Below, in pieces: positions 1-40,191 of a DNA stretch of 40,191 nucleotides. Location: positions 1 to 40,191 of the IMG/VR virus record IMGVR_UViG_3300006931_000018, one strand, 5' to 3'. Position numbers and translations under genes: made by a program. Origin of the DNA: a virus. How positions within the stretch are numbered: the stretch's first letter is position 1; each line of letters starts with the position of its first letter. The notes beneath the pieces are model-generated. The model saw only the letters and a list, made by a program, of their open reading frames with translations. It searched no databases and was not told where the DNA came from.

Positions 1-100
1 TGGTGCATCAGACCTTCGGGTTTACCTGGTCGACAACGTCATCAATAAAAAGGTGGCGATGCAGTGCATGGCGGTTCGCAAAGCGAACTTAGTCGCCGTG
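1..100. repeat. Left copy of 100-bp terminal direct repeat (circular closure)
   Basis: These bases are identical to positions 40092-40191. The repeat lies inside the portal reading frame, and joining the ends there gives one uninterrupted protein. It is best read as overlap from assembling a circular or circularly permuted genome. A true short terminal repeat inside the portal gene would be unusual. Confidence 0.95.
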
Positions 101-1927
101 CCGATTGAGGGAAATGACATCAAGCGTGCGAAGGTGGTCTCAAACTTCATGCGGTGGCTCATTCGTACGCAGATTCCGGGGCTCGACCGAGAGGAGGAGT
201 TGCTTTCCAATTATCTGAATGAAAAGGGTGTCGCGGTCACCGGCCAGTTCTGGGAAAAACGCCAGGAAAAGATTCTCAAAAGCGTCACGATTGAGGGACT
301 CGTCCAGGAGTATCCTCAAATTGCGCAGGCGATTCAGGCTCTCGGCGGCATCGCGCCAATCGAAGACGATCTAATCGCGCTTTTTGAGGAAATTTACGGC
401 TGCACAAAAAAGAAGGCCAAAAAGATGATGGCCGAGCTGACGGCTACCGGAAAAACAACCGTCGCAACCTTGGGCAAGGAGCGCAGCTATCCGGTGATTC
501 GCGCGTTCAACCTCGATAACGATCTCTTTGTTCCGTCATATGCGACCGACCTAGAAAGTTGCCCCGAGATTTGGCGGATTCAGTATTTTTCGCCCGAGAA
601 ATTGCGTTCGCTCGTTAATACAGATGGCTGGAATTCGGTTTGGGTGGAGAAGGCAATTGCAACCTGTAAGGGAAAACTGATTTCTCTGGTTCAAACTGAA
701 TACAGTCAGCCGCTCAACCGTTCCTTCATCTACACCCAGCAAAGATTCACCGATCAAATAGGAGTTGTTTATGGCTACCGGCGCTTGTCTGACGAAGACG
801 GTTATTCTGGCATCTACCTCACGGTCTTTCATCCGGACCTTCCGCCATCGAAGGATGGATACGGTGAACAGCCCGGCTATGCGAAACACGAACTCTATGG
901 GGATTCAGATGGGCAATTCCCTTTTGTCCTTCATCGACGCGAGTTACTTTCCCGGAAAATGCTCGATTCGCGCGGCATCCCAGAACCAGGAAAACCGTGG
1001 CAAGATCAGATAAAGGCCCATAAAGACAGCCGAATTGATGCGGCCTCGATTGCCGTCATTCCGCCGCTCATGTACCCAATCGGGCGCCCGCCGTCGCGTT
1101 GGGGACCGGGGGCGCGCATTCCGGAACGTCGGCCCAATGAGTACCATTACGCGGATCGTCCAGCTATTGATCCTATCACGGACGACTCTGAAGACCGATT
1201 GAGCGATTCTTTCAAGGAGTACAACGGGCAGACTTCCAAAGATGGCGACCCGGTGTTGTCGCCCATGGACAACCAATTCGATGTCGACAAATACATGACG
1301 GGTTGGAGCAAGGCTTACAACCAGGTGTTCAAGCTGTATAAGAAATTTGGTGACGAAAAGAAGTTCTTCCGGGTGATCGGCCTCAACGAAGCGGACCCGA
1401 TGCTCTTTGAGAAGGGCGCTGATGATGAGGAGTTCGATTTCTATCTCTCGTGGGACGTCCAGTCGATGGACTTTAAATTGATGGGCGAAAAACTGGCGGC
1501 GATTATCCAGGCCGTGCAGACGCTAGATCGCGATGGGACCACGAACTATTCCGAACTTCTTCAGGTGGCCCTTGAGGCGATTGATCCGAATATTGCCCAG
1601 CGGATTCTCCAGCCTGTTACGGTGGGTCAGGAAAAGATTGTTTCCGAGGTGAATTCCGATCTCACGCAGCTTAGTGCGGGCGTGAATAAGAATATTAAAA
1701 TCGGAACCCCGCCTCAACTCGCGATGCAGGTCGTGCAGCAATGGGTGCAGGGTGCGCCGGATGTGCAGCAGCGGTTGCAGACTGATGAGCCATTCCGTAA
1801 GCGTATCGAGGCGTACGTGAAACAACTGCAATTCCAGGTGCAGCAGCAGCAGAACGCCGTTACGGGTCGTCTTGGGGCGCAGATGCCCGGGCCAGCGCCA
1901 GTTCAACCGCAAGGCGCTTCCGCATGA
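2..1927 (+). CDS. Portal (head-to-tail connector) protein, C-terminal ~640 residues; gene continues from 39841 across the circular junction
   Basis: This is the 3' part of the portal gene, open from base 2 in the same frame as the fragment starting at 39841. Joined, they encode 725 residues, the same length as P22 gp1. The portal forms the dodecameric ring through which DNA is packaged and ejected. The junction region carries the WDGASDLRVYLVDN-type motif common near the N-terminus of podoviral portals. The C-terminus is Gln-rich and probably helical, like a portal barrel. The apparent ATG at 53 is only an internal Met. The stop overlaps the next gene's start (ATGA at 1924). The family call rests on motif, length and position next to the terminase. 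Confidence 0.87.
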   Translation, partial: GASDLRVYLVDNVINKKVAMQCMAVRKANLVAVPIEGNDIKRAKVVSNFMRWLIRTQIPGLDREEELLSNYLNEKGVAVTGQFWEKRQEKILKSVTIEGLVQEYPQIAQAIQALGGIAPIEDDLIALFEEIYGCTKKKAKKMMAELTATGKTTVATLGKERSYPVIRAFNLDNDLFVPSYATDLESCPEIWRIQYFSPEKLRSLVNTDGWNSVWVEKAIATCKGKLISLVQTEYSQPLNRSFIYTQQRFTDQIGVVYGYRRLSDEDGYSGIYLTVFHPDLPPSKDGYGEQPGYAKHELYGDSDGQFPFVLHRRELLSRKMLDSRGIPEPGKPWQDQIKAHKDSRIDAASIAVIPPLMYPIGRPPSRWGPGARIPERRPNEYHYADRPAIDPITDDSEDRLSDSFKEYNGQTSKDGDPVLSPMDNQFDVDKYMTGWSKAYNQVFKLYKKFGDEKKFFRVIGLNEADPMLFEKGADDEEFDFYLSWDVQSMDFKLMGEKLAAIIQAVQTLDRDGTTNYSELLQVALEAIDPNIAQRILQPVTVGQEKIVSEVNSDLTQLSAGVNKNIKIGTPPQLAMQVVQQWVQGAPDVQQRLQTDEPFRKRIEAYVKQLQFQVQQQQNAVTGRLGAQMPGPAPVQPQGASA

Positions 1928-2202
1928 CGCCAAAAGAACGCGCGCTAGAAAAGCGCCGCCGTATCGAGCAGGCCATTTTCCCGCTAATTGGAGATAGTCG
2001 TTTCATCTCGTTTATGGACGAGATTCGTGAGCAGCTCGATGCCGCGATGGAAGATGCGGTGACGGATCGCGTGCTGGCGAATGAACGAATGCTGTCGGTC
2101 GCGCTTGGCGAAATCCGCTGTTACAAATCGATACTTTCCGTCTACGAAAACTTTAAGCATCAGGCGGAAAATCAGGAAGAATCTGCGGCGGCATCCGAAT
2201 AG
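1924..2202 (+). CDS. Small helical protein between portal and scaffold
   Basis: It encodes 92 residues, rich in charged and helix-forming residues (MTPKERALEKRRRIEQ at the start) with an acidic, Ala-rich tail. I do not recognise a family. The ATGA overlap with the portal stop suggests translational coupling and fixes the start. Its place between portal and scaffold suggests a virion or assembly accessory factor, but nothing in the sequence proves this. Confidence 0.7.
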   Translation: MTPKERALEKRRRIEQAIFPLIGDSRFISFMDEIREQLDAAMEDAVTDRVLANERMLSVALGEIRCYKSILSVYENFKHQAENQEESAAASE

Positions 2203-2227
2203 TTTAGCAGTGTTTTTGCGATTGGTG

Positions 2228-2257
2228 TTGACGGTCCATCGGGCTAAACCCTATTAG
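2228..2257 (+). promoter_or_regulatory. Candidate sigma70-like promoter upstream of scaffold and capsid genes
   Basis: A TTGACG -35 box (2228-2233) is followed after 18 bp by a TATTAG -10 box (2252-2257). It lies in the 110-bp gap before the scaffold gene, one of the few gaps in the late operon. This would allow extra transcription of scaffold and capsid. Supported by sequence match only. Confidence 0.35.
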
Positions 2258-2312
2258 CTCAACTACTGAGCTTCACAGGCTCTGCTCCCAGACGAACTTG
2301 GGCGATTTTCCC

Positions 2313-3437
2313 ATGCCAGAACAAACTACCGAGGCCGCTCCGCAACCGGTTGCCGCTCCAATAGCGACACAAACCAGCGGTGAAGGAAAGACCACCAGTG
2401 CAGGTAATCAGACTGTTTCGCAGTATGCCCGCCGCTTCATTACTCCCGAAGCTGCGCCCGCAGAAACTGAGACAGCCACCCTCGCTGGAGAGACGTTAGC
2501 CACAGAGACGGTTAAGCCCGTCCCTGCCGAAGCCAATCCCGACACGGAAACCAAGGCGGAAACGCCCGAACTGACCGAAAAGGAAAAGGCTGACGAAGTT
2601 CTTTCAAAATCAACTTCTCAACAGATCGAGTTTACTCCTGAACAGCAGGAGGTTTTTAATAAGCGCCTAGGAAGAGAAGTCGCCAAGCGGAAGGAATTGG
2701 AGCGAATCGTCGAAGAACTGAAGAAAACTTCGGTCGTTCCGGCGAATGAAGAGCCAACGCCAAAAGTAGAGACTCCGGCGGCGATTGTTCCTCTGCCAGT
2801 TGGGGCTCCTCCGCTCGCCAACATTAACGATGTTCGCGGGCTACTGGACCTTCAGCAGCAGGCCAAAGAAGCCATTCGGTTCGCCGAGGACGCTTTGGCT
2901 AACGAAGCCGATGGGGAACCGGTGCCAGAAGGCTGGACCCGCAAATCGCTCCGCGAGGTTATTCGCAACGCCAAGCTAACGGTCGAGGATCATATCCCCG
3001 CCCGCAGTCAGTTCCTTCAGCAAAAGCACAGTAACCAGCAGACCGCTTACGAACTCCTCCCATGGTTAAAGGAAAAAGAGGACCCGAAATACGTTCTGGC
3101 CCAAACATTCCGAAAGAATAACCCCTGGCTCGAAAATCTTCCCGCCGCCGACCTCATGATCGGCATGTACATCAGGGGCGTGGAAGCGGTTAAGGCCGAG
3201 CGTGAGGCCACCGAAAAAGCCAAGGGATCAAAGCCAGAAGGAAAGAAAGTAACGGCTAGACCCACTGGGGCGCAGACCGATGTTTCAACCGATGCATCGC
3301 CGACTCGGACAACGCAAGGAACCCAGAAAGCTCAAGCCATGAAAGCAATCGATGAGAAGTTGAAGGCGAAAGGATCAGTCTCGGCCAAGGACTACGCTTC
3401 CGCGCTCGCCAACAAAGAAATTCTCAAAAATCGCTAG
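2313..3437 (+). CDS. Putative scaffolding protein
   Basis: It encodes 374 residues from ATG 2313; an in-frame TTG at 2298 exists, but the ATG is the better start. The N-terminal ~110 residues are low-complexity Ala/Thr/Glu/Pro, followed by a predicted coiled coil with FTPEQQEVFNKRLGREVAKR and a basic C-terminus. Disorder, helices, high charge and the position directly before the major capsid gene are typical of phage scaffolds, which guide procapsid assembly and then leave. No protease domain is visible. The stop lies 3 bases before the capsid ATG. Confidence 0.75.
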   Translation: MPEQTTEAAPQPVAAPIATQTSGEGKTTSAGNQTVSQYARRFITPEAAPAETETATLAGETLATETVKPVPAEANPDTETKAETPELTEKEKADEVLSKSTSQQIEFTPEQQEVFNKRLGREVAKRKELERIVEELKKTSVVPANEEPTPKVETPAAIVPLPVGAPPLANINDVRGLLDLQQQAKEAIRFAEDALANEADGEPVPEGWTRKSLREVIRNAKLTVEDHIPARSQFLQQKHSNQQTAYELLPWLKEKEDPKYVLAQTFRKNNPWLENLPAADLMIGMYIRGVEAVKAEREATEKAKGSKPEGKKVTARPTGAQTDVSTDASPTRTTQGTQKAQAMKAIDEKLKAKGSVSAKDYASALANKEILKNR

Positions 3438-3440
3438 TTT

Positions 3441-4442
3441 ATGGCAATCGCAACCACTTATAATACCGCAGGCGACCGTGAAGACCTTACGGACGCCTTG
3501 ACCATCCTCACTCCGGAGGATTGCCCGAAAACGTCTACCTTCAGTAAATCGAAGGCCCCAACTAATGCCTATCAGGAATGGCAGGTTGACACGTTGAATG
3601 CCGTCGCCTTTGGCGGTGTCCTCGAAGGTCAGGACGTTACATCGTTTACCGATCAAGTCGCAGCCCGCGCTCGTATCGGAAATTACATCCAAAACTTCAT
3701 CGGAACCTGGGCCGTTTCGCGTAACCAAGAGGCGTCGATTCCGGCTGGCGTTTCGAATGAAGTTGCCAACTCCAAGACCAAGACGCTTCGCGAAATCAAG
3801 CGCAGCATCGAGGCGATGATTGGTTCGGACAACGACCGTCAGCAGGACAATGGCACGGTGCCCTACAAATCTCGCGCCCTTGGCAAATGGATTTCTGCCA
3901 GCATCGGTTCTGATGTCCCAGCGGCCTTCAATACACCTTCGGCCTCCATCGACACCACGGCCACGGCCTCTCTGACGGAAGCGAATTTCAACGATGTCTT
4001 CCAGTCGATCTTTCAACAGGTCGGCGGACGCCGGAGCTACACGCTTTATGCCGGCCCCAACCTGAAGCGGGCCATTTCGTCCTTCCAGCGCGCAACTGGT
4101 TCGTCTGGCACGACAAAGACCTACATGGTCACGCAGGATGCAACCGAGCATCAGATTGACCTCAACGTGACGCTCTATGAGGGCGATTTCCATACGGTCA
4201 CGGTCGTTCCGGACTTGTTCAACGGTCTTCTTGATGGTGCAGCGGTTGGCACGACCACGAATCAGCAGAAGGCGCGCGGCTATGTGATCGATCCTGAACT
4301 AGTCGGAATCGGTTACATGTTCGGCATGGAGTCAAACGAGCTGCCGGACTTCGGCGGTGGCCGCAATGGCTATGTTCGTTCCTGCGTAACGCTCATGGTC
4401 AAAAACCCGCTCGGCCTAGGCAAATTTGCCGCGACCAGCTAA
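3441..4442 (+). CDS. Major capsid protein, SU10/DUF5309 type
   Basis: It encodes 333 residues. The N-terminus (TTYNTAGDREDLTDALTILT, then DCPKTSTF and YQEWQVDTL) matches the DUF5309 / SU10 major capsid family, a HK97-fold coat protein used by several podoviruses. Supporting features are the RNYIQNF-like central segment (GNYIQNFIGTWAVSRNQ), the 'KRSIEAMIGSD' helix and the C-terminal basic/Gly segment. The length is normal for the family. There is no Shine-Dalgarno before the ATG, but the scaffold stop is 3 bases upstream. Confidence 0.92.
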   Translation: MAIATTYNTAGDREDLTDALTILTPEDCPKTSTFSKSKAPTNAYQEWQVDTLNAVAFGGVLEGQDVTSFTDQVAARARIGNYIQNFIGTWAVSRNQEASIPAGVSNEVANSKTKTLREIKRSIEAMIGSDNDRQQDNGTVPYKSRALGKWISASIGSDVPAAFNTPSASIDTTATASLTEANFNDVFQSIFQQVGGRRSYTLYAGPNLKRAISSFQRATGSSGTTKTYMVTQDATEHQIDLNVTLYEGDFHTVTVVPDLFNGLLDGAAVGTTTNQQKARGYVIDPELVGIGYMFGMESNELPDFGGGRNGYVRSCVTLMVKNPLGLGKFAATS

Positions 4443-4446
4443 CCTT

Positions 4447-4454
4447 AAAGGAGA
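4447..4454 (+). promoter_or_regulatory. Strong Shine-Dalgarno for the putative decoration gene
   Basis: AAAGGAGA lies 9-10 bases before ATG 4464. Most genes in this genome have no such site, so this one probably marks a protein needed in high copy. Confidence 0.7.
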
Positions 4455-4463
4455 AATACTACC

Positions 4464-4940
4464 ATGGCTGATTTTCCCATCACACTCAGTTCGGCACGCA
4501 AAAGTCCTTTGGCGGACATTGAACGCATCAACGGGTTTAGTCACAAGTTCACGATTCCGTATTCGGATGTTGCCGTTTCCACTGCGACTGGCACGGGCGA
4601 TACGGTAACGGTGACACTTGGGGCTTTGCCCGCTCGTTGGGCCGTCAATCACGCGCTCGTCAATATCACGACTGCCTATGCGGGCACAACGGCATTGACG
4701 GTCGTTGTTGGTACGACCACGACCACCAACGCATTCATCAGTTCGACCTCCGTTCTTACGGCGGCAACGATTGGAAGCGGTTTAACCCAAGCCCTCACAA
4801 ACGCCACGGCGACCGCCACTAAAAATATGGTTGCCGTCTTCTCGAATGCTACCGGTGGAAGTCCGTCCGCACTTACGGCGGGCTCTCTGGACATCTATCT
4901 AAACATTCTGGATATGGGTACGCAGGGCAACTTCCAGTAA
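4464..4940 (+). CDS. Putative capsid decoration or structural protein
   Basis: It encodes 158 residues, rich in Thr, Ala and Val with alternating beta-strand patterns (DTVTVTLGALPARWAVNHAL). It lies immediately after the major capsid gene and has a strong Shine-Dalgarno site, then a terminator. These are typical properties of abundant head decoration (cement) proteins. I cannot assign a family from sequence, so the role is inferred from position and composition. Confidence 0.65.
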   Translation: MADFPITLSSARKSPLADIERINGFSHKFTIPYSDVAVSTATGTGDTVTVTLGALPARWAVNHALVNITTAYAGTTALTVVVGTTTTTNAFISSTSVLTAATIGSGLTQALTNATATATKNMVAVFSNATGGSPSALTAGSLDIYLNILDMGTQGNFQ

Positions 4941-4963
4941 CGTTTATTGGGTGACGAAAAATT

Positions 4964-5002
4964 GGGCGGCATAGGGACGAAGCTCCTCGTGCCGCCCTTT
5001 TT
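4964..5002 (+). terminator. Rho-independent terminator after the capsid genes
   Basis: A perfect 8-bp stem, GGGCGGCA (4964-4971) with TGCCGCCC (4990-4997), encloses an 18-base loop and is followed by five T residues. It lies between the decoration gene and the neck genes, so it should make capsid transcripts more abundant than downstream tail transcripts. Confidence 0.85.
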
Positions 5003-5008
5003 CACTTT

Positions 5009-5389
5009 ATGGAATCAATCGCTAGCGCGTTTAATCAGACCGAGTCCGAATTGGCTCGGGAAATCACTGATGGAGTTACCAAGCAACTCCCCGATGAGAA
5101 GCACCAGGCAAATTCTGACCTTATTCGGACGGCCAAAGAACTTGAAGTCCACGGTTCCGACCGGGTTAACGGGCGAGGGCAAATGATCGGTTCTATTCCG
5201 GCCCGCATTTACATGCGCTGGGCACAGATGCTACCCGGCTGTTGGCAAGACCGCCAGTTCACTGAAGAATTTTTAGCCGATAATCCTCAATGTTGCGCCG
5301 TGGGTTATAAGCCCAAGGCCCACTCGACACGCCATGGTTTCGACATGGGGGCAGCCTTCTATCGAGCGAACAAAGATAGGGTGACGTGA
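5009..5389 (+). CDS. Conserved-type neck-region protein, unknown function
   Basis: It encodes 126 residues starting seven bases after a terminator, with no Shine-Dalgarno. The N-terminal half is helical and charged. The C-terminal half has Cys and aromatic residues (MRWAQMLPGCW, NPQCCAVGYKP). No family is recognised. It overlaps the next gene by four bases (GTGA), so the two are probably translated together. Position suggests a head-completion role. Confidence 0.7.
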   Translation: MESIASAFNQTESELAREITDGVTKQLPDEKHQANSDLIRTAKELEVHGSDRVNGRGQMIGSIPARIYMRWAQMLPGCWQDRQFTEEFLADNPQCCAVGYKPKAHSTRHGFDMGAAFYRANKDRVT

Positions 5390-6708
5390 GCAATTTGCGG
5401 TTACGCAACTACAGCGATTTTACGGCCCGCGTTTCCGGGCTGATCGGGGTTCCATATTCTGGAACGACGAGCGATGAAAAGGCCTTTATCCAGGGCTATT
5501 TCAACACGGCGATGCAGGACGTATGGAATCGCAACAACTGGGTGGATGTTTGCCCATTTGGTGAAGCTCGGTTTGCCGGCAACCTGCTGAATTACCCGAA
5601 TGATCTTACGAAGTCGGCGTATTGGACGGCGACAGCGGTAACGCCAACGGCAGACGCTTTGGCCAATCCTGCCGATGGGCGGGTAACGGCTTCTAAAATT
5701 TTAGAAACCACGGCCACATCCGCCCATTCTGAAGCGCAGAGCTACAACTTTATTCCATCGGTTAATTACACCTTCTCTGGCTATGCCAAGCCGCTGGGGC
5801 GAAACTGGCTTTATCTGGCCGTGAACGATGGGGCGACGACCTATTATTCGTTTTTCAATATCTCCACTGGTGTCGTTGGGACTAACGCCAACAATGTTCA
5901 AACGCCGACCATCGTTCAGCAGAACAATGGATTTTGGTTATGCACGATTTACTTTACCAGCAGCGCCAACGCCGGTACAGGAACGGCGACCGTCGCGATT
6001 TCTTCCGATGGCTCGACGCTTTCTTATGCCGGAGATGCCACCAAGGGAATTTATTCGTGGGGAAATTTACTACTCCAAACCTCTTTCGCCAGCCCCACCT
6101 CTCTGACCGTTCCATGGAACCAGAAAGGCGAAGATGAGATTGATGCCGTTTTCCAGGTTTGGAAGGATAGTCCGGCCAATGCCGGAAATCCGCGTAGACA
6201 AGGCTACGAAATCAACCCCAATGGGATTCAGCTCATTGGTCCGATTGGCTACAATCTTGGAGTAATCTACAATAGCGTCCCGACCTATTACACGCCAACG
6301 CAACTTCCGGTTTATCTCTATTACCGCAAGAAATGCCCGGATTATTCCGCGCCCGATTATGACGCGGCTTCGACCTATGCCGTGGACAGCCAGGTTCTTT
6401 TCGAGAATTCGGGCGATATTGTGAACTTCTACAAATGCGTTGTCGCGACAACGGTGGGACAAGACCCCGAAAATACGCCGTCCTCGTGGGAGTTGATCGA
6501 AATTCCTGAAATATTCTTCCAGTACGCCATTTATTCCTCCTATGCCGATTGGCTCCGCATGGACGGCCAAACCGAAAAGGCGGCTAATGCAGACGCCCTC
6601 GCGCAACGGAAAATGGACGATGAATCCGATAAGCAAGAGCGACAAGAGGGCTTCGTTTTACCGATGTCGGTTTACACACACGTCACCTCAAGAGGCGGCA
6701 CTTATTAA
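5386..6708 (+). CDS. Head-tail adaptor-like protein with an inserted jelly-roll/carbohydrate-binding-like domain
   Basis: It encodes 440 residues from a GTG start overlapping the previous stop (GTGA). Residues 1-62 (NYSDFTARVSGLIG, then FNTAMQDVWNRNNW) and ~234-440 (EIFFQYAIYSSYADWLRMDG near the end) look like one helical adaptor or connector interrupted by an insert. Residues ~65-233 resemble the ~160-residue beta-sandwich domains common in phage structural proteins (NLLNYPNDLTKSAYW, then ASKILETTA, YTFSGYAKP, GIYSWGNLLLQ), often related to carbohydrate-binding modules. The connector role rests on position before the hub gene. Confidence 0.72.
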   Translation: MSNLRLRNYSDFTARVSGLIGVPYSGTTSDEKAFIQGYFNTAMQDVWNRNNWVDVCPFGEARFAGNLLNYPNDLTKSAYWTATAVTPTADALANPADGRVTASKILETTATSAHSEAQSYNFIPSVNYTFSGYAKPLGRNWLYLAVNDGATTYYSFFNISTGVVGTNANNVQTPTIVQQNNGFWLCTIYFTSSANAGTGTATVAISSDGSTLSYAGDATKGIYSWGNLLLQTSFASPTSLTVPWNQKGEDEIDAVFQVWKDSPANAGNPRRQGYEINPNGIQLIGPIGYNLGVIYNSVPTYYTPTQLPVYLYYRKKCPDYSAPDYDAASTYAVDSQVLFENSGDIVNFYKCVVATTVGQDPENTPSSWELIEIPEIFFQYAIYSSYADWLRMDGQTEKAANADALAQRKMDDESDKQERQEGFVLPMSVYTHVTSRGGTY

Positions 6709-6720
6709 TATACAACAATT

Positions 6721-7053
6721 ATGGGACCAATAACTAACGCGCTTTTCCCAAAGCCTTCATGGGCAAATATCAGCGGTACATCGTCCGCCGTTCCAGGCCA
6801 GTCATTGACGGCCACATCGACCGCAGCGGTGCAGTTTGCTGCTTTCAATGATATTACGACTTGTGTCGTTTTGGACATTCAAGTTGCCAATGTCTACTGC
6901 ACCTTCGACGGGCAAACGCCCTCGTCGTCGATTGGGCATATTTTGTATGCTACACAAAGCTACACCTGGAGTAGGGCCACTGCCGCGCAAGCCAAGTTTC
7001 TCGCGACCACCACCACCAATTCGATCATTTGGGCCTCTGAATTTCAGGTTTAA
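6721..7053 (+). CDS. Small beta-rich putative virion protein
   Basis: It encodes 110 residues with beta-strand alternation and many Thr, Ser and Ala (SLTATSTAAVQFAAF, YTWSRATAAQAKFLATT). No family is recognised. It sits between the adaptor and hub genes with short gaps, so it is probably a minor structural protein. Confidence 0.62.
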   Translation: MGPITNALFPKPSWANISGTSSAVPGQSLTATSTAAVQFAAFNDITTCVVLDIQVANVYCTFDGQTPSSSIGHILYATQSYTWSRATAAQAKFLATTTTNSIIWASEFQV

Positions 7054-7058
7054 GCAGA

Positions 7059-7586
7059 ATGAACGACAAGGCCTTGCAGTCATTCGACGCCCAAAACAAT
7101 GGGCAGACGGTTGCGCTAGATGCGCCACTAGATGGCGCGGGCTGCACTGACACGATCCATTGCTCGAATCTGCATGACTTCAAGGGTAGCTTTACTTCCG
7201 TTCATAGTGGTTCCGAGGATGCGCTGGACCTAAATAATGGGTGCGAAAACGTAGAGATGCGTGCCGATCTGTGGGGGCTCTGGGGCAAAACCGGAATTAC
7301 CATTAAAGGCGGCTCTCATGGCATTAAGGTTTCTGGAATGGTGGCCGGGAAAGGCATTGTTGAACTCGGCGGTTGGTCTGACCAATCGCATGATAAAACC
7401 ACGGGGATTTCTTTGGACTTAAAGCACATTTCTGGGGGTGCGATTCCGGTGCGTGTACTTCTCGCTGACGCGCCCAGTCTAGCCAATGGGCCTTATCGCT
7501 ATCTTTTTCCAAGTCCAAGCATCCCGCTTCACGGATTCTTTGTTTGGTGGTTTATGATCTTACGGCGCTTGGGATTTTGGCGATAA
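7059..7586 (+). CDS. Right-handed beta-helix-like protein with a hydrophobic basic tail
   Basis: It encodes 175 residues. Residues ~35-135 look like short parallel beta-helix rungs (DALDLNNGCENVEMRADLWG, GITIKGGSHGIKVSGMV), as in pectate-lyase-like or tailspike folds. The last ~30 residues are hydrophobic and basic (GFFVWWFMILRRLGFWR), which could be a membrane or core-binding tail. No catalytic residues can be assigned. The gap to the hub gene is four bases. It could be a small tail spike or a tail accessory protein. Confidence 0.62.
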   Translation: MNDKALQSFDAQNNGQTVALDAPLDGAGCTDTIHCSNLHDFKGSFTSVHSGSEDALDLNNGCENVEMRADLWGLWGKTGITIKGGSHGIKVSGMVAGKGIVELGGWSDQSHDKTTGISLDLKHISGGAIPVRVLLADAPSLANGPYRYLFPSPSIPLHGFFVWWFMILRRLGFWR

Positions 7587-7590
7587 CCCA

Positions 7591-9669
7591 ATGGACCGAT
7601 ACCGCGCATATGCTCCGCTCGATGACGTGCCCCTAAACGATGGGGACACGTATTTCCTTGGGTTTTATTCACGCTTCCAGCCCACTTATCTCAAATCGGG
7701 TCAGCTTTTTTATGCGGGCAACATGCGCCTCGATAAGGGCACGGCCAAGGTGCGCAAAGGGTTAAAGGCTCTGTCGAATGACATTACGACCACAAACCCA
7801 ATTCTGATTGTTGGGTCGTTTTCATTGGTCGTGAGTTTAGCGGTTACATCGATTACGCGGGCCGTGAATACGGCTACGGTGACGACCGCAACCAATCACG
7901 GATTTTCCACGGGAAACATCATCAACATCGCGGGCGCGACACAGACCGATTACAACGGAGATTACACGATCACGGTCACGGGGCTAACGACTTTCACCTA
8001 CACAGTGGCCAATACCCCAACAACTCCGGCAACTGGAACAATTTTGGCCAATCATGGGCCTTTGGTTTTTAATGCCTACAATGCGCAAGTTGTCGGATCA
8101 GGAGACTACGCCGACGATACGACGAACACCGAGGGAATCATTATCGCGAGTACGGATACCTCTTACCTCTACCGGTATGGGACAACGACAATCACGCTCT
8201 CTTACCCGGCGGGCGAGACCGTTGGATTGAACGACCCTTGCGACATCCGGCAGTTTCTAAACAAGGTTTATATGTTTCGGGGTTATTCGCGGGTCGGTTC
8301 GCCGGAATTGGTTTCCGTGACCTCAATTACGCGTTCTGGAACGACGGCCACGATTACGCTAGCAACGACAGCAGGGCTTTTGACGAACGAATGGCTCAAT
8401 ATCAGCGGAGCTTCGCCCAATGGATATAATGGCATCGTTTATGTGACAAAGACGAGCGGGACTACGTTGACCTACACGGTCGATGGTGCCCTTGCGACCC
8501 CGGCAACTGGAACGATCACGTATCGCCGAGTGAAACCGCCGCTTTACTGGGACATGAATATTGGCACCCACGCTTGGGCTGTGGTGCCGACGGGGCCAAA
8601 TCCAGCCGGGGCTCCGATTATCAATATGCCTGCGGTGGATTGGGGAACGATTTTCAAAAGCCGGCTCGTGCTTCCGTGGTCACGCGATCAGCTCGTTTTT
8701 TCGGATGTTTTGGATGTTTCGAGTTATGATCCGAGCCAAACTCAGTTTCGAATTCTCCCTGGAACAGCCGACTGGCTGATCGCCGCCTTTCCTTATCAGC
8801 AGGCTCGGCTTCTGGTGCTTTACCGGAAGAGCGTCCATACGGTCTTCCTTGATGGCTCGCTACTAACCATCGCGAGCGCCTACGAGGTCACGCGCAACTT
8901 TGGGTGTGTGGCGAGAAAGACGGTGGCAAATTGCGGTCCTTACATCGTTTGGCTCTCAGATATTGGTGTCGTGAAAATGGAAATTGGAAATGAGCTTTCC
9001 CTCACCAACGCCGAGGCTCCGCTATCCGACCCGATTGACGACATCATCAGCACGATTAATTGGACCTACGCCAGCAAGGCGGTCGCTGTCTTTTGGAATA
9101 ACCGCTATTACATCGCCGTTCCAACCGGAACGAGTACGGTGAATAACACGATCTTGGTCTACAACTTTCTTAACGCCGCATGGGAGAGCGCTGACACTTA
9201 CCCTGGAGGATATGACGTGGTTAATTTCCACGTCATTTCTTATAACGGGAGTAAGCGCATTCACAGCGTTGGGACATTTGGATATGTCTCTCTCTTAGAG
9301 GAAAACGAGGTCGATCAATTTGGGTCGCCCGGACACGAAGCTGATTACGAAATTGCGGGCTCCTTAAAAACCAGAAACTACCTCGCAGGAACGCTCGACA
9401 TAAAAAAAGTTAAGCGCTTCCAACTCGAAGCCAATGTCACGAATGGCGACGCATTCAGTTCTAATTACGTTTTGTCGAACCCCGACTACACGGCGAATTC
9501 TCTGAATTACGTCGCAAGCGACACGACCGATATCACGCTAAGAAAGACGGTTAACCGTCGTGGGGTTTCTTCGCGCCTTGAAATTTCAACCACATCTGGA
9601 CGGCCTGAATTCAAGGCGGTTTCGGTAGAATCGGCTGTATCCTCTCGGGCAACCCTTAATTACGCTTAA
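7591..9669 (+). CDS. gp10-like tail hub/stabilisation beta-propeller with two inserted repeat domains
   Basis: It encodes 692 residues. The N-terminus (YAGNMRLDKGTAKVRKGLK, residues ~41-60) matches podoviral packaged-DNA stabilisation/hub proteins (P22 gp10-like, T7 gp12-like). The centre and C-terminus contain propeller-like blades (RLVLPWSRDQLVFSDVLD, YIVWLSDIGVVKM, AVFWNNRYYIAVPTG, NTILVYNFLNAAWES). Two related ~69-residue beta domains are inserted at ~84-152 and ~242-311, which makes it longer than P22 gp10. Its role is to seal the portal channel and join the head to the tail needle or fibres. Confidence 0.75.
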   Translation: MDRYRAYAPLDDVPLNDGDTYFLGFYSRFQPTYLKSGQLFYAGNMRLDKGTAKVRKGLKALSNDITTTNPILIVGSFSLVVSLAVTSITRAVNTATVTTATNHGFSTGNIINIAGATQTDYNGDYTITVTGLTTFTYTVANTPTTPATGTILANHGPLVFNAYNAQVVGSGDYADDTTNTEGIIIASTDTSYLYRYGTTTITLSYPAGETVGLNDPCDIRQFLNKVYMFRGYSRVGSPELVSVTSITRSGTTATITLATTAGLLTNEWLNISGASPNGYNGIVYVTKTSGTTLTYTVDGALATPATGTITYRRVKPPLYWDMNIGTHAWAVVPTGPNPAGAPIINMPAVDWGTIFKSRLVLPWSRDQLVFSDVLDVSSYDPSQTQFRILPGTADWLIAAFPYQQARLLVLYRKSVHTVFLDGSLLTIASAYEVTRNFGCVARKTVANCGPYIVWLSDIGVVKMEIGNELSLTNAEAPLSDPIDDIISTINWTYASKAVAVFWNNRYYIAVPTGTSTVNNTILVYNFLNAAWESADTYPGGYDVVNFHVISYNGSKRIHSVGTFGYVSLLEENEVDQFGSPGHEADYEIAGSLKTRNYLAGTLDIKKVKRFQLEANVTNGDAFSSNYVLSNPDYTANSLNYVASDTTDITLRKTVNRRGVSSRLEISTTSGRPEFKAVSVESAVSSRATLNYA
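7840..8046 (+). repeat. First copy of duplicated beta domain in hub protein
   Basis: Residues ~84-152 begin VTSITRAVNTATVT and contain DYNGDYTITVT, FTYTV and TPATGTI. Copy two at 8314-8523 shares VTSITR, a YNG turn, LTYTV and TPATGTI. Confidence 0.75.
8314..8523 (+). repeat. Second copy of duplicated beta domain in hub protein
   Basis: Residues ~242-311 begin VTSITRSGTTATIT and contain GYNGIVYVTKT, LTYTV and TPATGTI, matching copy one in order and spacing. DNA identity is lower than protein similarity, so the duplication is not recent. Confidence 0.75.
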
Positions 9670-9672
9670 ACC

Positions 9673-10350
9673 ATGGCTTCGGGATTCATTACCGCAGGAT
9701 ACACTTGGACTGATGGCGAAGTTGTTACCGCGACCAAGCTAAACTTGGCGGCTACACCAACCTTTAATTCGGGACAAACCTATCCGTTTGCAAGCGGCAC
9801 TGTTGCGGCTCCATCGATCACGTTTAACTCTGACCTCGATAATGGAATTTATCGCATTGGGGCGGATAATTGGGGGGCTTCTTGTGCGGGCTCTGCCGTT
9901 TGGAGCGTAAGCACCACTGCATTTACCTTTGGTTATGGCTCCAGTGTGACCGTTACTTCCGCGGGCGTGCAAGGTAGAATTGGCGCCACTACACCAGCGA
10001 CGGGTGCTTTTACGACGGCCACAGCCTCCAGTGGGTTTCTTTATTCCGGGACAACAAATGCTGGATATACCGTCTCTGATGGAACCGTAACAGGTATTGT
10101 CTTTGCCTCGGGTTCCAGCGCGCTAGCGGTTGGGACACAGACCAATCATAACGTGCTTATCTTGGCTAACAATTCGACTGTAAGCACATTCTCTCCAACG
10201 GGATTTTCCATTGTCGGAAAATTCGGATGCAACGGAGCCGGTGAAGTAGCCAAACCAACCGTGACCGGTTCACGCGGAGGCAACGCCGCGTTGGCATCTC
10301 TTTTAACGGCGCTAGCGAGTTATGGCCTCGTGACTGACTCATCCTCGTAA
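9673..10350 (+). CDS. Fibre-like virion protein
   Basis: It encodes 225 residues, rich in Gly, Ser, Thr and Ala with little charge. The N-terminus (ITAGYTWTDGEVVTATKLN) is the kind of attachment segment seen on phage fibres and head fibres. The middle contains GRIGATTPATGAFTTATASS, a common tail-fibre motif. The last 30 residues may form a short helical trimerisation end. It starts 3 bases after the hub stop, so it is probably a short fibre attached to the tail. Confidence 0.72.
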   Translation: MASGFITAGYTWTDGEVVTATKLNLAATPTFNSGQTYPFASGTVAAPSITFNSDLDNGIYRIGADNWGASCAGSAVWSVSTTAFTFGYGSSVTVTSAGVQGRIGATTPATGAFTTATASSGFLYSGTTNAGYTVSDGTVTGIVFASGSSALAVGTQTNHNVLILANNSTVSTFSPTGFSIVGKFGCNGAGEVAKPTVTGSRGGNAALASLLTALASYGLVTDSSS

Positions 10351-10478
10351 TGATGAACCTAGAAAAAGCACTCGAAATTATCGACCAGGCGCTTGCCTCG
10401 GTGCAGTCCAACCGCGCCGGTCATGCCGCGCTTGTGAAAGCAATGCAGGTTGTGCGCGAGGCCCTGGAAAAGAAATAA
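10350..10478 (+). CDS. 42-residue helical protein
   Basis: This short gene begins with two ATGs, the first overlapping the fibre stop (TAATG). It encodes MMNLEKALEIIDQALASVQS followed by a second helix ending in REALEKK. Two amphipathic helices are evident, with no membrane segment. The overlap upstream and a 3-base gap to the next ATG support it as real. Function is unknown. Confidence 0.65.
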   Translation: MMNLEKALEIIDQALASVQSNRAGHAALVKAMQVVREALEKK

Positions 10479-10481
10479 ACC

Positions 10482-11096
10482 ATGATCGATTCCGTTCGCA
10501 TTGTTGACAATTTTTGTGGTCGCATCGACGAGGTGCGTGCTTCCGCACTCCAATCAGGTTTTGGTACATGGAAACCAAACAAAGGAGAGGTTGGGTCTTC
10601 GGTTTATGAGGGGATGAGTTTTTGGGGGCTTCACAGCCTAATGTTGGCGTCGCTGACATCCGCCATGAGAACTCCGGTTTTCCCGAACAACATGTTTTTC
10701 CGCGTCACGAACGAGACGACCGAAAAAGCTTACGTTCATTCGGACCGCCAATGGGGGGCAAAAACATGTGTCGCATATCTATCTCAGCACGATGGCTCGT
10801 TTAAGAGCGGGACTGGGTTCTTTCGCCACCGCGAAACCGGTCTTTTAGAAATGCCGACGCTTGAGGAGATGAAGCAAATGGGGGTTTTTGATAAGCTCAA
10901 AGAGCAGATGGTCGCCGGGGAAGAGAAAGATTGGGAGCAGACAGATTTCGTGCGCGGCATCTACAATCGGGCTCTCATCTTCCATGCACCCCTGTTTCAC
11001 TCGCGCTGGCCAAAGAATGGCATCGGCGATGCCTCAGAGAACGGACGCATGGTTTGGGTCTGTCATTTTCATACGCAAGAAACCCTTAAACCGTAA
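10482..11096 (+). CDS. 2OG-Fe(II) oxygenase-like protein (DUF6445 type)
   Basis: It encodes 204 residues. The HxD...H iron triad is visible: H86 and D88 in AYVHSDRQWG, and H173 in NRALIFHAPLFHS. GTGFFRHRETG lies between them, and R189 in GRMVWVCHF could bind 2-oxoglutarate. This order matches the DUF6445 group of 2OG-Fe(II) dioxygenase-fold proteins found in phages and bacteria. Such enzymes usually hydroxylate a protein, nucleic acid or small molecule. It sits in the virion operon between fibre and ejection genes, so a virion-protein substrate is possible but unproven. Confidence 0.75.
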   Translation: MIDSVRIVDNFCGRIDEVRASALQSGFGTWKPNKGEVGSSVYEGMSFWGLHSLMLASLTSAMRTPVFPNNMFFRVTNETTEKAYVHSDRQWGAKTCVAYLSQHDGSFKSGTGFFRHRETGLLEMPTLEEMKQMGVFDKLKEQMVAGEEKDWEQTDFVRGIYNRALIFHAPLFHSRWPKNGIGDASENGRMVWVCHFHTQETLKP

Positions 11097-11101
11097 TCAC
11101 C

Positions 11102-12550
11102 ATGGCTGAAATTTGGGGAGTAGTAGCAGCAGCGGCAGTTGGTGTTGTCGGTAGCGCCGTCGTTGCCAACAACAACAAACCACCAACGCCCGCCGCGCGC
11201 AATTTGGGCGGCGAACTCGGCTCCCTTGGGGCGCTTTATCCGGACATCCTCGCGACCTATCTTGGAAGTTCGCCCTCGGTCACGCAGAACACGCTTGGAA
11301 ATATTTCTAGCCTTGCGGGACGGAATTTTGATTCGGGACGTTTCTTTGCAGACCAACCCGACTGGGAAGACGCCTACAATCGCGACCGGTCTATGAATTA
11401 TGCGGAACACCCGGAGCGTGCCGGCTGGACCCCCGAGCAATATGCCCAGTACGCGTTTCATGGGGATCAATCGAAGATTGATCCATACACGTCGATGGGG
11501 GGTGGAATTCCTGGCCTTGCTTCGAATCTTAACACCGCCAGCCGCACCGCCAACCTGCAAGACGTGCAAAATCTCGGTAGCCAATACCTGGATATAACCC
11601 GGGGCGCTAATCAGGATTATTACAACGCCCTCAATTCCTATACCACGGCCACACAGCAGCCAATCGCCCCAAGCGCTGCGCAAACTCAAGCGGCGCAACG
11701 CGCGGGACAAGGATTTGGCACATTTGATTCATCGGGGCTCATGGCGACAACGCCGAATGGTAGCCCGCTGCTCGATCAATTGAACCAACGGGCCATGAAT
11801 GCCGGCCCGAGCGGACTGCAAACCCAGCAAAACGATCTTGCAGCCCAGCTTCTCTCGCAAGGGGGGAACCTTAGCGCATCCGATCTGCGCAATGTGCAAC
11901 AGGCTTCTCGCGCAGGCTTCGCCGCACGCGGGCTCGATGCCACCAACGCCTCAGTCGTGGATGAGACCATGCAAACGGATGCGGCGCGGAGGGCGCGGCT
12001 GCTCCAAAACCTGGGGATTGCCCAGAGCGTGCAAAACCAAGGGCTCGCGGAGCAAAACCAACAGAACCAGTTTGGGCTTGGCGTCAGCAACCAGAATTTT
12101 GGTTACGGGCAACTTGGGTTGCAGGGGCAAATGGCCAACCAGAATTTTGGGCTAAACGCTTTCAATTCTAATCTGGCATCACAGCAATCGCAGCAGCAGT
12201 CGCTTAATCAATCAGCGGCTTTGGCGGAACAGCAGCGTCAAGCGCAGCTCGCCGCCCAAGCACAAGCCGTGCAGCTTCAGCGGCAAGGTTATCTCGATCC
12301 TTTTGCGGCTGTCATCGGAAGCGCCGACCAAAATCTACTCGGCCAGACGCTAGGGGTAAACCAAGGAAACATGGCCGCCCAATCGGGGCTTTATGGTTCT
12401 TTGCTAGGTTATGGCCAAGATTTGAACAACACCAATTACAACGCGAATGCGGCGGCGAACATCGCCGGATACAATGGAAATCAGGCGCTTTATGGTTCTC
12501 TGATTTCGGCTGGCAGCAATCTCGGCTCCGCTTATCTCGCCAACAAATAA
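11102..12550 (+). CDS. Ejection (internal virion) protein 1
   Basis: It encodes 482 residues. It opens with a hydrophobic Ala/Val stretch (VVAAAAVGVVGSAVVA, residues ~6-22) that may insert into a membrane. The rest is Gln/Asn/Ala-rich. LSASDLRNVQQASRAGFAAR (residues ~258-277) resembles a motif found in phage DNA-injection proteins. With the next two genes it forms a trio in the position of P22 gp7, gp20 and gp16, which leave the virion to build the DNA conduit. Low complexity limits certainty. Confidence 0.68.
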   Translation: MAEIWGVVAAAAVGVVGSAVVANNNKPPTPAARNLGGELGSLGALYPDILATYLGSSPSVTQNTLGNISSLAGRNFDSGRFFADQPDWEDAYNRDRSMNYAEHPERAGWTPEQYAQYAFHGDQSKIDPYTSMGGGIPGLASNLNTASRTANLQDVQNLGSQYLDITRGANQDYYNALNSYTTATQQPIAPSAAQTQAAQRAGQGFGTFDSSGLMATTPNGSPLLDQLNQRAMNAGPSGLQTQQNDLAAQLLSQGGNLSASDLRNVQQASRAGFAARGLDATNASVVDETMQTDAARRARLLQNLGIAQSVQNQGLAEQNQQNQFGLGVSNQNFGYGQLGLQGQMANQNFGLNAFNSNLASQQSQQQSLNQSAALAEQQRQAQLAAQAQAVQLQRQGYLDPFAAVIGSADQNLLGQTLGVNQGNMAAQSGLYGSLLGYGQDLNNTNYNANAAANIAGYNGNQALYGSLISAGSNLGSAYLANK

Positions 12551-12554
12551 TCTG

Positions 12555-13814
12555 ATGCCCTACGCGCCAAATATCCAATATGACACTACGTCGCTTGCGA
12601 ATGGCATTGCCAATGCCGGCCAAAACTTGGCGCAAGGGTTTCGGGAGCACGCCATCAATCAAGCCAAGGATCGCGAGGCCCAGGGCATCGTTACCGGTCT
12701 TTTGCAGACCAATCCTGATATTCTTCAGGGCGCGGACGATAAAACCCAAAAACTCCTAGAGAAATTCAAGCTGGGGGAAACCGGGTTAAAGGATAACATC
12801 TTTCTCGCCGGGTGGGCCGCCACCACGGAAAAAGGGCTGCAAAAGAAGCAGGAGATGCAGGCCCAGCAATTGCAGCTTCAGCAGTTGCAGGCACAGGCAG
12901 CGCAGCAAGCTCAGGCTCGGCAATTTCTCCAGCAGGCACAGCAGGCCCAAGGCGGGGCGACTGGGCCGCTCAATAACGAGGCATTCAAACGATTCACTTC
13001 ACCGATTGCCCAAGACGCAGTTGAGCTGAGTCGGGCGAGCGGAAGCCTTCCATCGCAGGAAGTTTTGGCTAGAATGCAGGAAAACCGAGCGACTAACGAA
13101 GCGCGGGTTGCATCCAAAGGGAACCCCATCGTTTTTCAGAGCGAAAAGGAATTAAACGCCAAATATCCCTCAGATAAATTCGACTACAATTTCGCTCCGA
13201 TGCCCGACGGACGGGTGGTAATCCCTGACGGAAAAATCAGCCCGCGGGCTCCCGCGCCGACAAATCTTGGTCCTGGGTTCGAGCCCGATCCGGTGAATGG
13301 CGGGATTCGCCCTATTAAAGGCTCACAAGCCGAGATGGACCGCGATGCTGCCAAGGCCGCAAAAATTGCTGCCCTACAAATGCACCTTAATCGTGCAGAT
13401 GTTATTATCAATACGATCAAGGACGTGATTCCACAGGTTAATGGCCTAACCTCAGGATTTGCGGGCGGTTTATCCAAATCTGTTCCAGGAACGCCGGCCT
13501 ATGATGTGGCCAAGCGCATCGACACGATTAAGGCCAATGTTGGAATCGAGCAATTACAGGCGATGCGCGATGCCTCGAAATCGGGTAGCAGCGGCTTCGG
13601 TCAACTCGCCGTGAAGGAACTAGATGCTCTTCAGTCTTCTATGGGAAACCTGGAGGTAGCACAATCGAAAGGGCAACTTCTCAAATCACTCAGCGAAGTA
13701 CAGGACCACTATGACCGGTGGAAGAAAGCCGTAAGCGGAATTGATCCGGATGCGAAGCCAAAGTCGGTGGCTGAGTCTATTTTGGAAAAATACGGGATTT
13801 CCCCGAAAAAGTAA
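12555..13814 (+). CDS. Ejection (internal virion) protein 2
   Basis: It encodes 419 residues, mostly helical. A long Gln/Ala-rich coiled coil lies at residues ~95-140 (QKKQEMQAQQLQLQQLQAQA). The C-terminal third is a helical domain (INTIKDVIPQVNGLTSGFAG, then a helix with LQAMRDASKSGSSGFGQL). The length is close to P22 gp20 (471). The stop overlaps the next ATG (TAATG). The role is inferred from size, composition and position. Confidence 0.66.
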   Translation: MPYAPNIQYDTTSLANGIANAGQNLAQGFREHAINQAKDREAQGIVTGLLQTNPDILQGADDKTQKLLEKFKLGETGLKDNIFLAGWAATTEKGLQKKQEMQAQQLQLQQLQAQAAQQAQARQFLQQAQQAQGGATGPLNNEAFKRFTSPIAQDAVELSRASGSLPSQEVLARMQENRATNEARVASKGNPIVFQSEKELNAKYPSDKFDYNFAPMPDGRVVIPDGKISPRAPAPTNLGPGFEPDPVNGGIRPIKGSQAEMDRDAAKAAKIAALQMHLNRADVIINTIKDVIPQVNGLTSGFAGGLSKSVPGTPAYDVAKRIDTIKANVGIEQLQAMRDASKSGSSGFGQLAVKELDALQSSMGNLEVAQSKGQLLKSLSEVQDHYDRWKKAVSGIDPDAKPKSVAESILEKYGISPKK

Positions 13815-15589
13815 TGCCTTATTCGGACGAGGAAATTCGAGATCATGCGCTTCAATTGGAAGCGAAGGGTGCTCCCGCGGCAGAAATTGATGCTTTTGTG
13901 GCTGGAGTCAAAGCTGAACAGCCGGCGGCTGCCTCTGGCAAAAAGTCTGGTGTGATGTCAGACCAAGAATTTACGGCAGCTCTCCAAAATGCGAAAACAC
14001 CACAGGAAAAGCAGGCCATTGTCGCAGCCCAAGGACGGCCCTCCAGCGAGGGCGCAGCGAGTTTAGGCGGTCAGATTGCTCGCGAATTGGCGTTCGGCCC
14101 CAGAATGGCCTTAAAATGGCTCTCTGGGCATCGCGGCGAAGGAGAAGACGTGGCTTTGCGTGCGGCTGGTCCTGCCATTGGGCAAAGGCTCGGAGGTCCG
14201 GCAGGTAAATTCATTGGTGGAGCCGCCGGAGAATTGGCGGCACAGAGCAATGCCATGCTCCAAGGTCGCCAGCAGGAATTTAAGCCGGGCCAAGTGGTTG
14301 GCGCAGCGGTGGGTCAATTCGGAAGCAAGACGCCAGGCGCTCCACTGAATCCATCGGCTTTGGCGAAAAACGCCGCGACTTATGGCGCTGCCAATGTGGC
14401 CGGACAAACGGCAGCGACCGGAATCGATCAAGGGCGCTTGCCAACAACGCAGGAGGCGCTGAATGCCGCGAATACGGGCGCACTTTCTGCCGGAGTCGAA
14501 GGATTAACCGATACCGGCAAAGCCGCCCAACGCGGGATCGCTTACGAAATCCGCAATTCCGCCGTTAATCAAGTGGTGGAGGAAGCGCGGTCAGCAGGAT
14601 TAAAGGTGCTTCCCTCCAAGGTTAATCCAACGACCGTCAACCGAGCCTTGGAGTTTATCGGGGGCCGCGCCCAAACGGTGGAGGACATGCGTATCCGCAA
14701 TGAGGATGTGGCGCGTTCGCTTGCGTTAAAGGAGTTGGGGCGCCCGCAGATTGCCCCCAGTATCCAATCTGAAATTGAAATGGCGCGGGCCAAGGCATCG
14801 GTCCCTTATCAAAAGATCGAAGCTCTTTCCGAGAATGCGGCCAAGGCGGCGGAGACCCTCAAAAATTCGCAGCTCACGGCTGCCGATTATCACGAATTCG
14901 GGATTCAGGGCTCCGATCCAGCCTATGTTAAGCAGTTGGCCGATTTAACCAAGACCGCATCGGCGGATATTCAGGAATGGCGCAGCCAGCGCCAGGCCGA
15001 GAAGCTTTATTGGCGGGCATTTGACGACCCGAATTTCAGCGGCAATCGGGTGGAAGTCCAGGAGAAGGCAATTGCGGCAGGTCAAACAGCCCGAGAGCTG
15101 GAGGACAAGATTGCCGAGATGACCAAACACATCGGCCAACCCGAGCTGTACGATGAACTAAAAAAGGCCCAAGAGATTTACGCAAAGAGCCACGAGATTG
15201 AGAATGCCTTGGTGGCACGCGATGCGCCGGATATTTCGAAACTCGCGCGTTCCAAGGCCCCGCTGACAGGAGCCATGAAGACGATGGCCGATGTTGGGTC
15301 AGAGTTTCCCAAGACATCTAAGAACACCTTGGCGCAAGGTTACAGCGATAGCCCGAGCGTTACGCGGCAGGCGATCAATGTAGCGACGAAGCCCGTGCGG
15401 TCTTTTCTCCTTTCAGACTTTTGGCAGAAGTATGGGACGGCTCCTTCGTATTACCAAGGTCCGGATTTCGCGGCGCAGTTTGCGCGGGGTGGGACCAACG
15501 CCTTGGGGCGGAATGGTAATACCTTCTTAACGCCGATTCCGAAATCGACCGACCAAGACCCAAACAACCCTTTCTTTCAGCGCCAATAA
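13814..15589 (+). CDS. Ejection (internal virion) protein 3
   Basis: It encodes 591 residues, close to P22 gp16 (609). Residues ~115-180 are Gly/Ala-rich and moderately hydrophobic (AAGPAIGQRLGGPAGKFIGG, VVGAAVGQFG), as in membrane-penetrating ejection proteins. The middle is helical and charged (AEKLYWRAFDDPNFSGNRVE, then REL-rich coiled coil). The C-terminus is disordered. No lytic transglycosylase or peptidase motif is visible. Its start overlaps the previous stop. Confidence 0.66.
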   Translation: MPYSDEEIRDHALQLEAKGAPAAEIDAFVAGVKAEQPAAASGKKSGVMSDQEFTAALQNAKTPQEKQAIVAAQGRPSSEGAASLGGQIARELAFGPRMALKWLSGHRGEGEDVALRAAGPAIGQRLGGPAGKFIGGAAGELAAQSNAMLQGRQQEFKPGQVVGAAVGQFGSKTPGAPLNPSALAKNAATYGAANVAGQTAATGIDQGRLPTTQEALNAANTGALSAGVEGLTDTGKAAQRGIAYEIRNSAVNQVVEEARSAGLKVLPSKVNPTTVNRALEFIGGRAQTVEDMRIRNEDVARSLALKELGRPQIAPSIQSEIEMARAKASVPYQKIEALSENAAKAAETLKNSQLTAADYHEFGIQGSDPAYVKQLADLTKTASADIQEWRSQRQAEKLYWRAFDDPNFSGNRVEVQEKAIAAGQTARELEDKIAEMTKHIGQPELYDELKKAQEIYAKSHEIENALVARDAPDISKLARSKAPLTGAMKTMADVGSEFPKTSKNTLAQGYSDSPSVTRQAINVATKPVRSFLLSDFWQKYGTAPSYYQGPDFAAQFARGGTNALGRNGNTFLTPIPKSTDQDPNNPFFQRQ

Positions 15590-15605
15590 GTGGCATAAAC
15601 TAATC

Positions 15606-15818
15606 ATGGGCTTCGCATCAGCAGACAATGTAATCGGCACCGGATCACTTGCCATGCGTGGAGCCGTGCTCGGCTCGAACGCCTTGGGATCAATCCTTTA
15701 CAATCAAGGCGGCACATTCACGCCAACGCCGCCTCCGCCAGCTTCTTTTATTCTCCGTTCAGATGGAATTTCCTTTTTCCTTCGTCCAGACGGAATATCC
15801 AAATACAAAAGGCCTTAA
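15606..15818 (+). CDS. Small virion-region protein with LRxDGIS repeats
   Basis: It encodes 70 residues: a short Gly/Ala-rich half, a TPPPP linker, and two copies of a short repeat (ILRSDGIS and FLRPDGIS). Small proteins with such C-terminal repeats are common next to tail-fibre genes. No function is known. There is no Shine-Dalgarno. Confidence 0.58.
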   Translation: MGFASADNVIGTGSLAMRGAVLGSNALGSILYNQGGTFTPTPPPPASFILRSDGISFFLRPDGISKYKRP

Positions 15819-15830
15819 TCCTCTTCTCCC

Positions 15831-17105
15831 ATGGCAGACCTCACCGTTTCAGCAAATATTGATACGCTTATGCAGGCGGCAAATTTTGCCGCAGCAAAAA
15901 CGTCGCTTGGGTTGGGTACAGGCGACAGTCCGCAATTCACGGCGGTCAATATCGGCGCGGCGACGGATACGACCGTTTCTCGCACATCGGCGGGGGTTAT
16001 CAACGTCGAAGGTAAAGACGTTTACATGGTTGGAGGGGCCGATGTGGCGGTAGCTGATGGCGGCACGGGGGCCTCAACGCTAGCAGCCCACAGCGTTTTA
16101 GTCGGCAATGGAACAAGTGCGGTATCTGGAGTTGCTCCAGGGACTAGCGGAAACGTCCTTACTTCTGATGGCACCGACTGGCTGAGCGCAGCCCCCCCAT
16201 CTGGAACGCTGCCGAGTCAGACGGGAAATAGCGGCAAATATTTAACAACCGATGGCTCCAGTGCATCATGGGCCACCGTTTCTGGAGGAACCGTATTGGT
16301 CCAAACCCAGGACTTCCGCCTCACGACGGAATCCGGAGTCCCAGTAAGTCCCTCCAATCGCACGGCGCAATCGACGCTTTACTTCACGCCCGCGAACGGA
16401 AACCAAATTGCCCTTTATAGCGGCTCAGCCTGGGTGATGATTTCTAGCGCAGAGGTCTCTCTTGCCTTAAGCGGACTCACCAGCGGCAAGAATTACGATG
16501 TCTTTGCCTACAATAATTCTGGAACGCTTACCTTAGAACTTTCTGCGGCATGGGCGGGTGATAATACGCCGACCGATAGCATCGTCTTGCAAGATGGCAT
16601 TCCGTGTAAGTCTGGCGCGTTAACGAGGCGCTGGATTGGCACGATCCGCACGACCGGAACTACCACGGTCGAGGATAGTGAAGCGAACCGATTTGTCTGG
16701 AATTTGAACAATCAAGCGCAGCGCCGGTTGTACAGAACCGATGCCAGTTCAACCCATAGCTACGCAACGGGCACATGGCGGCAGTGGAACGGCGGCACGG
16801 GTGGGCCGCATCAAGTGCAGTTTGTCTCCGGCAATGCCCTAACCATCGGGTTGGGCGGTTGGGTCGATTCGAAAAAGAATGCGAGCGGAGATACGGACGT
16901 ATGTGTTTATGACCTTGCCCTAAACACAACAACTGCTGGTGGCGATGCCTCGATTACAACCGGATGGGTTGCTTCTGGTAAGGTTGGTTATGGAGCTGCA
17001 TCACAATCGTTGGCCGGATATAATTATATTTCGATCAATGAAATTGCCTTTGGGTCTGGTGGAACAGGCAACTTCTACGCAATTTCGGTGCTTCTGTTCA
17101 ACTGA
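15831..17105 (+). CDS. Tail fibre protein
   Basis: It encodes 424 residues. The N-terminal ~160 residues carry tail-fibre shaft motifs (TSLGLGTGDSPQFTAVNIG, VADGGTGASTLAAHSVLVGN, GNVLTSDGTDW). Residues ~165-424 form a beta-rich globular region (YFTPANGNQIALYSGSAWVM, then aromatic and Gly-rich strands) that is probably the receptor-binding head. Fibre shafts trimerise. It lies just upstream of the GH43-like protein, which supports a host-recognition role. Confidence 0.82.
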   Translation: MADLTVSANIDTLMQAANFAAAKTSLGLGTGDSPQFTAVNIGAATDTTVSRTSAGVINVEGKDVYMVGGADVAVADGGTGASTLAAHSVLVGNGTSAVSGVAPGTSGNVLTSDGTDWLSAAPPSGTLPSQTGNSGKYLTTDGSSASWATVSGGTVLVQTQDFRLTTESGVPVSPSNRTAQSTLYFTPANGNQIALYSGSAWVMISSAEVSLALSGLTSGKNYDVFAYNNSGTLTLELSAAWAGDNTPTDSIVLQDGIPCKSGALTRRWIGTIRTTGTTTVEDSEANRFVWNLNNQAQRRLYRTDASSTHSYATGTWRQWNGGTGGPHQVQFVSGNALTIGLGGWVDSKKNASGDTDVCVYDLALNTTTAGGDASITTGWVASGKVGYGAASQSLAGYNYISINEIAFGSGGTGNFYAISVLLFN

Positions 17106-17108
17106 GCC

Positions 17109-18080
17109 GTGGCGTCCGTCCCCATCAGCATCCGGCCCTTTAGGTATGCCGGAAACCCGACGATTACGCTCCCGGTAGGGACGTGGTATTCGTCGCAGAT
17201 TTACGATTTTAATGTTCTTGTTGATCCGACCGACTCCACGAAGCTGATGATGTTTTGTAGCGGCATGGCGGCTCCCGTAGCGGTAGGGACGCAGTCCATC
17301 GGTCTATTCCGAGCCAATGTGTCGGACCCATATACGTGGACCGAAGTGGGGCAGGTGATTACGCCGACGGAATCTTGGGAAAACGGCTTATGCCGATTGG
17401 GATCTGTTATCTATGATAGTGGCACATTTTATCTTTTTTATTCTGGAGATGCGACCGGGGAAAAGATTGGGGTTGCGACGAGTACAGACAACGGGGCGAC
17501 GTTCACAAAATACGCCAGCAACCCGATTCTAACTCCAACGGGCCAGGGAAGAAATGATGGCGACTACGTTTCGGAGCCGGCGGTCATCAAAGAGGGGTCA
17601 GCCTGGACGATGATTTATAGCTATCGGAATGGAGCCACCATTCTGCCGGGTTTTAGGTATGCAACAAGTAGCGATGGCTTCGCTTGGACCAAGGGCGGCT
17701 CGGGTGATGTTCTCACGACCGCCCCCCTCTATGGTGAATTCCATCAGATTCTAAAAAAAGACGGGTTATATTATCTGGTTTACGAGGCCGGAAGCACGAC
17801 AGTGCCATACCGAATTTTTATGGCGACAAGCAGCGTCGTTACCGGGCCATTTGTTACCACCCAGGCAAGCCCAATTTTGTTGGAAAGCGGAGTCGTGGGG
17901 TCGTTTGATCGTTATCACGTAGCAACGCCATGTCTCGCAGAAATCTCTGGGCGATGGCTCTTGTTTTATAGCGGAGCGGGCGACCACGATCAGCCCTATG
18001 GCACGAATCATTGGCCGGGCGGAATGGCGGAGTTCGCCGCAAGGCCGTGCGGATACTCGAGCCGAAATCTTGCCCTGTGA
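17109..18080 (+). CDS. GH43/GH32-like five-bladed beta-propeller, candidate tail depolymerase
   Basis: It encodes 323 residues from a GTG start 3 bases after the fibre stop. It contains repeating blade motifs (FYLFYSGDATGEKIGVATST, SAWTMIYSYRNG, FRYATSSDGFAWTK, LYYLVYEAGS, RWLLFYSGAG). This pattern is typical of the five-bladed propeller of glycoside hydrolases such as GH43, GH32 and GH130. Position after the fibre suggests a tail-attached enzyme or binder acting on host surface glycans. Catalytic acids cannot be assigned from sequence alone, so it may be binding-only. Confidence 0.72.
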   Translation: MASVPISIRPFRYAGNPTITLPVGTWYSSQIYDFNVLVDPTDSTKLMMFCSGMAAPVAVGTQSIGLFRANVSDPYTWTEVGQVITPTESWENGLCRLGSVIYDSGTFYLFYSGDATGEKIGVATSTDNGATFTKYASNPILTPTGQGRNDGDYVSEPAVIKEGSAWTMIYSYRNGATILPGFRYATSSDGFAWTKGGSGDVLTTAPLYGEFHQILKKDGLYYLVYEAGSTTVPYRIFMATSSVVTGPFVTTQASPILLESGVVGSFDRYHVATPCLAEISGRWLLFYSGAGDHDQPYGTNHWPGGMAEFAARPCGYSSRNLAL

Positions 18081-18154
18081 TGCCGCAACGGCGCGTTCTT
18101 TTGCTGGTTGGCGTGATCCTGGCGGTGATTGCCATTATTTTCTTCTGCTCGTGA
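18080..18154 (+). CDS. 24-residue membrane peptide
   Basis: The start overlaps the previous stop (TGATG), and the stop overlaps the next GTG start (GTGA). It encodes MPQRRVLLLVGVILAVIAII followed by FFCS. This is a basic N-terminus and one hydrophobic helix ending in Cys. Overlaps at both ends are the main evidence. It could be a lysis-related membrane peptide or a coupling leader; neither is proved. Confidence 0.5.
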   Translation: MPQRRVLLLVGVILAVIAIIFFCS

Positions 18155-18894
18155 ACCGCTCTAATCAAAGCGGCGTCGCACCTCTGGTCATTGTTGCCGT
18201 TCTCGCCCTAATCGGAATCGGGGCTGTCGCCTTTAAGCCCAAATGGTTCCACGGCGATTCGCAGCGGGCGGCGACCTCCCAGAAGACGACCGAGGCCCTG
18301 CTCGCCTCCGAAAAGAAGCTTTCCGCCCAGGCGGCGGCTTCGGTGACGATGATTGGGCAGGCGAACACCCAGGCGCCGGAGTCGCCCGTAAAGGAATTCA
18401 TCGCGCGGGAGGTGCCGGTGGCCTTGGCCGTTCTGGAGCCGCCAGACCCGATGGCGCTCGTCGCGGCGGAAAAAAGGAAGAACTCTGTTTTGGAGGGGAA
18501 GATCGAGGTGATCGAACGCTTGTACGGCGACCAGGCAAAAATTGCCGAATCCCTACGGAAAGAGAATGCGGCTGTCTTGGCCGAAAAGCGGCGTTCTGAC
18601 GCAGAATTAGCCGAAGTGGCGGCAGAGAGGCTTGGGGCCGAGAAAAACGCCGCACGGTGGCTTATTTTGGCCGTGGCGGGCCTTGTACTGTACGTATACG
18701 TGAAGCTGACTCACATTGGGCCGGGAGCCTTGGCGGAAGCGGTGTCGGATATGAGGAAACAGGGGGCAACGGGCGGGATCGTTGCTTTGGATGGGGTCAC
18801 GAGCCGCTTGCAGCAAAGTATGGTTCGCCTCATCAACAAACTGAAAACCCACCCCGACCCCGAACCCCGTCCTCCGATCCAGCCCACCCAATGA
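18151..18894 (+). CDS. Two-helix membrane protein with coiled-coil domain
   Basis: It encodes 247 residues from GTG 18151; longer upstream extensions would overlap the propeller gene. One membrane segment is at residues ~10-27 (VAPLVIVAVLALIGIGAV). A long charged coiled coil follows at ~30-165, and a second membrane segment (WLILAVAGLVLYVYVKL) lies at ~168-184. The tail is Pro-rich. Such an architecture occurs in phage lysis or envelope proteins, but I do not recognise a family. It overlaps both neighbours by four bases. Confidence 0.68.
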   Translation: MNRSNQSGVAPLVIVAVLALIGIGAVAFKPKWFHGDSQRAATSQKTTEALLASEKKLSAQAAASVTMIGQANTQAPESPVKEFIAREVPVALAVLEPPDPMALVAAEKRKNSVLEGKIEVIERLYGDQAKIAESLRKENAAVLAEKRRSDAELAEVAAERLGAEKNAARWLILAVAGLVLYVYVKLTHIGPGALAEAVSDMRKQGATGGIVALDGVTSRLQQSMVRLINKLKTHPDPEPRPPIQPTQ

Positions 18895-19151
18895 AAATCC
18901 CCTTCATGCTTTCCCACGATGACTGGAAAGGAATTAAGGCAAAGGAGATCGATCAACTGGGGCGAAGGAAGTTCAAGAATCCCGAGCAGGAAAAGCAGCT
19001 TGAAATCTTTCACATCATGGACCTACGAGTGGAGTGGGCGTGCGCGCGATTGGTGGTGGTCAACAACTTGCTGCTGATCCTTTGCGCGCTCTTAATTTTA
19101 ATCAACGGAACCCAAGTCCTTGGTCTGATACAAACGTGGCTCGGCAAATGA
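18891..19151 (+). CDS. Small single-pass membrane protein
   Basis: It encodes 86 residues from ATG 18891, overlapping the previous stop (ATGA). Residues ~1-50 are hydrophilic. One hydrophobic helix lies at ~54-75 (LVVVNNLLLILCALLILING). The stop overlaps the start of the receiver-domain gene (ATGA), so these genes are probably made together. A lysis or envelope role is possible. No family is recognised. Confidence 0.66.
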   Translation: MKIPFMLSHDDWKGIKAKEIDQLGRRKFKNPEQEKQLEIFHIMDLRVEWACARLVVVNNLLLILCALLILINGTQVLGLIQTWLGK

Positions 19152-19624
19152 AACTAAGCCTACCTCCATTTGTCCCGAAAAAGTCCTCTCAACCCGAGGA
19201 AAGTCTCTCAACGCAGATGGAACGGGCGATGTGCCCCACCGATAAGCGGGTCTTGTTCGTCGAGGACGACATGCACTTTCGAGAATACATTGAGGATGTG
19301 GTGGCGCCCAAGTTCGACGTGGACGTTGTCTGTTGCGAGCGGTCGAGCCAGGCGGACAAGCGGCTGGAGGAGGAGCCCTTTGATGCGGCGATCTTGGATG
19401 TGAGAGTCACCAATGGGAATGGCGTTTCCCTTTACAAAAAGATCATGCAAAGGTGGCCGTCCCTCCAGGTGATCTTTTTGACAGGTTACGATTCGACGCA
19501 TTTACGGGAAGAGATTGAGCACATCGGCCCGGCGCGGATTTACAGCAAGGACTCAATGATGAAGCCCATGTTTTTCGAAAGCCTCATGGCCCAGATTGGC
19601 GTGCAGCGGCGGTCGGTGGCGTGA
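19148..19624 (+). CDS. Stand-alone CheY-like response-regulator receiver domain
   Basis: It encodes 158 residues from ATG 19148 (ATGA overlap with the previous stop). The receiver active site is complete: E39-D40-D41 in RVLFVEDDMHF, phosphoacceptor D84 in AILDVRVTNGNG, T112 in VIFLTGYD, and K134 in IYSKDSM. The spacing D40 to D84 is 44, as in CheY. A ~30-residue disordered N-terminus precedes it, and there is no DNA-binding output domain. Response regulators take phosphate from host histidine kinases, so it may intercept or mimic host signalling. That role is inferred. Confidence 0.88.
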   Translation: MKLSLPPFVPKKSSQPEESLSTQMERAMCPTDKRVLFVEDDMHFREYIEDVVAPKFDVDVVCCERSSQADKRLEEEPFDAAILDVRVTNGNGVSLYKKIMQRWPSLQVIFLTGYDSTHLREEIEHIGPARIYSKDSMMKPMFFESLMAQIGVQRRSVA

Positions 19625-19650
19625 ACCGCTGCCCGTAATCGCGGTCTGCC

Positions 19651-19917
19651 GTGGGGATGCACGGCGAACACGATCATGAGTTGATTCATGCTATTCGGGA
19701 TTTAGCTGCTGCTGTGCGGGAGCGCAGTCGTTGCGCGGCTCAACCTTTAGCCACGAAAGCCGATTTGGAAAAACAGACTGAACGCGTGCTCGTGGCCATC
19801 AACGCCATCGATTCAAAGGATATTTCCTCCGAAGATAAAGCGGCCCTGGCGGGACTGCTCCTTAGGAGCGAGCGCTTCACGGCAAAAATGGAAGCCCTCG
19901 ATCAAAAGACCCCCTAA
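19651..19917 (+). CDS. Small coiled-coil protein, paralogue of the next gene
   Basis: It encodes 88 residues from GTG 19651, or 86 from ATG 19657. Helical throughout. The C-terminus (FTAKMEALDQKTP) matches the next gene's end (IATKIEALDSLTPP), and both have an EDKA/EDQA segment before it. This suggests an old tandem duplication. Similar short proteins are common near tail and lysis genes. Function is unknown. Confidence 0.65.
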   Translation: MGMHGEHDHELIHAIRDLAAAVRERSRCAAQPLATKADLEKQTERVLVAINAIDSKDISSEDKAALAGLLLRSERFTAKMEALDQKTP

Positions 19918-19958
19918 AAACTTTCTCTCCGCAACTCCAACCATCGCTCTAAAACATC

Positions 19959-20222
19959 ATGGCAAATTCACCCGCTATCGCCGACTTCGTCGCCAAACAA
20001 AACGCCTTCAATGACCGCCTCGATAAAGCCGTCGACGGCCTCGGCTCTGACATCAAGGCCCTGAACGACACGATTCAGAAGCTCCAAGAAACCCAAGGTC
20101 AGATTACGGCGGAGGACCAAGCCCTACTCGACCAGATCGAATCGCGCAGCGACACCATCGCGACCAAGATCGAAGCCCTGGACAGTCTTACTCCGCCCGC
20201 TGTCCCGGCCCCGACGGCCTGA
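19959..20222 (+). CDS. Small coiled-coil protein, paralogue of the previous gene
   Basis: It encodes 87 residues with a heptad-like helix (DKAVDGLGSDIKALNDTIQK, then LLDQIESRSDTIATKIEALD) and a Pro/Ala tail. It shares the C-terminal KIEALD...TP signature with the gene just upstream. A terminator follows. Probably an oligomeric structural or accessory protein. Confidence 0.68.
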   Translation: MANSPAIADFVAKQNAFNDRLDKAVDGLGSDIKALNDTIQKLQETQGQITAEDQALLDQIESRSDTIATKIEALDSLTPPAVPAPTA

Positions 20223-20246
20223 TCCGACCCCAACCAACCCAATGTG

Positions 20247-20279
20247 ACGCCGGCTCCTCTAAAAAAGGACCGGCGTTTC
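20247..20279 (+). terminator. Probable rho-independent terminator
   Basis: ACGCCGG (20247-20253) pairs with CCGGCGT (20270-20276). TCC/GGA extends the stem around a single bulged C, with an A-rich loop. The tail TTTCTAGTTT is imperfect. Confidence 0.6.
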
Positions 20280-20309
20280 TAGTTTCAGCCCTCAACCCGA
20301 TCTCCTCTC

Positions 20310-20480
20310 ATGAACCTTTCCCTTCTTTTTTGGATTTTATATCTAATCGCCCTGGTTTTCAGCCTGTGGAGCAATTGGCCTGCAGGTGGCACGCTAAGGC
20401 CGCTCGGGGCTCCGCTACTCATTTTCGTTTTGATCGGGATTTTGGGGTGGAAAGTGTTTGGACAACCCGTACACGGCTGA
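20310..20480 (+). CDS. Small two-helix membrane protein, holin-like
   Basis: It encodes 56 residues with two hydrophobic helices: MNLSLLFWILYLIALVFSLW near the start and PLGAPLLIFVLIGILGWKVF near the end, joined by a short loop. This size and layout resemble small class II holin-type proteins, and terminators lie on either side. No endolysin is adjacent, so holin is only a candidate role. Confidence 0.6.
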   Translation: MNLSLLFWILYLIALVFSLWSNWPAGGTLRPLGAPLLIFVLIGILGWKVFGQPVHG

Positions 20481-20563
20481 TCGAGCTTGAGCCCGCCGCG
20501 TAAAGATTAAATACCTCTCACCGTCTCCACAACAAAAACTCAGAAATCTAATCCAATCCTCCC

Positions 20564-20800
20564 ATGCCGCTCCTCCGAAATATCAAAGTCTGCGTTGAAA
20601 CCTATCTCCAAAATCCAGATGGCACCAATGGCCAGCTCTGTGATCGCGCCTCGTTTGAGAGTTGCGGTGTCGATACCGCCGAAGTGATCGCCATGCGTGC
20701 CCCGCTCCTCGAAGTCGGGAAGGCTTGGAACGAAGGCGATCTCGACACGACCGATGTCGTGGCCCAGCCGCCAAAAGCGCCGGATGCGGCCAAGGGCTAA
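20564..20800 (+). CDS. Small conserved-type phage protein, unknown function
   Basis: It encodes 78 residues. It has an N-terminal beta/alpha stretch (LLRNIKVCVETYLQNPDGTN), two Cys residues, and a disordered Pro/Ala tail. No family is recognised. There is no Shine-Dalgarno; the start lies in a C-rich context. A strong terminator follows. Confidence 0.58.
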   Translation: MPLLRNIKVCVETYLQNPDGTNGQLCDRASFESCGVDTAEVIAMRAPLLEVGKAWNEGDLDTTDVVAQPPKAPDAAKG

Positions 20801-20825
20801 TTTCGGCACCACGTTCGTTTCGCTC

Positions 20826-20861
20826 GACCCTCTCGCGCCGAACAGGCCGGAGGGTCTTTTT
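20826..20861 (+). terminator. Rho-independent terminator
   Basis: GACCCTC (20826-20832) pairs with GAGGGTC (20850-20856), followed by TTTTT. It ends the main late transcript shortly before the convergent minus-strand operon. Confidence 0.85.
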
Positions 20862-20899
20862 GTTGCCTTCTCCCGGAATATTTCCATGACGGTTAGCCA

Positions 20900-21166
20900 T
20901 TGAGCGACCAACCCGAAAAATCGCTTCCCCTTAAAGTCAGGCCCCGCCTGCTGTGGCTGACGAAGACGGCCAATGGCCGGTACTGCATTACGAAGTGCAA
21001 ACCCGTTCGGGGCCGCATCGTGGGGACTAAGATCGAAGAATGCGAAGCCCCGTTTGATCCCTTGGACTTCCGCAAGATTTGTGAGCAGTCGGTTGTCTAT
21101 CTCTCCGGCAAGTCCCTGCCGCCCCTGACGCCGACCCGGATTCGAATGACGGTGGAGTATTGTTAG
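20900..21166 (+). CDS. Small basic protein, last plus-strand late gene
   Basis: It encodes 88 residues from a TTG at 20900. No better start exists: the nearby ATG at 20887 reads into a stop after five codons. The protein is basic and beta-like (RLLWLTKTANGRYCITKCKP, then KSLPPLTPTRIRMTVEYC). It has four or more Cys but no clear zinc motif. It lies beyond a strong terminator, so it needs its own promoter or readthrough. Confidence 0.48.
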   Translation: MSDQPEKSLPLKVRPRLLWLTKTANGRYCITKCKPVRGRIVGTKIEECEAPFDPLDFRKICEQSVVYLSGKSLPPLTPTRIRMTVEYC

Positions 21167-21297
21167 GGCGAGACCTGCTCAAGAATTTGGTAGGTCTGTC
21201 CTGCCGTGTCTTTCCATTCCTTCGGGCCAACCCATGAAATCACCCCTAAAGCCTCGCGCCCCCAATGAAGCTCAAACCCTACTTGACCTTAAACCTG

Positions 21298-21510
21298 TTA
21301 AGGAAGTTGAACAGTGGGTCCATCTTGTTGCCGCCCTAAAGGGAGAAGTTCGTCGCGATAATTTCCGGCCAGTAATTCGCCGCAGGTTTTGCAAACAATC
21401 ATTTCCATCCTGCCGCTTCTGGTCTTCCAGTGGAAGACGGCATCATTCTGACATTGAAAAGAAACGCGGTGATTTCTGTAACGATTTCGAAGCATCATTT
21501 CACATTTCAT
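21298..21510 (-). CDS. Small putative zinc-binding protein
   Basis: It encodes 70 residues on the minus strand with possible metal ligands FQCQND, VFHWKT and VCKTCGELL (a CxxC). Stop 21298 lies in a CCTTAA/TTAAGG inverted repeat. A plus-strand frame (21234-21512) overlaps it almost entirely; I prefer the minus frame for its coherent CxxC-like protein, but the choice is uncertain. No Shine-Dalgarno. It would be the last gene of the minus operon. Confidence 0.42.
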   Translation of the reverse strand: MKCEMMLRNRYRNHRVSFQCQNDAVFHWKTRSGRMEMIVCKTCGELLAGNYRDELLPLGRQQDGPTVQLP

Positions 21511-21514
21511 AAAA

Positions 21515-21581
21515 CGCGGGAACCCGCGCCGGGGTTTAAACCGGATCGCGGGGTTCGTGAGGTGAAGGCTTTCCAGCCTTC
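21515..21581. other. Cluster of three inverted repeats in the convergent intergenic region
   Basis: CGCGGG-aa-CCCGCG (21515-21528), the perfect palindrome GGTTTAAACC (21533-21542) and GAAGGCT-ttcc-AGCCTTC (21564-21581) follow each other. On the minus strand the third hairpin has a GGAA (GNRA-type) loop. No T-tract follows, so these are not simple terminators. The flanking bases 21582-21675 hold nothing else I can support. Confidence 0.45.
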
Positions 21582-21675
21582 GGGCTCCAATATGCGGCCT
21601 CCAACCCTCGTTGTGTAAGCTGACAGCATGGGTTTAATTGGGTGGCCGACAAGAGCAAATGTATGGTAAATTCCC

Positions 21676-22308
21676 CTACGTTTTGATGGGGGTTTCACCT
21701 GGGGTCGGGAGATTTAGGTACGCCCGAATAGCGTGCTGCGCCTCTTGCGGACTCCGGCAAACCACGGTGGCCGCACCGGCCTTTGCGAGCCGCGCTAGCA
21801 TGAGTTTCTGAAAAGGATTCAGGTAGCCTTTGGCGGTCTTCATTTCGATCCACAGTCCGCAACGGTCGCCGCGCGGGACGGCTAGGAGCATGTCCGGAGT
21901 GCCTCGCCGCATCCCTTCGGACTTCATGCGGGCGCCGTTCTTTGGCGAGCGGTGGCCTTGCAGTGGAAACGCCATAAGAAGCTCCTCCTCCAACTGCCAT
22001 TCGTAGCAGTTGTCCCGGAACCACCGAATCACTTCCTGCTGCATCCGAGACTCGGCCTGCGTGGGAATGGCCTGCTTTGCCACGGAAACCCGCTTCCTGG
22101 GCGATTTGGCGGGCGGGGTGGGTAAAGACGCCTCATCGCACTCGCAACGAGGCCCAATGAGTTTCTTTGGCTTGCCGCAAAGAGGACAGCATATCTCAAA
22201 CTGCGCCATGATCCGCTCCCGCGCTGCGTTGGCCCGCGCTTGGTCGGCCATAACTTGAGCCTGCATGGCTTGCGGGAGCTTACTGATTTGGTCGAGGGTG
22301 AGGCTCAT
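21676..22308 (-). CDS. VRR-NUC domain nuclease
   Basis: It encodes 210 residues. Residues ~40-57 hold a possible zinc ribbon (CCPLCG, then CEC). The VRR-NUC domain covers ~82-200: E86, then EGMRRGTPDMLLAVP (T137, P138, D139), then GLWIEMKTAKG (E155, K157) and Q167. This is the PD-(D/E)xK-type nuclease layout, with the catalytic residues in place. Such phage nucleases resolve or trim branched DNA. The start overlaps the upstream gene's stop region by four bases. Confidence 0.88.
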   Translation of the reverse strand: MSLTLDQISKLPQAMQAQVMADQARANAARERIMAQFEICCPLCGKPKKLIGPRCECDEASLPTPPAKSPRKRVSVAKQAIPTQAESRMQQEVIRWFRDNCYEWQLEEELLMAFPLQGHRSPKNGARMKSEGMRRGTPDMLLAVPRGDRCGLWIEMKTAKGYLNPFQKLMLARLAKAGAATVVCRSPQEAQHAIRAYLNLPTPGETPIKT

Positions 22309-22502
22309 GGTTCAGGCGGGTTCTCGACCTCTTTGCTGGTCACTTGGAATTTCTTGTCTGTGCAAACAAAGCCCGCGATCCCGACGTCCATCATGCGGAA
22401 CATGCGTTTGGCCTGTTCTTCCGCCGGGCTGTTGTTGCCCCCCATTGGTAATATTCCGAGAAAATCTAGGGTCACTCGGACCCTTACAACGTGCGATGTC
22501 AT
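22305..22502 (-). CDS. Small protein between HNH and VRR-NUC genes
   Basis: It encodes 65 residues from ATG 22502, which overlaps the HNH stop (ATGA); an upstream ATG at 22517 is possible. It starts MTSHVVRVRVTLDFLGILPM, a beta-like segment, and contains KRMFRMMDVGIAGFVCTDKK. No family is recognised. Overlaps at both ends suggest coupled translation. Confidence 0.6.
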   Translation of the reverse strand: MTSHVVRVRVTLDFLGILPMGGNNSPAEEQAKRMFRMMDVGIAGFVCTDKKFQVTSKEVENPPEP

Positions 22503-22990
22503 TTTACGTGGCTCCATTGGTGTTTTTTAAAAATACCACAGATTATTGAATCACTGACTCCATACACCTTGGCTAAAGCTCGGCCTTTTGCGCCTGCTGC
22601 TCTCAGCCTTCTGATTTCGCGCACGTCTTCATCGCAAAGTTTTGCTGCGTGGTGGCCCTCTCCTTTCGGAGGACGCATAAGCCCGTTGGCGTGGGCATGC
22701 TGAATATTTTCTAGCGGCGAAACCCACGCCAAGTTGGCTACGGCGTTATTTGTTTTACATCCGTCAAGGTGATTTATTCCAGAAAGATTATTCGGATTTG
22801 GAAGGTAGGCCAATGCCACAAGTCTATGAATCCTTCTGCTAAAATAATCCTTCCGAGAGCCAGCGTATAAGTGAACGTGTAAGTATCCCTTCGGATGCAA
22901 AAGAGGCTTCAAATAACGGTTGGTTTTCGCGCTCCAAATCTTACCGTCTTCGGTCGCGGAATATCCTTCATGGCCCGGAATTGGTTTCAT
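22499..22990 (-). CDS. HNH homing endonuclease (NUMOD4 + HNH)
   Basis: It encodes 163 residues. The N-terminus (PIPGHEGYSATEDGKIWSAK) is a NUMOD4-type DNA-binding motif. The HNH core is VALAYLPNPNNLSGINHLDG followed by KTNNAVANLAWVSPLENIQH. A C-terminal helix-turn-helix-like region (REIRRLRAAGAKGRALAKVY) follows. It cuts DNA to spread its own gene. It is a free-standing intact gene between the annealing protein and a small gene. Confidence 0.92.
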   Translation of the reverse strand: MKPIPGHEGYSATEDGKIWSAKTNRYLKPLLHPKGYLHVHLYAGSRKDYFSRRIHRLVALAYLPNPNNLSGINHLDGCKTNNAVANLAWVSPLENIQHAHANGLMRPPKGEGHHAAKLCDEDVREIRRLRAAGAKGRALAKVYGVSDSIICGIFKKHQWSHVK

Positions 22991-22993
22991 GGC

Positions 22994-23917
22994 TTAGAAT
23001 TCGACCTCTTCAGGTGTTTCTTGGCTCACATTTGCCAATTCATCGTCAGTCGGACCGGTGTTGCGCGCCGGAGCAGAAGCGCCGGGCGTGAGGCTGCGAA
23101 GGCCCTCCATGAGTGCGGCCTTTAGGTCGAGATCGCGCTGCTGCATTTTACCGTTGTACGGCTTGGGCTCGTAGTTCTCGGCCCACCATTTGAGGTCTTT
23201 GTCTGGCATGTCGCCCAGGGTCTTGCCGGCGTGGCGCTTGATGAACGGCGGCACAACGACCGACCGCCAGCTTCCTGGGTTATCAAGCCGCGTCGTTTCC
23301 TCGTGGTGCTCGACGTGGAGCGCCCCAGCAGGGGAAGCTGGGGCGGCAGGCGTCACGTTTCGCAGGGCATTTTGCGCAACGGACTTTGCTGTTGGAGTGG
23401 ATTGCGGCGCTTGCTCTGCGTGGTTGTCGAATCCGCCCTCTGGCACCTCCTCTGCCGGGGTGGTTTGAAGGCCGGCGTCCATTAGGACTACGACATGAGA
23501 GAATGCCGTCCGACAAGCGCGAGAGATTGCCCGCGTCTGGCACATGGCGCGGATCGCGTAATCGGGTCGCTTTGGAAGTTTCTTTTGCCCGTTGCGCGTT
23601 TCGATAACGCCGCCGAACCAGGTGGCCTCGTCCTCGCCAACAAAGCCCTCGGCCTGCGAAAGCACCTGTCCGTCGCTGATGCGCTTGACTTCGCCAATTG
23701 CGCGGAAGCCACCTTCAACCCGCTCGACATCACGAGCCGATGCCACGCATCCGTGGGCGGTTGCAATAGATGTCCAGCCTTCCACGCGAACGAATTTTCG
23801 GCCCTGGATTTCCATGGCGGTTTTGGTGACAATCTCGCGGCAGACGCCAGCGACATCGGTAGCCTGCCGCATAAGTTCTGCGGTCGGCGGAAGGGTGATT
23901 GCGTGTTCGTTATTCAT
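22994..23917 (-). CDS. Probable single-strand annealing/recombination protein with ExoX-like C-terminal domain
   Basis: It encodes 307 residues. Residues ~20-158 carry a conserved phage signature: YAIRAMCQTRAISRACRTAF and then TPAEEVP, after VEGWTSIATAHGC. I associate this with phage recombination or annealing proteins, with moderate confidence. After a Pro/Ala linker, residues ~218-276 (FIKRHAGKTLGDMPDKDLKW) resemble the DUF3820/exodeoxyribonuclease X C-terminal domain, which binds nucleic acid. It clusters with the VRR-NUC and HNH genes, which fits a recombination module. Confidence 0.65.
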   Translation of the reverse strand: MNNEHAITLPPTAELMRQATDVAGVCREIVTKTAMEIQGRKFVRVEGWTSIATAHGCVASARDVERVEGGFRAIGEVKRISDGQVLSQAEGFVGEDEATWFGGVIETRNGQKKLPKRPDYAIRAMCQTRAISRACRTAFSHVVVLMDAGLQTTPAEEVPEGGFDNHAEQAPQSTPTAKSVAQNALRNVTPAAPASPAGALHVEHHEETTRLDNPGSWRSVVVPPFIKRHAGKTLGDMPDKDLKWWAENYEPKPYNGKMQQRDLDLKAALMEGLRSLTPGASAPARNTGPTDDELANVSQETPEEVEF

Positions 23918-23924
23918 GGTTGTA

Positions 23925-24107
23925 TCAATCGTGTGGATTCGTTCTGCGTGGAGTAATTAGTCTGCCCTCTGGCTTGGCCTCTGCGATCACATCTTCCGGA
24001 CTAGGCTCAAACAGAGGCCGCGAATCAGGAAAGCGGTTATCGTTGCAGCCGCTAACAAAGGCGGCTACGTCGTCCAAGGATTTGGCGGTGGTTTTGCGGG
24101 TGTTCAT
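23925..24107 (-). CDS. Small protein, unknown function
   Basis: It encodes 60 residues: an N-terminal helix (MNTRKTTAKSLDDVAAFVSG) and a Pro-rich tail. Its ATG overlaps the upstream stop (ATGA), which supports it being real. No family is recognised. Confidence 0.55.
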   Translation of the reverse strand: MNTRKTTAKSLDDVAAFVSGCNDNRFPDSRPLFEPSPEDVIAEAKPEGRLITPRRTNPHD

Positions 24108-24484
24108 GGTGAAGATGGTTTGGCCGCATCGTCGGCAATGGCGGCACGGTGCTCGGCTAGCGCTTGGTCTGCCATGCTAGTACAGTCCTTGTTGCCCCAA
24201 TTACGCAGGAACTCGATTTCTTCCAGGAGCGCCTTTTCCCGAACGGAAGCAGCGGTAAGCTCGGCAACCTTCGCGGCAAGCTCTCGCTGTAGGTCGGTGA
24301 TGTGACGGGCGGCAAAGTGCTCCCGCTCGTTCTTGGGGGTGCGGCTGTCCAGTAATTGCCGAAGGAGTTCTTCACGCGGTGTTGCTTGGCAAGCCTCTCC
24401 ATTGTCTGTCCCGGCCCACGCCTTATTGACGGCCTCCTGCTGCTCAGGGCTCAGCTTTGTCCAGTATGGAATCTCCTCGCTCAT
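24104..24484 (-). CDS. Small coiled-coil protein
   Basis: It encodes 126 residues. The second half is a heptad-like helix (LQRELAAKVAELTAASVREK). The start has no Shine-Dalgarno. Followed by a coupled gene (ATGA). No family is recognised. Confidence 0.6.
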   Translation of the reverse strand: MSEEIPYWTKLSPEQQEAVNKAWAGTDNGEACQATPREELLRQLLDSRTPKNEREHFAARHITDLQRELAAKVAELTAASVREKALLEEIEFLRNWGNKDCTSMADQALAEHRAAIADDAAKPSSP

Positions 24485-24512
24485 CCACGTCCTCCGGTTG
24501 GTTCAGTGGTTT

Positions 24513-24731
24513 TCATCCGAATGTTTTCCTCGCATCTGCTTCGTTGTCGAAAAGACGACAGCCCCACAGGGCGTTATTCTCCGGGCTATAGGTCGGCTCG
24601 TTTTTGAAATAGCTGGCGCAGGCTTCGCGCAAAGTAGTGGCCTCAACTTTGCCATGAAACATCGCGCCAGACCTTTGGCCGGACACTATGTAACCCTCTG
24701 ACCATATTTCGTATTCTTTTATATCGTTCAT
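24513..24731 (-). CDS. Small protein, unknown function
   Basis: It encodes 72 residues, a mixed alpha/beta fold starting MNDIKEYEIWSEGYIVSGQR. It has the flavour of small phage accessory proteins, but I recognise no family. Its ATG overlaps the upstream stop by four bases; a 28-base gap follows. Confidence 0.58.
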   Translation of the reverse strand: MNDIKEYEIWSEGYIVSGQRSGAMFHGKVEATTLREACASYFKNEPTYSPENNALWGCRLFDNEADARKTFG

Positions 24732-25522
24732 TTGGCGGTTGGCTCAGTGGTGGGTGGGGCTTGGATGGCGGCGATCGCGCACTCAACAATCGAGTCGTAG
24801 ACTTCCTGCAAACTGGCGTCGCTCGGGCCAAATGGTTCGTAAGCGATCTTGTGCAAAACTTCTTTCAACCGCTTCCGATCCGCCTCCGCTGACGCCGACT
24901 GCTGTGTGGCTGACGCAAGCTGGGCGGTGAGGTCGGCGATGGTGGCTTCGGTGTTTGTTAGTGGCACTACTCTCAAGCCCATGACCAAGGCGTTTTGAGC
25001 AATCCGCCTAGGGTCGATATGTTCGGTTTTGTAGGTGACAGGATGCGCGATGCCATTGAGCGCGGTTCGCAACGCCACGATGCAGTCTCGCTCTTTCGCC
25101 AGCTTCCCCTCGCACTGCGCGAGCTTGGCTTCGGCGGCGGTCCAGCCAGCGGCGTGCTGTTGAATGGCGATTTTCTGCGTCTCAATGACGCCCGCGAAAT
25201 GGTCGCGAACAAACTCCACTTCCTTCAACCGCTCCTCGCACTGCGCCAACGCGGCGCGGGCGGTGGCGAGTTCGGTTTCGTATTTGGCGAATGTCTCAGC
25301 GTCTAACTTTTGGTGTTCGTCGTACTCTTTCCACCATGCAGCCTCCGCCTTCGCTATCTCGGCTGCAACGTGGGCGGCGATCAGTTCAAGGCATCGCTCC
25401 TCCTGATTTTCCTTTCGATAGCACATGGGGACTAGGTTGAGCGCATCGAGTAGCAGTTGGTCAGCTGCGCTCGGCTCCGGCGCGGTACGCTGATGCGCGT
25501 CTGACGGGGTGGGTTGGTTCAT
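24728..25522 (-). CDS. Coiled-coil protein, unknown function
   Basis: It encodes 264 residues. A Pro-rich N-terminus (MNQPTPSDAHQRTAPEPS) is followed by long charged coiled coils (EIAKAEAAWWKEYDEHQKLD to ~155, and a second near 205-230). Such proteins are common in phage early operons and may bind other proteins. The domain boundaries are visible only as composition. Its stop overlaps the next gene's start. Confidence 0.6.
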   Translation of the reverse strand: MNQPTPSDAHQRTAPEPSAADQLLLDALNLVPMCYRKENQEERCLELIAAHVAAEIAKAEAAWWKEYDEHQKLDAETFAKYETELATARAALAQCEERLKEVEFVRDHFAGVIETQKIAIQQHAAGWTAAEAKLAQCEGKLAKERDCIVALRTALNGIAHPVTYKTEHIDPRRIAQNALVMGLRVVPLTNTEATIADLTAQLASATQQSASAEADRKRLKEVLHKIAYEPFGPSDASLQEVYDSIVECAIAAIQAPPTTEPTAK

Positions 25523-25525
25523 TGG

Positions 25526-25714
25526 TTAAATGGGTCGCGTGCGGCTCATCGCTTGGTGGTAGCATTTTTCTCCGCCTAAACTTGTTGTCACCGAGACGCC
25601 TCCCTCGGGCCGGAAGCCTTGGGCCGCGTGGGCTTCGATGCGTGCGCGCAATACATCTGGGCGGAAATGCTCCTCCACGAAGTATTCGTACTTAACTGGT
25701 TTTTCGTTGCTCAT
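25526..25714 (-). CDS. DUF1737-like small protein
   Basis: It encodes 62 residues. EAHAAQGFRPEGGVSVTTS followed by CYHQAMSR resembles the GW-plus-GG-plus-QAM signature of DUF1737, a small family of unknown function seen in phages and bacteria. The match is partial. It lies 3 bases upstream of the coiled-coil gene. Confidence 0.5.
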   Translation of the reverse strand: MSNEKPVKYEYFVEEHFRPDVLRARIEAHAAQGFRPEGGVSVTTSLGGEKCYHQAMSRTRPI

Positions 25715-25715
25715 A

Positions 25716-26096
25716 TTATTTTCCTCCGGCCATCCGTGAAGCGTGAGGCAGGGCGGTGGTGTCGAGTTCCCGCTTCGCCTTCGCCACGGCCTCCATGAAG
25801 TTTGCGCCGGTCGCGATCCATGGGTTCGTACTCATTACGTGAGCCGGAGCCTTTACGTGGAAGTCGATGTTCCCGACGTTTGCCTCAATCCATTCGATGA
25901 GTTCAGCGCCAGCGATGAGCTTATCGAGCAGGTCAATGCTGGTCATCACGGCTACCTCAGGTCCGCCGGGTCGGCTTTGCATACGCGAGAAGGCCACATC
26001 GGCCTTGGCTTGTTCTAGGACGGTCTTGGGTGTGGTTTTAGAGGGCATAATTGTGTGCAGAATGCGGAGCGGTTTGGGGTGAGATAGATGCTTCAT
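25716..26096 (-). CDS. Hypothetical protein, last in the four-base-overlap chain
   Basis: It encodes 126 residues from ATG 26096 (ATGA). A second ATG at 26048 (MPSKTTPKTVLEQAKADVAF) would make a shorter protein, but the overlap favours the upstream start. It has a helical body (SIDLLDKLIAGAELIEWIEA). No family is recognised. Confidence 0.6.
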   Translation of the reverse strand: MKHLSHPKPLRILHTIMPSKTTPKTVLEQAKADVAFSRMQSRPGGPEVAVMTSIDLLDKLIAGAELIEWIEANVGNIDFHVKAPAHVMSTNPWIATGANFMEAVAKAKRELDTTALPHASRMAGGK

Positions 26097-26356
26097 CCCT
26101 TCTCCTTCCCGTCGTTAAGCGGCGCGCTAGGCATGGGGACGATGGCGGGCTCGATTTCGTCGCGAGTTACCCAGAAATGATTCGGGTAGTTGTCGGTCTT
26201 CACGAGGTGCCAATGCTGGCTATCGCATTCGATCACCGTTCCGGTTTCGCCTTTCTCCGCAAAGAGCCTGCCTGGGTGTTCTTCGCAGGGCGGTTCGGTC
26301 AGCGTGCGCGTGAAGCGAATGCGAGCGCCTACCATGAGTTGTTCCGTCGGGCTCAT
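26093..26356 (-). CDS. Small beta-barrel-like protein
   Basis: It encodes 87 residues. VGARIRFTRTLTEPPCEEH, GETGTVIECDSQHWHLVKTD and HFWVTRDEIEP look like strands of a small SH3/KOW-type barrel. This could be a nucleic-acid or protein-binding module. ATGA overlaps at both ends. Confidence 0.6.
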   Translation of the reverse strand: MSPTEQLMVGARIRFTRTLTEPPCEEHPGRLFAEKGETGTVIECDSQHWHLVKTDNYPNHFWVTRDEIEPAIVPMPSAPLNDGKEKG

Positions 26357-26637
26357 CGCCGTTCCTCCCGTGCAGTGGGCTGTTTCATTTCCTCGGTCGG
26401 CTCCTCCATTTGCTTAAGATCGCAGTGGGTCCAAAGCAGTGGCGCTGTTTGCTGGTAACAAATTCCAATTGAGCAATTGCGCCAGCCCTGCCGCTTTACC
26501 TTCCAGCCGACGGAAATGAATGCGCCCGTTTCTTCATCAGTCGTAAAGTATTCCTGCCAAGTCCAAATTTGACCCTCGCAATCTCCGTCCGACCGCGTTG
26601 CTGGCTTTTCTTTTGTTTTAAACCAAGCGTTCTTCAC
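26353..26637 (-). CDS. Hypothetical protein, GTG start
   Basis: It encodes 94 residues from GTG 26637, which overlaps the previous stop (GTGA); the longer frame upstream has no such support. It is aromatic-rich (VKNAWFKTKEKPATRSDGDC, WTWQEYFTTDEETGAFISVG) with several Cys. No family is recognised. Confidence 0.58.
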   Translation of the reverse strand: MKNAWFKTKEKPATRSDGDCEGQIWTWQEYFTTDEETGAFISVGWKVKRQGWRNCSIGICYQQTAPLLWTHCDLKQMEEPTEEMKQPTAREERR

Positions 26638-26990
26638 AGCGCATCCTTTCCGTTGTGCTCGGCGGCGTGGGCGCGAAGGAGGGCGTAACAAGCCGCGCGG
26701 GCGAACGGCCCGAACCCGTCATAGCAGAACGGATGAGAACAGTCCTGGTCCTTGAAATACGTCAGGCGCTGGAGCGCCGAGTTGTACTTGTAGCAGCCTC
26801 CGTCCTTTTCGAGCAGTGGCAAAACCGCGTCGGCGCTGGTCGCGAACGTTGGTCCGAAAGCAAGGTAGCTATTGCCGCGAATCCACTCGTAAGCTTCGGC
26901 GTTTGGTCCGGTGTTGCGAACCCAGCCAGCGACTTTCTCAGCCACTAAAGTCGACAGCTCCGCGTCCGTTAATTGTTCGATGTCATTCAT
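26634..26990 (-). CDS. Phage ABA-sandwich-type protein
   Basis: It encodes 118 residues from ATG 26990 (ATGA). LSTLVAEKVAGWVRN, FGPTFATSADAVLPLLEKDG and ARAACYALLRAHA match the pattern of the phage ABA sandwich domain family, a small alpha-beta fold of unknown function common in phage early operons. Related in style to the gene at 29192-29512. Confidence 0.68.
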   Translation of the reverse strand: MNDIEQLTDAELSTLVAEKVAGWVRNTGPNAEAYEWIRGNSYLAFGPTFATSADAVLPLLEKDGGCYKYNSALQRLTYFKDQDCSHPFCYDGFGPFARAACYALLRAHAAEHNGKDAL

Positions 26991-27169
26991 GGTTGTTTGG
27001 TGGCGGTGTGGGTAAATAAACAACTCCAGTGGGTCATGCCGAAGCCGCCATTGACGTAGCGAAAGCCAAACAAGCCAACTAGACACGTCCCATCCAGAAT
27101 CACGGCTTCTTCCTCTTTGCCGCGTTTATAACACAGGAGGCCTTTTGTTGGTTCGGGGTGTATATTCAT
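26987..27169 (-). CDS. Small protein, unknown function
   Basis: It encodes 60 residues, beta-rich (EAVILDGTCLVGLFGFRYVN). Both ends overlap their neighbours by four bases (ATGA). No family is recognised. Confidence 0.55.
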   Translation of the reverse strand: MNIHPEPTKGLLCYKRGKEEEAVILDGTCLVGLFGFRYVNGGFGMTHWSCLFTHTATKQP

Positions 27170-27417
27170 GTGGTGTTGGCGGTGCCGTTAGCGGCCTGAA
27201 GATTTGCTAGTGCCGTTATTAGGTTATCAAAAGTTCCAGGCAGTGGCTTTTCTTTAGACATACCCCATCCGAGCATAACCATCTCTTGGCACATATTGCC
27301 GGCGCAGCGCGCTACAGCTTCTAGTGCAGATTGCCTCAGCTCCGCATCCGTTAATCCTTCCGCGACGCTGAGTGCTGCCGGGGATGGGCCGGTGGGTTGG
27401 GTGGGGTCAGGGTTCAT
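27166..27417 (-). CDS. Small helical protein, unknown function
   Basis: It encodes 83 residues from ATG 27417, which overlaps the methyltransferase stop (ATGA); longer upstream frames lie in the methyltransferase. The N-terminus is Pro/Thr-rich, then helices (LTDAELRQSALEAVARCAGN). No family is recognised. Confidence 0.56.
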   Translation of the reverse strand: MNPDPTQPTGPSPAALSVAEGLTDAELRQSALEAVARCAGNMCQEMVMLGWGMSKEKPLPGTFDNLITALANLQAANGTANTT

Positions 27418-28235
27418 CGGCATAAGAATTTGATCCACCGGGAAGCCATCGCTTGTGCAATTCCTGGATAGGTCACGGCACGCTCTGCGGCACGGGTTTC
27501 TGATGGCGCGAGTTTGTTTTGGCCGCTGTCGGTTTGATTTGCCCAACGCGACAGCTTGCGCGGGGTTTCGGGACATTTATGGCAACGCACGTAACCTTTT
27601 CGATCCCGCCACGCAGAGCTTTCAGGTTCGCGTGTTGTGTTTCCGCACTTGGGACACACATGACGCGGTGCTACACGTTCGGTCGCGTGTAGCTGCGGGA
27701 GGCCGCGCAGCCAAAGCACGGTTGCTTTGCTTGCATCATCTCCGAAGTCGTATGGTTGCACAACTTGGCGAATCACGCCTTCAGGCTCGCCAATGCGCTC
27801 TCGGGCGTGGCCGTGCATCACGGGATTTTCCACGCAAAGCGGACCGTCGTATAGATCGAAGAAAGAACGAAAGAATGACGTGGCCCTATCCAGTTCTTCC
27901 CATTTTTTAGGATCACGACCATTGGCTTTCTTGCCGTCGCGATACAGTCGGAGCGCACCAGACAGCGCCATACGTGTGCAGGGAGGATGCGCAATAACCA
28001 AGTGCCACCGCTTGAGGCGCAACGCGTCGAGAGCGTCGCATTGGAGGTGATAATCAACCCGCCCATCGGAAGGAGGAGCGACATCGCACGAGACCGCGTT
28101 CACCCCGGAATATGCGTTGAAGGCTTCGCGGACCACGCCGGAGCATTCACAGGCAACCAATACATCGAGCGTCGCCTCCCCCTCCCTCTCGTCTGCGGTG
28201 GCGGGGAGCTGAGTGCTAGGAGTGGGGGCGGTCAT
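27414..28235 (-). CDS. DNA (cytosine-5) methyltransferase-like protein with zinc finger
   Basis: It encodes 273 residues. The SAM-binding start is LDVLVACECSGVVREAF (~23-39). The catalytic motif is HPPC (P84, P85, C86), and the ENP motif is at 136-138. A CPKC...CHKC zinc-finger-like pair (194-221) lies in the target-recognition region. These match phage C5 cytosine methylases, which methylate their own DNA, probably to resist host restriction. No partner restriction enzyme is seen. Its stop and start both overlap neighbours. Confidence 0.85.
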   Translation of the reverse strand: MTAPTPSTQLPATADEREGEATLDVLVACECSGVVREAFNAYSGVNAVSCDVAPPSDGRVDYHLQCDALDALRLKRWHLVIAHPPCTRMALSGALRLYRDGKKANGRDPKKWEELDRATSFFRSFFDLYDGPLCVENPVMHGHARERIGEPEGVIRQVVQPYDFGDDASKATVLWLRGLPQLHATERVAPRHVCPKCGNTTREPESSAWRDRKGYVRCHKCPETPRKLSRWANQTDSGQNKLAPSETRAAERAVTYPGIAQAMASRWIKFLCR

Positions 28236-28516
28236 TTCTTGCCTTTCTTTTTCTTTGCCGGCGGGTTTCTCAGCTCGTGAAACTTAGCTGGGTCGACCTT
28301 GTATCCGACAGCGTTTAGCTCTCTAGCCATCCAATCTATCCAGTGTTCCTCCGGAATTTCTTTCGCTTCCTGGTCACTCATATCTAATAAAATTCCGGTC
28401 CACGATTTAGCGTCGAGTTTGTTCATCGCGAACTGCACCAGCTCCTGAAGCTGGTCGCGCTGACGAACCAGCAGTTGAAGTTGCTCCTGTGTCGGGGGCG
28501 TCCAAGTGGTGCTCAT
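28232..28516 (-). CDS. Small helical, Lys-tailed protein
   Basis: It encodes 94 residues. It has a coiled-coil-like N-terminus (EQLQLLVRQRDQLQELVQFA), a central helical stretch and a poly-Lys tail (PAKKKKGKK). The tail could bind nucleic acid. No family is recognised. ATGA overlaps on both sides. Confidence 0.6.
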   Translation of the reverse strand: MSTTWTPPTQEQLQLLVRQRDQLQELVQFAMNKLDAKSWTGILLDMSDQEAKEIPEEHWIDWMARELNAVGYKVDPAKFHELRNPPAKKKKGKK

Positions 28517-28962
28517 AATTTCGTTTTCGACTGGCCGTTAAGGGCGGTGCGGAGGTCGGCCATGGCGGCCAATAAGGCATCAAGATTTTGCGGTTTCTTG
28601 TTTAATGATCCCTGCCATCCATCCCAAGCCGCCAGCGCCTTCTCGGCGGCGGATCGCAGGGCGGGGAGGCAAAGGGCCGCTCGCCTCTGCAACTCATCCT
28701 CTGCCCATTGTTGGGCTGACTCCACGCTGTTCCAGCCAAGATACACGACATCGCCCCACGGCGTTTCGTCAAAGCCGTAGCCGGGGTCATCCTTCCAGCT
28801 TTTCCAAGTCAGCAAGAATCGCCCAAATGGAGTTTCAGCAAAAGTGTGCGTGTAATAGCACGAACTGTTGGCCTCGGAGACGACAGACCAGTTTAATCTA
28901 GCCGCAGAGCCTGCCGCCGTTCCTCCTGGCGTCGGGTTGGTTGGGGTCTGTGGTGTGCTCAT
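28513..28962 (-). CDS. Hypothetical protein, Trp-rich
   Basis: It encodes 149 residues. A Pro/Thr/Ser N-terminus is followed by a beta segment (CYYTHTFAETPFGRFLLTWK), a Trp-rich stretch (LGWNSVESAQQWAEDELQRR) and C-terminal helices. Family not recognised. ATGA overlaps on both sides. Confidence 0.6.
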   Translation of the reverse strand: MSTPQTPTNPTPGGTAAGSAARLNWSVVSEANSSCYYTHTFAETPFGRFLLTWKSWKDDPGYGFDETPWGDVVYLGWNSVESAQQWAEDELQRRAALCLPALRSAAEKALAAWDGWQGSLNKKPQNLDALLAAMADLRTALNGQSKTKL

Positions 28963-29195
28963 GGTGCGTAGCGCCTAGCATCTGGTTCTTGCTCCTGGAA
29001 AAAGGCCCCGCCCTCGTATCTCGCCTTCTCCAGCAAGGCTTCCTGGGCCTCGTCGATTTCCTGGGCTGACAGGGGAATGTCCGAACAGAAATCCGATACT
29101 TCAAGTTGGCCAAAATGTTTAGAAACTTCCCCCTCCACTTCCGCCAAGACGAAGTGGGTGTTTCGGTCTAGTTCGATGGTTTTGGTGAATTTCAT
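28959..29195 (-). CDS. Small acidic protein, unknown function
   Basis: It encodes 78 residues from ATG 29195 (ATGA overlap). A beta N-terminus (MKFTKTIELDRNTHFVLAEV) and acidic helix (LSAQEIDEAQEALLEKARYE) are visible. No family is recognised. Confidence 0.58.
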   Translation of the reverse strand: MKFTKTIELDRNTHFVLAEVEGEVSKHFGQLEVSDFCSDIPLSAQEIDEAQEALLEKARYEGGAFFQEQEPDARRYAP

Positions 29196-29512
29196 TTGGT
29201 CTCGTCCCACAAATTAAGGGTGCGGAGGAACGCTTCGGCCCGTTGGGGGGCTGTGGCGTGGATAGCCATTGTCCCGTCGTGCCCGAGGATCGTGTGAAGG
29301 TGCTCTCGGAATAGCATGATGAAATGCCCGTCCTCTTGGTCGACCTGGCTCATCTCTGCCTCGTGCATCGCATTCAAATCGTTCGGGTAATCGGGAGCAT
29401 TGTCCCAATACGTGCTGAGGCCTTCGGGGTCGAAACAGGAGCGATTGCCCATGGTTGATTGCCGCCAGCCGCGGACTTTGGCGATGGCGATGCGTTGTGC
29501 TTTTTCGGTCAT
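29192..29512 (-). CDS. ABA-sandwich-type phage protein
   Basis: It encodes 106 residues. AQRIAIAKVRGWRQS, PDYPNDLNAMHEAEM and RAEAFLRTLNLWDE fit a pattern frequent in phage early proteins related to the ABA sandwich group. No function is known. ATGA overlaps on both sides. Confidence 0.66.
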   Translation of the reverse strand: MTEKAQRIAIAKVRGWRQSTMGNRSCFDPEGLSTYWDNAPDYPNDLNAMHEAEMSQVDQEDGHFIMLFREHLHTILGHDGTMAIHATAPQRAEAFLRTLNLWDETK

Positions 29513-30510
29513 GGGCGAAGTTGGCGGTTAATTTCATCCATCTTGGCGAGTGACTGCTTCAGTTCTAACTTGGCTGCGAATAGCTCTAGCCTGCCCTGAA
29601 TTTGCGGGCGCATCATCTCGGCCAACTGCTCTTTGGTGTACAGACCATGCTGAAGCGTGACGGCCCATTCCGAGCAGAGGACGGCGATCTCGGTGGCCAA
29701 GACTTGCGTTGAGGAAGGTTCGGCGCTCAGGGCTGCGCCCTGGCTTTCCGCCGTGGACTCCTCTTCTGCACACCGTTTCATGTCGGCCAGGGCCACCTCG
29801 TCTTTTTCAAAGAAACGAACCGGCGAAACTTTGATCGGACTTGATGCGCGGTAAATTTGCATCGCGGCAAACAAAGTGGAGCTGGCCGCTTCTAAGGCCT
29901 TACCCTTTTTACCGGCTAAAGTAACAACCCAACCCGCGCGGCAGTGAGTTGTGTCGCAGGTGTGCCAGGTGCTCATATCCAGAGCACCGGGCTTGGTCAC
30001 GGCAGAAAGAATCGTGGAGTGAATGTTCGGAATAGTCGGCGCATCGAACCACGATTTGCATTCTTCTTGGGCGACTGGTTTGGCGTTCTTTAAGTCGTAG
30101 CAGCCGGAGCAGCGGGAGCAGCCGGAGCAGTCGGAGCAGTCGGAGCAGCGGGAGCAGTCGGAGCAGCGGGAGCAGCCGGAGCAGTCGGAGCAGCCGTAGC
30201 AGTCGGAGCAGCCGTAGCAGTCGGAGCAGCGGGAGCAGTCGGAGCAGCGGGAGCAGCCGGAGCAGCGGGAGCAGCCGGAGCAGCCGTAGCAGTCGGAGCA
30301 GCGGGAGCAGTCGGAGCAGCGGGAGCAGCCGGAGCAGTCGGAGCAGCCGTAGCAGCGGGAGCAGCCGGAGCAGTCGTAGCACGCTTCGTTGCTCTCGTTC
30401 TGTTTTTCGAAATCAGGATGAAGCTTCGCGAAACCTGCCGAAACGCCGTTCTCGCTTTTGTCAGTGCGAGCCAGGAAGGCCAAGTAATCAGAATATATTT
30501 TGGTTTTCAT
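29509..30510 (-). CDS. Cysteine-triplet-repeat protein
   Basis: It encodes 333 residues. Residues 44-139 are 32 consecutive C-x-x triplets, with Cys at every third position. The second residue is only Ser or Tyr, and the third only Asp, Gly or Arg. The C-terminal domain (STWHTCDTTHCRAGWVVTLA, then FAAMQIYRASSPIKVSPVRF) is a separate globular part, also Cys/His-containing. The repeat could bind metals or form a stacked Cys ladder; neither is shown. ATGA overlaps on both sides. I know no characterised function for the repeat. Confidence 0.82.
   Translation of the reverse strand: MKTKIYSDYLAFLARTDKSENGVSAGFAKLHPDFEKQNESNEACYDCSGCSRCYGCSDCSGCSRCSDCSRCSDCYGCSGCSRCSGCSRCSDCSRCSDCYGCSDCYGCSDCSGCSRCSDCSRCSDCSDCSGCSRCSGCYDLKNAKPVAQEECKSWFDAPTIPNIHSTILSAVTKPGALDMSTWHTCDTTHCRAGWVVTLAGKKGKALEAASSTLFAAMQIYRASSPIKVSPVRFFEKDEVALADMKRCAEEESTAESQGAALSAEPSSTQVLATEIAVLCSEWAVTLQHGLYTKEQLAEMMRPQIQGRLELFAAKLELKQSLAKMDEINRQLRP
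30094..30381 (-). repeat. 9-bp tandem repeat encoding C-x-x triplets
   Basis: Each minus-strand unit is TGC, then TCC or TAC, then GAC, GGC or CGC. Thirty-two units are in phase with the reading frame. Variation is limited to a few single-base positions, so the array probably evolves by slippage or unequal recombination under selection on the Cys. Confidence 0.92.
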
Positions 30511-30767
30511 TCGGTTTTTGTAATTCTTTCCACGATGGCCCAGTGCTCGATGTTCCGGAATTCCGGCATTACTTCCGGCCCGGCAACTTCGTAAACGTAG
30601 GATTCGTCGCCAATGCTCCCGGTCACGCGGGCCATGGTTACGCCAGCCCGTGCCATTGCCATATCGGAGGCGGTCACGACCCGAAAGCCGTCAATAACCT
30701 TTCCGGAGTGCTCGGTTACAGCCGGCACGCGGTCCCGCTCCTTCAAAAGCGGCAATTGGTAGCTCAT
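30507..30767 (-). CDS. Small beta-rich protein, unknown function
   Basis: It encodes 86 residues, beta-strand rich (GKVIDGFRVVTASDMAMARA, SIGDESYVYEVAGPEVM). No family is recognised. ATGA overlaps on both sides. Confidence 0.6.
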   Translation of the reverse strand: MSYQLPLLKERDRVPAVTEHSGKVIDGFRVVTASDMAMARAGVTMARVTGSIGDESYVYEVAGPEVMPEFRNIEHWAIVERITKTE

Positions 30768-30949
30768 AAAGCCCCCTTCCTAGCCTTTTGCGGCTCAACG
30801 AGGGTCCAGCTAGCCCCCAGCGTCTTCACTGGCCTTAAAAGCTGCCTGATCGATGCGGCGAGGCCGGTAAACCCGTGGGCTTCGGCCTCCATCGCGGCGA
30901 GAAACAGCCGGCGGGTGGGTTCGGGGATGGATTGAATCGGCGGGTTCAT
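30764..30949 (-). CDS. Small helical protein, unknown function
   Basis: It encodes 61 residues with a helix-rich centre (RRLFLAAMEAEAHGFTGLAA). No family is recognised. ATGA overlaps on both sides. Confidence 0.57.
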   Translation of the reverse strand: MNPPIQSIPEPTRRLFLAAMEAEAHGFTGLAASIRQLLRPVKTLGASWTLVEPQKARKGAL

Positions 30950-31425
30950 GGCAAAACCTCCGCTGCTTCGGGTTTGAGAACTCGCGAGCGGTAAAGGCTA
31001 TCGATGCACAGTTTCACGTCCTCCAGAACGTCGCTTACGCTGTATCTTCCGCCCTGCTGGAAGTGCTCATGGTCCCACAAGTGGGCGTAATCACAGCCAA
31101 GTTCTACGCAGCGGAATCCCTCGGTGTGCCCGTGCTTTTTGTAGTAGGTGCAACCGCCGTGAAACTCGATCCTGTCCGTTTTTCCCATGTAGTCGTGGGT
31201 GATTCGGCCTTTGGCTTCGGGCTTGTACCGATAAACTTCGTCCTCCAGCCAAAGCGCCGCGAAGTCGGTCGCCTTGTCTTCGGCGATGAACACATAGAAG
31301 CACCATGTGCCCTGGCCTTGGTTGATGTAGCTTTCGCCGAGACCGTGAAGGCTGATTTGGAAGCTCACGTCACGGTAACGACCGCTCCACTTTTCGGCGC
31401 GGTCTAATTTGATTTCTTGGTTCAT
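30946..31425 (-). CDS. Hypothetical protein, Cys/His/aromatic-rich
   Basis: It encodes 159 residues (VSFQISLHGLGESYINQGQG, FHGGCTYYKKHGHTEGFRCV, LGCDYAHLWDHEHFQQGG). The His and Cys residues could bind metal, but no standard motif fits. No family is recognised. ATGA overlaps on both sides. Confidence 0.62.
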   Translation of the reverse strand: MNQEIKLDRAEKWSGRYRDVSFQISLHGLGESYINQGQGTWCFYVFIAEDKATDFAALWLEDEVYRYKPEAKGRITHDYMGKTDRIEFHGGCTYYKKHGHTEGFRCVELGCDYAHLWDHEHFQQGGRYSVSDVLEDVKLCIDSLYRSRVLKPEAAEVLP

Positions 31426-31778
31426 GCGCGGTCCTCCACTTGGCGTAGCCAGTTGCGAGCGTGGCCCAGGGCCAAGAGGACAGCGGCCTCTACGGTGTGC
31501 TCTTCGAAGCCTTTCACCTCAAACAGGGGATAAAGCCCCGGATAAGTGCATTTGATGCTCAGGGGAGACAGATATGCTTCGCCTTCCCCGCGCAGACGTG
31601 CAGCTCGCTTCTCGGCAAACGCCATCACTTGCGGGTCGCCTGAGTTGTTGCCGTCGATCCACGATTTGGCGGCCAACTTGAACCGCGCTTCAGCCATTTC
31701 GATTAGCCGCGCAACTTGCGTTCTATTCTTTGGGTTCAGGCTCATCGACCGAACCGGGATGGAAATAAAGCCGCTCAT
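31422..31778 (-). CDS. Hypothetical helical protein
   Basis: It encodes 118 residues from ATG 31778 (ATGA); the longer frame upstream overlaps the neighbour. Helical and basic (TQVARLIEMAEARFKLAAKS), with EEHTVEAAVLLALGHARNWL near the end. No family is recognised. Confidence 0.6.
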   Translation of the reverse strand: MSGFISIPVRSMSLNPKNRTQVARLIEMAEARFKLAAKSWIDGNNSGDPQVMAFAEKRAARLRGEGEAYLSPLSIKCTYPGLYPLFEVKGFEEHTVEAAVLLALGHARNWLRQVEDRA

Positions 31779-32071
31779 GACGCACCTCCTCGGGCCGCTG
31801 CGGTGGCATTGATCTCGGCGCGCTTGGCCAGCATCTTTGCTGTTTCGCTGGCAACGTAGGCGTTGCACGCGGCCAAGCACGCGCGAGGCGTTCCGGTTTC
31901 AAGGTTCCGGTGGCAGCAATGCCTCGCAAGCTGCGATGGGGTCGCTAGGTCGATTGCCGTGTAGTTGTAACGGTAGCCGACATCGAAGCGCATATCCGCC
32001 CCGAGTGATTCGAGTGTTTTATTCAGTTCGGCCACGTCGGCCTCTAGGCATTTTCCGGTGTATCTTTTCAT
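31775..32071 (-). CDS. Hypothetical protein, first in the four-base-overlap chain
   Basis: It encodes 98 residues from ATG 32071, just downstream of a weak AAGG-like site; the longer frame upstream is unsupported. It starts MKRYTGKCLEADVAELNKTL and has Cys/His residues at its centre (ARHCCHRNLETGTPRACLAA). No family is recognised. Confidence 0.6.
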   Translation of the reverse strand: MKRYTGKCLEADVAELNKTLESLGADMRFDVGYRYNYTAIDLATPSQLARHCCHRNLETGTPRACLAACNAYVASETAKMLAKRAEINATAAARGGAS

Positions 32072-32135
32072 GTTTCGTTTGCCTTGTTTTAAGAGCCGGC
32101 TCGCTCGTTTGGTTTTCCTGTTTCCTGACGAGAAA

Positions 32136-32261
32136 TTAAAGTTGCCAGTGATCGATAACGACGCAGGCGAGGACGCAGAAGAGAAGAGCGGCCAAGCATC
32201 CGACGACGCAGGCATTCCTCACTTGCTCGCCGCTGATCGGTTCCCTGTTCGTTTGCTTCAT
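32136..32261 (-). CDS. 41-residue membrane peptide
   Basis: The minus-strand frame encodes MKQTNREPISGEQVRNACVV followed by one hydrophobic Cys-containing helix and the end DHWQL. In-frame ATGs at 32270 and 32273 could extend it by up to four residues. It is the first gene after the leftward promoter. Membrane location is predicted from the hydrophobic segment. Confidence 0.52.
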   Translation of the reverse strand: MKQTNREPISGEQVRNACVVGCLAALLFCVLACVVIDHWQL

Positions 32262-32297
32262 GCGACCCATCATGCAAACCGACCAACCCCCGTCAAC

Positions 32298-32355
32298 TTT
32301 ATTTTCGCATTAGATGATAATTAGTCTGCTAATGCAAGCCAACCAACAGAATAAA
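32298..32355. promoter_or_regulatory. Second operator-like site flanking the leftward promoter
   Basis: TTTATTTTC (32298-32306) and CAGAATAAA (32347-32355) are the same half-sites as in the operator at 32930-32953, but here 40 bp apart. Between them lies a second inverted repeat, GCATTAG (32307-32313) with CTAATGC (32329-32335). The gap 32272-32364 has no other gene. Confidence 0.55.
32309..32337 (-). promoter_or_regulatory. Candidate leftward promoter for the minus early operon
   Basis: On the minus strand, TTGCAT (32337-32332) lies 17 bp before TCTAAT (32314-32309). It overlaps the GCATTAG/CTAATGC inverted repeat, so it could be repressed. The distance to the first minus gene fits a short leader. 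Confidence 0.5.
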
Positions 32356-32364
32356 ACCCAACAA

Positions 32365-32631
32365 TTACGGCCAAGGGCGATTCAATGTACCCTGAGAACG
32401 GCGGGTAATGCGGGCCAAGCGCGGCTTTTTGGGAAGGCCTGCATCCCGGTTAATCAAGGCTGGCTTCTCTGCCGCCTCAAAGAGCGCGCGGTAAACGCCA
32501 AGGATGCCGGCTTTCCGCTCATAGCCTTCCCCCTGGCAAACAATCTCCCCGTTGCCGGCCTTCACATGCCAATAGAATTTCCCTGCATCGTTCTGACCAT
32601 ATTCGAATTTTAGCCTGCGGTGGGTTTTCAT
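32365..32631 (-). CDS. DUF1508 (YegP-like) protein
   Basis: It encodes 88 residues. KFEYGQNDAGKFYWHVKAGN, then GEIVCQGEGYERKAGILGVY, match the FxFYWRLKAxNGExI...GYxxKA signature of DUF1508/YegP, a small family whose role is not settled. It lies 9 bases after the HTH regulator's stop and is probably co-transcribed with it. Confidence 0.85.
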   Translation of the reverse strand: MKTHRRLKFEYGQNDAGKFYWHVKAGNGEIVCQGEGYERKAGILGVYRALFEAAEKPALINRDAGLPKKPRLARITRRSQGTLNRPWP

Positions 32632-32640
32632 GGAATTGGA

Positions 32641-32904
32641 TTAGGCGGCTTTGCGCCGGCTGCGGTGCTTACGATGGCGCTTTCCTAAATCGCTGCGGGT
32701 TTTGCGTGGTGTGGGTGCGGGGTTCTTTTTCCATTCCGCTGCAACCATCCGAAATTGTTCGATCCGCTTTTGCGGCCATAGGCACAATTCGCCCAGCTTC
32801 ACAAAGGTCCAGCTTACTCCCATTTTCCTTGCCAGTTCCGCACGCGACATTGGCGGGATCAGCGCCTCGCGCTCTGCCTTCAAGTTAAAAAACTTATGCT
32901 CCAT
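32641..32904 (-). CDS. Small HTH regulator, candidate repressor
   Basis: It encodes 87 residues. A helix-turn-helix is visible at ~18-44 (PMSRAELARKMGVSWTFVKL). The C-terminus is very basic (KTRSDLGKRHRKHRSRRKAA). It is divergent from the gene at 32966 across a promoter with an inverted repeat, the usual place of a phage repressor. It would bind DNA and control both directions. No Shine-Dalgarno. No ligand or dimerisation domain can be identified. Confidence 0.65.
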   Translation of the reverse strand: MEHKFFNLKAEREALIPPMSRAELARKMGVSWTFVKLGELCLWPQKRIEQFRMVAAEWKKNPAPTPRKTRSDLGKRHRKHRSRRKAA

Positions 32905-32924
32905 GTGGGCAAAGCAAGAACCCC

Positions 32925-32953
32925 TTGACTTTATTTTGCAATCTCAGAATAAA
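32925..32953 (+). promoter_or_regulatory. Rightward promoter with overlapping operator
   Basis: TTGACT (32925-32930) lies 17 bp before AATAAA (32948-32953). An inverted repeat, TTTATTTTG (32930-32938) and CAGAATAAA (32945-32953) with 8 of 9 bases matching, covers the promoter. The ATG at 32966 is only 13 bases beyond the -10, so the mRNA may be leaderless or nearly so. Confidence 0.65.
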
Positions 32954-32965
32954 ACCGCCTATCGC

Positions 32966-33511
32966 ATGGGCGCTCCAGCTTCCAATTACGGCGAACGTTT
33001 CGTCATGGCGGTAAGGGAATACCTTACTCAGAATGGGTTAAAATCCCTAGGACAGATCAATGCGAAGATTCTCGCCGACCTTGCCCAGCGTTTCTACGAA
33101 AAGGATGCGGCGGCGAATAAAACCAAGCGTCGCCACGAGATCGAACAGGAATGGATCGCCTCCCTGGAGACCGATCCGACCTTTGCCGGGATCGACATCA
33201 AGCGGGAACTTGGGAAATGCCAATTTTGGTGCAAGGAGAGGCGTTTCATCTGCACCCGGGCGCGGTTTTCCAATTGGCTTTTGAGGGCCGATAAGACGGT
33301 CGGATTCACCTATGACGGCGCTTCTTCCAGGCCGAAGCCAATTGAGCCCGCAAGGCCCGTTCTTGCGCCAGAGAAGCCCGTTCCTGGGTGGCCCCTCATT
33401 CTCCGCAACCAAGTCACCGGAATTGCGGAGGATAAGATCGATGTCTTCTGCGCCTCCGACTGGCACGAACTTCCAGCCCAGGTCCGAGAACTGATTGTTC
33501 AATTCGCATGA
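32966..33511 (+). CDS. Putative early DNA-replication or regulatory protein
   Basis: It encodes 181 residues from ATG 32966. It has a helical N-terminus (SNYGERFVMAVREYLTQNGL) and a segment seen in other phage proteins: IDIKRELGKCQFWCKERR followed by ARFSNWLLRAD. I have seen this type near phage replication genes, but the function is not known to me. First gene behind the rightward promoter. It overlaps the next gene (ATGA). Confidence 0.62.
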   Translation: MGAPASNYGERFVMAVREYLTQNGLKSLGQINAKILADLAQRFYEKDAAANKTKRRHEIEQEWIASLETDPTFAGIDIKRELGKCQFWCKERRFICTRARFSNWLLRADKTVGFTYDGASSRPKPIEPARPVLAPEKPVPGWPLILRNQVTGIAEDKIDVFCASDWHELPAQVRELIVQFA

Positions 33512-33633
33512 CAACCCTTTCCCTTTTTCTCCTGTCCTTGGGTGTGTTCCTCGCGGGGCTGGCCAAATTCATCGAAGTTGTCTTCCGCCGCCATCGCCAC
33601 CGCCCCGACAACAAAGACCTTTTCCAGAAATGA
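33508..33633 (+). CDS. 41-residue membrane peptide
   Basis: The ATG overlaps the previous stop (ATGA), and its own stop overlaps the next ATG (ATGA). It encodes a hydrophobic N-terminus (MTTLSLFLLSLGVFLAGLAK) and an Arg/His-rich tail (FRRHRHRPDNK). It is probably membrane-inserted with the basic tail in the cytoplasm. Two overlaps support it. Confidence 0.6.
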   Translation: MTTLSLFLLSLGVFLAGLAKFIEVVFRRHRHRPDNKDLFQK

Positions 33634-33788
33634 CCTTCGACCGCATCATCTCCCTCATCTCCACCGTGGCCCTGGCCTACTTCGCCTTCGGCACCTGGCG
33701 GATCGACCGCACGCTCTGCCAACTGAAGGCCGACATTGCCGAGATTAAAGATATCATGAAGGCCTTGAGGGAAGACCCTGACCAATGA
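33630..33788 (+). CDS. 52-residue single-pass membrane protein
   Basis: The start is ATG 33630; a longer upstream frame is not used because the previous gene's stop overlaps here. One hydrophobic helix (IISLISTVALAYFAFGTWRI) is followed by a charged helix (LKADIAEIKDIMKALREDPD). It may pair with the previous gene, like small phage envelope proteins. Function unknown. Confidence 0.6.
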   Translation: MTFDRIISLISTVALAYFAFGTWRIDRTLCQLKADIAEIKDIMKALREDPDQ

Positions 33789-33841
33789 CGCTTTAGGAGG
33801 TGGTATTCCATCGAAACCCAACACAATGGTTTAGTCCATTG

Positions 33842-33872
33842 CCCGTGATTCCGTCCGATCCGGTTTCACGGG
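33842..33872. repeat. 7-bp inverted repeat
   Basis: CCCGTGA (33842-33848) and TCACGGG (33866-33872) pair perfectly across 17 bases. It is eight bases upstream of the 17-bp palindrome. No T-tract follows, so a terminator is unlikely. Confidence 0.55.
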
Positions 33873-33879
33873 CCGATTC

Positions 33880-33896
33880 TACATTACCGTAATGTA
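33880..33896. promoter_or_regulatory. 17-bp perfect palindrome
   Basis: TACATTAC-C-GTAATGTA reads the same on both strands around one central base. AT-rich, in the gene-free gap, it could be an operator or part of an origin. Confidence 0.5.
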
Positions 33897-34057
33897 ACTC
33901 CGTCCTTGACGCCCCAACCTCTGGTTCCCCATACCCCTCCAGTGTGTTCCCAACGGGAACGCTCGCACGGGGCAGCGTAGCGACCCGTCGGTCTGCTTTA
34001 GCTGACCGCATCCTTCTTTCGGCATTCGTACACCTCAAGTGACCCAACTCCGCCCCT

Positions 34058-34083
34058 GTCCTTCGTCCTTCGTCCTTCGTCCT
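34058..34083. repeat. (GTCCTTC) tandem repeat
   Basis: Three full 7-bp units and a partial fourth (GTCCT). On the other strand it reads GAAGGAC. This repeat class is frequent between genes in some bacterial chromosomes, so it may come from a host. Confidence 0.75.
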
Positions 34084-34167
34084 GAAAGACGGATGCGACC
34101 CCGAAGGGCGCAAGCCCTGAGCGGGTGCCAAGGAGGAGCGCAGCGACGACGCTGGCGAAGTCAGGAC
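34079..34167 (+). ncRNA. Candidate structured RNA
   Basis: GTCCTGA (34079-34085) and TCAGGAC (34161-34167) can close an 89-nt domain. Inside is GGGC-GCAA-GCCC (34106-34117), a hairpin with a GNRA tetraloop, and AGCG/CGCT pairing (34137-34153 region). It ends ~50 bases before the gene at 34217. No known RNA family is recognised. The strand is chosen by the GNRA loop; the structure could also be DNA-based. Confidence 0.4.
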
Positions 34168-34216
34168 TCCCGTTTTCTCCTTGCGGCCACGAGTTGGCAA
34201 ACCTCATACCTTCCGC

Positions 34217-34660
34217 ATGAACCCTCAACGCAAGGTTGACGGACGCACTCTCATTAACGACGTTATCGCTTCCGCTCTCGGCGCTAAAACTTTCACTCAG
34301 GCCACGCGCGCCATCTCAGACCAAGAACGCGAATCCCTCTCTCGCGCAATACGCATGGACGTAGACCAATGGCGCTCCGAATTCGCCGCCAAACTCCGTG
34401 AAACCGGCTCTGCCCTCCTCGCCGACCTTCACGCCCGCAAAGACGAACTCAAAGCCGGCGAATTAGCCTACTCCCTCGCTGTCTGCGTCGACAAGGCCGC
34501 AACCCTTGAAGGTCGTTCCCAGCTCCAAGCCTCAGCAGTTAACATCCAAGTAAACAACTTCGGCTCTTCCTCAAAAGCTTCTCTCTTAGATCAGCTTTCT
34601 GGTGCATCAACACATATGAATGGACTGATTCAACTGCCACCAGAAGCAAAAACCGTATGA
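34217..34660 (+). CDS. Small helical protein, small-terminase-like in pattern
   Basis: It encodes 147 residues from ATG 34217. The body is helical (LSRAIRMDVDQWRSEFAAKL) and has LKAGELAYSLAVCVDKAATL, which resembles the 'DKAxxLxG' segment of phage proteins often annotated as small terminase or HTH proteins. The C-terminus is polar. It is not adjacent to the large terminase. The role is uncertain. Confidence 0.55.
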   Translation: MNPQRKVDGRTLINDVIASALGAKTFTQATRAISDQERESLSRAIRMDVDQWRSEFAAKLRETGSALLADLHARKDELKAGELAYSLAVCVDKAATLEGRSQLQASAVNIQVNNFGSSSKASLLDQLSGASTHMNGLIQLPPEAKTV

Positions 34661-35232
34661 GTTGGCACGTAGATGAGACCAAGCTAGCCTTAGCTAAGTT
34701 ACGCAAGGTCATGAAGAAGTACAAGAGAGCAAGACACGCAGCAGCAGCTGCAATTAAGCTGCATGAAGAGGTAACTGAGCTGGTCAGGCCTTACTGCCAA
34801 GCAAGTGAGTTGCTGTGCAAGCCTTGCTCCTGCGCTGGTCGGCTACCGGGGGCGGGGGGGGTCTGCGCTGCTGGCCGGCCTGTAATGGAGAACTCATTCA
34901 CCGTTTCAGGTACAAATAACCAGTGCTTCACTGAGCCAGAGAAAATAACTGTATTCCGTGAAGTGCAGGAGATGTTGGCTGAAATGGCTGAAGCGGTGAA
35001 GGTGGCTGATCCGGAGTGGCCGAAGGAGTGCGAGGTGGTGGTGATGGGGGAGTGCCCTAATCCGAGGCTGCTGGTGGGTAATCTGTGGGTGGAAGGGCGG
35101 AAGGGGTTGCCGGTGGCCGTGTGGAAGGGGTGGAGGCCGGCGAAGGCTGGGGTGGTGGTGAAGTGTGAGCTAGAGAGGGGTGGGCGAGAGGCGTTGTACC
35201 GGCAGGTGGTGGAGATGCCGAGGGTGCCGTAG
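34657..35232 (+). CDS. Hypothetical protein with changed composition midway
   Basis: It encodes 191 residues; the ATG overlaps the previous stop (ATGA). The first ~50 residues are basic and helical (LALAKLRKVMKKYKRARHAA). Residues ~45-75 are Cys/Gly-rich and include a G-tract in the DNA. The rest is beta-like with many Val and Gly (KECEVVVMGECPNPRLLVGN). The second half is strongly G-rich on the plus strand. No family is recognised. Confidence 0.5.
   Translation: MSWHVDETKLALAKLRKVMKKYKRARHAAAAAIKLHEEVTELVRPYCQASELLCKPCSCAGRLPGAGGVCAAGRPVMENSFTVSGTNNQCFTEPEKITVFREVQEMLAEMAEAVKVADPEWPKECEVVVMGECPNPRLLVGNLWVEGRKGLPVAVWKGWRPAKAGVVVKCELERGGREALYRQVVEMPRVP
34848..34861 (+). other. G-tract
   Basis: Five G, one C and eight G in a row, inside the gene at 34657. 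It marks the point after which the plus strand turns G-rich. Possible slippage or assembly-error site. Confidence 0.7.
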
Positions 35233-35275
35233 CGGGCAGTTTCTGTGGGATTTTGGGGTGGCGGGTGCGGTTCAT

Positions 35276-35407
35276 TTATAGCAGCCTCATGAGGGATTTG
35301 GCTGTAAGCCAGAAAATGATGGAAATGCTGGCGAGCCCAAGAACCATGAAGAAAAAGCTGCCCACGATGATGAGGCAGGCGACGAGATTGGCGCAGGCGC
35401 GTTTCAT
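35276..35407 (-). CDS. 43-residue membrane peptide
   Basis: The ATG at 35407 overlaps the stop of the GT-FkbM gene (ATGA). It encodes a Lys/Arg/Cys N-terminus (MKRACANLVACLIIVGSFFF) and a second hydrophobic stretch (LGLASISIIFWLTAKS). One or two membrane helices are likely. The overlap and the clear hydrophobic pattern support it. It may work with the glycosyltransferase fusion. Confidence 0.6.
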   Translation of the reverse strand: MKRACANLVACLIIVGSFFFMVLGLASISIIFWLTAKSLMRLL

Positions 35408-36765
35408 AGCTTCAGGAATTTGAGGATGCCGCGATGAGTGGAGTGGATGGCCTGGGAGTAAAGGGTGAAGCCGTGGGATTTGAGAAGGTCGGTGATGGCG
35501 ATGCGATGGGAGTCGGCGTGGAATTCGAGCACGATGGCCTTGAATGCAGAAAGGCGGTTTGTGTCAGCGAGACGTTGGAGGATGAGGGGTTCAGCGCCTT
35601 CGGCATCGATTTTGAGAATGTCCGCGGAAGGAAGTTCGACTGCATCTAGGCATTGGACGGATATAGATGTTTTACCGAGTTTTAGGTCGTCGCGAAGGAC
35701 CGTGGTGTGTTCGCCGCAGTTGAAACCGCAGGGGTAGAGATCGATATAGCCTGATTTATCTGAAACGGCCTGTTGATAAATGCTCGGGACATTGTGGCAA
35801 TTTTGAATCGATTGAACCGTTCCGCGAAGAAGCCCAAAGTTGGATGGATTGGGTTCGTAGCAATGGATGGTTGCTCCAGGCCAGCGTTGAAAAGCCCAGC
35901 GGGCGAAGGCCCCGATGTTGGCTCCGATGTCGAGAATTGTCGGCGGCTCTGCTGGGTCGAACGCGATGTCGTAACAACCCTCGAGGACATCGCGGCAATG
36001 GTCGGCAGAAAGGCCGGGCCTGATGTAATCGGCAGGCCAGAGCGGCTCTCCATCGCGCAGGACCGAGAAAGCGGTTTTAGGGGCATCAGCGGGGTCAGAA
36101 ACCGGCTCTGCAAGCGGCTCCTGCAACTCCAGCGGGAAGTCGATGGCGCCAGCATGGGGAATAAGGAGCTGGGTATCGACGTGGACCGGAAAACCGGAGA
36201 CCTGGGCAAGGCGAATGAAGCCGTAGTCTTCTCCGAGGTAATTGCCGTCGACGATTTCGAATGGGAAAAGCTGATGATAGGCGGTTGGAGCTGATTCGCC
36301 TTCATTCATGAGGGTGTAGGCCCTTTCTGGCGTATCAGAGATTATCTTACGGAAGACGTGGGTCTTGATCTTGGAGAAACCGATGGCACACCGCGACACG
36401 ACTTCTAGGCCTGTTTTTGGATCGGGGACATTGCCCGCGATTCGCTGGACGTTGAAATGGGTCTTGGGGTCTTTCTTCGCGTAGAAGCCGCAGACAATAT
36501 CGGGCTCGGCATGGCTGATTAGCCGGTGAAACATGGCGAGATTTGGCTTTAGATCGATGTCCCACATAATCAGCTCATCGAAGCCGTATTTCAGGGCGTA
36601 ATCGGCCATCTGGTCCCGCGCCCAGTTGATGCCGCCTGTCTGACAATACATGAATCCAAGCGTGATTCCTTGGGTTCGTGGAGCGGTGAGCAGTTCAACG
36701 AGCGCCTTCATGTACGCGGCTGGAAAGCTGCCTATGACAGGGCTACTAATCAGGATTTTACGCAT
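35404..36765 (-). CDS. Glycosyltransferase - FkbM methyltransferase fusion
   Basis: It encodes 453 residues from ATG 36765; a TTG 39 bases upstream is weaker. Residues ~1-215 are a glycosyltransferase-like domain with a DxD motif (MWDID, D69 and D71) and Asp/His-rich loops (GEDYGFIRLAQVSGFPVHVD). Residues ~245-453 are an FkbM-type methyltransferase with a SAM-binding loop (ILDIGANIGAFARW, 277-290) and KIDAEGAE (~385). It would transfer a sugar and methylate a glycan. The substrate could be virion, host surface or DNA; not determined. Confidence 0.83.
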   Translation of the reverse strand: MRKILISSPVIGSFPAAYMKALVELLTAPRTQGITLGFMYCQTGGINWARDQMADYALKYGFDELIMWDIDLKPNLAMFHRLISHAEPDIVCGFYAKKDPKTHFNVQRIAGNVPDPKTGLEVVSRCAIGFSKIKTHVFRKIISDTPERAYTLMNEGESAPTAYHQLFPFEIVDGNYLGEDYGFIRLAQVSGFPVHVDTQLLIPHAGAIDFPLELQEPLAEPVSDPADAPKTAFSVLRDGEPLWPADYIRPGLSADHCRDVLEGCYDIAFDPAEPPTILDIGANIGAFARWAFQRWPGATIHCYEPNPSNFGLLRGTVQSIQNCHNVPSIYQQAVSDKSGYIDLYPCGFNCGEHTTVLRDDLKLGKTSISVQCLDAVELPSADILKIDAEGAEPLILQRLADTNRLSAFKAIVLEFHADSHRIAITDLLKSHGFTLYSQAIHSTHRGILKFLKL

Positions 36766-36769
36766 GAGT

Positions 36770-36898
36770 TCAGTGCTTGAGAAGGTATGGAACAAGTATC
36801 GCAATCAAAGAAATTATGATTGCCAGAATCGAGATTAGGTCGGTGTCCGGCATTCCTGCGTCTTCAAATCGCCGCCACAGGTATTTTATTTTACGCAT
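36770..36898 (-). CDS. 42-residue membrane peptide
   Basis: The ATG overlaps the upstream stop (TAATG) and the stop lies 4 bases before the GT-FkbM ATG. It encodes a basic N-terminus (MRKIKYLWRRFEDAGMPDTD) and one hydrophobic helix (LISILAIIISLIAILVPYLL). Clear single-pass membrane pattern. Confidence 0.62.
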   Translation of the reverse strand: MRKIKYLWRRFEDAGMPDTDLISILAIIISLIAILVPYLLKH

Positions 36899-37119
36899 TA
36901 GATTGGTTTTTCGAAGATCAGACGGCCTTGTGCTGAAAGTTCCGAGGCGCAGAGGTGGTAGCCGTTGGCATAAAACTGATCCAGCAAGGGAAGTGTCGCC
37001 GCTATCGCATCGCCGAAAGAAAGGCCGTCAGCACCGTGAAGGCGATAAACGGCGTGGTGCTTGGACTCGCAGACAAATAGCAGTGCCGGTCCGCTTGGAG
37101 GCAGAGGTTCGCCACTCAT
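36898..37119 (-). CDS. Small protein, unknown function
   Basis: It encodes 73 residues with alpha/beta elements (FVCESKHHAVYRLHGADGLS, LLDQFYANGYHLCASELS). Overlaps both neighbours (ATGA upstream, TAATG downstream). No family is recognised. Confidence 0.58.
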   Translation of the reverse strand: MSGEPLPPSGPALLFVCESKHHAVYRLHGADGLSFGDAIAATLPLLDQFYANGYHLCASELSAQGRLIFEKPI

Positions 37120-37325
37120 GTCATGTGGGTGAGTCCGTGTTTACGCAGCACCTCATACTGCTCTTCGCAGGTGCGTTTTATCAGGGCACGCGAATCCAAT
37201 ACCTCTCGCAGGTCTTGGATGAAGTGCGGATATGGTGTCGGATCGCCGGGCTTCCAGCGGTTCGCATAGTCGATGATGCGGTCTTCGCGCCCTTTTAGAC
37301 TAATTGGGTGGTGATGGGATTCCAT
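37116..37325 (-). CDS. Small basic protein, unknown function
   Basis: It encodes 69 residues, rich in His, Arg and Lys (MESHHHPISLKGREDRIIDY, PHFIQDLREVLDSRALIKRT). Its stop overlaps the next start (ATGA). Family not recognised. Confidence 0.57.
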   Translation of the reverse strand: MESHHHPISLKGREDRIIDYANRWKPGDPTPYPHFIQDLREVLDSRALIKRTCEEQYEVLRKHGLTHMT

Positions 37326-37339
37326 TTAATTAATTCGCA

Positions 37340-37356
37340 GGCCAGATTGGCTGGCC
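37340..37356. repeat. 6-bp inverted repeat
   Basis: GGCCAG (37340-37345) and CTGGCC (37351-37356) pair across five bases. It lies in the 134-base gap between two minus-strand genes. No T-tract, so not a clear terminator. Confidence 0.45.
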
Positions 37357-37459
37357 GAGATGCCGGTGTGAGGTTGGACAATATGCCTCCTAATCGCCAA
37401 GCACGACGGATTGCATTAGTGTCCGGTGTGATTACGCGCGGCTCGTCACCGTGAGTATT

Positions 37460-37816
37460 TCATTCAGTTTCCGTCTGTGCCACCTGCCCGCGCACCGGGC
37501 TAGCTGCGAAATTAGCAAAGGCCAGCTTACGCATGTCTTCGAGATGTTTTTGCACCGCTGCCATGGCTCCCGCGCTGCCGGTTCCTTCGGTAGGGCGTAG
37601 GCCAACGCGCCAAAGTTCATCCATCAGCATTTGCGCTGCGTCGGTAGAAAGAGAAAACGCAGGCTCCGTGCGCAATCCCTCATCTAAGGGCAAGAGTTGT
37701 TTGACCTGAACTGGCTGCCAGACGCACGGGAGTTGACTTTCCCCTCTTGTGCGAACGTAGAAGTCGATTTCATCACCCTTCCAAACGGCGCGTTCGCAGA
37801 AAATATCGGTCTTCAT
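37460..37816 (-). CDS. Hypothetical phage protein, first of the 35-38 kb minus operon
   Basis: It encodes 118 residues from ATG 37816, with GAGA-like bases upstream; the longer frame to 37870 is less likely. Beta N-terminus (KTDIFCERAVWKGDEIDFYV) and helical C-terminus (AAQMLMDELWRVGLRPTEGT, MAAVQKHLEDMRKLAF). I have seen this pattern in phage early genes, but no function is known. Confidence 0.65.
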   Translation of the reverse strand: MKTDIFCERAVWKGDEIDFYVRTRGESQLPCVWQPVQVKQLLPLDEGLRTEPAFSLSTDAAQMLMDELWRVGLRPTEGTGSAGAMAAVQKHLEDMRKLAFANFAASPVRGQVAQTETE

Positions 37817-37957
37817 GTCGGCTTGTTCTCTTTCGCTAACCGAATTCTGGCAATTTCCGAATCGCGCCACAAATAAGCAAGTAGTTGTCCTAATAGCAGT
37901 GCTGCGGCATCTTTGAAGGCTTGAAACCGATCAGATCAACCCGTTTTCTGGCGAGAA

Positions 37958-38173
37958 ATGCCAAAGCTCATTTCGCTCGAAGAGCATAACGCATTCATTT
38001 TAGAGCAGATTAGAGACCCGCTTTTGAATGAACCGCGTAGGAATGGCCTGGAATGCCCTGCGTGCCATAAGGAACTCGTAGATGTGACCCCGGGATTGAT
38101 CCTATCGACAAATCCACCGAAAAAGAAAATCCGTTGCCCAACCTGTGGTTGGACTGGGTTGAGGCTGACTTGA
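37958..38173 (+). CDS. Zinc-ribbon protein upstream of terminase
   Basis: It encodes 71 residues with two Cys pairs (ECPACHKE and RCPTCGWTG) forming a zinc ribbon, a compact nucleic-acid or protein-binding module. A GGCGAG site lies before the ATG. One base separates its stop from the terminase gene. It might be a small terminase-region factor; its sequence does not look like a standard small terminase. Confidence 0.75.
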   Translation: MPKLISLEEHNAFILEQIRDPLLNEPRRNGLECPACHKELVDVTPGLILSTNPPKKKIRCPTCGWTGLRLT

Positions 38174-38174
38174 C

Positions 38175-39806
38175 ATGGCGAGACAAGCGTTTGCAGACGA
38201 TTTTCAGCCTGATTTCGGGCTGCCTTGGGTTCCGGTGCTGCCGCACAGCTATTTTGACGATAAGACGATTGAAGAGACGGCGGCTTACGTGAAATTGCGC
38301 AAGGAGGTCGAGGCTCGTGCGCTTGATAATCCAGTTGGTGCCGGATGGATTTTGCCTTCATGGACAGACATGATGGCGAACTATCGCAGGTATAATATAC
38401 ACATCATGTTAGGTGGCAACCAATCGGCGAAGACTACGCTCGGTTCGCGCATGACGGTCTGGGCCGGAGCAACCATTCCCGAGTCCGAGGTATATTGCTG
38501 GCACGTCACCGACAAGCGGTCTATCGACGACCAACAGCGATTCGTTTACGAGGCGCTTCCAATCGGAATCAAAAACCTTCCGACAAAAAAGGGCGTAAAC
38601 CATAGTTTGCAATATTCCCAGAAAAACGGATTCACCGATGGAATTTGCATTCTTCCTCCGATTCCGGGTCATCGTCGCGGTGGATCAGTAAAGTTCTTCA
38701 ATTACGCTCAATATCAGCAGAATTCTCAGATCATCGAAGGCGTGAAGGCCCATTTCTGCTGGGCTGATGAGGTAATGCCGCTGGAGTTGTTCAAGACAAT
38801 GAAAGCGCGTCTAGCGACTTATCACGGTCGGATGCTCCTTACTTTTACGGTCATCGACGGCTGGAACGACACAGTACAGGAAATTCTGGCAAAAACACGA
38901 ACGATTAAAAGCCGGTGGTCGGATAAGATGAAAATGAATCTCCCGGTGATGCAGGAGAGCTTGTCGGTTGACTCATGCTGTATTTATTACGCTTGGACAG
39001 AAGATAACCCATTCACATCATTCTCTGAATTTGAGAAACTCTACGCGACAGCGGACCGAGCCACGATCCTATCCCGCTTCTACGGGATACCGACAAAATC
39101 AATCACGAGCATTTTTCCTGGTTTCAACAAAGAGGTGAATGTGATTCCGCACGAGAAGCTGCCTTGGATTAAAAATCCTGCGTATAAGGTAACTCGTTAC
39201 ATGGCGATTGACCCTGCTGGCCGAAAAAATTGGGCGATGCTTTGGGTTGCGATTGATCCAGCGGGAACATGGTGGGTGTATCGCGAATGGCCGGATTATG
39301 ATTCGTGGGCACTTCCATCGAACACCCCCGAAGGAAAACCGGGACCAGCCCAGAAAGGATCGAGCAAGGGGATTCGCGACTACGTGGAGTTAATTCGTGA
39401 ACTGGAAGGCGAAGAGAAAATCTATGAACGGTTCATTGATCCGCGAATGGGTGCCGCAGAAAAGCAGGCGGAAGAAGGCGCTACCACAATCATCAGCGAT
39501 CTTGACGACCACGATATGACCGTAATTCCAGCGCCCGGCGTGGACATCGAAATTGGCCTTCAGCTCATCAACAACCTTTTGGCCTATGACGAGAACAAGC
39601 CAATCGACTCCATGAATGCGCCTAAAATCTACGTTTCAGATCGGTGCCAGAACTTCATTTATTGCGTTCAGGAATACACGGCGCGCGGAGGAAATAACGA
39701 GGCCACGAAGGATTTTTGTGATCTCGCGCGATACCTAGCGGTCAGCAACATTGAGTATTACGACATTAAGGACACACTTCCGCAGACAGGAACGTTCAGT
39801 TATTGA
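38175..39806 (+). CDS. terL: Terminase large subunit
   Basis: It encodes 543 residues. The ATPase domain contains Walker A (MLGGNQSAKTTLGSR, residues ~77-91) and Walker B with the catalytic acid (HFCWADEVMP, ~193-202). The nuclease domain has conserved acidic residues in YMAIDPAGRK (~343), ERFIDPRMGA (~420) and KDFCDLARYL (~515). It packages and cuts DNA through the portal. Length is typical. The portal gene follows after 34 bases. Confidence 0.95.
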   Translation: MARQAFADDFQPDFGLPWVPVLPHSYFDDKTIEETAAYVKLRKEVEARALDNPVGAGWILPSWTDMMANYRRYNIHIMLGGNQSAKTTLGSRMTVWAGATIPESEVYCWHVTDKRSIDDQQRFVYEALPIGIKNLPTKKGVNHSLQYSQKNGFTDGICILPPIPGHRRGGSVKFFNYAQYQQNSQIIEGVKAHFCWADEVMPLELFKTMKARLATYHGRMLLTFTVIDGWNDTVQEILAKTRTIKSRWSDKMKMNLPVMQESLSVDSCCIYYAWTEDNPFTSFSEFEKLYATADRATILSRFYGIPTKSITSIFPGFNKEVNVIPHEKLPWIKNPAYKVTRYMAIDPAGRKNWAMLWVAIDPAGTWWVYREWPDYDSWALPSNTPEGKPGPAQKGSSKGIRDYVELIRELEGEEKIYERFIDPRMGAAEKQAEEGATTIISDLDDHDMTVIPAPGVDIEIGLQLINNLLAYDENKPIDSMNAPKIYVSDRCQNFIYCVQEYTARGGNNEATKDFCDLARYLAVSNIEYYDIKDTLPQTGTFSY

Positions 39807-39840
39807 CTTGCAGAAGTAGGGCGACTTATAGGTCGTTGCA

Positions 39841-40191
39841 GTGTCATCCTTCACTGGCAGCGATACCGCGCAAACCGAAGAATCTGGCCTACAACTCGCC
39901 CCGGTTGGAGAAGATGGCCCCGATTTCACGCAGTTGCAGGCGGCTTTCCGTAAGTGCGTCTCAGATGCCCAGCCCTACGTTGACCAGTGTAGGCTCAATT
40001 ACGAAACCCGTTTCGCCATATGGTCAGGGCAGAGCGCGGATGGCAAAAAGCACTCTCGCGAAGGCAGCAAGATCGATCCCACGCCTTGGGATGGTGCATC
40101 AGACCTTCGGGTTTACCTGGTCGACAACGTCATCAATAAAAAGGTGGCGATGCAGTGCATGGCGGTTCGCAAAGCGAACTTAGTCGCCGTG
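39841..40191 (+). CDS. Portal protein, N-terminal part; continues at position 2
   Basis: It starts with GTG 39841; the next in-frame ATG would remove more than 90 residues and the WDGASDLRV motif. It encodes 117 residues here and runs off the window. The last 100 bases are the same as 1-100, so the full gene is 39841-40091 plus 1-1927. An acidic, disordered N-terminus precedes the conserved part. Confidence 0.85.
   Translation, partial: MSSFTGSDTAQTEESGLQLAPVGEDGPDFTQLQAAFRKCVSDAQPYVDQCRLNYETRFAIWSGQSADGKKHSREGSKIDPTPWDGASDLRVYLVDNVINKKVAMQCMAVRKANLVAV
40092..40191. repeat. Right copy of 100-bp terminal direct repeat
   Basis: Identical to 1-100. Removing one copy gives a circle of 40,091 bp with all genes intact. 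Confidence 0.95.

Follow-up and report, generated by a model that had tools for sequence, protein, structure and literature searches.

Few phage proteins are known to act on two-component signalling, and the 2023 paper on the phage protein PIT4 says that no direct interaction of a phage protein with a component of such a system had been reported before (PMC10714779). The idea of a CheY-like signalling gene in a phage is already in print: Alteromonas phages V22 (gp30) and A5 (gp11) encode stand-alone CheY-like proteins, described as auxiliary to a host-recognition module that distant phages have in common (PMC7289586, PMC10579305). In both phages the gene (25749-26198 of our record L350 for gp30; 6001-6444 of L356 for gp11) lies directly behind tail fibre and chaperone genes and overlaps the next gene. 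Our structure search also turned up an uncultured Caudovirales phage whose CheY-like receiver is free-standing. Given these precedents, the stand-alone receiver is already a known kind of phage protein.

Other described systems are relevant by mechanism. The CckA receiver has FxSGY, and the Rec-only proteins MrrA, SdrG, Sma0114 and CpdR have the related FATGUY motif (PMC9981736, PMC5964349). Intermediary receivers are thought to hand on phosphate passively, without a Y-T switch (PMC9981736), and the Rec-only FATGUY proteins are promiscuous phospho-hubs (PMC5964349). Sequestration of kinases by surplus receivers is documented (PMC10368727). Osp, a stand-alone receiver-like protein of Rhodobacter sphaeroides, lacks the DD pair and the lysine and inhibits a histidine kinase (PMC9430884). 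Jumbo phages carry the receiver fold in cREC proteins, which are defined by linkage to NAD/ADP-ribose enzymes and by divergence from classical receivers (PMC7824862).

We describe a stand-alone receiver (REC) of 158 aa, P0001, from a phage record of 40,191 nt, the whole of which is the window analyzed here. The record has an exact 100-base direct terminal repeat (1-100 and 40092-40191) and is on that account probably a complete genome; the repeat may be genuinely terminal or may have arisen as an overlap in a (circular) assembly. Coordinates of the receiver gene, its key codons and its neighbors are collected in Table 1.

Table 1. Features of the receiver locus, with the evidence for each
Feature	Coordinates	Strand	Basis
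Probable tail-fibre protein	15831-17105	+	Position and character of the sequence alone; matches no family
GH43/GH32-like protein, tail-associated by position	17109..18080	+	PF04616, E=1.6e-13
ORF, coiled-coil-like in its middle, with two hydrophobic segments	17998..18894	+	Sequence; no convincing family match
86-aa protein with C-terminal hydrophobic region	18891..19151	+	Sequence; no family match
Receiver gene (P0001)	19148..19624	+	Sequence, profile and predicted fold
D40-D41 codons, acidic metal-binding pair	19265..19270	+	Aligned with receiver DD in bacterial receiver profile
D84 codon, predicted phospho-acceptor, end of strand 3	19397..19399	+	Strand 80-84 in both AlphaFold models
F110-L-T112-G-Y114 codons, conserved Thr inside FxTGY	19475..19489	+	Sequence; motif class in PMC9981736
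K134 codon, candidate active-site Lys (choice of the sequence-only reading)	19547..19549	+	Strand 5 end in single-sequence model
K139-P140 codons, alternative candidate Lys-Pro	19562..19567	+	Profile alignment, alignment-guided model
Small helical/coiled-coil protein	19651..19917	+	Weak CCDC90-like match
Small coiled-coil protein	19959..20222	+	Generic coiled-coil matches only
G+C-rich hairpin then short T run, terminator-like	20246..20282	+	RNA fold of 20215-20310, z=-2.19; sequence

The Pfam family Response_reg (PF00072) matches residues 35-135 of P0001 with E=2.2e-13 and 50.8 bits, against a cut-off of 30.2, values that set chance aside. It is the sole Pfam family on the protein, which has no output domain. 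Structure prediction, proposed as a check by an earlier sequence-only reading of this DNA, gave a receiver fold: AlphaFold modelled a (beta/alpha)5 domain when given an 18-row alignment (pLDDT 83) and again when given the single sequence (pLDDT 72). Two Foldseek searches returned 513 and 262 PDB matches at E<=0.001, receivers among them in hundreds, with receiver matches at E 4.5e-08 and including the receivers of NtrC1, FleR, PmrA and Spo0F. In a PDB sequence search the matches included NtrC1, DevR, AdeR and YycF, among other receivers. Of the solved sequences, the closest are receivers of NtrC type and OmpR type, not Sma0114 or SdrG.

The sequence-only reading had called this gene a phage-borne receiver with its phosphorylation site intact and no output domain. 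The gene lies where that reading placed it, D40, D41, D84, T112 and K134 are all present at the named positions, and sequence, profile and fold agree on a receiver whose acidic pair and phospho-acceptor are intact. The assignments of D40/D41, D84 and T112 are secure. The distance from the acceptor Asp to the Thr is 28 residues; in CheY it is 30. Position D+4, where Pro is usual, is T88. Since that Pro is replaced and the register of the lysine is unsettled, competence in phosphotransfer is not guaranteed.

The lysine is the one residue of the active site over which methods disagree, and the role given to K134 by the sequence-only reading is contested by K139. In the single-sequence model strand 5 ends at residue 133, which favors K134. 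The gap-free spacing of CheY is reproduced with T112+15 at G127 and T112+22 at K134, and the local Pfam match stops at 135. A bacterial receiver profile built without P0001 instead places K139-P140 on the canonical K-P, after a 5-residue insert that falls in the linker between strands 4 and 5. In the alignment-guided model strand 5 covers 136-138 and points to K139, the input alignment having already been in the K139 register. The run K139-P140-M-F-F-E-S-L146 matches the canonical K-P-x5-L of the turn from strand 5 to helix 5. On balance we lean somewhat toward K139 over K134 as the active-site lysine.

In either register the residue at K-3 is non-aromatic (I131 or S136), and P0001 lacks the aromatic of CheY-type Y-T switch receivers. 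After strand 4 it reads F110-L-T-G-Y114, that is F-x-S/T-G-Y in the form of the CckA receiver. In a background sample of 97 receivers from eight bacterial and archaeal genomes, biased to high-scoring, consensus-like domains, FxS/TGY occurs in none, S/TGY in three, and Tyr or Phe at K-3 in 95. P0001 shares with MrrA, SdrG, Sma0114 and the CckA receiver this motif, the Tyr at T+2 and the absence of a Y-T aromatic. It differs from the FATGUY proteins in having Leu, not Ala, before the Thr and Arg (R86), not Asn, at D+2, in its longer linker between strands 4 and 5, and in being phage-borne; close sequence kinship with them is not detectable. Because the Ala and the Asn of the full motif are missing, we call P0001 FATGUY-like and not a member. 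The best NCBIfam model is CpdR (NF046022; E=9e-12), at 45 bits against 36 for the next, and P0001 is Rec-only like this single-domain regulator of the CckA relay; that score is far under the curated cut-off of 180 bits, so it is not a member there either. The FxTGY motif together with the missing K-3 aromatic modestly favors assignment to a passive, phospho-intermediate class over a CheY-like allosteric switch.

Compared with its phage counterparts, P0001 resembles V22 gp30 and A5 gp11 in standing alone in a phage genome and in a similar place, insofar as the identity of the tail-fibre gene here rests on position and sequence character. The phages belong to different families and the receivers have different gene neighbors. 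Homology between P0001 and gp30 amounts to one 31-residue BLAST segment (E=5e-04, pairwise) and does not run along the domain. Strand 4 of gp30 is followed by S-G-S, and its K-3 residue is Tyr (DYIPKPF); in both it differs from P0001, and on these grounds it looks Y-T-type. In A5 gp11 the residues after strand 4 are S-H-S and the region from helix 4 to strand 5 is altered. P0001 is a new phage receiver, acquired separately from the other known ones and not close to those of V22 and A5.

Searches of viral_contigs and genome_contigs found no close relatives of P0001. Profile-like scans gave one weak viral receiver and 80 bacterial or archaeal ones, at 23-36% identity, too distant for the origin of P0001 to be placed from them. 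Six receivers aligned together proved too divergent to serve as a scan query. Many generic-receiver matches in INPHARED (records OR84xxxx, CAKLQ* and AFYI/AGRM) come from shotgun or bacterial contigs under a phage label; we set the INPHARED matches aside as evidence of genuine phage receivers, since shotgun records without annotation make up most of them and some are bacterial contigs entered as phage.

The rightward gene order is terminase, capsid, tail genes, probable tail fibre, GH43/GH32-like protein, two hydrophobic proteins, receiver, two small coiled-coil proteins and hairpin. Gene order suggests late expression, and the placement of the receiver at the end of a late operon in the sequence-only reading fits, with two small genes between it and the hairpin. 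That reading also had the receiver translationally coupled to small membrane proteins. The stop of the preceding gene does overlap the receiver start as ATGA (19148-19151), which is the single basis for coupling, and the start itself is uncertain. The first 30 residues lie outside the receiver domain and are poorly modelled in both AlphaFold models, and codons 1-23 have a GC3 of 0.48 against 0.76 in the remaining codons; for these two reasons translation may in fact begin at M24 (19217) or M28 (19229). The overlap thus favors 19148 and codon composition 19217 or 19229. Further upstream, the 17998..18894 ORF overlaps the gene before it and its own true start is uncertain. The GH43/GH32-like protein, directly behind the probable tail fibre, is possibly a glycan-binding or depolymerising tail part.

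The terminase, capsid and upper structural genes are common to many environmental contigs (capsid identity 64-78%), and relatives have hardly any counterpart to the region from ~9.7 to 34 kb. In a set of 100 related phage records PF00072 was not found once; 50 were mostly longer (5.8 to 56 kb; ~18 above 29 kb) and 50 mostly short fragments, which cannot show absence. From this count we take the receiver gene to be accessory. No relatives of the neighboring genes were found that could date its insertion. At the corresponding late end, one of the nearest relatives (G035; L156 15690-18451) has a gene for a tyrosine recombinase (phage integrase) and an ORF weakly resembling metallophosphatases, and that end therefore looks like a region of variable cargo. 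Among annotated phages the closest by capsid is C75C1, with no host on record. A search of our phage for the histidine kinase domain HATPase_c, as distinct from HisKA and HPt, gave no match.

The reading we lean toward, tentatively and at somewhat less than an even chance, is that P0001 drains or competes for host-kinase phosphate as a phosphoryl acceptor, rather than acting as a CheY-style switch. Late in infection, host histidine kinases or histidine phosphotransferases would pass phosphoryl groups to D84, and P0001 would hold or return them. As a phosphoryl sink or kinase competitor it would lower phosphorylation of host response regulators, leaving the host unable to finish a response (envelope, stress or motility) before it is lysed. 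We count in support the receiver domain and fold, the HATPase_c result, the count among relatives, the motif base rates, CpdR as top model, the place behind tail-fibre genes (as in V22 and A5) and the published findings on FATGUY hubs, passive intermediary receivers and kinase sequestration. Counted against it are the partial motif, the NtrC/OmpR type of the nearest solved sequences, the bias of the 97-receiver sample, T88, the lysine register and a kinase search confined to HATPase_c. Where the sequence-only reading offered that the protein could drain or mimic host signalling, the motif and the missing K-3 aromatic modestly favor draining; a mimic in the CheY sense, with an allosteric output face, is less favored because the Y-T residue is absent in both registers.

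That same residue puts CheY-type switching second, as an unlikely reading. Here P0001, phosphorylated by a host kinase, would bind a host target through its 4-5-5 face and alter host surface or motility, the target being possibly the flagellar motor, a type IV pilus regulator, a surface-polysaccharide enzyme or ClpX. Effector action is a common role of bacterial stand-alone receivers, one example being the activation of a phosphoglycosyl transferase by a single-domain regulator (PMC12802240), and a surface function would suit a position behind host-recognition genes; the lack of an aromatic found in nearly all sampled receivers stands against it. More doubtful still is inhibition independent of phosphorylation, in which P0001 would dock on the DHp/catalytic domains of a host kinase and block autophosphorylation, as Osp does on CckA. 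Besides Osp there is the precedent of PIT4, which binds the kinase domains of three two-component systems (PMC10714779), but PIT4 is an early gene and the receiver lies in a late-gene region. Where Osp lost the DD pair and Lys, P0001 retains DD, D and T and has a candidate Lys, which suggests selection for phospho-chemistry.

A captured receiver fragment without a function that matters to the phage, retained by chance in a variable region, is a reading we hold improbable to a similar degree. The absence of receivers from the relatives, a surrounding region that shares nothing with them and the lack of a close homologue in the collections searched all suit such a passenger. Its catalytic residues are intact, though, its coding-type composition is near that of the phage (GC 0.545 in the gene, 0.546 in the genome), it is tightly packed in a late gene run, and unrelated phages have receivers in a similar neighborhood. 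Least probable by far is a divergent cREC-like enzyme with the role proposed for the receivers of jumbo phages, the processing of cyclic nucleotides or cyclic ADP-ribose. Phage cREC proteins are among the weaker Foldseek matches; P0001, however, fits classical receivers far better than cREC, and no NAD/ADP-ribose enzyme was found among the scanned proteins of the window.

An intact receiver in a phage where no HATPase_c was found makes a simple testable case, with one acceptor residue and one substitution. Free-standing receivers have turned up repeatedly behind the tail-fibre genes of unrelated phages; this suggests selection for receivers there, and the pattern could be surveyed. We think it unlikely, taken as a single claim, both that P0001 is a FATGUY-like promiscuous sink draining several host two-component systems late, and that an effect on host surface signalling is the reason why stand-alone receivers recur beside the host-recognition genes of unrelated phages.

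Elsewhere in the 40,191-nt window no tRNA gene was found, and the defence library gave a weak PD-T4-6 match only. At 35404-36804 (-) an FkbM-type methyltransferase domain is fused to a region matching phrog_1574, and relatives of this protein recur in related phages. A Shine-Dalgarno-like motif stands upstream of only about a dozen of the 53 called genes and many starts read CC-ATG-G, a pattern that suggests a host with weak Shine-Dalgarno use.
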